From NCBI RefSeq assembly GCF_020510525.1, contig NZ_CP075188.1, positions 310,001 through 374,000 on the forward strand: a stretch of 64,000 nucleotides of DNA. Reading direction: 5' to 3'. Below the pieces are notes generated by a model. It made no database searches, had not been told where the DNA came from, and saw only the letters and a program-made list of their open reading frames with translations. Below, in pieces: positions 1 through 64,000 of this stretch (the first letter of the stretch is position 1; every line of letters begins with the position of its first letter). This DNA comes from Quatrionicoccus australiensis (GTDB taxonomy: Bacteria > Pseudomonadota > Gammaproteobacteria > Burkholderiales > Rhodocyclaceae). The position numbers were made by a program, and so were the translations under genes.

Positions 1-587
1 CCGCCCTGCGGCCCTTCGAAGCGCAGGATGTCGCGCACCTTGAGGCTGTTGAATACCTGTTCCGTGAACAGGCCGCCCGGCACCAGGCGGATGTGCAGTT
101 CGATGATGCCGTCGCTGCGCGGCGCGTTGGCCAGCGAATAGCTGCGTCGCTTGCCGTCCTTCAACAGGAAGTCGATGTACTGGCCGGCGAGGAACTGGAA
201 CTGCTCGCTGCCCGGCAGACGCAGGTGCATGTCGATGACGTCGGGCGCTAGGCGCTCGAGCTTCTCGATGCGGGCCGGCAGGATCTTGATCGGGAAATCG
301 TTGGCCGAGCTCATCTGCTTGCATTCGATGACCAGGTCGCTCTTGGCCGTGGCGCAGCAATACAGGGTCAGGCCGGCGGCCTTGTCGGCATCGCTGAGCG
401 CGTGCGCCTGTGACTTGCCGTGGTCGACGCTGCCTTCGACGACCTTGCCCTTGCAGGCACCACAGGCGCCGTCCTTGCAGCCGTAAGGCATGGTCAGGCC
501 CTGGCGCAGAGCGGCTTCGAGCAGGGTTTCATCGGGTTCGGCGGCAAACTGGCGGCCGCTCGGCTGGACGGTAATCTGGTGGCTCAT
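1..587 (-). CDS. 2Fe-2S ferredoxin/FAD oxidoreductase (CDP-6-deoxy-delta-3,4-glucoseen reductase-like), partial
   Basis: The 3' part of the gene lies beyond the left edge; 195 codons are visible. The protein starts MSHQITVQPSG and first forms a plant-type [2Fe-2S] ferredoxin domain (about residues 1-90), with the cluster cysteines in YGCKDGACGACKG and a later cysteine in LYCCA. A ferredoxin-reductase FAD-binding barrel follows, with the RRSYSLAN flavin motif near residue 150. The missing part should hold the NAD(P)H domain. Such proteins pass electrons from NAD(P)H through FAD to the iron-sulfur centre. Related reductases serve phenol hydroxylases, CDP-sugar deoxygenation and flavin reduction, so the physiological partner cannot be named. 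It is divergent from the epimerase gene, with 33 bp between the start codons. Confidence 0.85.
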   Translation of the reverse strand, partial: MSHQITVQPSGRQFAAEPDETLLEAALRQGLTMPYGCKDGACGACKGKVVEGSVDHGKSQAHALSDADKAAGLTLYCCATAKSDLVIECKQMSSANDFPIKILPARIEKLERLAPDVIDMHLRLPGSEQFQFLAGQYIDFLLKDGKRRSYSLANAPRSDGIIELHIRLVPGGLFTEQVFNSLKVRDILRFEGPQG

Positions 588-605
588 CGGTTCCCCTTGT
601 TGGTC

Positions 606-620
606 GGCTACAATGCAGCC
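606..620 (+). promoter_or_regulatory. Candidate -10 box in a short inverted repeat, next to a GTG start
   Basis: TACAAT at 609-614 lies inside GGCT-ACAATGC-AGCC (606-620), and the GTG start follows directly at 621. If this -10 is used, the transcript would start at or very near the start codon and be leaderless. No good -35 hexamer is visible 16-18 bp upstream, so this stays tentative. Confidence 0.3.
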
Positions 621-1505
621 GTGCAAAAAATACTGATCGTCGGCAGCGGAGACATTGCCCGCCGCATTCTTTCCCGCCTTGCTCACCGCAGTTGCGTCCA
701 TGCCTTGTTGCGCGATCCCGGTCGTGCCGCCGAATGGCGCCTGGCCGGTGCCCGGCCGGTGCTGGCCGATCTCGACCAGCCGGCCAGCCTGCAGCGCCTG
801 GCCGGTCTGGCCGATAGCGTGCTGCATCTCGCACCGCCGCCCGGCGAAGGCCTCCACGACTCGCGCACCCGGCATTTGCTGGCTGCCTTGAGCAAGGGCA
901 AAAGTCTACCACGCCGCCTGATCTACGTTAGTACGACCGGGGTGTACGGTGATTGCGGTGGCGAGATCATCGACGAAACGCGTCGCCTGCAGCCGGAAAG
1001 CAGCCGTGCCGCGCGTCGCGTTGACGCCGAGCGCTGCCTGCGCACCTGGGGGCGGCAGAACGGCGTGAGCGTTTCCATCCTGCGCGCACCGGGCATCTAC
1101 GCCGCCGATCGCCTGCCGTTCGAGCGCCTGAAAAAGGGCCTGCCGGCGCTGTGTACCGCTGACGACGTGTATACCAACCATATTCACGCCGAGGATCTGG
1201 CCAGTGCCTGTGTTGCCGCGCTGCGCCACGGCCGGGCCAATCGCGCCTACAATGTCGTTGATGATTCCGACCTGAAAATGGCCGACTATTTTGATCGGGT
1301 GGCGGATGCTTTTGCCCTGTCCCGGCCGCCGCGCCTGAGTCGTGGCGAAGCCGCCCGCCAGCTTTCACCGGTGCAGATGTCCTTCATGCGCGAATCGCGC
1401 CGGATCGGCAATCGGCGAATCAAAGAAGAATTCAAACTGCGCCTCGCGTACCCGACAGTTGATGCCGGGATAGCAGAGGCGCTCGCAAGGAGAAACGCAT
1501 GTTGA
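621..1505 (+). CDS. NAD(P)-dependent epimerase/dehydratase-like SDR protein
   Basis: A 294-residue protein beginning with an N-terminal Rossmann segment (VQKILIVGSGDIARRIL; glycine-rich GSGDIA at residues 7-12). It has the short-chain-dehydrogenase motif YVSTTGVYGDCGG near residues 98-110, as in extended/atypical SDR proteins of the YeeZ type. The GTG start at 621 is chosen because it opens exactly at the Rossmann strand; the frame stays open upstream to 420, but that part overlaps the divergent reductase gene and reads like a shadow. The stop overlaps the hemJ start (ATGTTGA). The substrate is unknown; NAD(P) binding is the only safe prediction. Confidence 0.8.
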   Translation: MQKILIVGSGDIARRILSRLAHRSCVHALLRDPGRAAEWRLAGARPVLADLDQPASLQRLAGLADSVLHLAPPPGEGLHDSRTRHLLAALSKGKSLPRRLIYVSTTGVYGDCGGEIIDETRRLQPESSRAARRVDAERCLRTWGRQNGVSVSILRAPGIYAADRLPFERLKKGLPALCTADDVYTNHIHAEDLASACVAALRHGRANRAYNVVDDSDLKMADYFDRVADAFALSRPPRLSRGEAARQLSPVQMSFMRESRRIGNRRIKEEFKLRLAYPTVDAGIAEALARRNAC

Positions 1506-1915
1506 TCGTCAAGGCCCTGCATATATCGCTGGTCGTCGCCTGGTTTGCCGGCTTGTTCTACCTGCCGCGCATTTTCGTGAATCTGGCCATGGTGCCGGAC
1601 GACAGTCCGGCCGAGCGCGACCGCCTGCTGCTGATGGCCGGCAAGCTGTTCAAGTTCATGACGCCGCTCGGCATCCTCGCCGTGCTGCTCGGTCTGTGGT
1701 TGTGGTTCGCCTATAATTTTTCCGGTGGCTGGCTGCATGCCAAGACTTTCCTGGTCGCCCTGCTGGTCGTCTATCACGTGCATTGCGGCATGACGCTCAA
1801 GGCTTTCCGCCTCGGGCGCAATACCCGCAGCCACGTCTGGTTCCGCTTTTATAACGAAATGCCCGTGCTCGTGCTGTTTGCCGTGGTCTTTCTTGCCGTC
1901 CTGAAGCCTTTCTGA
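1499..1915 (+). CDS. hemJ: HemJ-type protoporphyrinogen IX oxidase (CopD-like membrane protein)
   Basis: A 138-residue membrane protein with four predicted hydrophobic segments. It matches the HemJ/UPF0093 pattern: KALHIS with His8 near the N-terminus, WFAGLFYLPRIFV, WLHAKTF with Lys82, and the C-terminal NEMPVLVLFAVVFLAVLKPF. The conserved His and Lys are the residues associated with heme binding and activity in characterised HemJ proteins. The enzyme oxidises protoporphyrinogen IX to protoporphyrin IX in the inner membrane, the penultimate step of heme b synthesis. It overlaps the preceding SDR gene by 7 bp and the following methyltransferase by 1 bp (TGATG), which suggests translational coupling. 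Confidence 0.8.
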   Translation: MLIVKALHISLVVAWFAGLFYLPRIFVNLAMVPDDSPAERDRLLLMAGKLFKFMTPLGILAVLLGLWLWFAYNFSGGWLHAKTFLVALLVVYHVHCGMTLKAFRLGRNTRSHVWFRFYNEMPVLVLFAVVFLAVLKPF

Positions 1916-3060
1916 TGAACAAATATTTCGCAATTTGCCCGCGCGGCCTCGAAGAACTGCTGCTTGAAGAACTGCGCGCCGTCGGCGGCGAGGATCTGCA
2001 CGCCATTCATGGTGGTGTCTTCTTCTCCGGCGAGTGGAGCGTCTGCTACCGGGCCAATCTCGAATCGCGCCTGGCGACACGCATCCTCAAACATGTGGTC
2101 AAGGGGCCGTACGCCAGCGAAGAGGACATCTACCGCCTCGCCGTGCGTCAGCTGTGGCCGAATCATTTCGCGGTGACCCGCACCATGCGCGTCGTCACCA
2201 CGGCGATCAAATGCCCGCTCAAGTCGCTCGATTTCGTCACCCTGCGCGTCAAGGATGCTGTCTGCGACCGCTTCCGCGAGGACAAGGGCGAGCGGCCGAA
2301 CATCGATACCCGGCATCCCGATGTCAGCGTGCATGTCTTCCTGACCGAGAACGAATGCACGCTGTATCTCGATACTTCCGGTCAACCGCTGTGGCAGCGC
2401 GGTTTCCGCAAGGCCAGCGTGGAAGCGCCGCTGAAGGAGAATCTCGCGGCCGGCATCCTGAAAATGACCGGCTGGCAGCCCGGCATGGCCCTGGTCGATC
2501 CGATGTGCGGTAGCGGCACCTTCCTGCTCGAAGCCGTGCAGATGGCCCTTGATCGCGCGCCCGGCCTGGATCGCGGTTTTGCCTTCGAGCTGTTGTCGAG
2601 CTTCGAGGCGATGAACTGGGCCAACATCCGGCAAGCCGCGATGGCGCGGGTCAAACCGGTCGAGCCGATGGACATCCGTGGCTACGACATCGACGAAACC
2701 GCCGTGCGTGCCACCCGGCGCAATCTGCAGGAAGCCGGTTTCGCCAATGCCGTGACGGTCGACCGTGCCGATATCCTGGAAACCCAGCCGCTCACCGAGA
2801 ACGGCATCATGGTGACCAATCCGCCCTACGGCGAGCGGATCGGTGAACAGGACGAGCTGGCCTGTCTGTACCCGCAACTCGGTTCGGCGCTGAAAAAGCA
2901 CTGGGCCGGCTGGAACTGTTTCTTCTTCACCGCCGACCTGCGTTTGCCCAAGCTGGTCGGTCTGCGCCCCAGCCGCAAGACGCCGCTGTTCAACGGGCCG
3001 CTCGAATGTCGCCTGTTCGAAATCCGCATGGTGGCCGGCAGCAACCGCAAACCGGCGTGA
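1915..3060 (+). CDS. THUMP-domain class I SAM-dependent rRNA methyltransferase (RlmL-like)
   Basis: A 381-residue protein with a THUMP/ferredoxin-like RNA-binding N-terminal half (about residues 1-165) and a Rossmann methyltransferase C-terminal half. The SAM-binding motif is DPMCGSGT (195-202). The catalytic N6/N2-methyltransferase motif NPPYGER is at 302-308. This is the arrangement of the guanine-N2 methyltransferase half of E. coli RlmKL (m2G2445 of 23S rRNA) and of YpsC-like proteins. The RlmK half is absent, as is usual for stand-alone homologues. The start overlaps the hemJ stop by one base. The exact target nucleotide is inferred only by family. Confidence 0.85.
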   Translation: MNKYFAICPRGLEELLLEELRAVGGEDLHAIHGGVFFSGEWSVCYRANLESRLATRILKHVVKGPYASEEDIYRLAVRQLWPNHFAVTRTMRVVTTAIKCPLKSLDFVTLRVKDAVCDRFREDKGERPNIDTRHPDVSVHVFLTENECTLYLDTSGQPLWQRGFRKASVEAPLKENLAAGILKMTGWQPGMALVDPMCGSGTFLLEAVQMALDRAPGLDRGFAFELLSSFEAMNWANIRQAAMARVKPVEPMDIRGYDIDETAVRATRRNLQEAGFANAVTVDRADILETQPLTENGIMVTNPPYGERIGEQDELACLYPQLGSALKKHWAGWNCFFFTADLRLPKLVGLRPSRKTPLFNGPLECRLFEIRMVAGSNRKPA

Positions 3061-3165
3061 GAGGAATGCCTTGGGCATCGATTTTTTTTGATCCTGGTCA
3101 GTCTTCTGGTCTGGCCAATGTGCGAGCATCCGTTTTTTTGAAAACAATACTTGGAGGAGAAAGCA

Positions 3166-4461
3166 ATGTCTGTTCAGGCCCTATACCAACAAAAACGCAT
3201 GTCGGCCGCCGATGCCATTCGTGTCGTCAAGAATGGCGATACCATCGTCGTGCCGACCGCGGTCGGCGAGCCGCCGTCCTTGCTGACGGCATTGTCCGAA
3301 GCACGTCGCGATTTCCGCGATGTCACCGTGTCGCAGATCCTGCCTGTACGCAAGTACGCCTATTTCGATCCGGAAACCGTTGAAAACATCCGCCACACCG
3401 CCTACTTCTTCAGCGGTGCCTCGCGCCAGGGCGGCCAGGAGGGCTGGATCGACTTCATTCCGGCCTATTTTTCGGAACTGCCGTCGCTGATCAGCAACAA
3501 CCTGAGCCCGGCCGATGTCGTGTTCACGATGGTTTCGCCGATGGACGAGCACGGCTATTTCTCGTTGTCGCTGGCCCCGGACTACACCATGGCGGCGATC
3601 GCCAAGGCGCGCGCCGTGGTCCTCGAAGTCAATCCGAACGTGCCCTTTGCCAACGGCAATTGCCACATCCACATTTCGCAGGTTGCGGCGCTCACCGAGA
3701 GCAATGACCCCATCCTCGAGGTCGGTCTGCCCAAGATCGGTCCGGTCCAGCAGGCCATCGGCAAATACGTCGCCGACATGATCCCGGATGGTGCCACGCT
3801 GCAGATCGGTTACGGCGGCATTCCCGATGCGGTGGTGATGCAGCTGACCCACAAGCACAATCTCGGCATTCATACCGAAATGGTCGGCGATGGCATCATG
3901 AGCCTGGTCGAGGCTGGCGTGGTTGATAACAGCAAGAAGAACTACGGACGTGGCAAGATCCTCGCCACCTTTGCCCTCGGTTCGAAGAAGCTGTATCAGT
4001 TCATGGACCGCAACCCGGCCCTCGAAATGCATCCGGTCGACTTCACCAACGACCCGTATCTGGCTGGTCAGAACGACAACCTGCACGCCATCAACGCGAC
4101 CATGCAGATCGACTTCATGGGCCAGTGCGGCTCGGAAAGCCTCGGTTCGGCACCGTATTCCGGTACCGGCGGCCAGGCTGACTTCGTGCGCGCAGCGAAT
4201 CGTTCGAATGGCGGCAAATCCTTCATTGTCCTGCCGTCGACCGCCAAGGACGACACCATCTCGCGCATCGTGCCGACCCTGTCGACCGGCACGCACGTGA
4301 CGACCAGCAAGAACGACATCAACTATGTCGTCACCGAGTTCGGTGTCGCCCAGTTGCGCGGCAAGACCGCCAAGCAGCGCACCGAAGCCCTGATCGGCAT
4401 TGCCCATCCGGACTTCCGTGGTGAACTGCGCGAGGCGGCCAAGAAGATGAAGCTGCTCTGA
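3166..4461 (+). CDS. Acetyl-CoA hydrolase/CoA-transferase family (4-hydroxybutyrate CoA-transferase-like)
   Basis: A 431-residue protein of the class I CoA-transferase / acetyl-CoA hydrolase family. The signature GIHTEMVGDG places the catalytic glutamate at residue 238, the same number as in the 4-hydroxybutyrate CoA-transferase of Clostridium. The C-terminal half has the typical GGQADF and PSTAKDDTISRIVP segments. The enzyme moves CoA between acetyl-CoA (or another acyl-CoA) and a carboxylic acid through a glutamyl-CoA intermediate. ATG 3166 is preferred because GGAGGAG lies 7-13 bases upstream; an in-frame TTG at 3151 contains that Shine-Dalgarno itself. Acetate, butyrate, propionate or 4-hydroxybutyrate are all possible acceptors. 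Confidence 0.85.
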   Translation: MSVQALYQQKRMSAADAIRVVKNGDTIVVPTAVGEPPSLLTALSEARRDFRDVTVSQILPVRKYAYFDPETVENIRHTAYFFSGASRQGGQEGWIDFIPAYFSELPSLISNNLSPADVVFTMVSPMDEHGYFSLSLAPDYTMAAIAKARAVVLEVNPNVPFANGNCHIHISQVAALTESNDPILEVGLPKIGPVQQAIGKYVADMIPDGATLQIGYGGIPDAVVMQLTHKHNLGIHTEMVGDGIMSLVEAGVVDNSKKNYGRGKILATFALGSKKLYQFMDRNPALEMHPVDFTNDPYLAGQNDNLHAINATMQIDFMGQCGSESLGSAPYSGTGGQADFVRAANRSNGGKSFIVLPSTAKDDTISRIVPTLSTGTHVTTSKNDINYVVTEFGVAQLRGKTAKQRTEALIGIAHPDFRGELREAAKKMKLL

Positions 4462-4477
4462 GATCGGGGAGGTCCGC

Positions 4478-4804
4478 ATGATTCTGCAACGCCGCTTTTC
4501 CGACCAGGAACTCGAGCAGATCATCGAGGAGGCGACCATCTACATGTGCGCCTGTCCCGGTCAGGTGGCGGTGCAGCTGCGGACCTTGCGCGAGCTGTTC
4601 CGTTACCAGGGCAAGTGCGAGATCGAGCCCGGCAACGATGTGGCCGTGCATCAGGCGATCGCTGCCGCGACCATCAAGGCCTATGCGGTGATGGAAGATT
4701 GCCTCGATCAGGTGCTTGAGCTTGAAGGCTGGGACCGGGCAACGCTGCAAATGCCCGAGGGCTTGCGCCGCAAGCGTGCGGAAATGCTCGATCGCGACGA
4801 CTGA
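4478..4804 (+). CDS. Conserved small protein of unknown function
   Basis: A 108-residue, mostly helical, soluble protein that I do not recognise. It begins MILQRRFSDQELEQII and has a CACPGQ motif with cysteines at positions 24 and 26; it is otherwise rich in acidic and hydrophobic residues. It lies 16 bp after the CoA-transferase stop, with GGGGAGG as a good Shine-Dalgarno, so it is probably co-transcribed with it. Codon use matches its neighbours, so I take it as a real gene. A role linked to CoA-transferase metabolism would only be a guess from position. Confidence 0.65.
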   Translation: MILQRRFSDQELEQIIEEATIYMCACPGQVAVQLRTLRELFRYQGKCEIEPGNDVAVHQAIAAATIKAYAVMEDCLDQVLELEGWDRATLQMPEGLRRKRAEMLDRDD

Positions 4805-4857
4805 GCGGTCTGCCGGTGCAAGCCGCCGGCCATTACATACTGTTGCAATTGAATACG

Positions 4858-4916
4858 CCCGATCTGCCGATAATTCGCTATCTTGAAAGCGTGATTACGG
4901 AAGATCGGGTGTACCC
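4858..4916 (+). other. Inverted repeat in the leader of a small exported-protein gene
   Basis: CCCGATCT (4858-4865) is matched perfectly by AGATCGGG (4902-4909), with 36 bp between. The right arm overlaps the likely Shine-Dalgarno (GGAAGA) of the gene starting at 4917, and a short GGGT-GT-ACCC palindrome touches the ATG. It may be an operator or an RNA structure that hides the ribosome site; no function is proven. Confidence 0.35.
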
Positions 4917-5264
4917 ATGAAATTACTGAAATCCCTGTTGTTGCTGGCGCTTCTGGTCATGGCCGGAGCGGGCAGTGCCTGGGCGCATGGCAGTCGTGTC
5001 GGCGTTTATGTCGGCCCTTACTGGGGTTATCCATCGCCCTGGTTCTATCCCCCTTATTACCGGCAGGAAGTGATTGTCGTGCAGCCGGCGCCGCCGCCGG
5101 AACCGACCGTCTATATCGAGAAGCAGGAAAGCGTTGTGTCCGAGCCGGCCCCGGCGCCAGCCCAGCAATACTGGTATTACTGCGCGGCCAGGAAGGGCTA
5201 TTACCCCTATGTCAAGGAATGTCCTGGCGGTTGGCAGAAGGTTCTGCCGCAACCGGAAAAGTGA
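4917..5264 (+). CDS. Small exported protein rich in Tyr/Pro
   Basis: A 115-residue protein with a clear Sec signal peptide (MKLLKSLLLLALLVMAGAG, cleavage near AWA-H at about residue 23). The mature part is rich in tyrosine and proline (GPYWGYPSPWFYPPYY). A proline/glutamate linker leads to a C-terminal block, QQYWYYC...GYYPYVKECPGGW, that I have seen in many short betaproteobacterial exported proteins. The two cysteines in this block could form a disulfide. It is followed 7 bp later by a lipoprotein gene, so both probably act in the envelope. The function is unknown. Confidence 0.7.
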   Translation: MKLLKSLLLLALLVMAGAGSAWAHGSRVGVYVGPYWGYPSPWFYPPYYRQEVIVVQPAPPPEPTVYIEKQESVVSEPAPAPAQQYWYYCAARKGYYPYVKECPGGWQKVLPQPEK

Positions 5265-5271
5265 GCAAAGC

Positions 5272-5823
5272 ATGAATATGCAGAAAAAATCCATGATGCG
5301 ACTTTTGCCGCTGGCCGGTTTCCTGGCGCTCGGTGCCTGCACCGTCATGCCGACCGGGCCGAGTGTGATGGCCCTGCCCGGTAGCGGGCAGTCGATTGAG
5401 CGCTTCCGTGCGGATGATGTCTATTGCCGCCAGTTTGCGCATACCCAGATCGGTGGCAAAACGGCCGAAGAAGCGTCGCAGAAGTCGGCCGTGACCAGTG
5501 CTGCGGTCGGAACGGCAGTCGGTGCGCTGGCCGGTGTGGCGATCGGTGGTGATTCACGTGGTGCGGCGATTGGTGCCGGTACCGGGCTGCTGCTCGGTAC
5601 TGCAGTAGGTACCGACGCGGCGCGGGCTTCCGGTGTCGGTACCCAGCGCCAGTACGACAATGCCTACGTGCAGTGCATGTATGCGCAGGGACATCGCGTC
5701 CCGGTGCCGGCCAGCATGGCGACGCCGCGTGCCGTTGCGGCGCCCGCAACGGCTGTACGCGCCGACGATGCCGGCATTCCGCCGCCTCCGCCGGGTTTGC
5801 CCCCGCCGCCGCCAACCCGATAG
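5272..5823 (+). CDS. Glycine-zipper lipoprotein
   Basis: A 183-residue predicted lipoprotein. The signal sequence ends in the lipobox LGAC (Cys24), so Lgt (encoded near 19 kb) should modify it. The middle (about residues 75-125) is an Ala/Gly-rich glycine zipper (AVGTAVGALAGVAIGG and GAAIGAGTGLLLGTAVG) of the type that inserts in or spans the outer membrane in Omp-like and YmgG-type lipoproteins. A conserved QRQYDNAYVQCMYAQGH block and a Pro-rich tail (PPPPPGLPPPPP) follow. ATG 5272 is used; ATG 5278 is an alternative. It probably shares a transcript with the preceding exported protein gene. Confidence 0.75.
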   Translation: MNMQKKSMMRLLPLAGFLALGACTVMPTGPSVMALPGSGQSIERFRADDVYCRQFAHTQIGGKTAEEASQKSAVTSAAVGTAVGALAGVAIGGDSRGAAIGAGTGLLLGTAVGTDAARASGVGTQRQYDNAYVQCMYAQGHRVPVPASMATPRAVAAPATAVRADDAGIPPPPPGLPPPPPTR

Positions 5824-5833
5824 GTCGGCGCTT

Positions 5834-5860
5834 GCCGGCGTTTGCTCAGGCGACGCCGGC
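5834..5860. other. 8-bp inverted repeat between convergent genes
   Basis: GCCGGCGT (5834-5841) and ACGCCGGC (5853-5860) can form a stem across the lipA stop codon, between the lipoprotein gene and convergent lipA. No T-run follows on either strand, so it is only a weak candidate for transcript-end stabilisation. Confidence 0.3.
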
Positions 5861-6817
5861 GCTGTGCGCCTGCTGGTCCGCCCAGTAGCTGGAGCGGACC
5901 ATCGGAGCGCAGGCGGCACCGGTAAAGCCCATCTTTTTCGCTTCTTCCTCGTACATCTTGAAGGTGTCGGGATGCACGTAGCGTGACACCGGCAGATGAT
6001 GGCCGGACGGCGCCAGATACTGGCCGATGGTCAGCATTTCGACGTCGTGGGCGCGCAGGTCGCGCATGACTTCGAGAATTTCCTCATCGGTTTCGCCGAG
6101 ACCGACCATCAGGCCCGACTTGGTGGATACCTTCGGGTAGCGCGCCTTGAACTGCTTGAGGAAATCCAGCGAGTGCTGGTAGTCGGCGCCCGGACGTGAT
6201 TGCTTGTAGAGACGGGGTATCGTTTCCATGTTGTGGTTGAGCACGTCGGGCAGGGCGCCGCCGAGCACGTCGAGCGCCACGTCCATGCGACCGCGGAAAT
6301 CCGGCACCAGGGTTTCGATGGTCGTGGTCGGTGACAGTTCGCGGGTGTGACGGATGACATCGACGAAGTGCTGGGCGCCACCGTCGCGCAGGTCGTCACG
6401 GTCGACGCTGGTAATCACGACATATTTGAGTTTCAGGGTCGCCACCGATTCGGCCAGTTCGCGCGGCTCATCCGGGTTGGGCGGCAGCGGTTGACCGTGG
6501 CCGACGTCGCAAAACGGGCAGCGCCGCGTGCAGATGTCGCCGAGGATCATGAAGGTCGCCGTGCCGCGGCCGAAGCATTCGCCGATGTTCGGGCAGGTCG
6601 CTTCCTCGCAGACGGTGTGCAGCTTCTTCTCGCGCAACATGGTCTTGATCTCGCCGAAGCGGCCGGCGCTGTTGCCGGCCTTGACGCGGATCCAGTCGGG
6701 TTTGCGCAGCGCTTCGGCAACCGGCACGATCTTGATCGGAATGCGCGCCGTCTTGAGTTCGCCCTTTTGCTTGACGCCCTTTTGCTTGGCGCTGCCCTTG
6801 ATCTCGTTTTCAGCCAT
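5846..6817 (-). CDS. lipA: Lipoyl synthase
   Basis: A 323-residue radical SAM enzyme that inserts two sulfur atoms into protein-bound octanoyl groups to make lipoyl groups on pyruvate/2-oxoglutarate dehydrogenases and GcvH. The auxiliary 4Fe-4S cluster motif is C70-EEAT-C75-PNIGE-C81. The radical SAM motif is C96-TRR-C100-PF-C103. The C-terminal RSSY serine ligand is present ([10 protein letters not shown]). The N-terminus carries a lysine-rich extension (about 25 residues). The start overlaps the end of lipB by 8 bp, so the two are translated together. Confidence 0.97.
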
Positions 6818-7427
6818 GTTGTCTTTCCAGTTGCAGCAGCAGTTGCTGCGAGAGTTGCTCGCCCGCCTCGCCGGCGGTGAGCGGAATGTTCAGGTCCCTG
6901 GTCTGCACGATCTGCAGGCCGGGGTAGCCGCAGGGATTGATCGCGTCGAAGGGCGTCAGGTCCATGTCCACATTGAGCGAAACGCCGTGGTAGGAACAGC
7001 CGTTGCGGATGCGCAGTCCGAGCGCGGCGACCTTGGCGGCGCCGACATAGACGCCGGGCGCACCATCGTGCCGTTCGGCCGTGACGCCGTAGTTGCCGAG
7101 CAGGTCAATGACCGCCTGTTCGATGGCTGTGACCAGTTCGCGTACCTTGATTTTCAGGCGCGCCAGATCGAGCAGCAGGTAGATTACGACCTGGCCGGGG
7201 CCATGGTAGGTGACCTGACCGCCGCGGTCGATCCGGACCAGCGGAATGCCGACGTCGCGCAGGATGTGTTCCGGCTTGCCGGCCTGACCCAGGGTGTAGA
7301 CCGGCGGGTGTTCGACGATCCACAGCTCGTCCGGCGTTGCGGCCGTACGGCTGGCGGTGAACGCCTGCATGGCCTGGAAGGTCGGCTCATAGTCGACCCG
7401 ACCCAGGTATTTGACGGTGGGGGTCAC
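6810..7427 (-). CDS. lipB: Octanoyl-[ACP]:protein N-octanoyltransferase
   Basis: A 205-residue LipB. It transfers octanoate from acyl carrier protein to the lysine of lipoyl domains, giving the substrate for LipA. The family motif [12 protein letters not shown] is at 68-79. The catalytic Lys132 (GAAKVAALG) and Cys166 (INPCGYPG) are both present. It sits between the ybeD-like gene (7 bp upstream) and lipA (overlap) in the order dacC-dat-ybeD-lipB-lipA, close to the arrangement in enterobacteria. Confidence 0.96.
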
Positions 7428-7433
7428 GGCGGC

Positions 7434-7703
7434 TTAGAGGACGACCTTGATCAGCGGATGGCCGCTCAGGTCGGTGTACAGCGCGTCGAGCTGCGGCTTC
7501 GAGGTGGCGATCACGGTGCAGGTCAGGCTGATGTAGTTGCCGCCGGAGCTGGCGCGCATTTCCATGCTTGCCCCGTCGAAATCGGGGGCGTGCTGGGTGA
7601 CGATGCTCAGTACCACCTGGGAAAGCTCGTCGTGCGCCTTGCCCATGATCTTCAGGGGAAACTCGCAGGGAAATTCGAGTAGGGTGTCCTTGTAGGATGC
7701 CAT
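7434..7703 (-). CDS. UPF0250/YbeD-like protein
   Basis: An 89-residue protein matching the YbeD family (DUF493): LLEFPCEFPLKIMG near the N-terminus, SSGGNYISLTCTV in the middle, LSGHPLIKVVL at the end. E. coli YbeD has an ACT-like fold resembling regulatory domains. Its position between dacA-type and lipB genes is conserved in proteobacteria, and a regulatory link to lipoate metabolism has been suggested but not shown. Its start lies one base from the dat stop. Confidence 0.9.
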   Translation of the reverse strand: MASYKDTLLEFPCEFPLKIMGKAHDELSQVVLSIVTQHAPDFDGASMEMRASSGGNYISLTCTVIATSKPQLDALYTDLSGHPLIKVVL

Positions 7704-7704
7704 G

Positions 7705-8592
7705 TCAGCCTTTACGCATTACCGTGTTCTTGAAGTCCTGATACCACTGCCACATCTGTTCGCCGTACGGGCCGGGTCGGCCGGCATTTTTGCCATGTCC
7801 GACCGGTTGACCGTCCAGCGTCGTGATCGCCAGGATTTCCTTGGTCGATGAGGTCATCCAGACCTCGTCGGCGGCGCGAAGTTCAGTTTCGCTGATCTCG
7901 CGCACTTCCAGCGCCTGCCCATGTTGGGCTGCGAGTTCGAGGATCACGTCGTAGGTGATGCCGGGCAGCATCAGCTGCGTCTTGGGCGGCGCGAGCAGCA
8001 CGCCGTCCCTGACCACGAAAATGTTCGAGGCGGCGCCTTCCTTGAGCCAGCCGTCGCGCAGCAGCAGCGCTTCGGCACAGCCCTGTTCGACCGCCTGCTG
8101 GCGGGCCAGCACATTGGCGAGCAGCGAGATGACCTTGAGATCGCAGCGGCTCCAGCGCAGGTCGGGCACCGTGATCGCGGCAACGCCTTTGGCCCTGAGC
8201 TCGGCCGGCGTGGTGAGCAGCGGCGAGGCGAAGGCAAAGGCGGTCGGCGCGACAGTGGCCGGCGGGAAGGCGTGGTCGCGCTTGTCGTCGGCGCCGCGCG
8301 TTACCTGCAGGTAGATCGACTGGTCATCCCAGGGTGCGCTGGCGATCAGCTTGAAAATGACCTCTTTCCAGGCGTCGACCGCTAGCGGATTGGTCAGCTT
8401 GATGCCGTCCAGCGTCGCCTGCAGGCGCTTGAGGTGTTCATCGATGCGAAAGGCGCGCCGGGAATAGACCGGAATGACTTCATAAACCCCGTCGCCGTAC
8501 AGGAAACCGCGGTCGAGCGGCGAGATGCCCGCCGCAGCAAGCGGCAGGAACTGGCCATTCAGGTAAACCGGGTCGGCAACGTAAGGGGTCAT
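7705..8592 (-). CDS. dat: D-amino acid aminotransferase (class IV PLP)
   Basis: A 295-residue fold-type IV PLP enzyme. The Schiff-base lysine is Lys153 in the CDLKVISLLAN segment, and the family block EGAASNIFVV (phosphate contact) follows. D-amino acid transaminases convert D-Ala plus 2-oxoglutarate to pyruvate plus D-Glu. Branched-chain and 4-amino-4-deoxychorismate enzymes share the fold, so substrate choice is by best resemblance. The ATG at 8592 starts 4 bp after the dacC stop. A longer frame (start 8688) would run into dacC and is rejected. The position next to a D-Ala carboxypeptidase suits a role in recycling released D-alanine. Confidence 0.85.
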   Translation of the reverse strand: MTPYVADPVYLNGQFLPLAAAGISPLDRGFLYGDGVYEVIPVYSRRAFRIDEHLKRLQATLDGIKLTNPLAVDAWKEVIFKLIASAPWDDQSIYLQVTRGADDKRDHAFPPATVAPTAFAFASPLLTTPAELRAKGVAAITVPDLRWSRCDLKVISLLANVLARQQAVEQGCAEALLLRDGWLKEGAASNIFVVRDGVLLAPPKTQLMLPGITYDVILELAAQHGQALEVREISETELRAADEVWMTSSTKEILAITTLDGQPVGHGKNAGRPGPYGEQMWQWYQDFKNTVMRKG

Positions 8593-8596
8593 GGGG

Positions 8597-9736
8597 TCAG
8601 TTGAACCAGAGGCGGATGGTGTCGAGGATACGGATGAAGATGTTGCCGATTTCGATTTTTTCAAGAGCGACAACCGGATATTCGCCATACGGCTTGCCGT
8701 CGACGCTGACTTTCAGCGTGCCCAGCTTCTGGCCCAGTTCGATCGGTGCAATCAGACGCGGCTCGGCGACGAAGTCGGACTTCACCGATTCGGCATAGCC
8801 CTTGGGCACGGCAATCGTCATGTCGTTGGTGAAACCGGCCTTGACCTGGCTTTGCTGCCCCTTCCAGACGCGCAGCGCGGCGACCGGCTGCTCTTTCGTG
8901 AACAGCGTCACGGCATCGTAAGAGAGGAAGCCCCAGTTGAGCAGCTTGAGCGACTCCGTGGCGCGCGCCGAGTCCGAAGCCGTGCCGAGCACGACCGAGA
9001 GCAGGCGGCGCTTGTCGCGCAGGGCCGAGGAAATCAGGCAGTAGCCGGCAGCATCGGTATGGCCGGTCTTGACGCCATCGACGCTGGGGTCGATGAAGAG
9101 CAGGCGGTTGCGGTTCGGTTGGGTGATGCCGTTGTAGGTGAATTCCTTCATCGAGTAATACTTCTTGTATTCCTCGGGGAAATCGCGGATCAGGGCGCCG
9201 GCCAGCAGCGAAAGGTCGCGCGCCGTGGTGTAGTGCTCGGGATCGGGCAGGCCGGTCGAGTTGCGGAAGCTGGAGGACTTCATGCCCAGGCGTTGTGCTT
9301 CGCGGTTCATCATCTGCGCGAAGTTCTCTTCGCTGCCGGCGATGGCTTCAGCCAGCGTGACGCAGGCGTCGTTGCCGGATTGCACGATCATGCCCTTGAT
9401 CAGGTCTTCGACCGGAACTTGCGTATCGACCCGCACGAACATCTTGGAACCGCCGGTACGCCAGGCCTTTTCGGAAACCGGCAGGGGCTGGGTGAGGGCG
9501 ATGGTCTTCTTGTGGATGGCCGAGAAGGTCAGGTAGGCCGTCATCAGCTTGGTCAGCGAGGCGGGTTCGAGGCGCTCGTCGGGCTTCTCGGCGGTCAACA
9601 TCTGGCCGGAGCCCATTTCCAGTAGCAGCCACGATTTGGCGGCCAGGGCGGGAGGCACGGGTTGTTGCTGGGCGAGCGCCGAGCCGGAACAAACGAGGCT
9701 CAGGGCAAGGACAAGAATATTGCGAAACAGCGGCAT
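8597..9736 (-). CDS. dacC: D-alanyl-D-alanine carboxypeptidase (PBP5/6 type)
   Basis: A 379-residue low-molecular-weight penicillin-binding protein. It has a Sec signal peptide (cleavage about ALA-QQQ, residue 22) and the three serine-peptidase motifs: S60-LT-K63, S120-G-N122 and K223-T-G225. A PBP5 C-terminal beta domain and a terminal amphipathic helix (IGNIFIRILDTIRLWFN) follow; the helix should anchor the protein to the outer face of the inner membrane. It removes the terminal D-Ala from peptidoglycan pentapeptides. It is first gene of the dacC-dat-ybeD-lipB-lipA run. Confidence 0.95.
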   Translation of the reverse strand: MPLFRNILVLALSLVCSGSALAQQQPVPPALAAKSWLLLEMGSGQMLTAEKPDERLEPASLTKLMTAYLTFSAIHKKTIALTQPLPVSEKAWRTGGSKMFVRVDTQVPVEDLIKGMIVQSGNDACVTLAEAIAGSEENFAQMMNREAQRLGMKSSSFRNSTGLPDPEHYTTARDLSLLAGALIRDFPEEYKKYYSMKEFTYNGITQPNRNRLLFIDPSVDGVKTGHTDAAGYCLISSALRDKRRLLSVVLGTASDSARATESLKLLNWGFLSYDAVTLFTKEQPVAALRVWKGQQSQVKAGFTNDMTIAVPKGYAESVKSDFVAEPRLIAPIELGQKLGTLKVSVDGKPYGEYPVVALEKIEIGNIFIRILDTIRLWFN

Positions 9737-9770
9737 GGTTTTTTTGCTTTGTTTTACGTTGGGGGCGGAA

Positions 9771-9776
9771 ATTATA
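9771..9776 (-). promoter_or_regulatory. Candidate -10 box of dacC
   Basis: On the minus strand TATAAT (9776 to 9771) overlaps the nhaR stop codon and lies 35 bp before the dacC ATG. It is flanked by GGGGG and CCCCC arms. The -35 region is poor, so support is moderate at best. Confidence 0.35.
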
Positions 9777-10674
9777 CCCCCGGCGTCGCGGCGCTCAGTG
9801 GCGAGGCGGCACAGAGAACCTCGATCGCCGGATGGCGGATGCGGCGTTCGTTGGAGATTGCATAGATCTGTTCGCTGACTGCCTCCATTGCGCCGAGCGG
9901 GCGGGCGTTGAAAGAGGCTTCGATCTGGTCGGCGAGAACCAGCGGTGCCGGAAAAATGCCCAGGCCACCGCGGCCGAAGGTGTTGAGCAGGGCGCTGTCC
10001 TCGAATTCGCCAACGATTTTGGGGCGGATGCCGATGCTCTCCAGCCAGCGGTCGATGCGGCCGCGCAGTGCATTGTGGCGGGTGGGCAGCAGCATCGGCG
10101 CACCGTCGAGGCTGTTGGGAAAACCCGGTGCGTAGCGGTCGACCAGTTCCGGAATGGCAAAAAGCCCGGTCGCGAAATCGCCGAGGCGGGTGCTGAAAAC
10201 TTTCAGGTTGCCACCGACCGGTGCGGCGCGATCGGTCAGCACGACATCGAGGCGATGCAGGGCGAGGTCGGCGAGCAGGGTTTCGAACTCGCCCTCGTCG
10301 CAAACCAGGCGGATATCGACCGGCATGCTGGTCACCGAACTGAGCAGCCGATAGGCAAGCAGCTTGGGTATGCCATCGGTGATGCCGGCGCGCAGACGCA
10401 GCGTCGACTCGCTGTCGGAATTGCGTACCGCCTCGCTCAAGGCATCGCCCAGCTGGAAAATCTGGTCGGCGTAACCGAGCGCCAGGCGCCCGGCGTCGCT
10501 CAGGACGAGGCCGCGTCCCTGGCTGTTGAACAGCGCCTTGCCGAGCTGGCGCTCAAGCAGCGACAATTGCCCACTGATCGTCTGGACGGCAACGCCAAGG
10601 CGCTCGGCGGCGCGCGTGATGCTGCCTTCCTGGGCGACGACCCAGAAGTAATGAAGATGTTTGTAGTTGAGCAT
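9772..10674 (-). CDS. nhaR: LysR-family regulator, NhaR type
   Basis: A 300-residue LysR protein. The N-terminal winged helix (residues 1-60: MLNYKHLHYFWVVAQEGSIT, then AAERLGVAVQTISGQLSLLE) is the characteristic NhaR version, which activates the sodium/proton antiporter gene nhaA in enterobacteria. The C-terminal effector domain fills residues 90-295. No nhaA is within the window, so the target is unknown. ATG 10674 is chosen over an upstream in-frame start at 10713, because family members start at MLNY. It is divergent from htpX, with 110 bp between the start codons. Confidence 0.8.
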   Translation of the reverse strand: MLNYKHLHYFWVVAQEGSITRAAERLGVAVQTISGQLSLLERQLGKALFNSQGRGLVLSDAGRLALGYADQIFQLGDALSEAVRNSDSESTLRLRAGITDGIPKLLAYRLLSSVTSMPVDIRLVCDEGEFETLLADLALHRLDVVLTDRAAPVGGNLKVFSTRLGDFATGLFAIPELVDRYAPGFPNSLDGAPMLLPTRHNALRGRIDRWLESIGIRPKIVGEFEDSALLNTFGRGGLGIFPAPLVLADQIEASFNARPLGAMEAVSEQIYAISNERRIRHPAIEVLCAASPLSAATPGV

Positions 10675-10784
10675 AGAAATTCGTTCTGCAGAAAAAACCG
10701 AAGTGTTTATCAATTTTGCTCCGGTTTTTTGGTTTTGTGCAACGCAATAGAATGCGCCCCTCAGTTTATTTTCGGGAGTTCACC

Positions 10785-11660
10785 ATGAAACGTGTTCTGC
10801 TCTTCCTTGCCACCAACTTCGCCGTGATGCTGGTGCTCAGCCTGGTTACCAGCCTGCTCGGCGTCAATCGCTTCCTGACCGCCAACGGTCTCAATCTCGG
10901 CATGCTGCTTGTGTTTGCGGGTGTGATTGGCTTTGGCGGCGCCTTCATTTCTCTGCTGATGTCGAAAAGCATGGCCAAGTGGAGTACCGGTGCCCGCGTC
11001 ATCGAAGCACCGTCTTCCTCGACCGAGGTCTGGCTGGTCGACACCGTTGCGCGTCTTGCCGAGCGGGCCGGCCTGCCGATGCCGGAAGTCGCCATCTATG
11101 ACGGCGAGCCGAACGCCTTCGCAACCGGCGCCACGAAGAACAGCTCCCTGGTCGCCGTATCGACCGGCTTGCTGCAGGGCATGACGCGCGAGGAAGTCGA
11201 AGCGGTGCTGGCGCATGAGGTCGCCCACATTGCCAATGGCGACATGGTGACGCTGACCCTGATCCAGGGCGTGGTCAATACCTTCGTCGTCTTCCTGTCG
11301 CGTGTCGTCGGCTACGCGGTCGACTCTTTCCTGCGCCGCAATGACGAGCAAAGCAGCGGCCCGGGCATTGGCTACATGGTGACCAGCATGATCTGCGAAG
11401 TGGTATTTGGCCTGCTCGCGAGCATCATCGTCGCCTGGTTCTCGCGTCAGCGGGAGTTCCGCGCCGATGCCGGTGCTGCGCAACTGCTGCGCTCGCCGCT
11501 GCCGATGCAGAACGCATTGCGTCGCCTGGGCAACATGCATACCGAACCCCTGCCGCAGAGCATGGCCGCATCCGGCATTGCCGGCGGTCAGGGCTGGATG
11601 GCGCTGTTTTCCAGCCATCCGCCGCTGGAAGAACGTATTGCTGCGCTGGGAGGTCGTTAA
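10785..11660 (+). CDS. htpX: Membrane protease HtpX
   Basis: A 291-residue inner-membrane zinc metalloprotease that degrades misfolded membrane proteins together with FtsH. It has two N-terminal hydrophobic segments (residues 5-25 and 38-58), the zinc motif H144-EVA-H148 and the third ligand in [13 protein letters not shown]; two further membrane segments lie between. In enterobacteria htpX is controlled by heat-shock sigma and Cpx. Upstream, TAGAAT lies in CGCA-ATAGAA-TGCG (about 10744-10757), a possible -10, but no clear -35 is seen. Confidence 0.95.
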
Positions 11661-11701
11661 GCGCCGCGCCTTGATGGCATGCGGATTGCTAAACAAAACC
11701 C

Positions 11702-12940
11702 ATGATGCAATTTAAAAAAATACTGATTCTGACTTGCGGGCTGAGTGCAACGCTGGCTTTTGCCCAGCCCGAATATGACCTGAGTCAGCTTGAGACGCTG
11801 GCCATGGAGTCGAGCCGCTCGATCATGGCGGCACGTGACCAGGTGACGGCGGCGCGCTATGCGGTGGACAGTGCCAGTGCCTTTCCCAATCCCGAACTTG
11901 AATATCTGGGTGGGACGGCACGGGCGCGTAGCCCGGGTGGCAACACCGGCGATGCGCGCAGTGTCAGCCTGACCCAGCCGCTCGACATGCCCTGGAAACG
12001 CGCGGCACGGATCGATACCGCGCTGGCCAGCCTGGAAGTGACAACCGCCGGTAACCGGGCATTCGAGGCCGATCTGCTGGCCCGTTTGCGCAGCCGCTAT
12101 TTCGAATTGCTGCGTCGCCAGGCTGAGTTATTGAATGCCCGGGAAGATGCCAAGTTGATGGAGGATGTGCGCTCGCGCATCGCCAAGCGGGTTGAAGTCG
12201 GCGAAGCGCCACGCTTCGAATTGATCAAGGCTGATGCGGAAGCACTCAATGCGCTAAAGACCTCGCAGGCTGCGGCCTTCCGCGTGCAGCAAGCGCGTTC
12301 GCTGTTGCGTCAGATGGTTGGTGCTGCCTTGCCTGAAGATTTTGCGGTCAGCGGCAGCTTGCGCAATGTGCCGGCCTTGTTGCCGCTCGAAGGTTTGCAG
12401 AAGCAACTGACGGATTCCAGCCCCGATCTGGCGCGTGCGCGCGCCGAAATGGTGCGTGCCCAGCGCCAGCTTGATCTGGAGCGTGGCCAACGCTGGCCGA
12501 ATCTTGCCCTCAAGGCGAGTTACGACGAAGACCCCGACATGCGCACCTCGAAGTTCGGTGTCGTGGTCTCCATTCCGATCTGGGATCGGCGTAGCGGTCC
12601 GGTCGGTGAAGCGGCCGCGCAGCTGTCCCGCGCCCGCAACGAGCTGGAGGCGCAGCAGTTCGCGCTGGCCCAGACGCTGGAAGTCGCCGTGCAGCAATAC
12701 GAAATTGCCCAGACCCAGGTGACCGCCCTGGAGTCCGGTATCGTCCGTCAGGCCGAGGCGGCACTGAAAGTTGCCGAAGCCGCCTATCGTTTTGGCGAAC
12801 GGGGTTTCATCGAAGTGCTGGATGCGCAACGCGTATTTCGCGCCGCGCGGGCTGAGCTGATTGCCGCGCGGTTTGAACTGGCCGCGGCCTGGGTCGAAAT
12901 CGAAAGACTGCGGGCATTGCCCGGGGGAAGCAAGGAATGA
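11702..12940 (+). CDS. TolC-family outer membrane efflux protein (HME-RND operon)
   Basis: A 412-residue outer membrane factor of the CusC/CzcC type. It starts with a signal peptide (cleavage about AFA-QPEY, residue 21), and the rest is two repeats of long amphipathic helices rich in Ala, Glu, Arg and Gln. This is the form that makes the trimeric TolC channel-tunnel. It is the first gene of a tripartite pump operon: its end overlaps the adaptor start by 4 bp (ATGA). The order outer membrane factor, adaptor, pump is typical for heavy-metal RND systems. Confidence 0.85.
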   Translation: MMQFKKILILTCGLSATLAFAQPEYDLSQLETLAMESSRSIMAARDQVTAARYAVDSASAFPNPELEYLGGTARARSPGGNTGDARSVSLTQPLDMPWKRAARIDTALASLEVTTAGNRAFEADLLARLRSRYFELLRRQAELLNAREDAKLMEDVRSRIAKRVEVGEAPRFELIKADAEALNALKTSQAAAFRVQQARSLLRQMVGAALPEDFAVSGSLRNVPALLPLEGLQKQLTDSSPDLARARAEMVRAQRQLDLERGQRWPNLALKASYDEDPDMRTSKFGVVVSIPIWDRRSGPVGEAAAQLSRARNELEAQQFALAQTLEVAVQQYEIAQTQVTALESGIVRQAEAALKVAEAAYRFGERGFIEVLDAQRVFRAARAELIAARFELAAAWVEIERLRALPGGSKE

Positions 12941-14076
12941 AAAAAGCACTTCTGGTGATGTTGACCGCTGCGCTGCTGGCAGGTTGCAACAAGGAAAATG
13001 GCAAGTCCGTGGCGGCTCCGCCGGCTGATCCGGCCCTGGTTACGCCGGGCCAGGAATTGCTGGGTCAGCTCAAGCTGGCCGATGTGAGCAAGCAACCGGT
13101 CGCGGAGACCTTGCGGGTTGCCGGTCAGATCGGTTTTGACGAGCAACGCCTGGCGCGTATTGGCGCGACCATTACCGGCCGCGTTACCGACATCGATGCC
13201 CTGCTCGGCCAGTCGGTCAAGAAGGGCGATGTGCTGGCCAGTCTGAACAGCAGTGAGCTGTCCAGCCAGCAACTGGCTTATCTCAAGGCGCGTGCCCAGC
13301 TTGAACTGAACCGGCGCAATGCCGAGCGGGCCAAGGCCTTGTTCGAGGCCGACGTGATCGGCGCCGCTGAATTGCAGCGCCGCGAGAGCGAACATCAGAT
13401 CTCGGTCGCCGAAACGCGGGCAGCAGCCGACCAGTTGCAGTTGCTTGGTGTGTCACCGGCTGCGATCGAGCGCCTCGGCAAGCAGGGGGCGGTCAATTCC
13501 GTGACGCCGGTGGTGGCGACCCTGAGTGGTGTCGTCGTCGAGCGCAAGCTGGCCCAGGGCCAGGTAGTGCAGCCGGCCGACGCATTGTTCGTGGTGGCGG
13601 ATCTGTCGCGCTTGTGGGCAGTCGCCCAGGTGCCGGAACAGCAGGTCAGCCAGGTCAAGGAAGGGCAGGCGGTGAGTATCGAGGTGCCGGCCCTGGGGCA
13701 TGAAAAACTGGTCGGCAAGCTGATCTACGTCGGCCAGACCATCGATCCGGAAACCCGTACGGTGCTGGTGCGGACCGAGCTGGATAACCGTGCCGGTCGT
13801 CTCAAGCCGGCCATGCTGGCTTCGATGCTGATCGAGGCGAAGCCGGTCGAGCGTCTGGTTGTGCCGGCCAGTGCCGTGGTCCGCGAAAGCGACGAAGACC
13901 ATGTCTTTGTCGCCGAGGGTGATGGCGTGTTCCGCTTGCTCAAGGTCAAGCTGGGTGTCGAGCAGGGCGGGCAGCGCGTCGTCCTTTCCGGCCTCAAGGG
14001 GCAGGAAAAGATTGTCGTCGAAGGCGCTTTCCACCTGAATAACGAACGCAATCGCAAGGAAATGGAGGGCTCGTGA
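12937..14076 (+). CDS. RND efflux periplasmic adaptor subunit (membrane fusion protein), lipoprotein
   Basis: A 379-residue adaptor. The N-terminus has a lipobox (LLAGC, Cys17), so it is tethered to the inner membrane by lipid. The lipoyl/barrel-sandwich halves (RIGATITGRVTDI and TPVVATLSGVVVERKL) flank an alpha-helical hairpin (about residues 95-165), followed by beta-barrel and membrane-proximal domains (VDRTELDNRAGRLKPAM region and VPASAVVRESD). It joins the pump to the outer membrane channel and overlaps the pump start by 4 bp. I see no methionine-rich N-terminal cluster of the kind used by CusB for Cu/Ag. Confidence 0.88.
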   Translation: MKKALLVMLTAALLAGCNKENGKSVAAPPADPALVTPGQELLGQLKLADVSKQPVAETLRVAGQIGFDEQRLARIGATITGRVTDIDALLGQSVKKGDVLASLNSSELSSQQLAYLKARAQLELNRRNAERAKALFEADVIGAAELQRRESEHQISVAETRAAADQLQLLGVSPAAIERLGKQGAVNSVTPVVATLSGVVVERKLAQGQVVQPADALFVVADLSRLWAVAQVPEQQVSQVKEGQAVSIEVPALGHEKLVGKLIYVGQTIDPETRTVLVRTELDNRAGRLKPAMLASMLIEAKPVERLVVPASAVVRESDEDHVFVAEGDGVFRLLKVKLGVEQGGQRVVLSGLKGQEKIVVEGAFHLNNERNRKEMEGS

Positions 14077-17000
14077 TCGAATCACTGGTTCGTGCGGCGC
14101 TCAAGCAGCGCCTGATTGTCGCGGTGATTGCGGTCATCCTGCTGTTTTTCGGGCTGGATGCGGCGCGCAAGCTGTCCGTGGATGCCTTCCCCGATGTCAC
14201 CAATATCCAGGTCCAGATCGCGACCGAGGCGCCGGGACGTCCGCCGGAAGAAGTCGAGCGTTTCGCCACCGTGCCGCTGGAAGTCGCGATGACCGGCTTG
14301 CCCGGTCTCGAGGAAATGCGCTCGCTGAACAAGCCGGGCCTGTCGCTGATCACGCTCGTCTTCAATGACAAGACCGACGTCTATTTCGCTCGCCAATTGG
14401 TCATGGAGCGTCTGCTCGAAGTCGGCTCGCGCTTGCCGGAAGGCATCACGCCGGTGCTCGGGCCGGTGTCCACCGGTTTGGGCGAGGTCTATCAATACAC
14501 CTTGGAACGCCCGGATGACGGCGATCGTACTCTGAGCCAGGAGGAGCTGATGCAGCGCCGGACTGCCCAGGACTGGGTGGTCCGTCCGCTGTTGCGTTCG
14601 ATTCCCGGCGTCGCCGAAATCAACTCGCAGGGCGGTTTTGCCAAGCAGTATCAGGTACTGGTCAATCCCGACAAGTTGCGTCACTTTGGGCTGTCGGTCG
14701 GCGATGTTTATCAGGCGGTCGGCCGCAACAACGCCAATGCCGGCGGCGGCGTGCTGCCGCAATATGCCGAGCAGTACCTGATCCGCGGTGTCGGTCTGGT
14801 GCGCGATCTGGAAGATCTGCGCGCCATCGTGCTCAAGGAAAAGGACGGTGTGCCGGTCTATGTCCGCGACGTCGCGGAGGTGCAGATCGGCCACGAAGTC
14901 CGCCAGGGCGCCGTGATCAAGAACGGCACGACGGAAGCGGTCGGCGGCGTGGTGATGATGATTGCCGGCGGCAACGCCAAGGCTGTGGTCAGCAAGATCA
15001 AGGAGCGGGTCAACGAGATCAACGCCAAGGGCATGCTGCCGGATGGCCTGAAAATCGTTGCCTATTACGATCGCTCCGAATTGGTCGATGCGGCGCTGTG
15101 GACCGTCACGAAGGTGCTGCTTGAAGGCGTTGTGCTGGTCATTGTCGTGCTCTTCCTCTTCCTCGGCGATGTGCGTTCCTCGTTGATCGTTGTCGCGACG
15201 CTGGTCCTGACGCCGTTGCTGACCTTCTTTGCGATGAACAAGCTTGGTATTTCGGCCAACCTGATGTCGCTCGGCGGTCTGGCGATCGCCATCGGTCTGA
15301 TGGTCGACGGCTCGGTGGTGGTCGTCGAGAACGCCTTCCTGCAACTCGGGCGCCAGGCCAAGACCGGCGAAAGCCAGTTGCGGGTGATCCTGCGCGCCGT
15401 CGTCGAAGTGGCGACGCCGGTCATCTTCGGGGTCGGCATCATCATCCTCGTTTTCCTGCCGCTGATGACCCTGCAGGGCATGGAAGGCAAGATGTTCGCG
15501 CCGCTCGCCTACACCATCGCCATCGCACTGGCCATTTCGCTGGCCCTGTCGATGACACTGACGCCGGTGATGTCGACCTACCTGCTGAAGCCGCCGGCGC
15601 ATGATGGCGATCACGATACGCGCCTGATCCAGATCATGAAGCAGCGTTATCTCAAGATGCTGCACTGGGCGCTGGGTAACGAGAAGAAGACGGTGGCCGC
15701 TGCGGTCGGGGCGTTTGCGCTGACCGTCGCCGTGCTGCCTTTCCTCGGAACCGCCTTCATTCCGGAAATGAAGGAAGGCTCGGTGGTGCCCGGCATCAAT
15801 CGCGTGCCGAACATCTCGCTTGAAGAATCGATCAAGATGGAAATGGAGGCGATGCGCCTGGTCATGCAGGTGCCCGGCGTCAAGTCGGCGGTTTCCGGGG
15901 TCGGGCGCGGCGAGTCGCCGGCCGATCCGCAGGGGCCGAACGAATCGACGCCGATCGTCAGCCTCAAGCCGCGCAGCGAATGGCCTTCGGGCTGGACCCA
16001 GGACGACATCCAGGATGCCATGCGCGACAAGCTCAAGGCGCTGCCCGGTGTGCAGGTGGTGATGGCGCAGCCGATTTCCGACCGCGTTGATGAGATGGTC
16101 ACCGGCGTGCGTTCCGATATTGCCGTCAAGGTTTTCGGCGACGATCTCGATCAGCTGAAAAAGCTCGCCGGCCAGATCGGCAAGGTCGCGCAGACCCTGC
16201 AAGGTGCGCAGGATCTGCGCATCGAGCGGATCAGCGGTCAACAGTATCTTTCGGTCGAAATTGACCGGCAGGCGATTGCCCGTCTCGGCCTCAATGTCTC
16301 CGACGTCAACGACGTGCTGGAAACGGCGATCGGCGGCAAGGAAGCAACCGAAATCTTCGAGGGCGAACGGCGTTTCCCGGGGGTCGTGCGCTTGCCGGAA
16401 AGCTTCCGCAACAATGTCGAGGCGATCTCGAATGTCCTGATCACCTCGCGCAACGGCGCCCAGGTGCGCCTGACCGACGTCGCCAGGATCAGCGTTGTGG
16501 ACGGTCCGGCGCAGATTTCGCGTGAGCTGGGCAAGCGCCGCATCGTGGTTGGCGTCAATGTCAAGGATCGCGACCTCGGCAGTTTCGTTGCCGAGTTGCA
16601 GCAGAAGGTCGAGCATCAGATCAAGCTGCCGGAAGGCTATTACCTCGAGTGGGGCGGCCAGTTCCAGAACATGGAGCGGGCGCTCGGTCACCTGATGGTG
16701 ATCATCCCGATCACCATCGCGGCGATCTTCTTCCTGCTCTTCCTGCTCTTCAATTCGCTGCGCTTTGCCACGCTGATCATCACCGTGCTGCCTTTCGCCT
16801 CGATCGGCGGCATCATCGGCCTGTTCGTCAGTCGCGAATACCTGTCGGTGCCGGCTTCGGTGGGCTTCATCGCGCTGTGGGGCATCGCCGTGCTGAACGG
16901 CGTCGTGCTCGTCTCCTACATTCGCGGCTTGCGCGAAGAAGGGCGCAGCGTGCGCGATGCCGTGGTCGAAGGGGCTACCTTGCGTTTCCGGCCGGTCATG

Positions 17001-17183
17001 ATGACGGCGACGGTCGCCATGCTCGGCCTGATTCCCTTCCTGTTCTCGAGCGGGCCGGGTTCGGAAGTGCAACGTCCGCTGGCCATCGTGGTCATCGGCG
17101 GGCTGATAACATCGACCTTGCTGACGCTGGTGGTCCTGCCGACCATCTATCGCTGGTTTGATGAAGAGAAGGTCGAAGCATGA
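14073..17183 (+). CDS. Heavy-metal efflux RND pump (CusA/CzcA family)
   Basis: A 1036-residue inner-membrane proton-driven RND pump of the HME class, with 12 expected membrane segments and two large periplasmic loops. The transmembrane helix 4 signature (about residues 400-421) reads LGGLAIAIGLMVDGSVVVVEN. This resembles the CusA-type AIAIG-MVD form and lacks the DFG-D pattern of CzcA zinc/cobalt pumps. The porter region lacks the ME in the position where CusA has a copper-binding methionine; it reads DPQGPNEST, more like CzcA. The metal is therefore unresolved. It overlaps the adaptor gene by 4 bp and is followed after 13 bp by a PII-like gene. Confidence 0.9.
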   Translation: MIESLVRAALKQRLIVAVIAVILLFFGLDAARKLSVDAFPDVTNIQVQIATEAPGRPPEEVERFATVPLEVAMTGLPGLEEMRSLNKPGLSLITLVFNDKTDVYFARQLVMERLLEVGSRLPEGITPVLGPVSTGLGEVYQYTLERPDDGDRTLSQEELMQRRTAQDWVVRPLLRSIPGVAEINSQGGFAKQYQVLVNPDKLRHFGLSVGDVYQAVGRNNANAGGGVLPQYAEQYLIRGVGLVRDLEDLRAIVLKEKDGVPVYVRDVAEVQIGHEVRQGAVIKNGTTEAVGGVVMMIAGGNAKAVVSKIKERVNEINAKGMLPDGLKIVAYYDRSELVDAALWTVTKVLLEGVVLVIVVLFLFLGDVRSSLIVVATLVLTPLLTFFAMNKLGISANLMSLGGLAIAIGLMVDGSVVVVENAFLQLGRQAKTGESQLRVILRAVVEVATPVIFGVGIIILVFLPLMTLQGMEGKMFAPLAYTIAIALAISLALSMTLTPVMSTYLLKPPAHDGDHDTRLIQIMKQRYLKMLHWALGNEKKTVAAAVGAFALTVAVLPFLGTAFIPEMKEGSVVPGINRVPNISLEESIKMEMEAMRLVMQVPGVKSAVSGVGRGESPADPQGPNESTPIVSLKPRSEWPSGWTQDDIQDAMRDKLKALPGVQVVMAQPISDRVDEMVTGVRSDIAVKVFGDDLDQLKKLAGQIGKVAQTLQGAQDLRIERISGQQYLSVEIDRQAIARLGLNVSDVNDVLETAIGGKEATEIFEGERRFPGVVRLPESFRNNVEAISNVLITSRNGAQVRLTDVARISVVDGPAQISRELGKRRIVVGVNVKDRDLGSFVAELQQKVEHQIKLPEGYYLEWGGQFQNMERALGHLMVIIPITIAAIFFLLFLLFNSLRFATLIITVLPFASIGGIIGLFVSREYLSVPASVGFIALWGIAVLNGVVLVSYIRGLREEGRSVRDAVVEGATLRFRPVMMTATVAMLGLIPFLFSSGPGSEVQRPLAIVVIGGLITSTLLTLVVLPTIYRWFDEEKVEA

Positions 17184-17196
17184 GAGAGGGGAAGCG

Positions 17197-17538
17197 ATGA
17201 AAGAGATCAAGGCGGTGATCCGCCCCAACAAACTGGCGGCCTTGCGTGATGCATTGATTGTCCTGCCGGGTTTTCCCGGCATGACGGTGAGCAAGGTCGA
17301 GGGCTGCAGCGCGCCCAGTCGGCATGTCGCGCGCAACAAGATCAAGGACGAACTGACCGATTACACGCCCAAGGTGCGTATCGAGATTGTCGCGCCCGAC
17401 GAGGTTGCCGAGGATATTTTCCGGCGTATTACCGAGGTTGCCCAGACCGGGCATTACGGCGATGGTCTGGTATGGATGGTTGAAGTCGAGCGTGCCGCCT
17501 TCATCTTCAAGACCATGCCGGGTAGCCCGGAGCTTTAG
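17197..17538 (+). CDS. PII-like signalling protein linked to metal RND efflux (PII-NG type)
   Basis: A 113-residue protein of the GlnB/PII fold: MKEIKAVIRPNKLAALRDAL at the N-terminus, YTPKVRIEIV after the T-loop, and the B-loop region TGHYGDGLVWMVEVERAAFI. The usual uridylylated tyrosine of the T-loop (EY in GlnB) is replaced (DELTDYTPK), and the T-loop has a distinct EGCSAPSRH segment. A PII subgroup genetically linked to CusABC-type pumps has been described (PII-NG). Gene position fits that group. It is co-transcribed with the pump (13 bp gap; GAGAGGGGAAG before ATG 17197). It may sense metal or nucleotides and control the pump, but this is inference. Confidence 0.8.
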   Translation: MKEIKAVIRPNKLAALRDALIVLPGFPGMTVSKVEGCSAPSRHVARNKIKDELTDYTPKVRIEIVAPDEVAEDIFRRITEVAQTGHYGDGLVWMVEVERAAFIFKTMPGSPEL

Positions 17539-17547
17539 GCGATCAGC

Positions 17548-17580
17548 GGTCGCCGGGCAAAATCCGGCGGCCGTGATTTT
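17548..17580. terminator. Candidate terminator between convergent genes
   Basis: GGTCGCCGG (17548-17556) pairs with CCGGCGGCC (17564-17572) with one G-U pair around the loop GCAAAAT. GTGATTTT and a later TTTTT follow on the plus strand. It closes the metal-efflux operon and faces the minus-strand gene ending at 17590. Confidence 0.5.
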
Positions 17581-17589
17581 CGGTCTTTT

Positions 17590-18354
17590 TCAGACGTCGA
17601 CCGCTGCGATCGCGGTTTCGAGCTGATGCAGCAAATCCTGCATCGTCTGGCGCAGTTGCGGCTGGTCGAGATCGCCGGTGCCATCCTGGCCGGGAATCGT
17701 TCGCTCGATCTGGCGGGCCAGATGCACGATGCCAAAAAGCTCCAGATGCTCGGCCTGCTGTGCGATTTCATCGGCTTCGAGCTTGAGGGCGTAGGCATCC
17801 GGCGGCAAGGCGGCGAGTGCGTCATGCATGCGCTCGAGGCGTTCGCTGGCTTCGCCGACGAACAGGCGGTCAAGCACCGGAGAGCGCTGGTTGCCGCTGG
17901 CCGAAGGCGCCATGCTGCTCTCAAGGCGCTGTGCGAAATGCCGGGCGCGTTCGGCAAACAGCACGTGTTCAAGTCCGCCTTCTTCCGCCAGGCATTCGAT
18001 GGTAGCGGTCAATGCTGCGATCAGGCGTGGCGCCGGGTTGCCTTCCTCCAGCAGATCGCTCGCACTGGCCAGCGCTTCGCCGAGATGCAGGCAATCGGCA
18101 TCGGCGGTTTCCAGGGCAATGCCGTAGAGGGCGAAAATGGCCGGCCGGGTGTCGTCGACCGTCTGGCCGTGGCGTTCCGACCAGGCGATGGACAGGCGGC
18201 AGGCGGCGGCGACCCAGCGCTGGTTGAGCTTCTCGTCGAAGCGCAAGGGCCGCGGCTTGGCCACCCAGGGCAGGATCGCGGCTGCCGCTTCCAGGGTCGG
18301 CGCCAGCGCCGCCCGGGAATCCTCGAGGTCGTCCTCGGGGAGCTCGTCGTTCAT
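17590..18354 (-). CDS. Uncharacterised helical protein with a degenerate Hpt-like segment
   Basis: A 254-residue soluble, acidic, almost wholly helical protein that I do not recognise. The last third (about residues 165-245) looks like an Hpt phosphotransfer domain: an F-x-x-E-A-x-x-x-L helix (FVGEASERLERMHDAL) and then a helix with LFGIVHLARQIE where Hpt domains have the G-x-x-x-L-x-x-x-x-x-x-x-E pattern. The position of the phospho-histidine appears to be occupied by Glu/Ala (LEADEIAQQAEHLELFG). The N-terminal part has no clear motif. It starts 7 bp after the end of the VOC gene on the same strand, so both may be one transcript. The Hpt comparison is by eye. Confidence 0.6.
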   Translation of the reverse strand: MNDELPEDDLEDSRAALAPTLEAAAAILPWVAKPRPLRFDEKLNQRWVAAACRLSIAWSERHGQTVDDTRPAIFALYGIALETADADCLHLGEALASASDLLEEGNPAPRLIAALTATIECLAEEGGLEHVLFAERARHFAQRLESSMAPSASGNQRSPVLDRLFVGEASERLERMHDALAALPPDAYALKLEADEIAQQAEHLELFGIVHLARQIERTIPGQDGTGDLDQPQLRQTMQDLLHQLETAIAAVDV

Positions 18355-18361
18355 GTGTTGC

Positions 18362-18838
18362 TTATTGCGCAGCCAGTTTGGCGAAGGCCGAAACGACTTC
18401 CGGCGGTGCCTGGACCAGTTCGATCAGGACGCCTTCGCCGCCGATCGGGAATTCCTCGTTGCCCTTCGGGTGCAGGAAGGTGATGTCGAAACCGGCGGCG
18501 CCCTTGCGGATGCCGCCCGGTGCGAAACGCACACCGTTGGCGGAGAGCCATTCGACGGCCTTGGGCAGGTCATCGATCCACAGGCCAACGTGATTGAGCG
18601 GGGTGGCGTGTACGGCCGGCTTCTTTTCCGGATCGAGCGGCTGCATCAGGTCGACTTCGACCTTGAACGGGCCGGTGCCCATGGCGCAGATGTCTTCATC
18701 AACGTTCTCGCGCTCGGAGACGAAGGTGCTGGTGATTTCCAGGCCGAACTTTTCGACCCACAGGGTGCGCAGTTTTTCCTTGGACGGACCGCCAATGGCG
18801 ATTTGCTGGATGCCGAGAACCTTGAAGGGACGTGTCAT
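18362..18838 (-). CDS. VOC-family (glyoxalase/bleomycin resistance fold) protein
   Basis: A 158-residue vicinal-oxygen-chelate protein with two beta-alpha-beta-beta-beta modules: [17 protein letters not shown] opening the first, [18 protein letters not shown] opening the second, and [11 protein letters not shown] at the end. Potential metal ligands are the His of LNHVG and the Glu of IELVQ. The first-strand His of glyoxalase I is a Gln here (IQQIAIG). Lactoylglutathione lyase, methylmalonyl-CoA epimerase and dioxygenases share this fold, so the reaction is not assigned. ATG 18838 is preferred, with AGGA about 8 bases before it, over an upstream start at 18874. Confidence 0.8.
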
Positions 18839-18911
18839 GACTCGATTCCTGTCTGTATGGATAACGTAATCCATAATTATAAAGTCTTCGCCGGCGAGCG
18901 GAAGTGCCGTT

Positions 18912-19700
18912 TCAGGTCCGTTTCCGGTAGGCCAGGACGAGCAGCAGGATGCCGACGGCGATCATCGGCAGCGACAGCCACTGGCCCATGCTGATCGTGT
19001 AGGACTGCCCGAAAATGCCGGCATCCGGTTCGCGGAAGTATTCGGTGATGAAGCGGAAACAGCCGTAGCCAACCAGCCCTGCACCGGTCAACGCGCCGCG
19101 CGGGCGGTTTTTGCCGGCGTAGAGCCAGAGGATGAGAAACAGGGCAATCCCTTCAAGGCCGACATGATAGAGCTGCGACGGATGGCGTGGCTGCAGGTCG
19201 CCGGCCTGCGGGAAGACCATCGCCCAGGGCAGGTTGGCGTCGGCAACGCGGCCCCACAGTTCGCCATTGATGAAGTTGCCGACGCGCCCGGCGGCCAGGC
19301 CAAGCGGCACCAGCGGGGCGACAAAGTCGGTGACGGCGAGCCAGTTCAGGTTCTGCTTTTTCGCCCACAGGCCGAGCGCGATGACGACGCCAAGGAAGCC
19401 GCCGTGGAAACTCATGCCGCCTTTCCAGACGGCAATGATCTCGAGCGGATGCGAGAAGTAATAGCCCGGTTCGTAAAACAGCACCTGGCCGAGTCGACCG
19501 CCCAGAATGACGCCGAGCATGCCGTAAAACAGCAGGTCGTCGAGTTGTTCGGCGCTCATGATCGACGGTCGGGTTTTGATCCGGTAACGCCCGAGCAGGA
19601 TGAACTGGGCGAAGGCAAGCAGGTACATCAGGCCATACCAGCGGATCGGCAAGGGGCCGAGCCAGATGGCGACGGGGTCGAACTGGGGGTGGATAAGCAT
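18912..19700 (-). CDS. lgt: Prolipoprotein diacylglyceryl transferase
   Basis: A 262-residue inner-membrane enzyme with about seven membrane segments. It carries the Lgt signature [14 protein letters not shown] (about residues 137-150) and the conserved FHGGFLG and [12 protein letters not shown] segments. It transfers diacylglycerol from phosphatidylglycerol to the lipobox cysteine of prolipoproteins, the first step in lipoprotein maturation; several lipoproteins are encoded in this window. ATG 19700 starts [11 protein letters not shown], as in the family. A longer in-frame start at 19799 would run through the promoter region and into ilvD. It is divergent from ilvD. Confidence 0.96.
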
Positions 19701-19730
19701 CGGGGGCGCAGAGTGGGCTAGAATTAGCCG

Positions 19731-19736
19731 ATTATA
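19731..19736 (-). promoter_or_regulatory. Candidate -10 box of lgt
   Basis: TATAAT on the minus strand (19736 to 19731) lies 30 bp before the lgt ATG, but the -35 region is weak. In the same 90-bp lgt-ilvD interval, plus-strand TAGAAT (19719-19724) sits in the palindrome GGCTA-GAAT-TAGCC (19716-19729) and could serve ilvD. Confidence 0.3.
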
Positions 19737-19790
19737 GTTCGCGCCTTTTGTTACACGACTTCGGGCGCCATGTTTCAGATGGAGATTCCC

Positions 19791-21647
19791 ATGCCGCAAT
19801 ACCGCTCACGTACTTCCACCCACGGTCGCAACATGGCTGGTGCCCGCTCTCTGTGGCGCGCTACCGGCATGAAGGATGGCGATTTCGGCAAGCCGATCAT
19901 TGCCGTGGTCAACAGTTTCACCCAGTTCGTGCCGGGTCATGTGCATCTGAAGGACATGGGCCAACTGGTGGCGCGCGAGATCGAAGCGGCCGGCGGTGTT
20001 GCCAAGGAATTCAACACCATCGCCATCGACGACGGCATCGCCATGGGCCACAGTGGCATGCTCTACTCGCTGCCCAGTCGCGACCTGATTGCCGACTCCG
20101 TTGAGTACATGGTCAATGCGCACTGTGCCGATGCCATGGTCTGCATCTCCAACTGCGACAAGATCACCCCGGGCATGCTGATGGCCGCGATGCGCCTCAA
20201 CATCCCGGTCATCTTCGTTTCCGGCGGGCCGATGGAGGCTGGCAAGGTCACGCTGCAGGGGCAGGTTGTCCATCTCGATCTGGTCGATGCCATGGTCAAG
20301 GCGGCCGATCACTCGGTTTCCCAGTCCGACCTCGATGAGATCGAACGTTCGGCTTGTCCGACCTGCGGCTCCTGTTCCGGCATGTTCACCGCCAATTCGA
20401 TGAATTGCCTGACCGAGGCCTTTGGTCTGAGTCTGCCTGGCAATGGCACGGTGGTCGCCACGCATGCAGACCGCAAGCAACTTTTCCTGCGTGCTGGTCG
20501 CCAGATCGTCGAACTGTGCAAGCGCTACTACGAACAGGATGACACCTCGGTGCTGCCGCGCTCAATCGCCACCAAGGCTGCTTTTGAAAATGCGATGACG
20601 CTGGACGTTGCGATGGGTGGCTCGACCAATACCGTGCTGCACATCCTGGCTACGGCCCAGGAGGCCGGCGTTGACTTCACGATGGCCGACATCGACCGCA
20701 TTTCGCGGGCAGTGCCCTGTCTGTGCAAGGTTGCACCGATGACCGACAAGTACCATATCGAGGATGTGCATCGTGCCGGCGGCATCATGGGCATTCTTGG
20801 TGAGCTGGATCGGGCGGGTCTGATCACGCGCGATGTGCCGACCGTGCATACCAAGAATATCGGTGAAGCCATTGATCGTTGGGATGTGGTGCGCGAACAC
20901 GACGTGAAGGTGCATGAGTTTTTCAAGGCTTCGCCGGGGGGTGTGCCGACGCAGGTCGCCTTCTCGCAGGATCGCCGCTTCAATGAGCTTGATCTGGATC
21001 GTACCCATGGCTGTATCCGCAACAAGGCCAATGCCTTCTCGCAGGAGGGCGGCCTGGCTGTGCTTTACGGCAACATTGCACTCGACGGTTGTATCGTCAA
21101 GACGGCAGGTGTCGATGAGTCGATCTGGAAATTCAGTGGCCGTGCCCGTGTTTTCGAAAGTCAGGATGCAGCGGTCGACGCCATTCTGGGCGAGAAAATC
21201 GTCGCCGGCGACGTGGTCGTGATCCGCTACGAAGGCCCGAAGGGCGGCCCGGGCATGCAGGAAATGCTCTATCCGACTTCCTATCTGAAGTCGATGGGCC
21301 TCGGCAAGGCTTGCGCACTGCTCACCGATGGCCGTTTCTCCGGTGGTACTTCTGGTCTGTCGATCGGTCACGCCTCGCCGGAAGCGGCCGATGGTGGTGC
21401 GATCGGCTTGGTGGAAGAGGGCGATACGATAGAAATCGATATCCCGAATCGTCGCATTCATCTTGCCGTGTCCGAGGCTGATCTGGCAAAGCGTCGGGCA
21501 GCAATGGAGGCGCTTGGTGATGCTGCCTGGAAGCCGGTTGAGCGTGAGCGCGTTGTTTCTGCTGCCTTGCAGGCATATGCGCTGATGGCGACCTCTGCCG
21601 ACAAGGGGGCGGTGCGTGACATCAAGCAGATTCAGCGTCGCAAGTAA
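19791..21647 (+). CDS. ilvD: Dihydroxy-acid dehydratase
   Basis: A 618-residue IlvD, the usual length. It dehydrates 2,3-dihydroxy-isovalerate and 2,3-dihydroxy-3-methylvalerate to the 2-keto acids of valine and isoleucine synthesis. The iron-sulfur cysteines are Cys122 ([11 protein letters not shown]) and Cys195 within [18 protein letters not shown]. The C-terminal half has the LTDGRFSGG and [11 protein letters not shown] active-site blocks. ATG 19791 is chosen: GGAG lies 7-10 bases upstream and the protein begins [19 protein letters not shown] as in the family, rather than at ATG 19770. No other ilv genes are in view. Confidence 0.97.
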
Positions 21648-21660
21648 CATGCAGGGGTTC

Positions 21661-21692
21661 TTGACCGGCATTGTCTTTGTTTTGCCGGTCAA
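21661..21692. other. 10-bp perfect inverted repeat downstream of ilvD
   Basis: TTGACCGGCA (21661-21670) and TGCCGGTCAA (21683-21692) flank a 12-base loop, 13 bp after the ilvD stop. It should form a stable RNA hairpin. There is no T-run, so it is not a standard intrinsic terminator; it may protect the transcript end or need a factor. Confidence 0.5.
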
Positions 21693-21744
21693 CGCTGTGT
21701 AACATGCTGCGTTAAATGTCTGTGACCAGAAAAGACCGATGCTG

Positions 21745-21803
21745 ACTCCCGTGTGCTGCAATGTGAAAAGCGGTTTGCACGGGAGTTAAAAGGGTTTTAT
21801 CAT
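21745..21803 (+). promoter_or_regulatory. Promoter of the cytochrome c gene overlapping an inverted repeat
   Basis: TTGCAC (21775-21780) and TATCAT (21798-21803) are separated by 17 bp, about 43 bp upstream of the cytochrome ATG. The right half of a 9-bp perfect inverted repeat, ACTCCCGTG (21745-21753) and CACGGGAGT (21778-21786), overlaps the -35 box. This placement would suit a repressor or activator site. Nothing identifies the factor. Confidence 0.5.
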
Positions 21804-21846
21804 CACATGCTGATTTACCCACCAACCCGACAATCGGAGCGAGATA

Positions 21847-22155
21847 ATGAAAGCTGTTTATATTGCCATGATGGCAGCCGCAGGCATCGTGATGGCCGGC
21901 CAAGCACAGGCCGACGAAGCCCTGGCAAAAGCAAAGAACTGCATGGCTTGCCATGCCATCGACAAGAAGCTGGTCGGTCCGGCTTACAAGGAAGTTGCCG
22001 CCAAGTACAAGGGTGACAAGGCTGCTCCGGCCAAGCTGGCTGCCAAGGTCAAGGCGGGTGGTAGTGGTGTTTGGGGTCCGACTCCGATGCCGCCGAACAA
22101 CGTTACCGAAGATGAGGCCAAGAAGCTGGTTACCTGGGTTCTGTCCCAGAAGTAA
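21847..22155 (+). CDS. Small class I cytochrome c (c551/c552 type)
   Basis: A 102-residue periplasmic cytochrome. A signal peptide is cleaved at about AQA-DEAL (residue 22). The heme site is C32-MA-C35-H36, and the sixth ligand is Met81 in GPTPMPPN. Mature length (about 80 residues) and the spacing match cytochrome c551/c552, an electron carrier to nitrite reductase or terminal oxidases in proteobacteria. It is a single-gene unit: its own promoter candidate lies upstream and a terminator follows. AATCGGAGCGAGATA gives the ribosome site. Confidence 0.92.
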
Positions 22156-22172
22156 TTTGCGCTTGGAAGCAG

Positions 22173-22198
22173 AAAGCCGGCCATGGGCCGGCTTTTTT
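22173..22198 (+). terminator. Intrinsic terminator after cytochrome c
   Basis: AAAGCCGGCC (22173-22182), loop ATG, GGCCGGCTTT (22186-22195) and a T-run form a textbook rho-independent terminator 18 bp after the stop codon. It separates the cytochrome gene from the tRNA-tufB operon. Confidence 0.9.
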
Positions 22199-22211
22199 GT
22201 TTTCATAGGTG

Positions 22212-22240
22212 TTGACACGGGCTTGTGTAGTCAGGATAAT
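22212..22240 (+). promoter_or_regulatory. Promoter of the tRNA-Tyr/Gly/Thr-tufB operon
   Basis: TTGACA (22212-22217), 17 bp, GATAAT (22235-22240), ending 12 bp before the first tRNA. This is a near-consensus sigma-70 promoter. The -10 lies in the imperfect repeat CAGGAT-A-ATCTTG. It likely drives the tRNAs and tufB, perhaps reading on into secE-nusG. Confidence 0.8.
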
Positions 22241-22252
22241 CTTGCGTTCTCC

Positions 22253-22337
22253 GGAGGGATACCCAAGCGGTCAACGGGAACAGACTGTAAATCTGTCGGC
22301 TCTGCCTTCGAAGGTTCGAATCCTTCTCCCTCCACCA
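22253..22337 (+). tRNA. tRNA-Tyr (GTA)
   Basis: 85 nt with an 11-14 base variable arm, as in tyrosine tRNAs. The acceptor GGAGGG pairs with CCCTCC, the anticodon GTA is in CTGTAAATC, the T-loop is GGTTCGAATCC, and CCA is encoded. It is the first of three tRNAs before tufB, the same association of tRNAs with tufB as in E. coli. Confidence 0.97.
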
Positions 22338-22378
22338 GATTGAATGCTGTAGCGGCCTGTGCTGCGGGCAAAGGATAA

Positions 22379-22452
22379 GCGGGTGTAGCTCAATGGTAGA
22401 GCTGAAGCCTTCCAAGCTTAAGACGAGGGTTCGATTCCCTTCACCCGCTCCA
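22379..22452 (+). tRNA. tRNA-Gly (TCC)
   Basis: 74 nt. The acceptor GCGGGTG pairs with CACCCGC, followed by T and encoded CCA. The anticodon loop CTTCCAA gives TCC, and the T-loop is GGGTTCGATTCCC. It lies 41 bp after tRNA-Tyr. Confidence 0.97.
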
Positions 22453-22481
22453 TGTGCGGTACAGCTGGAGTTTTAAGGTAG

Positions 22482-22556
<75 letters not shown>

Positions 22557-22609
22557 CCGATTGGCTTGGATTCTGGATTTTTTATTTATCTGATTATTGA
22601 GGAACTAGA

Positions 22610-23800
<1,191 letters not shown>

Positions 23801-23821
23801 TCGCTGGTTTTTGTAATTGAG

Positions 23822-23854
23822 GCGCTTCGGGAAACCGAGGCGCTTTGGTTTTTC
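23822..23854 (+). terminator. Weak terminator/attenuator after tufB
   Basis: GCGCTTCGG (23822-23830), GAAA loop and CCGAGGCGC (23835-23843; one G-U pair) are followed by TTTGGTTTTTC. The tetraloop gives stability, but the T-run is interrupted, so some readthrough to tRNA-Trp and secE is likely. Confidence 0.65.
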
Positions 23855-23860
23855 TGCCGC

Positions 23861-23936
23861 AGGGGTGTAGCTCAATTGGTAGAGCAACGGTTTCCAAAAC
23901 CGTAGGTCGGGGGTTCGATTCCCTCCGCCCCTGCCA
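23861..23936 (+). tRNA. tRNA-Trp (CCA)
   Basis: 76 nt. The acceptor AGGGGTG pairs with CGCCCCT, then G and encoded CCA. The anticodon loop TTCCAAA gives CCA. It lies between tufB and secE, a placement common in proteobacteria. The gene begins only a few bases after the tufB attenuator. Confidence 0.97.
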
Positions 23937-23960
23937 CTCTCTTTAAAGATCGCGAACGTC

Positions 23961-24314
23961 ATGGCTGACAAGATCAAGTTTGCGCTGGCGCTGGTTATTC
24001 TGGCGGCTGGCGTGGCTGGTTTCTACCTGCTCTCCGAGCAGGCATTGATTTTGCGCGTCCTTGCGGTTCTCGTCGGGCTGGCGCTTGCAAGTGCCGTGGC
24101 CTGGAAAACTGAGCCGGGTCAGCGTTTTTTTGCATTTGCCAACGAGGCTGTTGTCGAAGCAAAAAAGGTGGTGTGGCCTTCTCGCAAGGAAACCATGCAG
24201 ACAACAGGTGCTGTATTTGCCTTTGTTGTTGTTATGGCCTTGTTTCTCTATCTGACTGACAAGAGCCTCGAGTGGGTTCTTTATGATCTCGTGCTGGGCT
24301 GGAAGAAATCATGA
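23961..24314 (+). CDS. secE: Preprotein translocase subunit SecE
   Basis: A 117-residue inner-membrane protein with three hydrophobic segments (about residues 5-23, 29-47 and 83-103), the proteobacterial long form. The conserved cytoplasmic stretch [16 protein letters not shown] precedes the last segment; it clamps SecY in the SecYEG channel. Its stop overlaps the nusG start by 4 bp (ATGA), the usual secE-nusG coupling. Confidence 0.96.
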
Positions 24315-24844
24315 GTAAACGCTGGTATGTCGTACATGCCTACTCCGGCTTCGAGAAAAGTGTAATGCGCGCCATTCAGGAGCGCATTACCCGCTTGGAT
24401 ATGCAAGATAAATTCGGTCGGATTCTGGTTCCGGTTGAAGAAGTCGTCGAGATGAAGGGTGGTCAGAAATCCATTTCCGAGCGCAAGTTCTTTCCGGGCT
24501 ATGTGCTGTGCGAAATGGAAATGGATGATGACTCCTGGCACTTGGTGAAAAACACGCCAAAGGTGACCGGTTTTGTTGGCGGGACTGCCAACCGTCCGAC
24601 GCCGATTTCCGAAAAGGAAGTTGAAAAGATTATGCAGCAGATGCAGGAGGGGGTTGAAAAGCCACGTCCGAAAGTGCTGTTTGAAGTTGGTGAGGTTGTT
24701 CGTGTCAAGGAAGGTCCGTTCACGGATTTCCATGGCTCGGTCGAGGACGTGAATTACGAAAAAAATCGCTTGCGTGTGTCTGTGACCATTTTCGGTCGTG
24801 CCACGCCGGTTGAGCTGGAGTTTGCTCAGGTCGAGAAGTCCTGA
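24311..24844 (+). CDS. nusG: Transcription termination/antitermination factor NusG
   Basis: A 177-residue factor. The NGN domain comes first ([16 protein letters not shown], then [13 protein letters not shown] and KVTGFVGG) and binds RNA polymerase clamp helices. After a linker, the KOW domain ([27 protein letters not shown] broken into its parts) can bind Rho or ribosomal S10. It links transcription to translation, fitting its place in the RNA polymerase/ribosomal cluster. It overlaps secE by 4 bp. Confidence 0.97.
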
Positions 24845-24893
24845 GTCAGGGATTCAAGGGTCAGCCGGAGACCCGTTGTTCCGGCAAGAGGAG

Positions 24894-24938
24894 CGTGAGT
24901 AAGTTGATTGTTTGACTGAAAGCGCGCTACAACTCACG
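24894..24938 (+). promoter_or_regulatory. Candidate promoter and inverted repeat ahead of rplK
   Basis: TTGATT (24904-24909), 18 bp, TACAAC (24928-24933) is a plausible but not strong promoter. It is bracketed by a 7-bp perfect inverted repeat, CGTGAGT (24894-24900) and ACTCACG (24932-24938), which ends just before the rplK Shine-Dalgarno (TTAGGAG). In E. coli, L1 protein represses this operon at the rplK leader; the repeat is a candidate for such control. Confidence 0.4.
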
Positions 24939-24952
24939 AGTTAGGAGTCATT

Positions 24953-25384
24953 ATGGCCAAGAAAATTATTGGCTACATCAAGCTGCAAGTGCCGGCAGGC
25001 AAAGCAAATCCGTCCCCCCCGATCGGTCCGGCGCTGGGTCAGCGCGGTCTGAATATCATGGAATTCTGCAAGGCATTCAATGCCCAGACGCAAGGCGTTG
25101 AGCCGGGTCTGCCGATTCCGGTCGTGATCACTGCTTTTGCCGACAAGTCTTTCACTTTTGTGATGAAGACTCCGCCGGCAACGATCCTGATCAAGAAGGC
25201 TGCCGGCATCAAGTCCGGTTCGGCCAAGCCGCATACCGACAAGGTCGGCAAGATCACCCGTGCCCAGGCTGAAGAAATTGCCAAGACCAAGATGCCCGAT
25301 CTGACGGCTTCCGATATGGATGCTGCTGTTCGTACGATCGCTGGTTCCGCCCGCTCCATGGGTATCACGGTTGAGGGTCTGTAA
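24953..25384 (+). CDS. rplK: 50S ribosomal protein L11
   Basis: A 143-residue L11. The N-terminal domain has the proline-rich [14 protein letters not shown] segment that meets translation GTPases and is the thiostrepton-sensitive site. The C-terminal domain (about residues 75-143) binds the 1058-1078 region of 23S rRNA. It is the first gene of the L11 operon, followed 2 bp later by rplA. Feedback repression by L1 is known in E. coli and likely here. Confidence 0.98.
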
Positions 25385-25386
25385 TC

Positions 25387-26082
25387 ATGGCTAAGCTCAC
25401 GAAAAAACAAAAGGCCCAACAGGGCAAGATCGTCGCAATGAAGCTCTATCCGGTGCAGGAAGCACTGGCGCTGGCCAAGGAAACTGCGACTGCCAAGTTC
25501 GATGAATCGATCGACGTTGCTGTCAACCTCGGTGTTGATGCTCGCAAGTCGGATCAAGTGGTGCGTGGCTCCGTCGTGTTGCCGGCTGGTACCGGCAAGT
25601 CGGTGCGTGTGGCTGTTTTCGCCCAGGGCGAAAAGGCTGAAGCAGCCCGTGCTGCTGGTGCCGAAGTCGTCGGTTTTGACGATCTTGCCGCTGACGTCAA
25701 GGCCGGCAAGCTGGATTTCGACGTTGTGATCGCAACGCCTGATGCCATGAAGGTCGTTGGTCAACTCGGTCAGGTTCTGGGTCCGCGTGGCCTGATGCCG
25801 AACCCGAAGGTTGGCACGGTGACCATGGATGTGGTTACCGCCGTCAAGAATGCCAAGGCTGGTCAGGTTCAATACCGTACCGACAAGGCCGGCATCATTC
25901 ACGCCACGATCGGTCGTGCTTCCTTCTCGGTCGAAAATCTCGAAACCAACCTCAAGGCGCTGATTGATGCGCTGCAGAAAGCGAAACCTGCTACCTCCAA
26001 AGGTCAGTATCTTCGCAAGGTTGCTGTTGCTGCCACGATGGGCCCCGGCGTTCGCGTCGATCAGGCTACGCTGGTTGGCTAA
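25387..26082 (+). CDS. rplA: 50S ribosomal protein L1
   Basis: A 231-residue L1, which forms the mobile stalk near the ribosomal E site. It has the typical N-terminal [10 protein letters not shown], the hinge region near [12 protein letters not shown] and the late GPGVRVD. L1 is also the translational repressor of the rplKA transcript in E. coli. It is followed by a 231-bp gap holding the L10 leader. Confidence 0.98.
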
Positions 26083-26313
26083 AAAGTACTTTGGGCTGTT
26101 GGCAGTCGTTTAACAACGGTTGCCAGCAGATCGTCAAAGACCGCAGGCGCCCCGGTAACGGAGCTTAATAGCGAGAGCACCCTGCGCAGACGGTGTCCCA
26201 GAACAAGATTTTCTGCTGGCCGGTAACGGGCAGCATAGCTTCTGGTTCAGGTCGCCGTAGGTGCGGCGGGAAATTCTTCCCGTCGTGTTATGACTTGAAA
26301 GGAGGAAAGACCT
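26083..26313 (+). promoter_or_regulatory. L10 leader (autoregulatory 5' region of rplJ)
   Basis: This 231-base gap carries the marks of the L10(L12)4-binding leader known from E. coli and other bacteria. The outer helix ACCG...CGGT and inner helix GCAGG...CCTGC (26140-26194) are separated on the 3' side by GCAGA, which makes the kinked L10 site. An upstream hairpin GGCAGTCGTT-TAAC-AACGGTTGCC (26101-26124) has a two-base internal loop. A strong Shine-Dalgarno, AAAGGAGGAAAG, lies before the GTG of rplJ. Excess L10-L12 complex is expected to repress rplJL translation. Confidence 0.8.
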
Positions 26314-26811
26314 GTGGGTCTCAATCTGAACGACAAAAAAGCGGTTGTAGCTGAGGTGTCGGCACAAGTGGCCAACGCAGAGACTATCGTGATTGCCGAA
26401 TACCGTGGCATTGAGGTTGTTGACCTCACCGTGCTGCGCAAGAAGGCACGCGAGTCTGGTGTGTATCTACGTGTGTTGAAGAATACCTTGGTTCGTCGCG
26501 CGGTCGCGGGCACTTCGTTCGCCGACCTGGCTGACCAAATGGTCGGTCCGCTGATCTATAGCGTATCCGCCGATCCCGTGGCTGCTGCGAAGGTTCTTAA
26601 CGACTTCGCAAAAACCAACGACAAGCTCGTGCTCAAGGCTGGCTCTTACGCTGGCAAGGTGCTCGACAAAGCCGGTGTGCAGGCTCTCGCCTCCGTGCCG
26701 AGCCGCGAAGAGTTGCTCTCCAAGCTGTTGTACGTCATGCAAGCTCCGGTTGCCGGCTTCGTCCGCGGCCTCGACGCTCTGGCAAAACAACGCGAAGAAG
26801 CTGCCGCTTAA
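26314..26811 (+). CDS. rplJ: 50S ribosomal protein L10
   Basis: A 165-residue L10, the base of the L7/L12 stalk. The N-terminal domain binds 23S rRNA with L11, and the C-terminal helix ([20 protein letters not shown]) carries L7/L12 dimers. The start is GTG (GTGGGTCTCAATCTG) 8 bases after a strong AGGAGGAAAG. Its level is set by the leader immediately upstream. It precedes rplL by 38 bp. Confidence 0.97.
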
Positions 26812-26849
26812 TCCTCACCGCATACGAACTGATTTAGGAGTTTATTGAA

Positions 26850-27221
26850 ATGGCAATTAGCAAAGAAGACATCCTGGAAGCCGTTGGCTCCCTGACCGTT
26901 ATGGAACTGAATGACCTGGTCAAGGCATTCGAAGAGAAGTTTGGCGTTTCCGCTGCTGCCGTCGCCGTTGCCGGTCCGGCTGCTGGTGCCGCTGCCGCTG
27001 CTGAAGAGCAGACCGAATTCACCGTCATGCTGCTCGGTCCGGGCGACAAGAAGGTTGAAGTCATTAAGGTCGTTCGTGCTGTTACCGGCCTGGGCCTCAA
27101 GGAAGCCAAGGATCTGGTCGACGGCGCTCCGAAGGCTGTCAAGGAAGGCGTCTCGAAGGCTGATGCAGAAGCCCTCAAGAAGCAACTGGAAGAAGCTGGC
27201 GCCAAGGTCGAAGTCAAGTAA
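26850..27221 (+). CDS. rplL: 50S ribosomal protein L7/L12
   Basis: A 123-residue protein in three parts: an N-terminal dimerisation helix hairpin (residues 1-33), an Ala-rich flexible hinge (about 35-53) and the C-terminal domain (54-123), with [20 protein letters not shown] and the end [17 protein letters not shown], that recruits EF-Tu and EF-G. It is present in four to six copies per ribosome. The C-terminal domain resembles an insert in RpoB encoded about 1.5 kb downstream. An attenuator follows. Confidence 0.98.
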
Positions 27222-27237
27222 TCGACTTGCGCTATCC

Positions 27238-27265
27238 GGGCTGGCGGTTTACCGCCAGCCCTTTT
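27238..27265 (+). terminator. rplL-rpoB attenuator hairpin
   Basis: GGGCTGGCGG (27238-27247), loop TTTA and CCGCCAGCCC (27252-27261), then TTTTG. The 10-bp perfect stem lies between rplL and rpoB, where E. coli has a partial terminator that lowers beta subunit output relative to L12. The short T-run fits incomplete termination. Confidence 0.8.
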
Positions 27266-27320
27266 GTGCTTTGTAGTACAGGCCTTACTAAACCAGAAAC
27301 GAACTTGAATAACGCCAACT

Positions 27321-27381
27321 GGCAAACGCAAGCGATGCTTTCCTCTTCCCCAAAAGGGAGGCGAGCCCGTTTGCGTTTGCC
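27321..27381 (+). promoter_or_regulatory. Large stem-loop in the rpoB leader
   Basis: GGCAAACGCAAGCG (27321-27334) pairs with CGTTTGCGTTTGCC (27368-27381) over 14 bp with a single G-U pair. The loop contains a smaller hairpin-prone segment (CCTCTTCCCCAAAAGGGAGG). E. coli has an RNase III processing site in the same intercistronic region, so this is a candidate processing or regulatory element of rpoBC mRNA. Confidence 0.55.
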
Positions 27382-27426
27382 TGTTTCGACAGGTTCCATG
27401 TTTGATTTCATCCTCACGGAGTTACC

Positions 27427-30400
27427 ATGACTTACTCCTTCACCGAGAAGAAACGCATCCGCAAGAGTTTTGCCAAGCGCGCCAGCGTACTTGACATTCC
27501 CTTCCTGCTTGCGACCCAGCTCGAGTCCTTCACCGCTTTTTTGCAAGCGGAAGTCCCTGCTGAAAAGCGCAAAAACGAAGGCTTGCAAGCCGCGTTCACC
27601 TCGATTTTCCCGATCGTTTCTCACTCCGGCAATGCGCGTCTTGAGTTCGTCAGCTTTATGCTGGGCGAACCGGCATTCGATGTTACCGAGTGCCAGCAAC
27701 GCGGCCTGACTTTCGCTTCTTCCCTGCGTGCTCGCGTGCGTCTGGTGATCATGGATCGCGAAGCGCCCGATACGGTCAAGGAAGTGAAGGAGCAGGAAGT
27801 GTACATGGGCGAAATTCCGCTCATGACCACCAATGGTTCCTTCGTGATCAATGGTACCGAACGCGTCATCGTCTCGCAGTTGCATCGTTCTCCCGGCGTG
27901 TTCTTTGAGCACGATCGCGGCAAGACACACAGCTCCGGCAAGTTGCTTTTTTCGGCACGGGTTATTCCTTACCGTGGCTCATGGCTGGATTTCGAATTCG
28001 ATCCGAAAGATACGCTCTTTTTCCGTGTCGACCGTCGCCGCAAGATGCCGGTTACGACGCTGCTCAAGGCGATCGGCATGTCCTCCGAAGAAATCCTCAG
28101 CGAGTTCTTCGACTTCGATACCTTCCTGCTTGGTCAGGAGAGCGTCGAGTTCACATTGGTTCCCGAGCGTTTGCGTGGCGAGGTTGCCCGTTTCGACTTC
28201 GTCGGGCCGGATGGCAAAGTCATTGTTGCGAAAGACAAGCGCATCACCGCGAAGCACATTCGCGACATCGGTGCCGCCTCGCTGAAGCAGATCGTTGTAC
28301 CGGAAGACTTCATCATTGGCCGGGTGATTGCCAGAAACATCATCGACAAGGCAACCGGCGAGGTCGTTGCCAATGCGAATGACGAGATCACGGAAACCTT
28401 GCTGGCCAAGCTGCGTGAAGCTGAAATCACCACCGTCGAGACGTTGTACACGAACGATCTGGATCGCGGTGCTTTCATCTCCAATACGCTGCGCGCCGAC
28501 GAAACGGCTTCGCGTCAGGCTGCCCGTGTCGCGATCTATCGCATGATGCGTCCGGGTGAGCCGCCGACGGAAGAAGCTGTTGAAATCTTGTTCAACGGCC
28601 TTTTCTATTCTGATGAGCGTTATGACCTCTCCGGCGTTGGCCGGATGAAGTTCAACCGTCGCCTGGCTCGCCAGGATGTCATTGAATACAAGGTCATGGT
28701 CCGCAGTCTGGCCTCCAAGGCTGAAGCCGCCCTGCGCAATCTCGCTGAGGGTTCCGGCTTCCCGCTGGCCGCCATTCAGGATCTGGTTGGCCTGATGCCT
28801 TACGGTCCGCGTGCTCTCTCCGAGAATCTGACCAAGGAAGCTGCAGAAGCGCTAGCTGCAAAGATCAAGCCGCTTGGTGCGAATGTCGAAGTGCGCGAAC
28901 AGCTGACCCTCTCCCCGCGCGACATCGTTGAAGTCATCAAGATTCTCGTCGAATTGCGTAATGGTCGCGGTGAAATCGACGACATTGACCACCTTGGCAA
29001 CCGTCGTGTTCGTTCCGTCGGCGAATTGGCCGAGAATCAGTTCCGTGCTGGTTTGGTGCGTGTCGAGCGTGCCGTCAAGGAGCGCTTGTCGCAAGCCGAG
29101 TCCGATAACCTGATGCCGCATGACCTGATCAACGCCAAGCCGATCAGTGCTGCCATCAAGGAGTTCTTTGGTTCCAGCCAACTGTCGCAGTTCATGGACC
29201 AGACCAATCCGCTGTCGGAAATTACCCACAAGCGTCGTGTTTCCGCTCTTGGCCCGGGTGGTCTGACCCGCGAACGTGCCGGTTTTGAAGTACGTGACGT
29301 GCATCCGACCCACTATGGTCGCGTCTGCCCGATCGAAACGCCGGAAGGTCCGAATATCGGTCTGATCAATTCGCTGGCTCTGTTTGCTCGCGTCAATGAT
29401 TACGGCTTCATCGAGACTGCCTACCGCAAGGTCAATGACGGTCAGGTGACCAACGACATCGAATATCTGTCGGCGATTGAAGAAGGTAATTACGTTGTCG
29501 CCCAGGCCAATGCCGCGCTCGACGAAAACAACCGTCTGTCCGATGATCTGGTGACTTGCCGCGAAAAGGGTGAAACCATTCTGGCCGAACCGGCTCGCGT
29601 CCAATACATGGACGTGGCTCCGGGCCAGATCGTTTCTGTCGCTGCCTCGCTGATTCCCTTCCTTGAGCACGATGACGCGAACCGCGCGTTGATGGGCGCC
29701 AACATGCAACGTCAGGCCGTTCCTTGCCTGCGTCCGGAAAAGGCGCTGGTTGGTACTGGCATCGAGCGTACTGTGGCTGTCGACTCGGGTACTGCCGTTG
29801 TCGCTCGCCGCGGCGGTATGGTTGATTACGTTGATGCCGGCCGTGTCGTGGTTCGCGTCAATGACGACGAAACCGTAGCCGGTGAAGTCGGTGTCGATAT
29901 CTACAATCTGGTGAAGTACACCCGCTCCAACCAGAATACCAACATCAACCAGCGTCCGCTGGTCCGCGTTGGTGACAAGATCGCCCGTGGTGATGTGGTG
30001 GCCGACGGTGCGTCGACCGACAAGGGCGAACTCGCTCTCGGTCAGAACATGCTGATCGCCTTCATGCCGTGGAATGGCTACAACTTCGAAGACTCGATCC
30101 TGATCTCCGAACGCGTCGTTGCTGAAGATCGCTACACCTCGATTCATATCGAGGAACTGACGGTTGTGGCTCGTGACACCAAGCTCGGTCCTGAAGAAAT
30201 CACCCGCGACATCGCTTCGCTGGGTGAGTCGCAGCTGTCCCGCCTGGATGATTCCGGCATTGTGTACATTGGTGCCGAAGTTGAAGCTGCCGATGTACTC
30301 GTCGGCAAGGTTACGCCCAAGGGCGAAACCCAGCTGACGCCGGAAGAAAAGCTCTTGCGCGCCATCTTCGGTGAAAAGGCTTCCGACGTTAAGGACACCT

Positions 30401-31710
30401 CGCTGCGCGTGCCGTCCGGCATCGCCGGTACCGTGATTGATGTCCAGGTCTTTACCCGTGAAGGCATTGAGCGCGACAAGCGTGCCCAGTCGATCATCGA
30501 CGAGCACCTGCGTCACTACAAGCTCGATCTGGCTGACCAGATGCGTATTGTCGAGCGCGACGCTTTCGCCCGTATCGAACGTCTGATCGTTGGCAAGAAG
30601 GCCAATGGCGGTCCGAAGAAGCTGGCCAAGGGTTCAACCATTGACCAGGCCTACCTGGACGGAATGGATCCGCATCACTGGTTTGACATCCGTCTGGCTG
30701 ACGACGAGATTGCTCAGCAGTTGGAGCAGGTCAAGGATGGTCTGGAACAGGCCCGCAAGGACTTTGACTCCGCTTTCGAAGCCAAGCGCAAGAAGCTGAC
30801 GCAAGGTGATGAACTGCCGCCTGGCGTGCAGAAGATGGTCAAGGTTTATGTCGCCGTCAAGCGTCGCCTGCAACCGGGTGACAAGATGGCCGGTCGTCAC
30901 GGTAACAAGGGTGTTGTTTCACGCATCCTGCCGGTTGAAGACATGCCGCACATGGAAGATGGCAGCCCGGTCGACATCGTGTTGAATCCGCTTGGTGTAC
31001 CGTCGCGGATGAACGTCGGTCAGATTCTTGAAGTTCACCTTGGTCTCGCTGCCAAAGGCCTTGGTCACCAGATCAATGCCATGCTGCGCCAACAGGTTGC
31101 CGTGAGCGAACTGCGCGCATTCCTCGACAAGATCTATAACGCCAGCGGCAAACAGGAAAACCTGGATGAACTGAGCGATGCTGAAATTGTCGAAATGGCG
31201 GGCAACCTGACTTCCGGTGTGCCGTTTGCGACGCCGGTGTTCGATGGCGCCAAGGATAGTGAAATCAAAGCCATGCTGGCTCTGGCCGGTATGCCGTCTT
31301 CCGGTCAGATGACCCTGTTTGATGGCCGTACTGGCGAGCCGTTTGAGCGTCAAGTCACGGTTGGCTACATGCACTACCTGAAGCTGCATCACCTGGTTGA
31401 TGACAAGATGCACGCCCGTTCGACCGGCCCGTACTCCCTGGTCACCCAGCAGCCGCTGGGTGGCAAGGCACAGTTCGGTGGTCAGCGCTTCGGTGAAATG
31501 GAAGTGTGGGCCCTCGAAGCCTATGGCGCATCTTATGTGCTGCAGGAAATGCTGACGGTGAAGTCCGATGACGTGAATGGCCGGACCAAGGTCTACGAAA
31601 ACATCGTCAAGGGCGAGCACAGGATTGAAGCCGGCATGCCGGAATCCTTCAATGTGCTGGTCAAGGAAATCCGTTCGCTGGCGATCGATATCGATCTGGA
31701 ACGTTACTGA
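27427..31710 (+). CDS. rpoB: DNA-directed RNA polymerase subunit beta
   Basis: A 1427-residue beta subunit, longer than the 1342 of E. coli. The rifampicin region is wild type ([20 protein letters not shown], then [10 protein letters not shown]). Late motifs such as [12 protein letters not shown] and the terminal [12 protein letters not shown] are intact. Between [10 protein letters not shown] (ending near residue 414) and [13 protein letters not shown] (from 495) there is an extra block of about 72 residues (420-491), starting EYKVMVRS and ending [17 protein letters not shown], that resembles the L7/L12 C-terminal domain. The frame is uninterrupted with normal codon use, so it is not a sequencing fault. 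Translation starts ATG 27427 after CACGGAG; rpoC follows at 21 bp. Confidence 0.98.
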
Positions 31711-31731
31711 TTTAGGGCTGGGAGTTAAACG

Positions 31732-34700
31732 ATGAAAGCATTGCTCGATCTATTCAAGCAGGTAACCGCCGAAGAGGAATTCGACGCGATTACCATTGGT
31801 CTCGCCTCGCCCGAAAAGATCCGTTCCTGGTCCTACGGTGAAGTCAAGAAGCCCGAAACCATCAACTACCGCACCTTCAAGCCGGAGCGTGACGGCCTGT
31901 TCTGCGCCAAGATCTTTGGCCCGATCAAGGATTACGAATGCCTGTGCGGCAAGTACAAGCGCCTCAAGCATCGTGGCGTGATCTGCGAAAAGTGCGGCGT
32001 TGAAGTGACGCTGGCCAAGGTGCGTCGTGACCGTATGGGTCACATCGAACTGGCCTCGCCGACCGCTCACATCTGGTTCCTGAAGTCGCTGCCGTCCCGT
32101 CTTGGCATGGTGCTCGACATGACGTTGCGCGACATTGAACGCGTCCTGTACTTCGAAGCCTATGTCGTGACTGATCCGGGCATGGTCTCGAATCTGCAAC
32201 GCAGCCAGTTGCTGACGGAAGAACAGTATCTGGAAATGATGGAAGAGCATGGCGATGAATTCCATGCCCTGATGGGTGCCGAAGGTATCCGTGAACTGCT
32301 GCGCAACCTCGATCTGCCGAGCGAAGTCGAATCGCTGCGCGCCGAACTCGAAGTCACCGGTTCGGAAGCCAAGAACAAGAAGCTCGCCAAGCGCCTGAAG
32401 ATTCTTGAAGGTTTCCTGAAGTCCGGCATCAAGCCGGACTGGATGGTCCTTGAAGTCCTGCCGGTGCTGCCGCCGGATCTGCGTCCGCTGGTGCCGCTGG
32501 ATGGTGGTCGTTTCGCCACCTCCGACCTGAACGATCTGTATCGTCGTGTCATCAACCGCAACAACCGTCTGAAGCGTCTGCTCGAGCTCAAGGCCCCGGA
32601 AATCATCGTGCGCAACGAAAAGCGCATGCTGCAGGAGTCGGTTGACTCCCTGCTCGACAATGGTCGTCGCGGCAAGGCAATGACTGGCGCCAACAAGCGT
32701 CCGCTCAAGTCGCTGGCCGACATGATCAAAGGCAAGGGCGGTCGTTTCCGTCAGAACTTGCTGGGTAAGCGCGTCGACTACTCCGGCCGTTCGGTCATCG
32801 TGGTCGGTCCGCAGCTCAAGCTGCATCAGTGCGGCCTGCCCAAGCTGATGGCGCTCGAGTTGTTCAAGCCCTTCATCTTCCACAAGCTGGAAGTGCTCGG
32901 CTACGCCACCACCATCAAGCAAGCCAAAAAGATGGTCGAAGGCCAGGAACCGGTCGTCTGGGACATCCTCGAAGATGTCATCCGCGAACATCCGGTCATG
33001 CTGAACCGTGCGCCGACGCTGCACCGTCTGGGTATCCAGGCGTTCGAACCGACCCTGATTGAAGGCAAGGCCATCCAGCTGCACCCGCTCGTCTGTGCGG
33101 CCTTCAATGCCGACTTCGACGGTGACCAGATGGCTGTCCACGTTCCGCTGTCGCTCGAAGCGCAGATGGAAGCCCGGACCCTGATGCTGGCCTCCAATAA
33201 CGTGCTGTCGCCCGCCAACGGCCAGCCGATCATCGTGCCGTCGCAGGATATCGTGCTGGGTCTGTACTATGCGACCCGTGAAAAGGTGAATGGCAAGGGC
33301 GAAGGCATGTACTTTGCTAATACCAATGAAATCGAACGCGCCATGGCGGCCGGTGAGCTCGATGTGCACTCGCGCATCTCGGTTCGTATTCCGCAATATG
33401 AGCCCGCAGCGGTCGACGGTGAATGGGACGAGAAAATCGTTCGCGTTGAGACCACTGCCGGTCGTGCGTTGCTCTCCAAGATCCTGCCGAAGGGCATGCC
33501 GTTCAAGAGCATCGATCGCGCGCTGAAGAAGAAGGAAATCTCCAAGCTGATCGACGAATCCTTCCGCCGTTGTGGTCTGAAGGAAACGGTGGTTTTTGCC
33601 GACAAGCTGATGCAGAACGGTTACGCCCTGGCGACCCGTGCCGGTATCTCCTTCTGTTCCGACGACATGCGTGTTCCGGCCAAGAAGCACGAGATCATTG
33701 CTGCTGCCGAAGCCGAAGTTAAGGAAATCGAGATCCAGTACACCAACGGTCTGGTGACCAATGGTGAGCGCTATAACAAGGTCGTCGATATCTGGGGTCG
33801 TACCGGTGACCAGGTCGCCAAGGTCATGATGGACGAACTCGGCCACGAGGAAACCATTGATCGTCACGGCAAGAAGGTCAAGCAGGACTCGTTCAACTCC
33901 ATTTACATGATGGCCGACTCCGGTGCTCGCGGCTCCGCAGCCCAGATTCGTCAGCTGGCCGGTATGCGCGGCCTGATGGCGAAGCCGGATGGCTCGATTA
34001 TCGAAACGCCGATTACGACCAACTTCCGCGAAGGTCTGAACGTTCTCCAGTACTTCATCTCAACCCACGGCGCTCGTAAGGGTCTGGCCGATACGGCACT
34101 GAAGACCGCCAACTCCGGTTACCTGACGCGTCGTCTGGTCGATGTGACGCAGGATTTGGTTATTACCGAAGACGACTGCGGCACCAAGAACGGCTTTGCC
34201 GTCAAGGCGCTGGTTGAGGGCGGTGAAGTGATCGAGGCGCTGCGCGAGCGGATTCTTGGTCGCGTTACGGTCGACGATCTGGTTGATCCTGAAACCCAGG
34301 AAACAGTCATTTTCTCGGGCACCATGCTCGACGAGGATCTGGTTGATCTGATCGACAAGCTCGGTATCGACGAAGTCAAGGTCCGCACGCCGCTGACCTG
34401 CGATACGCGTTACGGCTTGTGCGCCAAGTGCTACGGTCGTGACCTCGGTCGCGGCTCGATGGTCAATGCAGGGGAATCGGTTGGTGTTATCGCCGCCCAG
34501 TCGATCGGCGAGCCGGGTACCCAGCTCACCATGCGTACCTTCCACGTCGGTGGTGCGGCCTCCCGGGCGGCTGTTGCTTCCCAGGTCGAGTCGAAGTCGG
34601 CCGGTACGGTCCGCTTTACCGCGACCATGCGCTATGTCACCAGCGCCAAGGGTGAAAAGGTCGTCATTTCCCGTTCCGGCGAAGTGTTGATTACCGACGA

Positions 34701-35934
34701 TCATGGTCGCGAGCGCGAACGCCACAAGGTTCCGTACGGCGCCATGCTGTCTGTCGACGATGGCAAGGTCGTCAAGGCTGGCGTCAAGCTGGCCACCTGG
34801 GATCCGCATACCCGTCCGATCGTTACCGAGTATGCCGGTACCGTTCGCTTCGAAAATGTCGAAGAGGGTGTCACTGTTGCCAAGCAGGTTGACGATGTGA
34901 CCGGCCTCTCGACGCTGGTTGTCATCGACAACAAGCGTGGCGGCAAGGCTGCAACCAAGGGGCTGCGCCCGGTGGTCAAGCTTCTCGACGAAAATGGTCA
35001 GGAAGTTCGTATTGCCGGCAGCGATCATCACGTCTCCATTGCCTTCCAGGTTGGCTCGATTATTTCGGTGCTGGATGGACAGCAGGTTGGCGTTGGTGAT
35101 GTGCTGGCACGTATGCCCCAGGAATCTGCCAAGACTCGTGACATTACCGGTGGTTTGCCGCGGGTTGCCGAGTTGTTTGAAGCCCGTACGCCCAAGGATG
35201 CTTCTGTCCTGGCTGAATACACGGGTACGATCAGCTTCGGCAAGGACACCAAGGGCAAGCAGCGTCTGGTGATTACCGATCTGGACGGCAATGTTCATGA
35301 GTTCCTCATTTCCAAGGACAAGCATGTCCTGGTTCACGATGGTCAAGTTGTGAACAAGGGCGAGAAGATTGTCGAAGGCGAACCGGATCCGCACGACATC
35401 TTGCGTCTGCAGGGTGTCGAGGCTCTGGCGCGCTACATCACTGATGAAGTTCAGGACGTTTATCGCTTGCAAGGCGTGAAGATTAACGACAAGCATATTG
35501 AAGTGATCGTCCGCCAGATGCTGCGTCGGGTTGCGATTACCGAGCCGGGTGACACCAAGTTCATCAAGTCTGAACAGGTGGAACGCGCAGAGTTGCTGGC
35601 CGAAAATGATCGCGTCCTCGCTGAAGGCAAGCTGCCGGCCAACTTCGAACACATGCTGCTCGGTATCACCAAGGCCTCCTTGTCGACCGATTCCTTCATC
35701 TCCGCCGCTTCCTTCCAGGAAACGACACGCGTCCTGACCGAAGCTGCAATCATGGGCAAGCGCGATGAACTGCGCGGTCTGAAGGAAAACGTCATTGTTG
35801 GCCGCCTCATCCCGGCTGGTACCGGTCTCGCTTATCACCGCGCCCGGAAGGCCGCGGCGGCTGGCGATACCTCGGCTATTCGCCTCGAAGCAGCAGACGA
35901 AGTTGTTGTTCAGGAAGCTGATCAGGCATCCTGA
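31732..35934 (+). CDS. rpoC: DNA-directed RNA polymerase subunit beta'
   Basis: A 1400-residue beta' subunit (E. coli 1407). The N-terminal zinc site is [20 protein letters not shown]. The active-site loop NADFDGDQM carries the three Mg-binding aspartates. A second zinc site lies near DDCG and [11 protein letters not shown]. The trigger-loop region [19 protein letters not shown] follows, then a gammaproteobacterial/betaproteobacterial-type insertion in the trigger loop. It lies 21 bp after rpoB and is followed by a long hairpin and the promoter of the str operon. Confidence 0.98.
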
Positions 35935-35943
35935 GTTAGTAAG

Positions 35944-35996
35944 CAACCCCCATGTTTCGTTGACATGGGGGTTGATCAACCATAAAATCTATGGTC
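35944..35996 (+). promoter_or_regulatory. rpoC 3' hairpin overlapping the rpsL promoter
   Basis: CAACCCCCATGT (35944-35955), 7-base loop, ACATGGGGGTTG (35963-35974) makes a 12-bp perfect stem just after rpoC, without a T-run. TTGACA (35960-35965), a perfect -35 box, spans the loop and right arm. It is followed at 17 bp by TAAAAT (35983-35988), which is itself inside the inverted repeat ACCATA-AAATC-TATGGT (35979-35995). So transcript end and new promoter are interlaced; this promoter likely drives rpsL-rpsG-fusA-tufA. Confidence 0.65.
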
Positions 35997-36088
35997 TTTG
36001 TCGGCGGTGACTAATCATTGTCTCCGCTTTGGATAACAAAATTGCCGTCGTGCACCGCTGGGTGCCCGGCCGTTGAAGGAAGTTCGAT

Positions 36089-36466
36089 ATGCCGACTATC
36101 AACCAGCTCGTGCGCAAGCCGCGCGTTGCCGAGGTCACCAAGAGCAAGGTGCCTGCTCTGGAAAAATGCCCGCAAAAACGTGGCGTTTGCACCCGTGTTT
36201 ACACCACTACCCCGAAAAAGCCGAACTCCGCTCTCCGCAAGGTTTGCAAGGTTCGTCTGACGAATGGCTTTGAAGTCATTTCGTACATCGGCGGTGAAGG
36301 CCACAATCTGCAGGAACACTCCGTGGTTCTGATTCGTGGTGGTCGTGTCAAGGATTTGCCGGGTGTGCGTTATCACACCGTGCGTGGCTCCCTGGATACC
36401 CAGGGCGTCAAAGATCGTAAGCAGTCCCGTTCCAAGTACGGGGCCAAGCGTCCGAAGGCTGCCTGA
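36089..36466 (+). CDS. rpsL: 30S ribosomal protein S12
   Basis: A 125-residue S12 of the decoding centre. The streptomycin-determining residues are wild type: Lys43 in [12 protein letters not shown] and Lys88 in [13 protein letters not shown]. Asp89 is the residue methylthiolated by RimO in E. coli. It opens the str operon (rpsL, rpsG, fusA, tufA). GAAGGAAG lies upstream of the ATG. Confidence 0.98.
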
Positions 36467-36516
36467 TCCATTAGGTAGCTTAAGTAAGTGGCCGTCCTTT
36501 TGGGCGGTCGGGAGAG

Positions 36517-36547
36517 GCCGGGAGGGTAAAACCCTAGCCCGGCTTTT
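36517..36547 (+). other. rpsL-rpsG intercistronic hairpin
   Basis: GCCGGG (36517-36522) pairs with CCCGGC (36538-36543) and AGGGT with ACCCT inside it, around the loop AAA, with a two-base bulge; TTTT follows. It lies in the 111-base gap where E. coli S7 binds to repress its own translation. The T-run also makes it look like a weak internal terminator. Either role is possible. Confidence 0.5.
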
Positions 36548-36577
36548 CAACTGAATCGTGTTTATTTAGAGGTCAAT

Positions 36578-37048
36578 ATGCCCCGTCGTCGTGAAGTACC
36601 CAAGCGTGACATTCTGCCGGATCCGAAGTTCGGTAATGTCGAAGTCTCCAAGTTTGTGAATGCCATCATGCAAAGCGGCAAGAAGTCTGTTGCCGAGCGT
36701 ATTGTTTATGGTGCTTTTGAGATCATTGCCACCAAGGGTGGCAAGGATCCTCTTGAAGTGTTCAGCGCTGCCATGAGCAACGTCAAGCCGATGGTCGAAG
36801 TCAAGTCCCGTCGCGTCGGTGGTGCCAACTACCAGGTGCCGGTTGAAGTTCGTCCGGCTCGTCGCGCTGCTCTGGCCATGCGTTGGTTGCGTGAGTCCGC
36901 TCGCAAGCGTTCGGAAAAGTCCATGGGTCAGCGTCTGGCCGCCGAAATGCTGGAAGCTGCCGAAAATCGTGGCGGCGCTGTCAAGAAGCGTGACGAAGTG
37001 CACCGTATGGCCGAAGCCAACAAGGCTTTTGCTCACTTCCGCTTCTAA
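36578..37048 (+). CDS. rpsG: 30S ribosomal protein S7
   Basis: A 156-residue S7, the primary binder of the 3' major domain of 16S rRNA and organiser of the head near the E site. The N-terminus [20 protein letters not shown] and the rRNA-binding [11 protein letters not shown] are typical. In E. coli it is the feedback repressor of the str operon. It is followed by fusA after 17 bp. Confidence 0.98.
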
Positions 37049-37065
37049 TTTCAAAGGGCTCTAAC

Positions 37066-39159
37066 GTGGCACGTAAAACTCCCATCGAGCGCTACCGCAA
37101 TATCGGTATCAGCGCGCACATCGACGCCGGCAAGACGACGACGACTGAACGTATCCTTTTCTACACCGGTGTTAATCACAAGATCGGCGAAGTTCATGAT
37201 GGTGCAGCCACCATGGACTGGATGGAGCAGGAGCAAGAGCGCGGTATTACCATTACTTCCGCTGCGACTACCTGTTTCTGGAGTGGCATGGACAAGCAGT
37301 TCCAGCCGCACCACATCAATATCATCGATACCCCGGGGCACGTTGACTTCACCATTGAAGTTGAGCGCTCCATGCGTGTTCTCGACGCTGCCTGCATGGT
37401 TTACTGTGCGGTCGGTGGCGTGCAGCCGCAGTCGGAAACCGTGTGGCGCCAAGCCAACAAGTACGGCGTGCCGCGTCTGGCCTTTGTGAACAAGATGGAC
37501 CGTTCCGGTGCCAACTTCTTCAAGGTGGTTGATCAGCTCAAGCTGCGCCTGAAGGCCAATCCGGTGCCTATCGTTATCCCGATTGGTGCTGAAGAGAAGT
37601 TCGAGGGTGTTGTTGATCTGATCAGAATGAAGGCAATCTTCTGGGATGAGGCTTCGCAGGGTATGAAGTATGAAGCCCGCGATATTCCTGCTGATCTGGT
37701 TGATGATGCCAATGCTTGGCGCGAGCAGATGGTTGAGGCTGCTGCAGAAGCATCAGAAGAGCTGATGAATCGCTACCTGGAAAATGGCGAGCTTTCCGAA
37801 GCCGACATCATTCTTGGTCTGCGCACCCGCACTCTCGCTTGTGAAATCCAGCCGATGCTGTGCGGTACCGCCTTCAAGAACAAGGGCGTTCAGCGCATGC
37901 TTGATGCGGTGATCGAGTTGCTGCCGTCGCCGATCGACATTCCGCCGGTCAAGGGCATTCTCGAGAACGAAACCGAAGGCGAGCGTCGTGCTGCCGACGA
38001 CGAAGCTTTCTCCGCTCTGGCTTTCAAGATCATGACCGATCCGTTTGTTGGTCAGCTGATCTTCTTCCGCGTCTATTCGGGTGTGATCAACTCTGGTGAC
38101 ACCGTTTACAACCCGGTCAAGGGTCGTAAGGAGCGTCTGGGTCGCATCCTGCAGATGCACGCCAATCAGCGCGAAGAAATCAAGGAAGTGCGCGCTGGCG
38201 ATATTGCCGCTGCCGTGGGTTTGAAGGAAGCCACCACTGGCGATACGCTGTGTGATCCGGCCAAGGTCATCACCCTTGAGCGCATGGTTTTCCCGGAGCC
38301 GGTGATTCACGTTGCCGTCGAGCCGAAAACCAAGGCTGACCAGGAAAAGATGGGTCTGGCACTGGGTCGTCTGGCGCAGGAAGATCCGTCCTTCCGTGTG
38401 CGTACCGATGAGGAGTCCGGCCAGACCATTATTTCCGGTATGGGCGAATTGCACCTTGAAATTCTGGTTGACCGTATGCGTCGCGAATTCAATGTTGATG
38501 CTTCCGTCGGTGCGCCGCAGGTGGCTTATCGCGAATGCATCAAGAAGTCGGTCGAGCAGGAAGGCAAGTTCGTCAAGCAGTCCGGTGGTCGCGGTCAGTT
38601 CGGTCACGTCTGGCTCAAGATTGAGCCGAACGAAGCCGGCAAGGGTTACGAGTTCGTCGATGCCATCAAGGGTGGTGTTGTTCCTCGCGAATTCATCCCG
38701 GCGGTTGACAAGGGGCTGCGCGATGCCGTGACCAGTGGTGTTCTGGCTGGCTTCCCGGTTGTTGATGTCAAGTTCACGCTGTTCGATGGTTCCTACCACG
38801 ACGTTGACTCGAACGAAAACGCATTCCGTATGGCTGCCTCCATGGCTTTCAAGGAAGGCATGAAGAAAGCCAGCCCGACGCTGCTCGAGCCGATGATGGC
38901 GGTTGAAGTCGAAACCCCGGAAGATTACATGGGTAACGTTATGGGCGACCTTTCATCCCGTCGTGGCATCGTCCAAGGCATGGAAGATCAGGTTGGTGGC
39001 ATCAAGCTTGTCAAGGCTGAAGTGCCGCTGTCCGAAATGTTTGGTTACTCGACCTCCCTGCGCTCGTTGTCGCAAGGTCGCGCTACCTACTCGATGGAAT
39101 TCAAGCACTACACCGAAGCGCCGAAGAACGTCGCCGAGGCTGTCATTAACAAGAAGTAA
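37066..39159 (+). CDS. fusA: Elongation factor G
   Basis: A 697-residue translocase. G1 is [10 protein letters not shown]3 DTPGHVDF, G4 NKMDRSG; the five-domain layout and C-terminal [11 protein letters not shown] and [14 protein letters not shown] are intact. It drives translocation and, with RRF, ribosome recycling. The start is GTG (GTGGCACGTAAAACT), with AAAGGGC upstream. It lies 17 bp after rpsG and 17 bp before tufA. Confidence 0.98.
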
Positions 39160-39176
39160 TTGCTGGAGAACCGATA

Positions 39177-40367
<1,191 letters not shown>

Positions 40368-40387
40368 TTCGTTCTTTTTGAAAATTC

Positions 40388-40409
40388 GGGGTGAGGGCAA
40401 CTTCACCCC
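40388..40409 (+). other. Hairpin in the tufA-rpsJ gap
   Basis: GGGGTGA (40388-40394) and TCACCCC (40403-40409) make a 7-bp stem 20 bp before the rpsJ ATG. No long T-run follows. In gammaproteobacteria L4 regulates the S10 operon through the rpsJ leader; this short leader is much simpler, so a link is only a possibility. Confidence 0.35.
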
Positions 40410-40429
40410 ATCGTTCTTTGGAAAACAAA

Positions 40430-40741
40430 ATGGCAAACCAGAAAATCCGTATCCGTCTCAAGGCTTTTGACTATCGCCTGATTGATCAATCCGCTCAGGA
40501 AATCGTTGAGACGGCCAAGCGCACTGGCGCTGTTGTTCGTGGTCCGGTGCCGCTGCCGACCCGTAAGCAGCGTTTCGATATCCTGCGTTCGCCGCACGTC
40601 AACAAGGCTTCGCGTGATCAGCTGGAAATTCGTACCCATCTGCGTCTGATGGATATCGTTGATCCGACCGATAAAACCGTCGATGCGCTGATGAAGCTGG
40701 ATCTGCCGGCTGGCGTGGACGTCGAAATCAAGTTGCAGTAA
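40430..40741 (+). CDS. rpsJ: 30S ribosomal protein S10 (NusE)
   Basis: A 103-residue S10, part of the 30S head and also NusE in antitermination, where it binds NusB and the NusG KOW domain. ATG 40430 gives [19 protein letters not shown], as in the family; the frame is open upstream to 40391 without a ribosome site. The central loop [12 protein letters not shown] is present. The end of the gene contains the -35 box of a promoter for rplC. Confidence 0.97.
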
Positions 40742-40765
40742 TAAAGGGTTGCGGATATAATCCGC
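40733..40765 (+). promoter_or_regulatory. Promoter before rplC with its -10 in a palindrome
   Basis: TTGCAG (40733-40738, inside rpsJ), 17 bp, TATAAT (40756-40761). The -10 is within GCGGAT-ATA-ATCCGC (40751-40765), a perfect 6-bp inverted repeat. In RNA the outer AAAGG (40743-40747) and CCTTT (40767-40771) could extend the stem across a small internal loop. It would give rplC and the rest of the S10 operon a second start. Confidence 0.6.
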
Positions 40766-40850
40766 GCCTTTCGGGGGTGGCCGTAACTGGCTGCCCATTT
40801 GTTGTTTTACATCGACCGGCCAATCGCAGCCGGCGATGAGGAGAATAACC

Positions 40851-41489
40851 ATGAGTCTAGGCCTTGTTGGTCGCAAGGTTGGCATGACTCGCATTTTTGC
40901 TGAGGATGGTGCTTCCATTCCGGTAACTGTGCTTGACGTGTCCAACAATCGCGTGACCCAAGTAAAAACGCCGGAGATCGATGGCTACGCAGCCATTCAG
41001 GTCGGTTTCGGCAAGCGCCGTGCCTCCCGCGTTTCCAAGCCCATTGCTGGCCATTTGGCCAAGGCGGGTGTGGAAGCCGGGCATGTCCTCAAGGAATTCC
41101 GTATCGATGCTGAGCAGCTGGCCACTTTCAAGGCTGGTGATCAGATTGCTGTCACTATTTTTGCTGAAGGGCAAAAAGTTGATGTGACCGGCACTTCTAT
41201 CGGTAAGGGTTTCCAGGGCGGCATCAAGCGTCACAACTTCAGTTCCAACCGTGCTACCCACGGTAACTCGCTGTCGCACAATGCGCCGGGTTCCATTGGT
41301 ATGGCGCAGGATCCGGGTCGTGTTTTCCCGGGTAAGCGCATGGCTGGCCATATGGGTGATGTGCAGTCCACGATGCAGGGCTTGACGGTTGTTCGCGTCG
41401 ATGCTGAGCGTCAGCTTCTGCTGGTTCGCGGCGCCGTTCCGGGTGCCAAGGGTGCCGACATTGTCGTGCGTCCGGCAGTCAAGGCTTAA
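40851..41489 (+). CDS. rplC: 50S ribosomal protein L3
   Basis: A 212-residue L3, an early assembly protein whose long loop reaches the peptidyl transferase centre. The loop carries [20 protein letters not shown]; the glutamine there is the one methylated by PrmB in E. coli. ATG 40851 follows GATGAGGAGAATAACC. Unlike the tight spacing of other S10-operon genes, 109 bp separate it from rpsJ, holding a promoter. Confidence 0.97.
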
Positions 41490-41499
41490 GGGGGGCGAC

Positions 41500-42123
41500 A
41501 TGGAACTCAATGTAATTAACGAGCAGGGACAGGAAGCTGCCAAGTTGCAGGCTTCTGACGTGCTTTTCGGTCGCGACTTCAATGAAGCGCTGGTGCATCA
41601 GATCGTCGTGGCTTATCAGGCCAATGCGCGCTCCGGTGATCGTCAGCAGAAGGATCGCTCGGAAGTTCGTCACACTACCACCAAGCCGTGGCGCCAAAAG
41701 GGTACGGGTCGTGCCCGTGCTGGTAGCAATGGCAGCCCGTTGTGGCGTGGGGGCGGTCGGATCTTCCCGAATTCGCCTGAAGAAAATTTCAGCCAGAAGG
41801 TTAACAAGAAGATGTTCCGCGCCGGTATGGCTGCGATTCTCTCCGAGTTGGCCCGTCAAGGTCGTCTGGTCGTCATCGATGATCTGACCATTGATGCTCC
41901 CAAGACCAAGCTCTTCTCGCAAAAGCTGAAGACCCTGGGTTTGGAAGGCAATCTTCTGGTGGTTACGGATGTGCTCAGCGAGAATCTGTACCTCTCGTCG
42001 CGCAACCTGCCGAATGTTCTGGTGCTTGAAGCTCAAGAAGCTGATCCGGTCTCTCTGGTTCGCTTTGCCAAGGTTCTGGTTACCAAGAATGCAGTGGCCA
42101 AGTTCGAGGAGATGTGGGGATGA
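41500..42123 (+). CDS. rplD: 50S ribosomal protein L4
   Basis: A 207-residue L4, whose extended loop ([15 protein letters not shown] region) lines the exit tunnel near the macrolide site. In E. coli it also represses its own operon. ATG 41500 ([13 protein letters not shown]) follows AAGGGGGG; the longer open frame from 41389 overlaps rplC. Its stop overlaps the rplW start by 4 bp (ATGA). Confidence 0.97.
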
Positions 42124-42422
42124 ACCAACAACGTCTGATGCAGGTGCTGCTGGCGCCGCAAATCTCCGAGAAGGCTACCTATATTGCCGAAAAGTATGAG
42201 CAGGTGATTTTCCGTGTTGCTTCCGATGCTACCAAGCCGGAAATCAAGGCCGCGGTTGAATTGCTGTTCAAGGTTGAGGTTGAGTCCGTTCAGGTCGCCA
42301 ACGTCAAGGGCAAGGTCAAGCGTTTCAAGGGTTCGGTTGGTCGTCGCAAGGGCTGGAAAAAAGCCTATGTGAGCCTGAAGCCGGGCCAGGAAATCAATTT
42401 CGTTGAAGGGGGGAATGCCTAA
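42120..42422 (+). CDS. rplW: 50S ribosomal protein L23
   Basis: A 100-residue L23 at the tunnel exit, the docking site for trigger factor and SRP. It has [19 protein letters not shown] at the start and the RNA-binding loop [23 protein letters not shown] 42120 overlaps the rplD stop; GTG 42114 would be two codons longer and has no better ribosome site. It overlaps rplB by one base. Confidence 0.96.
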
Positions 42423-43249
42423 TGGCACTCGTTAAAGTCAAGCCGACTTCCCCCGGCCGTCGCGCCGTGGTGCAGGTCGTCAATCCGAATCTGCACAAGG
42501 GCAAGCCGTTTGCTGCTCTGGTTGAGGCGAAGTCGGGTAATGCCGGTCGCAACAACAACGGTCGTATCACGGTTCGTCACCAAGGTGGCGGTCACAAGCA
42601 GTCCTATCGTGTCATCGATTTCAAGCGCAACAAGGACGGGATTCCGGCCAAGGTTGAGCGTCTTGAATACGACCCGAACCGCACTGCGAATATCGCTCTG
42701 GTTTGCTACGCAGATGGCGAGCGTCGCTACGTCATTGCCAATAAAGGCATGGTTGTCGGTCAGCAGATCATGAGTGGTTCCGAAGCTCCGATCAAGTCCG
42801 GTAATGCTCTTCCGATCCGCAACATTCCGGTCGGTACCACCATTTGCTGCGTCGAAATGATGCCGGGCAAGGGTGCTCAGTTGGCTCGCTCAGCCGGTAC
42901 TTCGGTTCAGCTGCTGGCGCGTGAAGGTACTTATGCGCAGATCCGTCTGCGTTCTGGCGAAGTGCGTCGCGTGCATGTTGAATGTCGCGCCACAATCGGT
43001 GAAGTTGGTAACGAAGAAAACAATCTGCGCAAGTTCGGCAAGGCCGGTGCGATGCGTTGGCGTGGTATTCGTCCGACTGTTCGTGGTACTGCCATGAATC
43101 CGGTTGATCACCCGCACGGTGGTGGTGAAGGCCGTACTGGCGAAGGTCGTGTGCCGGTTAACCCGTGGGGTCAGCCTACCAAGGGTTACCGCACTCGCAG
43201 CAACAAGCGCACGGACAGCATGATCGTTCAGCGCCGTCATAAGCGTTAA
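42422..43249 (+). CDS. rplB: 50S ribosomal protein L2
   Basis: A 275-residue L2, needed for subunit joining and peptidyl transferase function. The C-terminal motif [19 protein letters not shown] holds the conserved histidine close to the catalytic centre. The start shares a base with the rplW stop (TAATG). Confidence 0.98.
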
Positions 43250-43259
43250 GGGGTAGGAA

Positions 43260-43535
43260 ATGGGACGTTCTCTCAAAAAAGGCCCGTTTGTTGATGCGTA
43301 TCTGATCGACAAGGTCGAAGCAGTTCGCGCCACAAGCGACAAGCGCCCGATCAAGACCTGGTCGCGTCGTTCGACGATCCTCCCCGAGTTTATCGGTCTG
43401 ACGATCGCTGTTCATAATGGCAAGCAGCATATTCCGGTGTTTGTCACCGAGAATATGGTCGGTCACAAGCTCGGCGAGTTCTCGCTGACCCGGACGTTCA
43501 AGGGTCACACCGCCGGCAAGAAGGCCAAGAAGTAA
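43260..43535 (+). CDS. rpsS: 30S ribosomal protein S19
   Basis: A 91-residue S19 in the 30S head, contacting the A-site tRNA region and S13. [19 protein letters not shown] and the C-terminal [14 protein letters not shown] segment ([18 protein letters not shown]) are standard. It lies 10 bp after rplB, with AGGGGTAGGAA before the ATG. Confidence 0.97.
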
Positions 43536-43544
43536 GGAGCTGAC

Positions 43545-43874
43545 ATGGAAACTCGTGCAAGTCTGCGGGGCGTACGCCTCTCTGCGCAAAAAGGTCGCCT
43601 CGTTGCTGACCTGGTGCGTGGCAAGCCGGTTGGTCAGGCTCTGAACATCCTGGCATTCTCCCCGAAAAAGGGGGCTGGTATCGTCAAGAAGGTTCTGGAG
43701 TCGGCTATCGCCAACGCCGAACACAATGACGGCGCTGATATCGACGAACTCAAGGTGAAAATCATCTACGTCGAAAAAGGCATGGTGCTCAAGCGCTTTA
43801 CGGCGCGCGCCAAGGGTCGTGGCAATCGGATCGTCAAACCGACCTGCCATATCTATCTGACCGTTGGTAACTAA
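43545..43874 (+). CDS. rplV: 50S ribosomal protein L22
   Basis: A 109-residue L22, which binds all 23S rRNA domains; its beta hairpin ([20 protein letters not shown]) reaches the exit tunnel constriction. No deletion of the macrolide-resistance type is seen in the hairpin. It is 9 bp from both neighbours. Confidence 0.97.
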
Positions 43875-43883
43875 GGAATAGCC

Positions 43884-44669
43884 ATGGGACAGAAAATACA
43901 TCCGACTGGCTTCCGTCTGGCCGTCACCAAGAACTGGAGTTCGCGCTGGTATGCTGCCAGCAAGGACTTCCCGGGCATGCTGAACGAAGACATCAAGGTT
44001 CGCGAATACCTCAAGCGTAAGCTCGCTCACGCTTCGGTTGGTCGCGTCCTGATCGAGCGTCCGGCCAAGAATGCTCGCGTAACCGTTTTCTCGGCTCGTC
44101 CGGGTGTGGTTATCGGCAAGAAGGGTGAAGACATCGAGCAGCTGCGTACGGATCTTCAGCGCATCATGGGCGTTCCTGTCCATGTGTCGATCGAAGAAAT
44201 TCGCAAGCCGGAAATCGATGCTCAGCTGATTGCTGACTCGATCGCTCAGCAACTCGAAAAGCGCATCATGTTCCGTCGTGCCATGAAGCGTGCGATGCAA
44301 AATGCCATGCGTCTTGGTGCCCAGGGCATCAAGGTGATGAGTGCTGGTCGTTTGAACGGTGCTGAAATCGCCCGTAGCGAATGGTATCGCGAAGGTCGCG
44401 TGCCGCTCCATACGCTGCGTGCAAATATCGACTATGCAACCTCTGAAGCTTTGACCACGTACGGCATCATCGGTATCAAGGTCTGGGTTTACAAGGGTGA
44501 CATGCTTGATCGCAACGAGCAGCCGGAAGTTGTTGAGCCGGCCGCTGATGATCGCAAGCCGCGTCGTAATCCGGGTAAGCCGGAAGGCGACAAGCCGCGT
44601 ACCCGTACGGTGAAAAAGCCGGAAGGCGACGGCGCTCCGGCCAAGCGTGTAAGAAAGGCAGGTGCCTAA
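43884..44669 (+). CDS. rpsC: 30S ribosomal protein S3 with a charged C-terminal tail
   Basis: A 261-residue S3 (E. coli 233). The KH domain ([17 protein letters not shown]) and the mRNA entry-site region are intact, with [19 protein letters not shown] typical of the family. The last about 50 residues form an added, probably disordered, Lys/Arg/Pro-rich tail in which KPEGD occurs twice ([11 protein letters not shown] and KKPEGDGAP). Longer S3 tails are common in betaproteobacteria. The stop is directly followed by the rplP ATG. Confidence 0.97.
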
Positions 44670-45083
44670 ATGCTGCAACCGAATCGTCGCAAGTTCCGCA
44701 AGGAACACAAGGGCCGTAATGAAGGTCTGGCGACCCGTGGTACGAAGGTTTCCTTCGGCGAATGGGGCCTCAAGGCCATTGGCCGTGGTCGTCTGACTGC
44801 GCGTCAAATCGAAGCAGCCCGTCGTGCCATGACCCGTCACATCAAACGTGGCGGCCGTATCTGGATCCGTATTTTCCCGGACAAGCCGATTTCCAAGAAG
44901 CCGGCAGAAGTTCGTATGGGTAACGGTAAGGGTAACCCGGAATATTGGGTTGCCGAGATCCAGCCGGGCAAGGTGCTTTATGAGATGGATGGTGTCAATG
45001 AAGCGCTGGCTCGCGAGGCGTTTGCCCTTGCTGCTGCCAAGTTGCCGATTGCTACCACCTTCGTGACTCGTCATCTGGGGTAA
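44670..45083 (+). CDS. rplP: 50S ribosomal protein L16
   Basis: A 137-residue L16 near the A-site elbow. [19 protein letters not shown] opens the protein, and the loop [19 protein letters not shown] contains the arginine that E. coli YcfD hydroxylates. It begins at the base after the rpsC stop and ends 2 bp before rpmC, so the three are tightly coupled. Confidence 0.97.
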
Positions 45084-45085
45084 TC

Positions 45086-45280
45086 ATGAAAGCTAGTGAA
45101 CTGAGAACCAAGAGCGTGGACGAGCTCAACAAGGAATTGCTGGACCTTCTGAAGGCCCAGTTCGGTCTGCGTATGCAGCTTGCTACCCAGCAGCTGTCCA
45201 ATACCAGCCAAATGTCCAAGGTGCGTCGCGACATTGCTCGCGTCCGCACGCTTATCCGTGAAAAGGCGGTGCAGCAATGA
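45086..45280 (+). CDS. rpmC: 50S ribosomal protein L29
   Basis: A 64-residue helical-hairpin protein at the tunnel exit, next to L23. [18 protein letters not shown] and the [17 protein letters not shown] segment are standard. It overlaps rpsQ by 4 bp (ATGA). Confidence 0.96.
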
Positions 45281-45543
45281 GCGAGACCTCCAGTATCAAG
45301 CGTACTCTGATCGGTCGCGTTGTTAGCGACAAGATGGAGAAGACGGTTACCGTCCTTGTCGAACGTAAGGTCAAGCACCCGATGTACGGCAAGATTATGG
45401 TCCGTTCGAAAAAGTATCACGCCCATAACGAAGGCAACACGGCACGTGCAGGCGATCTCGTTGAGATCGTTGAAACCCGCCCGATGTCCCGTACCAAGAC
45501 CTGGGCAGTGACCAGCGTTCTGGAAAAAGCGATCGTCGTCTGA
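45277..45543 (+). CDS. rpsQ: 30S ribosomal protein S17
   Basis: An 88-residue OB-fold protein that binds 16S rRNA helices 7 and 11 early in assembly. It has [20 protein letters not shown] and KYHAHNE. It is the last gene of the S10 block; a terminator-promoter element follows before rplN. Confidence 0.96.
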
Positions 45544-45562
45544 CGAAAGTTTCCATAAACGC

Positions 45563-45605
45563 TTGCGTAGTTTAAAAGAGGCCGGTATAATCCGGCTTCT
45601 TTTTT
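45563..45605 (+). promoter_or_regulatory. Overlapping terminator and promoter between the S10 and spc operons
   Basis: TTGCGT (45563-45568), 17 bp, TATAAT (45586-45591) gives a good promoter. The TATAAT is exactly the loop of a 12-bp hairpin: left arm 45574-45585 (AAAAGAGGCCGG), right arm 45592-45603 (CCGGCTTCTTTT), one G-U pair, T-run to 45605. So one element can end the S10 transcript and start the spc transcript. About 92 bp of leader follow before rplN. The E. coli spc promoter lies in the same gap. Confidence 0.65.
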
Positions 45606-45697
45606 GCTGCTGGCCAGTTCTGGGCACGGCAAAGGTGTTCGACCCGTACGGGTTCCAAGACTGACCGCGCAGGCGGATTAAGTTGGAGTAAATTTAA

Positions 45698-46066
45698 ATG
45701 ATTCAGATGCAGACAACGCTGGATGTCGCCGATAACACCGGTGCACGTTCAGTAATGTGTATCAAAGTGCTGGGTGGATCCAAGCGTCGCTATGCCGGCA
45801 TTGGTGACATCATCAAGGTCAGCATCAAGGATGCTGCCCCGCGTGGTCGTGTCAAGAAGGGTGATGTTTATAACGCCGTGGTGGTTCGTACCGCCAAGGG
45901 TGTTCGTCGTCCGGATGGCTCGCTGGTGCGCTTTGACGGCAATGCCGCCGTTCTTCTCAACAACAAGCTCGAGCCGATTGGCACGCGCATCTTTGGCCCG
46001 GTAACCCGCGAACTGCGTACCGAGCGCTTTATGAAGATCGTGTCCCTGGCTCCTGAAGTGCTGTAA
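45698..46066 (+). CDS. rplN: 50S ribosomal protein L14
   Basis: A 122-residue L14, which makes intersubunit bridges to 16S rRNA and contacts L19. [19 protein letters not shown] and [13 protein letters not shown] are standard. It is the first gene of the spc operon, with its own promoter 107 bp upstream; TTGGAGTAAATTTAA precedes the ATG. Confidence 0.98.
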
Positions 46067-46076
46067 GGAGAAATAC

Positions 46077-46394
46077 ATGGAAAAGATTCGTAAGGGTGAC
46101 GACGTTGTCGTCATTACCGGTAAAGACAAAGGCAAGCGCGGTACTGTGCTGAGTCGTGTCGGTGAAGAGCATGTGCTTGTTGAAGGTGTCAATCGTGCCA
46201 AGAAGCACGTGAAGCCGAATCCTGTTAAGGGTGTGGCTGGTGGCATCGTCGACAAAGATATGCCGATTCATCTCTCCAATGTTGCGCTCTTCAATCCCGC
46301 GACCAAGAAAGCCGACCGTGTTGGCTTCAAGGCGCTCGAAGATGGCCGCAAGGTTCGCGTGTTCAAGTCGAACGGCGAACTGGTAAACGCATAA
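46077..46394 (+). CDS. rplX: 50S ribosomal protein L24
   Basis: A 105-residue KOW-fold protein ([20 protein letters not shown]), an assembly initiator near the tunnel exit. It lies 10 bp after rplN. In E. coli, S8 represses the operon from a site near the start of rplE; the sequence just after rplX is the corresponding place here, but I did not identify a clear S8-like helix. Confidence 0.97.
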
Positions 46395-46403
46395 GGAGCA
46401 GTC

Positions 46404-46943
46404 ATGGCGCGTTTGCAGCAGTTTTACAAAGAAACCGTCGTTGGCGATATGTCGAAGCAGTTCGGCTACAAGTCAGTGATGGAAGTGCCGCGCATTACCA
46501 AGATTACCCTGAATATGGGTGTTGGTGAGGCAGTGGCTGACAAGAAAGTTCTCGAGAACGCCGTTGGTGACATGCAGAAAATCGCAGGTCAAAAGCCGGT
46601 TACGACCAAGGCTCGCAAGTCCATTGCAGGCTTCAAGATTCGTGATGGTTATCCGATTGGTTGTATGGTCACGTTGCGTGGTCCTCGCATGTTTGAGTTC
46701 CTGGATCGTCTGGTTACCGTTGCGTTGCCGCGTGTTCGCGACTTCCGTGGTATTTCTGGCAAGGGCTTCGATGGCCAGGGTAACTACAACATGGGCGTCA
46801 AAGAACAGATCATTTTCCCGGAAATCGAGTACGACAAGATCGATGCTCTTCGGGGTATGAATATCAGTATCACCACGACCGCAAAGACCGATGCAGAAGC
46901 GAAAGCTCTGCTCGCAGCGTTCAAGTTCCCGTTCAAGAATTGA
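46404..46943 (+). CDS. rplE: 50S ribosomal protein L5
   Basis: A 179-residue L5 of the central protuberance, binding 5S rRNA and the P-site tRNA elbow. It has [16 protein letters not shown] and [18 protein letters not shown]. It lies 9 bp after rplX, with AAGGAG before the ATG. Confidence 0.98.
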
Positions 46944-46950
46944 GGCAGTC

Positions 46951-47256
46951 ATGGCAAAACTTGCTCTGATCAACCGTGAAGAAAAGCGCCGCAAAATGGT
47001 AGCGCAGTACGCAAAAAAGCGTGCAGCACTCCAGGCGATTATCAACGATGCGAGCCTCTCTGACCAGGAGCGTTATGACGCTCGTCTGAAGTTTCAGGCT
47101 CTGCCGCGTAATTCGAGCCCGTCTCGTTTGCGCAACCGCTGCCAGCTGACCGGTCGTCCGCGTGGTGTTTTCCGTAAATTCGGTCTGTGCCGTCACAAGA
47201 TTCGCGAACTCGCCTTCAACGGCGAAGTTCCGGGTGTTGTTAAAGCCAGCTGGTAA
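46951..47256 (+). CDS. rpsN: 30S ribosomal protein S14
   Basis: A 101-residue S14 of the long, zinc-free type: the C-terminal [20 protein letters not shown] lacks the paired CxxC motifs of the short form. ATG 46951 ([15 protein letters not shown]) is used; the longer open frame from 46891 overlaps rplE. It lies 7 bp after rplE. Confidence 0.97.
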
Positions 47257-47270
47257 GAGGAGATTCAGAA

Positions 47271-47666
47271 ATGGCTATGAGCGATCCTATCGCGGACATG
47301 CTGACTCGCATCCGTAACGCCCAGCTCGCCGAGAAGGCGTCTGTCTCCATGCCGTCTTCCAAGGTGAAGGTTGCTATCGCAGCCGTGCTGAAGGACGAGG
47401 GTTACGTTGATGAGTTCGTTGTTCGCGAAGCTGATGGTAAGGCAACTCTTGAAATTGGTTTGAAGTACTACGCAGGTCGCCCGGTTATCGAGCGTATCGA
47501 GCGCGTTTCCAAGCCTGGTTTGCGTATTTACAAGGGTTGTGACGATATTCCCCGTGTCATGAATGGTCTTGGTGTGGCTATTGTTTCCACGCCCAAGGGT
47601 GTCATGACTGATCGCAAGGCTCGTGCCAGCAAGGTTGGCGGCGAAGTTCTTTGCATCGTGGCGTAA
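47271..47666 (+). CDS. rpsH: 30S ribosomal protein S8
   Basis: A 131-residue S8, a primary binder of 16S rRNA helix 21 and the spc-operon repressor in E. coli. [16 protein letters not shown] and the C-terminal [18 protein letters not shown] are standard. ATG 47271 is taken, following AGAGGAGATTCAGAA; ATG 47277 would give the same protein less two residues. Confidence 0.97.
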
Positions 47667-47676
47667 CGGAGGAACC

Positions 47677-48207
47677 ATGTCTCGTATTGGTAAGAATCCT
47701 ATTGTCGTCCCCGCCGGCGTTGAAGTGACGGTTGGTGAGCAGATTACGGTCAAGGGCCCCCTGGGTGTCCTCAAGACCGCGGCACACCCTTCTGTTCAGG
47801 TTGTCGTTGAGGGGCAAAGCGTCCAGGTTTCCAAGGTTGAAGGTGCTGTCAATGGCAGCGCTATGTGGGGCACCATGCGTGCCAACCTCAACAACATGGT
47901 GACCGGTGTTTCCAAGGGTTTTGAAAGAAAGCTGCAGCTGGTTGGCGTGGGTTACCGCGCCCAGGCTCAGGGCGACGTCCTGAACCTCTCGCTCGGCTTC
48001 TCGCATCCCGTGGCGCACAAGATGCCCGTTGGTGTGAAAGTTGAGTGCCCGACCCAGACCGAAATCCTGATCAAGGGTTCGGACAAGCAGCAGGTCGGCC
48101 AGGTTGCCGCCGAAGTTCGTGCGTATCGCAAGCCAGAGCCCTATAAGGGCAAGGGCGTTCGGTACTCGGACGAAGTGGTGGTCATCAAGGAAACCAAGAA
48201 GAAGTAA
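47677..48207 (+). CDS. rplF: 50S ribosomal protein L6
   Basis: A 176-residue L6 next to the sarcin-ricin loop. [17 protein letters not shown] opens it and the C-terminal [17 protein letters not shown] is standard. ATG 47677 follows CGGAGGAACC; an earlier in-frame start at 47623 lies within rpsH. Confidence 0.97.
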
Positions 48208-48216
48208 GGGTGGCAT

Positions 48217-48573
48217 ATGTTTAACAAGAAACAAGCGCGTCTGCGCCGTTCCCGCCAAACCCGGGCCAAAATTGCCGAGCTCAAGGCTGTGCGTCTGTGC
48301 GTTAATCGCACGAACCTGCACATCTATGCACAGATCATTTCCGCCACTGGTGGCGAAGTTCTGGCTTCGGCTTCCTCGCTGGATAAGGACGTTCGCAAGG
48401 ACCTCCCGAACGGCGGTAACAAGGCTGCTGCCACCAAGATTGGCACGCTGATTGCCGAGCGCGCCAAGGCCGCCGGTATTGAGCAGGTGGCTTTTGATCG
48501 TTCCGGTCTTCAGTACCATGGTCGTGTTCAGGCGTTGGCGGAAGCTGCGCGTGAAGCCGGTCTGAAGTTCTGA
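48217..48573 (+). CDS. rplR: 50S ribosomal protein L18
   Basis: A 118-residue L18 that binds 5S rRNA with L5. It has [19 protein letters not shown], then [16 protein letters not shown], and ends [25 protein letters not shown]. It lies 9 bp after rplF. Confidence 0.97.
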
Positions 48574-48599
48574 TCGCCGCGAAAGGATAAGGTTAGAAA

Positions 48600-49127
48600 A
48601 TGGCTAAACCTGAAAGAAACAAGAAGCCGCAGCAAGCTGAAGAGCGTGATGACGGCATGCGCGAAAAGATGGTTGCGGTTAACCGCGTCACCAAGGTGGT
48701 GAAGGGCGGTCGTATCCTCGGTTTCGCAGCTTTGACGGTTGTCGGCGACGGCGACGGTGGTATCGGCATGGGCAAGGGCAAGTCCCGTGAAGTGCCGGTC
48801 GCCGTTCAGAAGGCAATGGAAGAGGCGCGTCGCAAGATGGCCAAAGTCAGCCTGAAGAGCGGTACGGTGCACCATACTGTCATGGGTCGTCACGGTGCTA
48901 CCACCGTCATGATTCAGCCGGCTCCGGACGGTACCGGCATCATCGCAGGCGGCGCAATGCGTGCCGTCTTCGAAGTCGTCGGTGTGACGAACGTTGTTGC
49001 CAAGGCTCACGGTTCGACCAATCCCTACAACATCGTGCGTGCCACCATCGACGGTCTGTCGAAGGTTAATACGCCGGCCGAAATCGCCGCCAAGCGCGGT
49101 CTCTCGGTCGAACAGATCCAGGGGTAA
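48600..49127 (+). CDS. rpsE: 30S ribosomal protein S5
   Basis: A 175-residue S5, important for accuracy and mRNA entry. The loop [20 protein letters not shown] carries the positions altered in spectinomycin resistance and appears wild type. The second domain has [14 protein letters not shown] and [13 protein letters not shown]. It lies 26 bp after rplR. Confidence 0.97.
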
Positions 49128-49130
49128 GTC

Positions 49131-49313
49131 ATGGCTGACAAGAAAATCAAAGTGACGCTCGTCAAGAGCATCATCGGCACCAAGCAGGATCACCGCGCCA
49201 CTGTGCGTGGGCTCGGCTTGCGCAAGCTGAACAGTTCCGCTGAACTGGAAGATACGCCGGCTGTCCGCGGCATGATCCAGAAGGTTCAGTATCTCGTTAA
49301 GGTTGAGGGTTAA
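49131..49313 (+). CDS. rpmD: 50S ribosomal protein L30
   Basis: A 60-residue protein typical of L30 ([20 protein letters not shown], then [20 protein letters not shown]). It lies 3 bp after rpsE and 3 bp before rplO, so translation is probably coupled. Confidence 0.96.
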
Positions 49314-49316
49314 GCC

Positions 49317-49751
49317 ATGCGTCTGAATACCATCAAGCCCGCTGAAGGCTCCAAGAAGGCTGCCAAGCGCGTTGGTCGCGGTATCGGTTCCGGTCTCGGC
49401 AAGACTTGTGGCCGTGGCCACAAAGGCCAGAAGTCGCGTTCCGGCGGCTTCCACAAGGTCGGTTTCGAAGGCGGTCAAATGCCTTTGCAACGTCGTCTGC
49501 CCAAGCGCGGTTTCAATTCCATGACCCGTGCCCGTCATTACGAAGTTCGTCTGACGGATCTGGATCGTCTGCCGATCGAAGAAATCGATCTGCTGGCCCT
49601 GCAGGCTGCCGGCATTGTTCCTGGTGATGCACTGGCCGCCAAAGTCATTTTGTCGGGTGCCATCACCCGTAAGGTGACGCTCAAGGGCGTTGGCGCAACC
49701 AAGGGTGCCAAGGCTGCTATCGAGGCCGCCGGCGGCGCGGTCGCTGAGTAA
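49317..49751 (+). CDS. rplO: 50S ribosomal protein L15
   Basis: A 144-residue L15, a late assembly protein. It has the glycine-rich N-terminal region ([20 protein letters not shown]) and [18 protein letters not shown]. It lies 3 bp after rpmD and 17 bp before the TTG start of secY. Confidence 0.97.
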
Positions 49752-49768
49752 TACGAAGAGGTAGAACG

Positions 49769-51091
49769 TTGGCAGCAAATCCCAATACTGTTGGCAAAGG
49801 CGGCAAATTCGGCGATCTGAAGCGCCGCCTTTGGTTCCTGCTCGGTGCTCTGGTTGTGTATCGCATTGGCGCGCACATTCCGGTTCCCGGGATCGATCCC
49901 AACGTTCTTTCCGATCTCTTCAATACGCAGAAGGGCGGCATTCTGGGCATGTTCAACATGTTCTCGGGTGGTGCCCTGTCGCGTTTCACCATCTTTGCTC
50001 TTGGGATCATGCCGTACATTTCGGCCTCGATCATCATGCAGCTGATGAGTGTCGCCAGCCCGCAGCTGGAAGCGCTCAAAAAGGAAGGTGAAGCCGGGCG
50101 TCGCAAGATCACGCAATACACCCGCTACGGTACGCTTGCGCTCGCAGTTTTCCAGGGCTTGGGCATCGCCGTTGCACTGGAAGCTCAGCCTGGCCTGGTT
50201 TCCGATCCCGGTTTCCTGTTTCGTTTGACGACGGTCACCACGCTGGTGACTGGAACGATGTTCCTCATGTGGCTCGGTGAACAAATTACCGAGCGTGGCC
50301 TGGGTAACGGCATCTCGATCATCATTTTCGGTGGTATCGCCGCCGGCTTGCCGAACGCCATTGGTGGCCTGCTCGAACTGGTTCGTACCGGCGCCATGCA
50401 TCCGCTGACCGCGCTGGTCATCTGCTTGCTCGTAGTGGTTGTGACCGCTTTCGTGGTATTTGTAGAGCGTGGCCAACGCAAAATCCTGGTTAATTACGCC
50501 AAGCGCCAGGTTGGCAACAAGATTTACGGCGGTCAGAGTTCGCATCTGCCGCTCAAACTGAACATGTCGGGTGTCATTCCGCCGATCTTCGCCTCGTCCA
50601 TCATCTTGTTCCCGGCAACGGTTGCAGGCTGGTTCGGTTCCAGCGACTCGATGCACTGGCTGAAGGACGTCGCAGGTACCCTTTCGCCGGGTCAGCCTAT
50701 CTATGTGATGTTGTATGCTGCCGCGATCGTGTTCTTCTGCTTCTTTTACACGGCGCTGGTCTTCAACTCCAAAGAAACCGCAGACAACCTCAAGAAAAGC
50801 GGTGCCTTCGTTCCCGGTATTCGTCCGGGGGAGCAGACGGCTCGTTACATCGACAAGATTTTGATGCGCCTGACACTGATTGGTGCTGCATACATTACGG
50901 TCGTTTGTCTGTTGCCCGAGTTTTTGATTCTCAAGTGGAACGTGCCGTTTTATTTCGGTGGCACTTCACTTTTGATTATCGTGGTCGTGACCATGGACTT
51001 CATGTCCCAGGTTCAGGCTTATGTCATGTCGCACCAATATGAAAGTCTCTTGAAGAAAGCCAATTTCAAGGGATCACCAATGATCAAGTAA
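49769..51091 (+). CDS. secY: Preprotein translocase subunit SecY
   Basis: A 440-residue channel subunit with ten membrane segments; residues near [15 protein letters not shown] [13 protein letters not shown] after TM1 form the plug side, and the cytoplasmic loops carry [19 protein letters not shown]. The start codon is TTG at 49769 (TTGGCAGCAAATCCCAATAC), after AAGAGGTAGAACG; no in-frame ATG gives the conserved N-terminus. A weak start may limit SecY output within a highly expressed operon. Confidence 0.96.
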
Positions 51092-51097
51092 AAACGT

Positions 51098-51316
51098 ATG
51101 GCCAAGGAAGATTACATTGAAATGCTGGGCGAGGTTGTTGAAAACCTCCCGAATGCCACCTTCAAGGTGAAGTTGGAAAATGGCCATATCGTGCACGGTT
51201 TTATCTCCGGGAAGATGCGCATGCACTACATCCGCATCCTTCCTGGTGACAAAGTCACCGTGCAACTGACGCCTTACGATTTAACCAAGGCGCGGATTGT
51301 TTTCCGCGCCAAGTAA
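51098..51316 (+). CDS. infA: Translation initiation factor IF-1
   Basis: A 72-residue OB-fold protein that blocks the ribosomal A site during initiation: [20 protein letters not shown] and [16 protein letters not shown]. It lies 6 bp after secY, between the spc and alpha gene blocks. Placement here is common in many bacteria but differs from E. coli, where infA stands alone. Confidence 0.97.
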
Positions 51317-51389
51317 AGATTCTCTACGCAATAAACCGCAGGGCAAGGAAACACGGCTGCTTCCAAGCCCCGCAGACGAGGAGTGAAAC

Positions 51390-51503
51390 ATGAAAGTGCA
51401 ACCTTCAGTGAAGCGCGTATGCCGCAACTGCAAAGTCATCCGTCGCAAGGGTGTCGTACGTGTCATTTGCAAGGACCCGCGTCATAAGCAGCGTCAAGGT
51501 TAA
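51390..51503 (+). CDS. rpmJ: 50S ribosomal protein L36
   Basis: A 37-residue L36 that reads [20 protein letters not shown] and then [18 protein letters not shown] overlapping by one residue. It keeps the zinc-ribbon ligands Cys11, Cys14, Cys27 and His32, so it is the zinc-binding form. GAGGAGTGAAAC gives the ribosome site. It lies 73 bp after infA. Confidence 0.96.
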
Positions 51504-51555
51504 TTCCCTGACATTGTCCGGCATTTGTTAATTTTCGAAATAGTGGAGTGATTCA

Positions 51556-51918
51556 ATGGCCCGTATTGCAGGGGTAAACATTCCGAACCATCAGCATGCA
51601 GAAATCGCTCTTACTGCGATTTTTGGCATCGGCCGTACCCGCGCACAGAAAATCTGTGACGCGGCCGGTATCGTTCGTTCTACCAAAATGAAAGACCTGT
51701 CCGATGCGGACATGGATCGTCTGCGTGATGAAGTAGGCAAGTTCACTGTTGAAGGTGATCTGCGCCGCGAAGTCACCATGAACATCAAGCGTCTGATGGA
51801 CCTCGGTTGCTACCGCGGTCTGCGCCATCGCAAGGGCTTGCCCTGCCGTGGTCAGCGCACCCGTACGAATGCACGTACCCGCAAGGGCCCGCGCAAAGCC
51901 ATCGCTGGCAAGAAGTAA
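51556..51918 (+). CDS. rpsM: 30S ribosomal protein S13
   Basis: A 120-residue S13 of the 30S head, bridging to L5 and the P-site tRNA. It has [19 protein letters not shown] and the basic C-terminal [20 protein letters not shown]. It opens the alpha block, 52 bp after rpmJ, with TAGTGGAGTGATTCA upstream; no strong promoter is seen. Confidence 0.97.
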
Positions 51919-51930
51919 TAGGGACAGAAC

Positions 51931-52320
51931 ATGGCTAAGACTGCTACCAAAGTTCGCAAAAAAGTTAAGAAGAACGTGGCCGAGGGCATCGCCCACATCC
52001 ACGCCTCTTTCAATAACACCATCATTACCATTACCGACCGTCAAGGCAACGCACTGTCTTGGGCAACGTCCGGTGGTGCCGGCTTCCGCGGTTCGCGCAA
52101 GTCGACCCCGTTCGCTGCTCAGGTTGCTGCTGAAGCCGCCGGTAAGGCCGCTCAGGAATGTGGCGTCAAGAACGTTGAAGTTCGCATCAAGGGCCCCGGT
52201 CCCGGTCGTGAATCCTCTGTCCGTGCGCTCAACGCACTGGGCATGAAGATCACCTCCATTTCCGACGTGACGCCGGTGCCGCACAACGGTTGCCGTCCGC
52301 CCAAAAAGCGCCGCATTTAA
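51931..52320 (+). CDS. rpsK: 30S ribosomal protein S11
   Basis: A 129-residue S11 on the platform near the Shine-Dalgarno helix. It has [20 protein letters not shown] and ends [13 protein letters not shown]. It lies 12 bp after rpsM. Confidence 0.97.
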
Positions 52321-52332
52321 GGAGAAAGACAA

Positions 52333-52962
52333 GTGGCTCGTAATCTCGATCCGAAATGCCGTCAGTGCCGCCGCGAAGGCGAAAAGCTTTTCCTCAAGGG
52401 CGAAAAGTGCTTCACCGACAAGTGCGCCATTGAGCGTCGTTCTTATGCACCTGGTCAACACGGCCAGAAGTCTGGTGCCCGTCTGTCTGACTACGGTGTT
52501 CACCTGCGTGCAAAGCAGAAAATCCGTCGTGTCTATGGCGTGCTGGAAGGCCAGTTCCGCAGGACTTTTGCCGAAGCTGATCGCCGCAAGGGTCAGACCG
52601 GTGAAAACCTTCTGCAACTGCTCGAAGCCCGTCTGGACTCCGTTGCTTACCGCATGGGCTTTGGCGCCTCGCGCACCGAATCCCGTCAGATCGTCCGCCA
52701 CAACGGCGTTCTGGTTAACGGCAAGCGCGTGAACATCCCGTCTTTCCTGGTCAAGCCGGGTGACGTGGTGCAACTGACTGACCGTGCCCGCGCTTCCCTG
52801 CGTTGCAAGGCTGCTCTCGAAGCCGCCGAGTCCCGTGGTTTCCCGGAATGGGTTGCCGTGGATGTCAAGGAAGGCAAGGGAACGTTCAAGGCCATGCCGC
52901 AGCGCTCCGAGCTGCCGTCGACCCTGAACGAAGGTCTCGTCATCGAACTTTACTCGAAGTAA
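52333..52962 (+). CDS. rpsD: 30S ribosomal protein S4
   Basis: A 209-residue S4, a primary 16S rRNA binder, accuracy factor and alpha-operon repressor in E. coli. The S4 RNA-binding domain is LDSVAYRMGFGASRTESRQI followed by VRHNGVLVNGKRVN. The start is GTG (GTGGCTCGTAATCTC), after TAAGGAGAAAGACAA. The N-terminal CRQCRREGEKLFLKGEKC contains four cysteines that could bind a metal, a variation seen in some S4 proteins. Confidence 0.97.
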   Translation: MARNLDPKCRQCRREGEKLFLKGEKCFTDKCAIERRSYAPGQHGQKSGARLSDYGVHLRAKQKIRRVYGVLEGQFRRTFAEADRRKGQTGENLLQLLEARLDSVAYRMGFGASRTESRQIVRHNGVLVNGKRVNIPSFLVKPGDVVQLTDRARASLRCKAALEAAESRGFPEWVAVDVKEGKGTFKAMPQRSELPSTLNEGLVIELYSK

Positions 52963-52986
52963 TCACTGAGCTGAGGAATTTAGCCC

Positions 52987-53961
52987 ATGCAAAGCAGTGG
53001 ACTTCTGAAACCCCGCATTATCGACGTGCAGAGCGTTTCGCCGGTGCAAGCCAAGGTTGTGATGGAGCCGTTCGAACGCGGCTACGGTCACACCCTGGGC
53101 AATGCCCTGCGTCGCATCCTGCTGTCGTCCATGCCGGGTTACGCACCGACCGAAGTCGGTATCGAGGGTGTGCTTCACGAGTACTCCACCGTTGATGGTG
53201 TTCAGGAAGATGTCGTCGACATCCTTCTGAACCTCAAGGGTATCGTGTTCAAGTTGCACAACCGCGATGTGGTAACGCTCAATCTGGTCAAGGAAGGTGA
53301 AGGCGCTGTTCGTGCCGGCGATATCGAATTGCCGCATGACGTCGAAATCATCAATCCGGAACACGTGATCGCTCACCTTTCTCCTGGCGGCAAGCTGACC
53401 ATGGATATCAAGGTCGAGAAGGGTCGCGGTTATGTCCCGGGTAACGTCCGTAATCTGGGCGATTCCAAGACCATCGGCAAGCTCGTGCTGGATGCATCGT
53501 TCAGCCCGATCCGTCGCGTTGCCTACGCTGTTGAAAGCGCTCGCGTCGAACAGCGTACCGATCTGGACAAGCTGATCGTTGATATCGAAACCAACGGTGT
53601 TGTCGAGCCGGAAGAAGCCATCCGTTACGCTGCCCGCGTGCTGATGGAACAACTTTCCGTCTTCGCCGATCTGGAAGGTACCGCTCCTGTGGCCGAGGCT
53701 TCCAAGCCGGCCCAGGTTGATCCGGTCCTGCTCCGTCCGGTTGATGATCTTGAACTGACCGTTCGCTCCGCGAACTGTCTCAAGGCCGAGAACATTTACT
53801 ACATCGGCGATCTTATTCAGCGTACCGAGAATGAACTTCTCAAGACCCCGAATCTGGGTCGCAAGTCGTTGAACGAGATCAAGGAAGTGCTCGCCGCACG
53901 TGGCTTGACTCTAGGCATGAAATTGGAAAATTGGCCGCCCGCCGGTCTGGAAAAGGTCTAA
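52987..53961 (+). CDS. rpoA: DNA-directed RNA polymerase subunit alpha
   Basis: A 324-residue alpha subunit (E. coli 329). The N-terminal assembly domain ([20 protein letters not shown]) dimerises and holds beta and beta'. A linker rich in Ala/Pro leads to the C-terminal domain (about residues 245-315: [20 protein letters not shown] and [18 protein letters not shown]), which contacts UP elements and activators. It lies 24 bp after rpsD. Confidence 0.98.
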
Positions 53962-54019
53962 AGACCTTTTCCGGCTCGGGCCGTCAAGGGACGCCTGCAG
54001 AACATAGAAAGGATTAACC

Positions 54020-54418
54020 ATGCGTCACCGTTTGGGACTTCGCAAACTCAACCGTACCAGCAGCCATCGCCTGGCGATGCTGCGCAACATGACTGTTTCC
54101 CTGCTCAAGCACGAGGCCATCAAGACCACGTTGCCGAAGGCCAAGGAACTGCGCCGTGTTGTTGAACCGATCATCACCCTCGGCAAGAAGCCGACGCTGG
54201 CTAACAAGCGTCTGGCCTTTGACCGTCTGCGTGACCGCGAAATCGTGGTCAAGCTGTTCGCCGAAATCGGCCCGCGTTACGCAACGCGTCCGGGTGGCTA
54301 CCTTCGCATCCTGAAGTGTGGCTTCCGCGTTGGCGACAATGCACCGATGGCTTTTGTCGAGCTGCTTGATCGTCCGGAGCCTGCAGAGGCTGTGGAAGTG
54401 GATGAAACTGCTGAATAA
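54020..54418 (+). CDS. rplQ: 50S ribosomal protein L17
   Basis: A 132-residue L17 ([40 protein letters not shown]). It closes the supercluster; after it comes a strong terminator. The last 15 residues are acidic ([13 protein letters not shown]), unlike the basic core. Confidence 0.97.
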
Positions 54419-54436
54419 GCATTTCAGACAAAATTG

Positions 54437-54465
54437 AAAAGGCCGGGAATTCCCGGCCTTTTTTT
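54437..54465. terminator. Strong terminator ending the ribosomal supercluster
   Basis: AAAA then GGCCGGGAA/TTCCCGGCC (54441-54458), a perfect 9-bp palindrome with no unpaired loop bases in the DNA, then seven T. It is 18 bp after rplQ and, because A and T runs flank it, it can also end the convergent minus-strand cassette that stops at 54483. Confidence 0.93.
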
Positions 54466-54482
54466 CGTTCACATTTCCCGTG

Positions 54483-56024
54483 TCACGGGCAATCAATGAC
54501 CATCAGCGAAACGTCATCGGTCGCCAGCATCCCGTCAAGGTGCTTGGTTAGCGCAGCGTCGATTTGTTCGAAGCGGGCACTTGGCGAGGTGTTGGCGACG
54601 GCGTTGGTGATTCCGGCAACCTCGAATTGGGCGCCTTCCCGGTTGCGTGCTTCGAGCAGGCCATCCGAACAAAGGACGATCTGGCTTTCTGCGCTCCAGG
54701 TGAAGTTGACCGGCTGGCAATCCATCTCTTCGTTATTGACGATCCCCAGTGGCAAGTTTGCCGGCGCAAAGACTTTTTCCGTACGTCCCCAGCGGTCGAA
54801 CATGAATGCTTCCGGGGTGCCGCCCACCCATATTTCGCCGGTTCTAGCCTCTTCATCCAGGCAAACCAGGGTCGCCGCAACGAAACGTCCAACCGGCATT
54901 GATTCCTTCAGTTGCTGGTTGAGTTCGAGAATGATGTCGCGCACGGTATGGTTGCGTCTGGCCAGCCGATAAAAAATTGCCAGAACGGGTAGCGCACTGA
55001 TCGCCGCCGTCAGGCCGTGGCCGGTTGCGTCGGCGAGAAGGGCGTAAAACCGTCCTTCCGGGGAGCGACTTGCGGCGACGATATCGCCGCTGAAGCTCTC
55101 CGCCGCGATGACTTTGTACTTCAGCCGTTCATCGGTCAGCCCATGTCGATGCAACTGCTTCTCCATCAGGCGCATCGCAAGATGCTGTTCGTTCTGGGTC
55201 TGGTCGTAATAGGCCTGCAGCAAGCGTGCATTTTCATGCAGCTTTTGTTCGGCGATCTTGCGATCCGAAATGTCCCGGATGACGCCGATGAACATCCTCT
55301 TGTTGTCGAGAATAATCTCGCTGATGCCCAGCGTCACGGGAAAGTGGTGACCATCCTTGTGCAGGGCTTCGACCTCGCGCTCGGCACCAATGACAGTGCC
55401 AAGACCCTTGGCGGTATAACGCGCCATGTAATTTTCATGCTCGCTGCCGTAGGATTCCGGCATCAGCATCTTTACGTTCTGGCCGATCAATTCGCTGACC
55501 GACCAGCCGAATGTTCGAACCGCGGAGCGGTTGACCGACGCGATGATGCCTTTTTCATCGACCGTGATGATGGTATCCAGAACGTTGTCGGAAATGGTCT
55601 GAACCCGGCGCAACGAATCGATGGATTCCTGTTGCATGCCGAGCGAACGCTGCACCGAGCGCAACTTGGCTTCAAGTACGACAAAGTTGATCGGTTTGGT
55701 CAGGTAATCATCGGCACCGGCATCAAGTCCTTCGACCAGGTTTTCGTCACGATTGAGTGCTGACAGGAAGATGATCGGCGTCCACCGCTCACGGGTCATT
55801 CCCTTGATGCGGCGAGCTGCCTCGAAGCCATCCATGATCGGCATCATGATGTCGAGCAGGACCAGGTCCGGCGCATCGGCTTCAAAGCGACGGACAGCTT
55901 CTTCCCCGTTTTCGGCAAGAATGACGTCGTGTCCCAGTTTCTTCAGAAAGACCTGAAGAATATGCAGGTTGGTCCGGTTGTCATCAACCGCCAGCACCTT
56001 CATCTTGTTCATAACCTGACTCAT
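54483..56024 (-). CDS. Receiver-PAS-PP2C (SpoIIE/RsbU-type) phosphatase
   Basis: A 513-residue three-domain signal protein. The receiver domain is residues 5-125, with phospho-acceptor Asp58 (DLVLLDIMMP) and Lys in YLTKP. A PAS domain (about 140-265) ends in FIGVIRDISDRKIAEQKL. A PP2C/SpoIIE phosphatase domain (about 300-513) has LADATGHGLTAAIS and ATDDVSLMVID, the metal-binding aspartate motifs. Phosphatases of this class dephosphorylate anti-anti-sigma (STAS) proteins in partner-switching systems. It ends the kinase/RR/phosphatase cassette. ATG 56024 is used; ATG 56012 is an alternative. Confidence 0.88.
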   Translation of the reverse strand: MSQVMNKMKVLAVDDNRTNLHILQVFLKKLGHDVILAENGEEAVRRFEADAPDLVLLDIMMPIMDGFEAARRIKGMTRERWTPIIFLSALNRDENLVEGLDAGADDYLTKPINFVVLEAKLRSVQRSLGMQQESIDSLRRVQTISDNVLDTIITVDEKGIIASVNRSAVRTFGWSVSELIGQNVKMLMPESYGSEHENYMARYTAKGLGTVIGAEREVEALHKDGHHFPVTLGISEIILDNKRMFIGVIRDISDRKIAEQKLHENARLLQAYYDQTQNEQHLAMRLMEKQLHRHGLTDERLKYKVIAAESFSGDIVAASRSPEGRFYALLADATGHGLTAAISALPVLAIFYRLARRNHTVRDIILELNQQLKESMPVGRFVAATLVCLDEEARTGEIWVGGTPEAFMFDRWGRTEKVFAPANLPLGIVNNEEMDCQPVNFTWSAESQIVLCSDGLLEARNREGAQFEVAGITNAVANTSPSARFEQIDAALTKHLDGMLATDDVSLMVIDCP

Positions 56025-56039
56025 GATTGGCAGTGAATC

Positions 56040-56948
56040 CTAATTCTTTGGAGAGTCGGAAGAGATGGTGGCTACCGCGATATTGCCGCAGCCTTCATAC
56101 CTGATGCTGGCGAAGCTCATCATGCGGGCGAGGGCAATGCCCCGGCCATTCGGATCGCAGGCACGTTCGGGCGAGAATTCAAGAAAATCTTGCCAGGCAA
56201 AACCGCTGCCTTCATCGGTGATGCGCAGGGTGATGTCGTTCGCACTACGCAAGAAATTGATTCTTACCCGCTTGCCGACATTGTCGGGGTGCGCCAGGCG
56301 GCGATCGATTTCCGCTTGCCAGTTGTCTTCGAGTTTGAGTGTCGATTTTTCCTGGTAACTCAAGCCCAGGTTGCCGTGTTCAACGGCGTTGATCAGCAAT
56401 TCCGAGATGCCGAGAACGGCACGGTCAGCATCGGGACAAGCCTGGGCAATGAAGGATGCGAGTTGGCCGGCTTCTTCGATGGTGCGAATGGAAAAGTCGC
56501 CCTGGGTCAGGAACTGCAGCGAATTGATGTGGTCGTTCAGCCGCCGGCGCAAGGAGTCATGGGCTTTGGCGTCAGTCAGCGCGGCATGCACGATCGCGAA
56601 CAGTGCATCTCGCCGGTAAGGCTTGGTCAGGTAGTAATAGGCCCCGGCTTCCAGCCCCTCGCGAATCTCGCTGGCGGTGTCGGCTGCGGTTTGCAGGATG
56701 ACCGGGATGTCGGACAGGCGCGGTGTTTCCTTGATGCGGCGGAGCAAACCGATGCCGTCCAGACCTGGCATCATGCGATCGAGCAGGATGACATCAAAGC
56801 TTTCGGCCGGATCAAGCAGGATTTGCCAGGCAGTCTCGCCGTCACAGGCAGTGCGCAAGGAAAAATTGCTTTCACTGTCGAAGTATTCGCAAAGAATCTC
56901 GAGGTTCAACTCCTCGTCGTCTACAACCAGTACCCGTGATTTATTCAT
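56040..56948 (-). CDS. Receiver protein with RsbW-like ATPase domain
   Basis: A 302-residue protein. The receiver domain (residues 4-122) has Asp57 (FDVILLDRMMP) and YYLTKPYRR. A helical linker follows, then a GHKL ATPase domain of the RsbW/SpoIIAB type (about 160-295), with the N-box ELLINAVEHGNLG and DEGSGFAWQDF. It has no HisKA dimerisation domain, so it resembles anti-sigma serine kinases rather than sensor kinases. Its start overlaps the end of the kinase gene by 8 bp, and the phosphatase gene follows 15 bp later. It may be the switch protein that phosphorylates a STAS partner under receiver control. Confidence 0.85.
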   Translation of the reverse strand: MNKSRVLVVDDEELNLEILCEYFDSESNFSLRTACDGETAWQILLDPAESFDVILLDRMMPGLDGIGLLRRIKETPRLSDIPVILQTAADTASEIREGLEAGAYYYLTKPYRRDALFAIVHAALTDAKAHDSLRRRLNDHINSLQFLTQGDFSIRTIEEAGQLASFIAQACPDADRAVLGISELLINAVEHGNLGLSYQEKSTLKLEDNWQAEIDRRLAHPDNVGKRVRINFLRSANDITLRITDEGSGFAWQDFLEFSPERACDPNGRGIALARMMSFASIRYEGCGNIAVATISSDSPKN

Positions 56949-59670
56949 GTTGGCCCGACTGATCTGTCCAGGGATTGAGTGGCAAGGTAACGGTAAAGCA
57001 GGCTCCGGCCCCGGCGCTGTTTTCGGCAACAATCGTACCACGGTGCAGCGCAACTATCTCCCGGCAGATCGCCAGCCCGAGGCCGGTACCGCCCGCTCCG
57101 GTCTTGGTGAGCCGGCTCTGGACGAACTTGCCGAAAATGCTCTCCAGCTCGTCAGGCGGAATGCCGAGGCCCTGATCAATGAAACGGATACCCAGTGCTG
57201 GCTGGATTTTGCCATTTTCGTCGGGTTGACCGCCGGGAAGCTGGCTCGCGAACAGTTGTACCGCGATGTGGCCTCCGGCAGGCGAGAACTTGATCGCATT
57301 GGCCAGCAGATTGTGGATCACCTGCTCGATGCGCAATGGATCGCAGACAATTTCGCTGTGCGGCGTTACGCAGTCGATCGCCAGCGTCAGTTTGCGGGCC
57401 TGCAACAGGGAGTCGAGTTGGGCGCCGGCGTGTCTGATCAAAGCCAGCAACTCGGTACGCGTGTGGTTGAGGTTGGAGCGTCCAGCCTCCAGCTTGGCCA
57501 GGTCGAGCAGTTCGTTGATGAGTGCCAGAAGGCGCTGGGCGCTGTGGCCGATCCGGTCGAAATACTGGGCGAGCTTGTCGTGATTGCTGGCGTCTGCCCT
57601 GTCCTTGCCCAGTTCGGAAAAGCTCAGGATGGCATGCATCGGGGTGCGCAACTCGTGCGACATGTTGGCGAGAAACTCCGATTTGGCGATATTGGCGGCC
57701 TGGGCCTGGCGGAGCGCTTCATCCAGCCGGATGGTCCGTTCGGCAACGAGATCCTGCAGATGGTCACGGTGCAGTTGCAGCTCGCGCAGCGCTTCCTTGC
57801 GTTCCGAGATGTCGACGGCAATGCCCAGATAGCCGCAGATTTCGCCGGCGATGTCGCGTTGGGCGGTAACCACGAGAGCCACCGTCAAACGCTGGCCATC
57901 CTTGCGGAGATAGCTCCATTCGCGCTGCTCGGACTCGTGCCGCCGGGCGATTGCGACAAAAGCGGCAAAACCTGCAACAGGTTCGCCAAGTTCGCGGCTC
58001 AACTCGTCTGCGCGCTCGGCGACCTCCTGCGGATCATGGATGATCAACGGTGTTTGTCGGCCGAGCATCTCCGTGGCGGAATAGCCGAGCATCTTTTCGG
58101 CGCCTTTGTTGAATACGGTAATCAGGCCGTCCGGCTGACAGGAAATGATGGCAACTTCGGTTGCTGCATCGAGGACGGATTGCATCAGCAGATTGGCCGC
58201 CAGCAGCGCGGCCTCGAAATGCTTGCGCTCGGTAATGTCGGAGACTGATCCGGCGATCCGGACGGGCTTGCCGGTGCCGTCGCGTACCGCTTCGCCCCTG
58301 ACGCGTACCCAGCCTTCTTCGCTGTGCGGCTTGATGATGCGTAGTTCGACATCGAACGCTGTGTTCTCGCGGAAGTGACGGCGCAGGGCAAGTCTGCGTT
58401 TGCTGGCGTCGTCCGGATGAATGCGCTGGATGTAGGCGGCAACCGAGTCCGGCATGGCCGTGGCGGGAATGCCGAATATTTCCGCCATGCGGGGAGACAT
58501 GTACTCTTCGCCGGTCTGCAGGTTCTGATCCCACAGGCCGTCGTTGGAGCCGGCATTGGCCAGGCGAAGGCGCTCTTCCGACTGTCTCAGGTCGGTCGTG
58601 ATTCGCCGGACATAGCGTTCTGCCCGCTGGCGTTGGTTCGCCTGATGGAAGACCAGAAGGGCGAGCGACAGGCTGGCTAGCAAGCCACCGTAGAGGATCA
58701 GCTTGGCCGTATCGAGGCCCCTTGTGGCGGCAGGTTCAAGTGCCTGGCCGTAATGCAGTATCCAGTTGCGGCCGCCGAAATCGATCTCGTGATGCAGGAT
58801 CTGCTCGCTTGTCTCCCCTTCGCTGGCGGTTTGCGAAGTGAACATCAGTTGCGGAGGAACCGGCGGATCGGGGCGGTAATTGCCGCCGTCATCGTATATC
58901 TTCAGGCCGAACTGGCTGTGCCAGTTGTGACTGAGCGAAGCAATGAACTCATCGACATGGTAGGCGCAGAGCACGATGCCGCTGAAGGCACGGCGCCGTT
59001 CAGCCACGTTGTTGAGCGGCATGCCGGGACGGTAGACCGCCTGAATCAGCTGAAAACTGGTGCGCCGGGTCTTCTGGTCGGTGATTAGCGTGATGGGGCC
59101 GGACAGGGTGATGTCGTGGCTGGCGATGGCCTGTTCGATCGCTTCTCTCCGGACGTTTTCGGAGAGCAGGTTGAAACCGATGGCCGAGCGCAGATCCTTG
59201 TTGTCTGGCGCGATAAAAGTGATGGGTAATGCAAGCTCATTGCCCGGCGGCGGATGGATTTCGAAATTACGCTGTCCGCTTGCCGCGTGGGCCGCAAGGA
59301 ATTTTGCCCGTTGAGCAGGGTTGACCGCTGGCGCATAGGCAAATGCAAACAGCCCGGTCAGATTGCGGGCAATGTCGATTTCCTTGGTGAAACGTTGCCA
59401 TGCGGCAGGGTCCTGGCCGCCACTCGCGGTTGCAAAGGCTTGCAGCGAGCGCAGAAACTGGCCTTGCAGGCGCAGGTGATTGCGGATCTCGGCGGTTTGG
59501 GCTGCGCTTTCGCGGATATGGCTTTCCTCGCGCGCCGTGTTGGCGATATCCGATTGCCAGCGCCAGGCGGCCAGCGTCGCACCAGCCAGCAGTGCGAAGA
59601 CCAGCAGTGACCACAACCAGCGCGCCGCGTTGCGTCGATCACTTGCTGTGGTGACTAGGTGGCGGGACAT
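56941..59670 (-). CDS. CHASE-PAS-PAS sensor histidine kinase
   Basis: A 909-residue hybrid-free sensor kinase. Order: membrane segment (residues 17-36), periplasmic CHASE sensor domain (about 80-260, with RNLTGLFAFAYAPAV), second membrane segment (324-343), two PAS domains (about 365-485 and 490-625), HisKA with phospho-His672 (NMSHELRTPMHAIL), and HATPase with N-box HNLLANAIKFS, G1 DQGLGIPPDE and G2 GTGLGLAICREIV. CHASE domains bind small extracellular ligands. ATG 59670 is chosen: it begins MSRHLVTTASDRRNAARWLW just before the first membrane segment, whereas the frame open to 59820 overlaps the ABC gene. Its targets are likely the two downstream receivers. Confidence 0.9.
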   Translation of the reverse strand: MSRHLVTTASDRRNAARWLWSLLVFALLAGATLAAWRWQSDIANTAREESHIRESAAQTAEIRNHLRLQGQFLRSLQAFATASGGQDPAAWQRFTKEIDIARNLTGLFAFAYAPAVNPAQRAKFLAAHAASGQRNFEIHPPPGNELALPITFIAPDNKDLRSAIGFNLLSENVRREAIEQAIASHDITLSGPITLITDQKTRRTSFQLIQAVYRPGMPLNNVAERRRAFSGIVLCAYHVDEFIASLSHNWHSQFGLKIYDDGGNYRPDPPVPPQLMFTSQTASEGETSEQILHHEIDFGGRNWILHYGQALEPAATRGLDTAKLILYGGLLASLSLALLVFHQANQRQRAERYVRRITTDLRQSEERLRLANAGSNDGLWDQNLQTGEEYMSPRMAEIFGIPATAMPDSVAAYIQRIHPDDASKRRLALRRHFRENTAFDVELRIIKPHSEEGWVRVRGEAVRDGTGKPVRIAGSVSDITERKHFEAALLAANLLMQSVLDAATEVAIISCQPDGLITVFNKGAEKMLGYSATEMLGRQTPLIIHDPQEVAERADELSRELGEPVAGFAAFVAIARRHESEQREWSYLRKDGQRLTVALVVTAQRDIAGEICGYLGIAVDISERKEALRELQLHRDHLQDLVAERTIRLDEALRQAQAANIAKSEFLANMSHELRTPMHAILSFSELGKDRADASNHDKLAQYFDRIGHSAQRLLALINELLDLAKLEAGRSNLNHTRTELLALIRHAGAQLDSLLQARKLTLAIDCVTPHSEIVCDPLRIEQVIHNLLANAIKFSPAGGHIAVQLFASQLPGGQPDENGKIQPALGIRFIDQGLGIPPDELESIFGKFVQSRLTKTGAGGTGLGLAICREIVALHRGTIVAENSAGAGACFTVTLPLNPWTDQSGQHE

Positions 59671-59704
59671 TGACGGGGCGGGTTCCGAAATCCTCAAACC
59701 GCGA

Positions 59705-61519
59705 TTATCGCGCGTCCGGTGTGGTCTGGTCTTCCTGTTGCTGCATGGTCCACATGCGGGCATAACTGCCGCCGGCTTCAAGCAGTGCGCCGTGGGTGCC
59801 GCGCTCGATGATGCGGCCATCGCTCATGACCAGGATTTCGTGCGCGTTCATCACTGTCGACAGGCGGTGTGCGATGGTCAGGGTCGTCCGGCCGACGGCG
59901 GCCAGTTCGAGCTGGCCCTGGATGGCGCGCTCGGTGGCTGAGTCTAGGGCCGAGGTGGCTTCGTCAAAAATCAGGATGGGCGGATTCTTGAGCAGGGCGC
60001 GGGCGATTGCGACGCGCTGCTTTTCGCCGCCGGAGAGCTTGAGGCCGCGCTCGCCGACCCTGGTTTCGTATTTGTTGGGCAGCGACTCGATGAAATCGTG
60101 CAACTGCGCTGCACGTGCTGCCGCAATCACTTCCTCGCGGCTCGCCTCGGGGCGACCGTAGTTGATGTTGTAGAAAATGCTGTCATTGAACAGCACGGTG
60201 TCCTGCGGCACGATGCCGATCGCGGCGCGCAGGCTGGTTTGTTTCAGGCTGCGCAGGTCGAGCCCGTTGATCCGGATGGCGCCGCCGCTGACGTCGTAGA
60301 AGCGATAGAGCAGGCGCGACAGCGTCGATTTGCCGGCCCCTGAGTGGCCAACCACGGCCACGGTCCGGCCCGGCTCGACGGCAAAACTGAGTTTTTTCAG
60401 GATCGCCCTTTCCGGTTCGTAGGCGAAGTCGACCGCATCGAAATTGATCTGCAGCGGGCCGGGCGGCAGGTCGCGCGCATCGGGGGCATCGGCGATTTCA
60501 CGATCGGTCTTGAGCAGGTTGAACATGCGCTCGATATCGGTCAGTGCCTGACGGATTTCGCGGTAGACGATGCCGAGGAAGTTCAGCGGCATGTAGAGCT
60601 GGATCAGGAAGGCATTGACCAGTACGAGATCGCCGATCGTCATCGTGCCGGCCACGACGCCGCTCGCGGCGCGCCACATCATGGCGGTGACGCCGAGCGC
60701 GATGATCGCCTGCTGGCCGAGATTGAGGAAGGCGAGCGTGGTCTGGCTGCGGGTTGCCGCGTCTTCCCATTTGAGCAGTTGCTCGTCGTAACGGCGGGCT
60801 TCCCAGGCTTCGTTGTTGAAGTACTTGACCGTTTCGTAGTTGAGCAGGCTGTCGACCGCCCGGCTGTTGGCTGCGGAGTCGTTTTCATTGACGGCACGGC
60901 GGATGTCGATGCGCCAGTTGCTGACCTTGATCGTGAACACGATGTAGGCGAGCAGCGAAACGAGGGTGATCAGCACGTAACCGCCGTCGTATTTGACAAA
61001 GAGAATGCCGAGCACCAGGCCGATTTCGACCAGGGTCGGCAGGATGGAATACAGCGTGTAGGAAATCAGGCTGGAAATCGAGCGCGAGCCGCGCTCGATG
61101 TCGCGCGACACGCCGCCGGTCTGGCGCTCGAGATGAAAGCGCAGGCTGAGCGAATGCAGGTGGCCGAAAACTTCCAGCGAAACCTGGCGGACGGCGCGCT
61201 GGGTGACGCGGGCGAAGAGGATTTCACGCAGTTCGGTGAACAGCGCCGTGGAAAAACGCAGCAAGCCGTAAAGCGCGAGCAGCAAGGCCGGCAGGGCGAG
61301 CAGCTGTTGCGGACCGGAGAGGCCGTCGATCATCTCCTTGAAGATCATCGGTACGCCGACATTGGCCACCTTGGCGCCGACCAGGCAGGCGAGTGCGGCG
61401 AGTACACGCAGGCGATAACGCCACAGATAGGGGAACAGCGTGCGCAAGGTCAGCCAGACATGGCGCTCGGGCAGGGGCTGGCCAGCCGGTGGCTTGGGGA
61501 GGGCGGTGCTGTGACGCAT
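59705..61519 (-). CDS. Atm1/HMT1-type ABC exporter (fused permease-ATPase)
   Basis: A 604-residue half-transporter. A six-helix membrane domain (about residues 30-325) carries LLNYETVKYFNNE (226-237 region), the mark of the Atm1/ABCB7/HMT1 branch. The ATPase domain has Walker A GHSGAGKST (391-399), signature LSGGEKQR (495-502) and Walker B LIFDE (516-520). Atm1-like bacterial proteins export glutathione-linked compounds, including metal-glutathione complexes. It is upstream of and co-oriented with the kinase cassette (34 bp gap), which may mean shared transcription. It is preceded on the minus strand by TATACT in an inverted repeat (61554-61573), a candidate -10. Confidence 0.9.
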   Translation of the reverse strand: MRHSTALPKPPAGQPLPERHVWLTLRTLFPYLWRYRLRVLAALACLVGAKVANVGVPMIFKEMIDGLSGPQQLLALPALLLALYGLLRFSTALFTELREILFARVTQRAVRQVSLEVFGHLHSLSLRFHLERQTGGVSRDIERGSRSISSLISYTLYSILPTLVEIGLVLGILFVKYDGGYVLITLVSLLAYIVFTIKVSNWRIDIRRAVNENDSAANSRAVDSLLNYETVKYFNNEAWEARRYDEQLLKWEDAATRSQTTLAFLNLGQQAIIALGVTAMMWRAASGVVAGTMTIGDLVLVNAFLIQLYMPLNFLGIVYREIRQALTDIERMFNLLKTDREIADAPDARDLPPGPLQINFDAVDFAYEPERAILKKLSFAVEPGRTVAVVGHSGAGKSTLSRLLYRFYDVSGGAIRINGLDLRSLKQTSLRAAIGIVPQDTVLFNDSIFYNINYGRPEASREEVIAAARAAQLHDFIESLPNKYETRVGERGLKLSGGEKQRVAIARALLKNPPILIFDEATSALDSATERAIQGQLELAAVGRTTLTIAHRLSTVMNAHEILVMSDGRIIERGTHGALLEAGGSYARMWTMQQQEDQTTPDAR

Positions 61520-61553
61520 GGGGAAATCTGCTTTGCTGGAATTTGCTTGACTC

Positions 61554-61573
61554 GCCAGTATATGAAAACTGGC
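61554..61573. promoter_or_regulatory. Inverted repeat with candidate -10 before the ABC exporter
   Basis: GCCAGT (61554-61559) and ACTGGC (61568-61573) are perfect 6-bp arms around an 8-bp AT-rich core. On the minus strand TATACT (61562 to 61557) is a candidate -10 for the ABC gene, 38 bp before its ATG. No strong -35 is visible. The element sits between the divergent ABC and thioesterase genes. Confidence 0.35.
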
Positions 61574-61617
61574 CGCTTTCCGCGAAAATCCGCTTTTATT
61601 TTGAATTTGGGCAAATC

Positions 61618-62019
61618 ATGGACGTCGACCGCCTCACCCTGCCGGAAAAGCATTCCACCCTGCGTGTCGTGCCGATGCCGGCCGATCTCAATCAGAACGG
61701 CGACGTTTTCGGCGGCTGGGTCATGGCCCAGGTCGACGTGGCCGGTGCGATTCCCGCCATGCGCCGGGCGCGCGGTCGGGTGGCGACGGTTTCCGTGCAC
61801 TCCTTCCTGTTCAAGCAGCCGGTGTCGGTTGGCGATATCGTCAGTCTTTATGCCGATATCGTGCGGGTTGGCGCCACCTCGATTACCGTCAAGGTCGAGG
61901 TCTATGCCGAGCGCAATTACGCCGATCCGGTTGTCGTCAAGGTGACCGAGGCCGAGCTGACCTACGTGGCGATCGACGCCGCCGGCAAGAAGCGCCAGCT
62001 GCCAGCCGAAAAAGATTGA
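61618..62019 (+). CDS. yciA: YciA-type acyl-CoA thioesterase
   Basis: A 133-residue hotdog-fold enzyme that hydrolyses acyl-CoA thioesters. The conserved catalytic segment NQNGDVFGGWVMAQVDVAG (about residues 26-44) matches YciA/BACH thioesterases, with Asp at position 29. A conserved VSVHSFLFKQPVSVGDIVSLY follows. ATG 61618 gives the family N-terminus; the frame open to 61393 overlaps the divergent ABC gene. It is followed 56 bp later by a FadL-type porin gene, consistent with a fatty-acid context. Confidence 0.88.
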   Translation: MDVDRLTLPEKHSTLRVVPMPADLNQNGDVFGGWVMAQVDVAGAIPAMRRARGRVATVSVHSFLFKQPVSVGDIVSLYADIVRVGATSITVKVEVYAERNYADPVVVKVTEAELTYVAIDAAGKKRQLPAEKD

Positions 62020-62075
62020 AAATGTAATAAAATCGGGCGGTTAATCAATATGCCCGCCTTCGAGGGAGTGAAGTA

Positions 62076-63236
62076 ATGAAGAAAATGACGTTGCGTACCG
62101 TGCCGGCCCTGTTGCTGATTGCCTTTTCCGGCGCCGCTTCGGCCTCGGCTTTTCAGCTCTGGGAGCAGAATGCCAGCGGTCTGGGCACGGCGTATGCCGG
62201 TTCGGCAGCGGTGGCCGACAACGCCAGTACCATTTTCTTCAATCCGGCCGGCATGACGCAGTTGTCGGGCTTCCAGTTTTCCGCCGGGGTCAATGGCGTG
62301 AAGCCGAGCTACAAGTTCCGTAGCGGTGCGGGCGGCAGTAATGACGGTGGCGATGCCGGCAGCTGGGCGGCTGTGCCGAATGGCTATCTGTCCTGGCAAG
62401 TTGCGCCGGACTGGACGCTGGGTTTCGGCATTTCGGCACCTTTCGGGCTGTCGACCGAGTACAAGGACAACAACTGGGTTGGTCGCTTCGAGTCGCTGAA
62501 ATCCGAAATCAAGACCGTCAATTACAACCCGTCGGTGGCCTATCGCGTCAATGACAAGGTGTCACTCGGTTTTGGCCTGAATTACCAGACGATCGATGCG
62601 GAGTTGACTACGGCCGCTTCCCGACTGAAAGGCAGCGATTCTGCTTTGGGGTGGAATGTCGGTGCTTTGTTCACCCTGTCACCGGCCATGCGCGTCGGTG
62701 CTTCCTACCGTTCGGCGATCAAATACACACTGGAAGGTGACGCTGCTGGCGCAGGTCCGGTGCGTGCCGATCTCAAGCTTCCCGACACGTTCATTCTTTC
62801 CGTCTGGCAGCAGGTTTCCGACCGCTGGGAAGCGATGGGCGATGTTTCCTACACGCGCTGGAATTCGTTGAAGTCGCTTGATGTCTATAACCGCGATACT
62901 GGTGCCCTGATCACCAGCGAAACCTTCAACTACAAGAACGCCTGGCGCCTGGCCTGGGGTGCGGCTTATTTGCTGAACGACACGACCAAGCTCAAGTTCG
63001 GTATTGCCTACGACAAGACGCCGGTCCGCGATGCCGATCGGTCTGCCCGCGTTCCCGACAACAGCCGTCTCTGGTTGTCGCTCGGCGCGCAATGGAATGC
63101 CGGTGCGCATGGCAAGGTCGATGTTGGCTACTCCTATCTGCACGTGAAGGATCCGAGTATCAACCAGGGGTTGCTGGTTGGTCGCTACGATGCCAGCGGT
63201 CATGTTGTCGGCGCCCAGTATTCGGTAGGGTTCTGA
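62076..63236 (+). CDS. FadL/TodX-type outer membrane transport protein
   Basis: A 386-residue outer membrane beta-barrel of the OMPP1/FadL/TodX family, which takes up long-chain fatty acids or aromatic hydrocarbons. A signal peptide is cleaved at about SASA-FQLWEQ. The family N-terminal hatch motif is ASGLGTAYAGSAAVADNAST with IFFNPAGM, including the NPA turn. A C-terminal aromatic residue (SVGF) suits BAM recognition. GCCTTCGAGGGAGTGAAGTA gives the ribosome site. Substrate is not determined. Confidence 0.9.
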   Translation: MKKMTLRTVPALLLIAFSGAASASAFQLWEQNASGLGTAYAGSAAVADNASTIFFNPAGMTQLSGFQFSAGVNGVKPSYKFRSGAGGSNDGGDAGSWAAVPNGYLSWQVAPDWTLGFGISAPFGLSTEYKDNNWVGRFESLKSEIKTVNYNPSVAYRVNDKVSLGFGLNYQTIDAELTTAASRLKGSDSALGWNVGALFTLSPAMRVGASYRSAIKYTLEGDAAGAGPVRADLKLPDTFILSVWQQVSDRWEAMGDVSYTRWNSLKSLDVYNRDTGALITSETFNYKNAWRLAWGAAYLLNDTTKLKFGIAYDKTPVRDADRSARVPDNSRLWLSLGAQWNAGAHGKVDVGYSYLHVKDPSINQGLLVGRYDASGHVVGAQYSVGF

Positions 63237-63264
63237 TTCCTTGTCGCTGGAGATGGGCGGCGTG

Positions 63265-63759
63265 ATGCTGGGGATGCGTGAAGCAGTCATTGTGCTGATC
63301 GCCCTGGTTGCGCTGTACATGGTTTTTGTCCTGTTGCGCATGCGCCACCTGCGAGGTACTGCCGAGCAGAAGCTTGAGAAGGCGAGCGTCGAGACAAAGC
63401 CGGCTGAGTCTTTCGCCGACGAGGCGCCGGAAATTTCCCTTCCTGCTTCAGCCCCCGAACCGTGGCCGCCGGCCTCTCCCAGTCTTGCCGATGCTGCCTT
63501 GCAGCAGGGGCTGGAACAGGAAGTTGCCCAATTGCGCGAAGAACTCGACTCGATTCGTGGCGAACTGGCTGCGCTGCGGGAAGACATGTTGAACGAACTG
63601 GCACATCTGCGTGCCACGCAATCGGTTTCGCCGATTTACGGCGATGCGATGCAGATGGCGGCCGCCGGTTACGAACCCGCGATGATCGCAGACCGCTGCG
63701 GTATCGCCCGCGCCGAGGCCGAGCTGGTCGTGGCGCTGGCCAAGAGTCAGGAACGGTGA
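63265..63759 (+). CDS. DUF2802 membrane-anchored protein
   Basis: About 164 residues: one N-terminal membrane segment (EAVIVLIALVALYMVFVLL), a Pro/Glu-rich linker, a coiled coil (QGLEQEVAQLREELDSIRGE) and a C-terminal helix-turn-helix-like DUF2802 block, SPIYGDAMQMAAAGYEPAMI with DRCGIARAEAELVVAL. The start is uncertain: ATG 63265, with GGAG 12 bases before it, is taken; TTG 63241, ATG 63253 and ATG 63274 are in frame. DUF2802 genes are often seen near flagellar or cell-envelope genes in proteobacteria. The function is unknown. Confidence 0.7.
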   Translation: MLGMREAVIVLIALVALYMVFVLLRMRHLRGTAEQKLEKASVETKPAESFADEAPEISLPASAPEPWPPASPSLADAALQQGLEQEVAQLREELDSIRGELAALREDMLNELAHLRATQSVSPIYGDAMQMAAAGYEPAMIADRCGIARAEAELVVALAKSQER

Positions 63760-63767
63760 GGTAGGCA

Positions 63768-64000
63768 ATGACGGACAAGCCTGAAAATTCGGAAAACGAA
63801 GACAGTGCCGGCGAGCTGCGCAACAAGCTGATCCAGCGTCTGGCTGTCGCCGGCGTCATGGTGGCGCTGCTGCTAGGTGTGCTGGCTTTCTTCGATTATC
63901 TGTCGACGCCTCAGGAAGAACCGGACGAGCCGGTGTTTACCAGCCCGGTCCCGGTCGCCCCGAAAAAGCCGCTTTCGCAGCCGGTAACGACCAGCAACGA
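63768..64000 (+). CDS. Membrane-anchored protein, truncated by the window edge
   Basis: The first 77 codons are visible. An acidic cytoplasmic start (MTDKPENSENEDSAGELRNK) is followed by one membrane segment (LAVAGVMVALLLGVLAFFDYL, about residues 25-45) and a Pro-rich linker (TPQEEPDEPVF, then PVPVAPKKP). This is the plan of DedD/FtsN-type SPOR-domain proteins, which bind septal peptidoglycan, but the SPOR domain itself would lie outside. GTGAGGTAGGCA is upstream of ATG 63768, 8 bp after the DUF2802 stop. Confidence 0.6.
   Translation, partial: MTDKPENSENEDSAGELRNKLIQRLAVAGVMVALLLGVLAFFDYLSTPQEEPDEPVFTSPVPVAPKKPLSQPVTTSN

Follow-up and report, generated by a model that had tools for sequence, protein, structure and literature searches.

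The RNA polymerase β subunit (RpoB) encoded in the window, which is the whole stretch of 64,000 nucleotides analysed here, carries a block of additional residues, and this raises the question of where such a block comes from and what it might do on the enzyme. A sequence-only reading of this DNA had placed the block at RpoB residues 420–491 and had likened it to the C-terminal domain (CTD) of ribosomal protein bL12 (L7/L12). The order of genes in the window, read from open reading frames as rplK-rplA-rplJ-rplL-rpoB-rpoC-rpsL-rpsG, is the usual one; the ribosomal and RNA polymerase gene names were assigned by sequence. The features concerned are as follows:

26850..27221, + strand: rplL, canonical bL12 with an N-terminal dimerisation domain and a CTD (Pfam, 105.4 bits for the CTD and 70.3 bits for the N-terminal domain)
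27427..31710, + strand: rpoB, RNA polymerase β subunit and host of the insert, 1427 amino acids (open reading frame and Pfam Rpb2 domains)
28663..28908, + strand: bL12-CTD-like insert, RpoB residues 413–494, 82 amino acids (comparison of the site; profile, fold and reverse searches)

An extra block is indeed present at the proposed place, with a slightly greater extent (residues 413–494 rather than 420–491), and E stands at residue 420 as well as at residue 491, in agreement with the earlier reading. Specifically, 82 amino acids separate NRR from LSPRDI in the RpoB of the window, compared with 11 in the insert-free RpoB at locus L032, which amounts to a net gain of 71. On the C side of the site, the alignment to Escherichia coli β begins at residue 419, and the N side presumably lies near residue 408, counting back along the E. 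coli sequence. The insertion loop is thus located in the β lobe at about E. coli β residues 409–418, where numbers 400–418 derive from this count and 419–481 from the alignment. The G+C fraction is 0.598 in the insert and 0.567 in the remainder of rpoB, a comparison that reveals no compositional sign of recent import. The lobe domain of E. coli β is described as residues 153–226 and 343–449 (PMC11515920).

The resemblance to the bL12 CTD is real, being recovered by BLASTP, Pfam, hhalign, reverse profile searches and Foldseek. When the insert is compared with the neighbouring bL12 by BLASTP, 22/71 identities (31%) are found with an E value of 2e-7 for this single comparison, and thus the resemblance exceeds what would be expected by chance. 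The 10 identities that had been reported between the last stretch of the insert and the bL12 encoded at 26850–27221 were reproduced by eye. The Pfam family Ribosomal_L12 (PF00542) is the top match of the excised block at 24.5 bits (E 3.4e-5), just missing the cut-off of 25.9, which two of nine chosen inserts reach. A six-frame search of the whole genome with this family marks two places, rplL and the RpoB insert, and a PDB search with the single insert sequence ranks bL12 first (E 0.0019).

Profiles built from many inserts yield the same relationship. RpoB inserts were gathered from the genus and the family, and a profile called A2 was built on 45 diverse examples. Among the 27 PDB sequences matched by A2, the best seven are bL12, as are 15 of the 27 overall (best E 4.3e-5); the first match after these seven is a designed toroid (E 9e-4, 33 positions). 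Used in reverse against 398 Pseudomonadota genomes, A2 matches 154, and the matches listed fall in frames of 72–162 amino acids, the size of bL12, with the exception of the RpoB of the window; all nine loci fetched behind these matches are bL12. An earlier, narrower insert-only profile, A1, matches 24 of 399 Burkholderiales genomes, with seven matches in RpoB and 17 in frames of 123–134 amino acids. Behind the A1 matches, 18 of 19 loci fetched read as bL12 (15 by a bL12 pattern and three more by eye, with L119 unconfirmed; a stricter pattern holds for 10/19). Taken together, the two insert profiles led to 28 fetched loci other than RpoB, of which 27 are bL12 and one is unconfirmed.

Direct comparison of the insert profile with bL12 by hhalign gives 96.4% over 69 columns. 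At E ≤ 0.01, PF00542 is found in 33 of the 45 diverse inserts, and one other Pfam family appears in a single member; the NCBIfam model TIGR00855 (L12) matches 27/45, with four other families in one or two members each. Furthermore, when scored with a bL12 profile, 87 of 94 distinct inserts attain 10 bits or more, versus 0/1880 shuffled and 4/94 reversed sequences. On these grounds we conclude with high confidence that the RpoB insert is homologous to the bL12 CTD by common descent.

The insert and the bL12 CTD (PF00542) have in common a sequence profile, a predicted order of fold elements, a hydrophobic core, the charged positions E96 and E118, and the basic equivalents of K92 and K120. They differ in that the insert is embedded in RpoB and lacks the N-terminal dimerisation domain, whose family (PF16320) is absent from those listed for the whole RpoB at E ≤ 10. 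The insert also has three extra residues before strand 2 and is without most of the factor-binding face formed by helices 4 and 5 in bL12.

An AlphaFold2 model calculated from an insert-only alignment (mean pLDDT 92) predicts the order strand-helix-helix-strand-helix-strand, which is the order of bL12. The predicted elements, all on the + strand, are as follows:

28684..28710, + strand: predicted strand 1, model residues 8–16 (AlphaFold2, insert-only alignment)
28723..28755, + strand: predicted helix 1, model residues 21–31, equivalent to bL12 helix 4, with R73 lost and V66 replaced by E/D
28765..28791, + strand: predicted helix 2, model residues 35–43, equivalent to bL12 helix 5, with K81 and K84 lost
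28810..28830, + strand: predicted strand 2, model residues 50–56, inside the conserved YGxRAxxEN signature
28834..28875, + strand: predicted helix 3, model residues 58–71, in the most bL12-like stretch
28879..28902, + strand: predicted strand 3, model residues 73–80 (AlphaFold2 model)

Foldseek searches with this model return bL12 for the best seven matches (E 2.5e-4 to 1.1e-3), followed by ClpS. VIA-align reverses this ranking, with Z scores for ClpS of up to 10.4, above the 8.2–8.3 obtained for bL12. A rival explanation would accordingly derive the insert from ClpS, or from some other protein with a ClpS-like fold, rather than from bL12. ClpS and the bL12 CTD belong to one fold group, so the decision falls to sequence comparison, and this favours bL12. 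In the superpositions, identity is 30–33% for the bL12 structures 8yeq and 1ctf but roughly 11–14% for nearly all ClpS rows. The hhalign value for ClpS proteins of the same genus and order is 1.5%, against the 96.4% for bL12, and the reverse searches led to bL12 at 27 of 28 loci. The ClpS family (PF02617) is not among the Pfam matches of the 45 inserts at E ≤ 0.01. Thus, the ClpS adaptor has the same overall fold with no sequence relation detected by hhalign, and a ClpS origin is very unlikely; we rejected it on sequence even though the model fits ClpS better by VIA-align Z.

Lineage-specific inserts in RNA polymerase β are well known (PMC2939025, PMC11515920). Most of them have the BEAN fold, and most lineage-specific insert domains of β and β′ together are BEAN or HABAS (PMC11515920), and a further rival explanation is that the present insert is a BEAN domain, since Firmicutes apparently carry one at this position of the lobe. 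In Oceanobacillus, the type 3 insert (residues 286–370) lies 37 residues ahead of the lobe domain's end, corresponding to E. coli residue ~412, where the present insert sits, when calculated from published residue ranges rather than from an alignment (PMC11515920). However, the BEAN core is described as alpha-beta-beta / beta-beta-alpha (PMC11515920), which does not match the element order of our model, and the TGD/TGE motif given for BEAN domains of RNA polymerase β occurs in 3 of the 94 distinct inserts. On fold order and motif, we rejected BEAN identity, and there is hardly any likelihood left that it applies.

The known lobe domains are nevertheless close parallels. Si1 (β-i4) in E. coli and, in Firmicutes, the type 3 BEAN insert are, like the present insert, independent domains of the lobe that occur lineage-wide (PMC2939025, PMC6970531, PMC11515920), whereas the fold and origin of the present insert are bL12-like and not BEAN. 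BEAN is also common to RNA polymerase β and archaeal uL10, and so is likewise a domain found both in β and in a stalk protein (PMC11515920); the present case involves a different stalk protein and a different fold. The insert follows the pattern of a lineage-specific addition, in that it occurs in one RpoB clade, relatives lack it at the same site, and the seven RpoB matches of A1 come from 399 Burkholderiales genomes. The insert is therefore a real, conserved, L12-like addition to a known kind of structure, the inserts of RNA polymerase β. The term 'L12' occurs 0 times in the main text of PMC11515920, and an L12-like domain of RNA polymerase was mentioned nowhere in the titles and abstract openings that our search of open-licence papers brought up. 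As the sequence-only reading cautioned, the insert may already have been catalogued without this fold.

To see how widely the insert is spread, RpoB was compared across the family. Among 199 genomes, an RpoB match was obtained in 159 and none in 40. The RpoBs that align across the site (40/159) were all read, and 37 of them, from 15 genera, carry the L12-like insert, whereas three carry a second type of block; of the other 119, we read 25, all without the L12-like block. Thus, at least 15 genera possess the insert. In a tree of 80 RpoB rows calculated with the insert removed, all 43 L12-like rows form one clade (support 100) that requires one change; this tree was built by a fast method, and its support values are SH-aLRT only. 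L150 and L171 among its rows stem from a single genome, L082 and L143 were too short to be kept, and L098, which has a nested insert, was left out. On this tree, a single gain of the insert preceded the radiation of a Rhodocyclaceae clade. The RpoB of the window is the sole RpoB match listed in the 398 Pseudomonadota genomes, so at this sampling nothing points to an L12-like insert beyond the clade.

Among named records, those closest to the insert of the window are from Dechloromonas, which fits a placement in the Rhodocyclales. Named carriers include Dechloromonas, Azonexus, Azospira, Ferribacterium, Accumulibacter and Propionivibrio, which belong to a single branch whose members live mostly in fresh water and sludge. 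Two of these genera, Accumulibacter and Dechloromonas, are also important in wastewater. Genome G011 (locus L032) is labelled as the genus of the window and has no insert; because on the tree its RpoB falls with a different genus of this family, the genome may be misplaced or contaminated, or its rpoB may have been replaced. Two metagenome-assembled genomes labelled outside the clade, L069 (titled Desulfobulbus sp.) and L089 (Comamonadaceae bacterium), have the L12-like insert. The label or bin of L069 is probably wrong, because its insert is identical to that of L019, from the genus of the window.

Homology to the bL12 CTD naturally suggests that the insert might still bind translation GTPases or another stalk ligand and so link RNA polymerase physically to translation; the sequence-only reading had proposed possible contacts with NusG, EF-Tu, EF-G or the ribosome. 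V66, R73 and K84 reportedly belong to the factor-binding face of bL12, in work attributed to Kothe et al. from 2004. To assess this face, residues were counted on the 90 distinct inserts of 82 amino acids, a set weighted towards one genus. It excludes the four of the 94 that differ in length, and neither L098 nor L160 belongs to the 94. Core and fold positions of bL12 are mostly kept in these 90 (G77 in 88, A103 in 87, L106 in 84, G114 in 86, E96 in 90 and E118 in 81). In contrast, the equivalents of R73, K81 and K84 are R or K in 0/90, and the equivalent of V66 is E or D in 90/90. Among bL12 proteins picked by their N-terminal domain (91 distinct rows), the same positions are nearly invariant, with R73 as R in 90/90, K84 as K in 91/91, V66 as V or I in 90/90 and K81 as K in 86/91. 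An earlier set of 44 bL12 sequences had been chosen by a pattern containing GLGLKEAK, and so its invariance at positions 77–84 arises partly by construction.

Some basic character does persist, as K or R occupies position 64 in 90/90 inserts, position 65 in 14/90 and position 70 in 74/90; shifting the alignment by one residue would place the invariant K/R of insert position 19 at K65. K65 and K70 matter for EF-Tu binding and for growth in one tested bacterium (PMC10602876). Because R73, K81 and K84 are never basic and V66 is acidic while positions 64 and 70 are mostly basic, the helix-4/5 translation-factor face is, judged by these residue counts, mostly but not wholly gone. The retained translation-factor site was mostly rejected on this basis, the proposed contacts with EF-Tu, EF-G or the ribosome find no support, and continued binding of translation GTPases or stalk ligands is improbable. 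Contact with NusG or a further factor may still occur. Since few of the residues with which bL12 is believed to hold translation factors are left, the insert has apparently been put to a new use.

What this use could be is suggested by its location. The downstream DNA channel has the β lobe as one of its walls (PMC6970531). When TraR binds Si1, the lobe insert of E. coli, it turns the lobe by ~18 degrees, which alters promoter opening, and deletion of Si1 nearly abolishes activation by TraR (PMC6970531). By analogy, a second folded domain on the lobe would be well placed to act as Si1 does. Immediately before rpoB lies rplL, the probable donor, from which a copy of the CTD could have entered the loop. 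The copy would have kept the predicted bL12 fold while shedding most of the helix-4/5 face that serves translation GTPases, and may now form an independently folded docking module on the lobe. Its binding partner might be a transcription factor or a different region of RNA polymerase itself, and by docking the module could bias the position of the lobe while the promoter opens or the transcript is elongated, in the way known for Si1 and TraR in E. coli.

We advance the lobe docking role tentatively, as a possibility that falls short of being likely. Equally tentative is the fuller scenario, wherein the RNA polymerase of a large Rhodocyclaceae clade may have taken over from rplL the domain with which the ribosomal stalk recruits factors and may now use it as a lobe docking site with its own conserved partner. 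Taken as a whole, the explanation that we somewhat favour combines a homologue of the bL12 CTD, a single gain and repurposing as a lobe docking module. The main rivals of the docking role are the retained translation-factor role discussed above and the possibility that the insert is a largely neutral decoration, a piece of L12 that landed in a tolerant loop and is kept because it folds, with no specific partner.

The neutral possibility draws on the variability of the site, where relatives have no insert, ~20 extra residues, the L12-like block or a second block of 82–84 amino acids (type B). It is also consistent with evolutionary rates, as the median dN/dS among 28 genus members is 0.147 for the insert and 0.061 and 0.040 for its flanks, values that are only rough because dS is nearly saturated (median about 1.1; insert undefined in 38/378 pairs). 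The insert is nevertheless under purifying selection, although it is constrained less than the flanks, and no insert-free row occurs inside the clade of 43. Its length is exactly 82 amino acids in 90 of the 94 distinct inserts, with 83–85 in the others. Furthermore, R3, E8, K10, G48, E54, N55, A61, Q80 and T82 are invariant in the 45 diverse inserts, with L160, read apart from these, having Q at insert position 54; of these residues, E8, K10, G48, E54, N55 and Q80 in particular argue against mere decoration, which we regard as rather doubtful. The invariant positions are mostly within or beside strands. From strand alternation in the model, we infer that E8, K10, E54 and Q80 face the open side of the sheet.

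A bL12-like domain at this place would be a ribosomal domain recruited into the transcription enzyme, and if the docking role is correct, a recruiter of translation factors has become a transcription module. Such a domain adds another source of RNA polymerase inserts, with a possible donor gene adjoining. Because the insert is part of the lobe, and TraR acts on the lobe by way of Si1 in E. coli (PMC6970531), both its deletion and its partner are directly testable in culturable bacteria.

The other occupants of the site also bear on how this loop evolves. Type B blocks of 82–84 amino acids between NRR and LSPRDI are found in 15 RpoBs among the 399 Burkholderiales genomes (families f2, f11 and f43; a sixteenth match, in a frame of 308 amino acids that is not RpoB-sized, was left out), as well as in three genomes, each of a different genus, of the Rhodocyclaceae family surveyed. 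The type B loci are L031, L162–L164 and L240–L254. Their predicted order is also strand-helix-helix-strand-helix-strand, with lower confidence than for the L12-like insert. Type B inserts give no L12 sequence signal (0/17 reach 10 bits with the bL12 profile) and no clear fold match. A type B profile, A4, matches the archaeal TATA-box-binding protein 2z8u in the PDB over 32 residues (E 1.1e-4), which probably reflects chance or a common strand-helix arrangement. The state with ~20 extra residues is seen in 13/80 tree rows from several families; these are of the type AYPEKI..APGWLKRFYERVG (L183, L187, L189, L191–L197, L205, L211 and L212).

Finally, one L12-like insert itself contains an insertion. 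In L098, a metagenome-assembled genome (Zoogloeaceae Mcx344_bin48), the insert at ~4938–5530 holds ~86 residues that resemble RpoB residues 1045–1124, which we take to be the region of the known β-i9 insert. The nested segment matches these residues with an E value of 4e-9 in a two-sequence comparison, in a single assembly whose contig end is close behind. Given the several insert types and this nested example, the lobe loop looks like a repeated landing place for domains.
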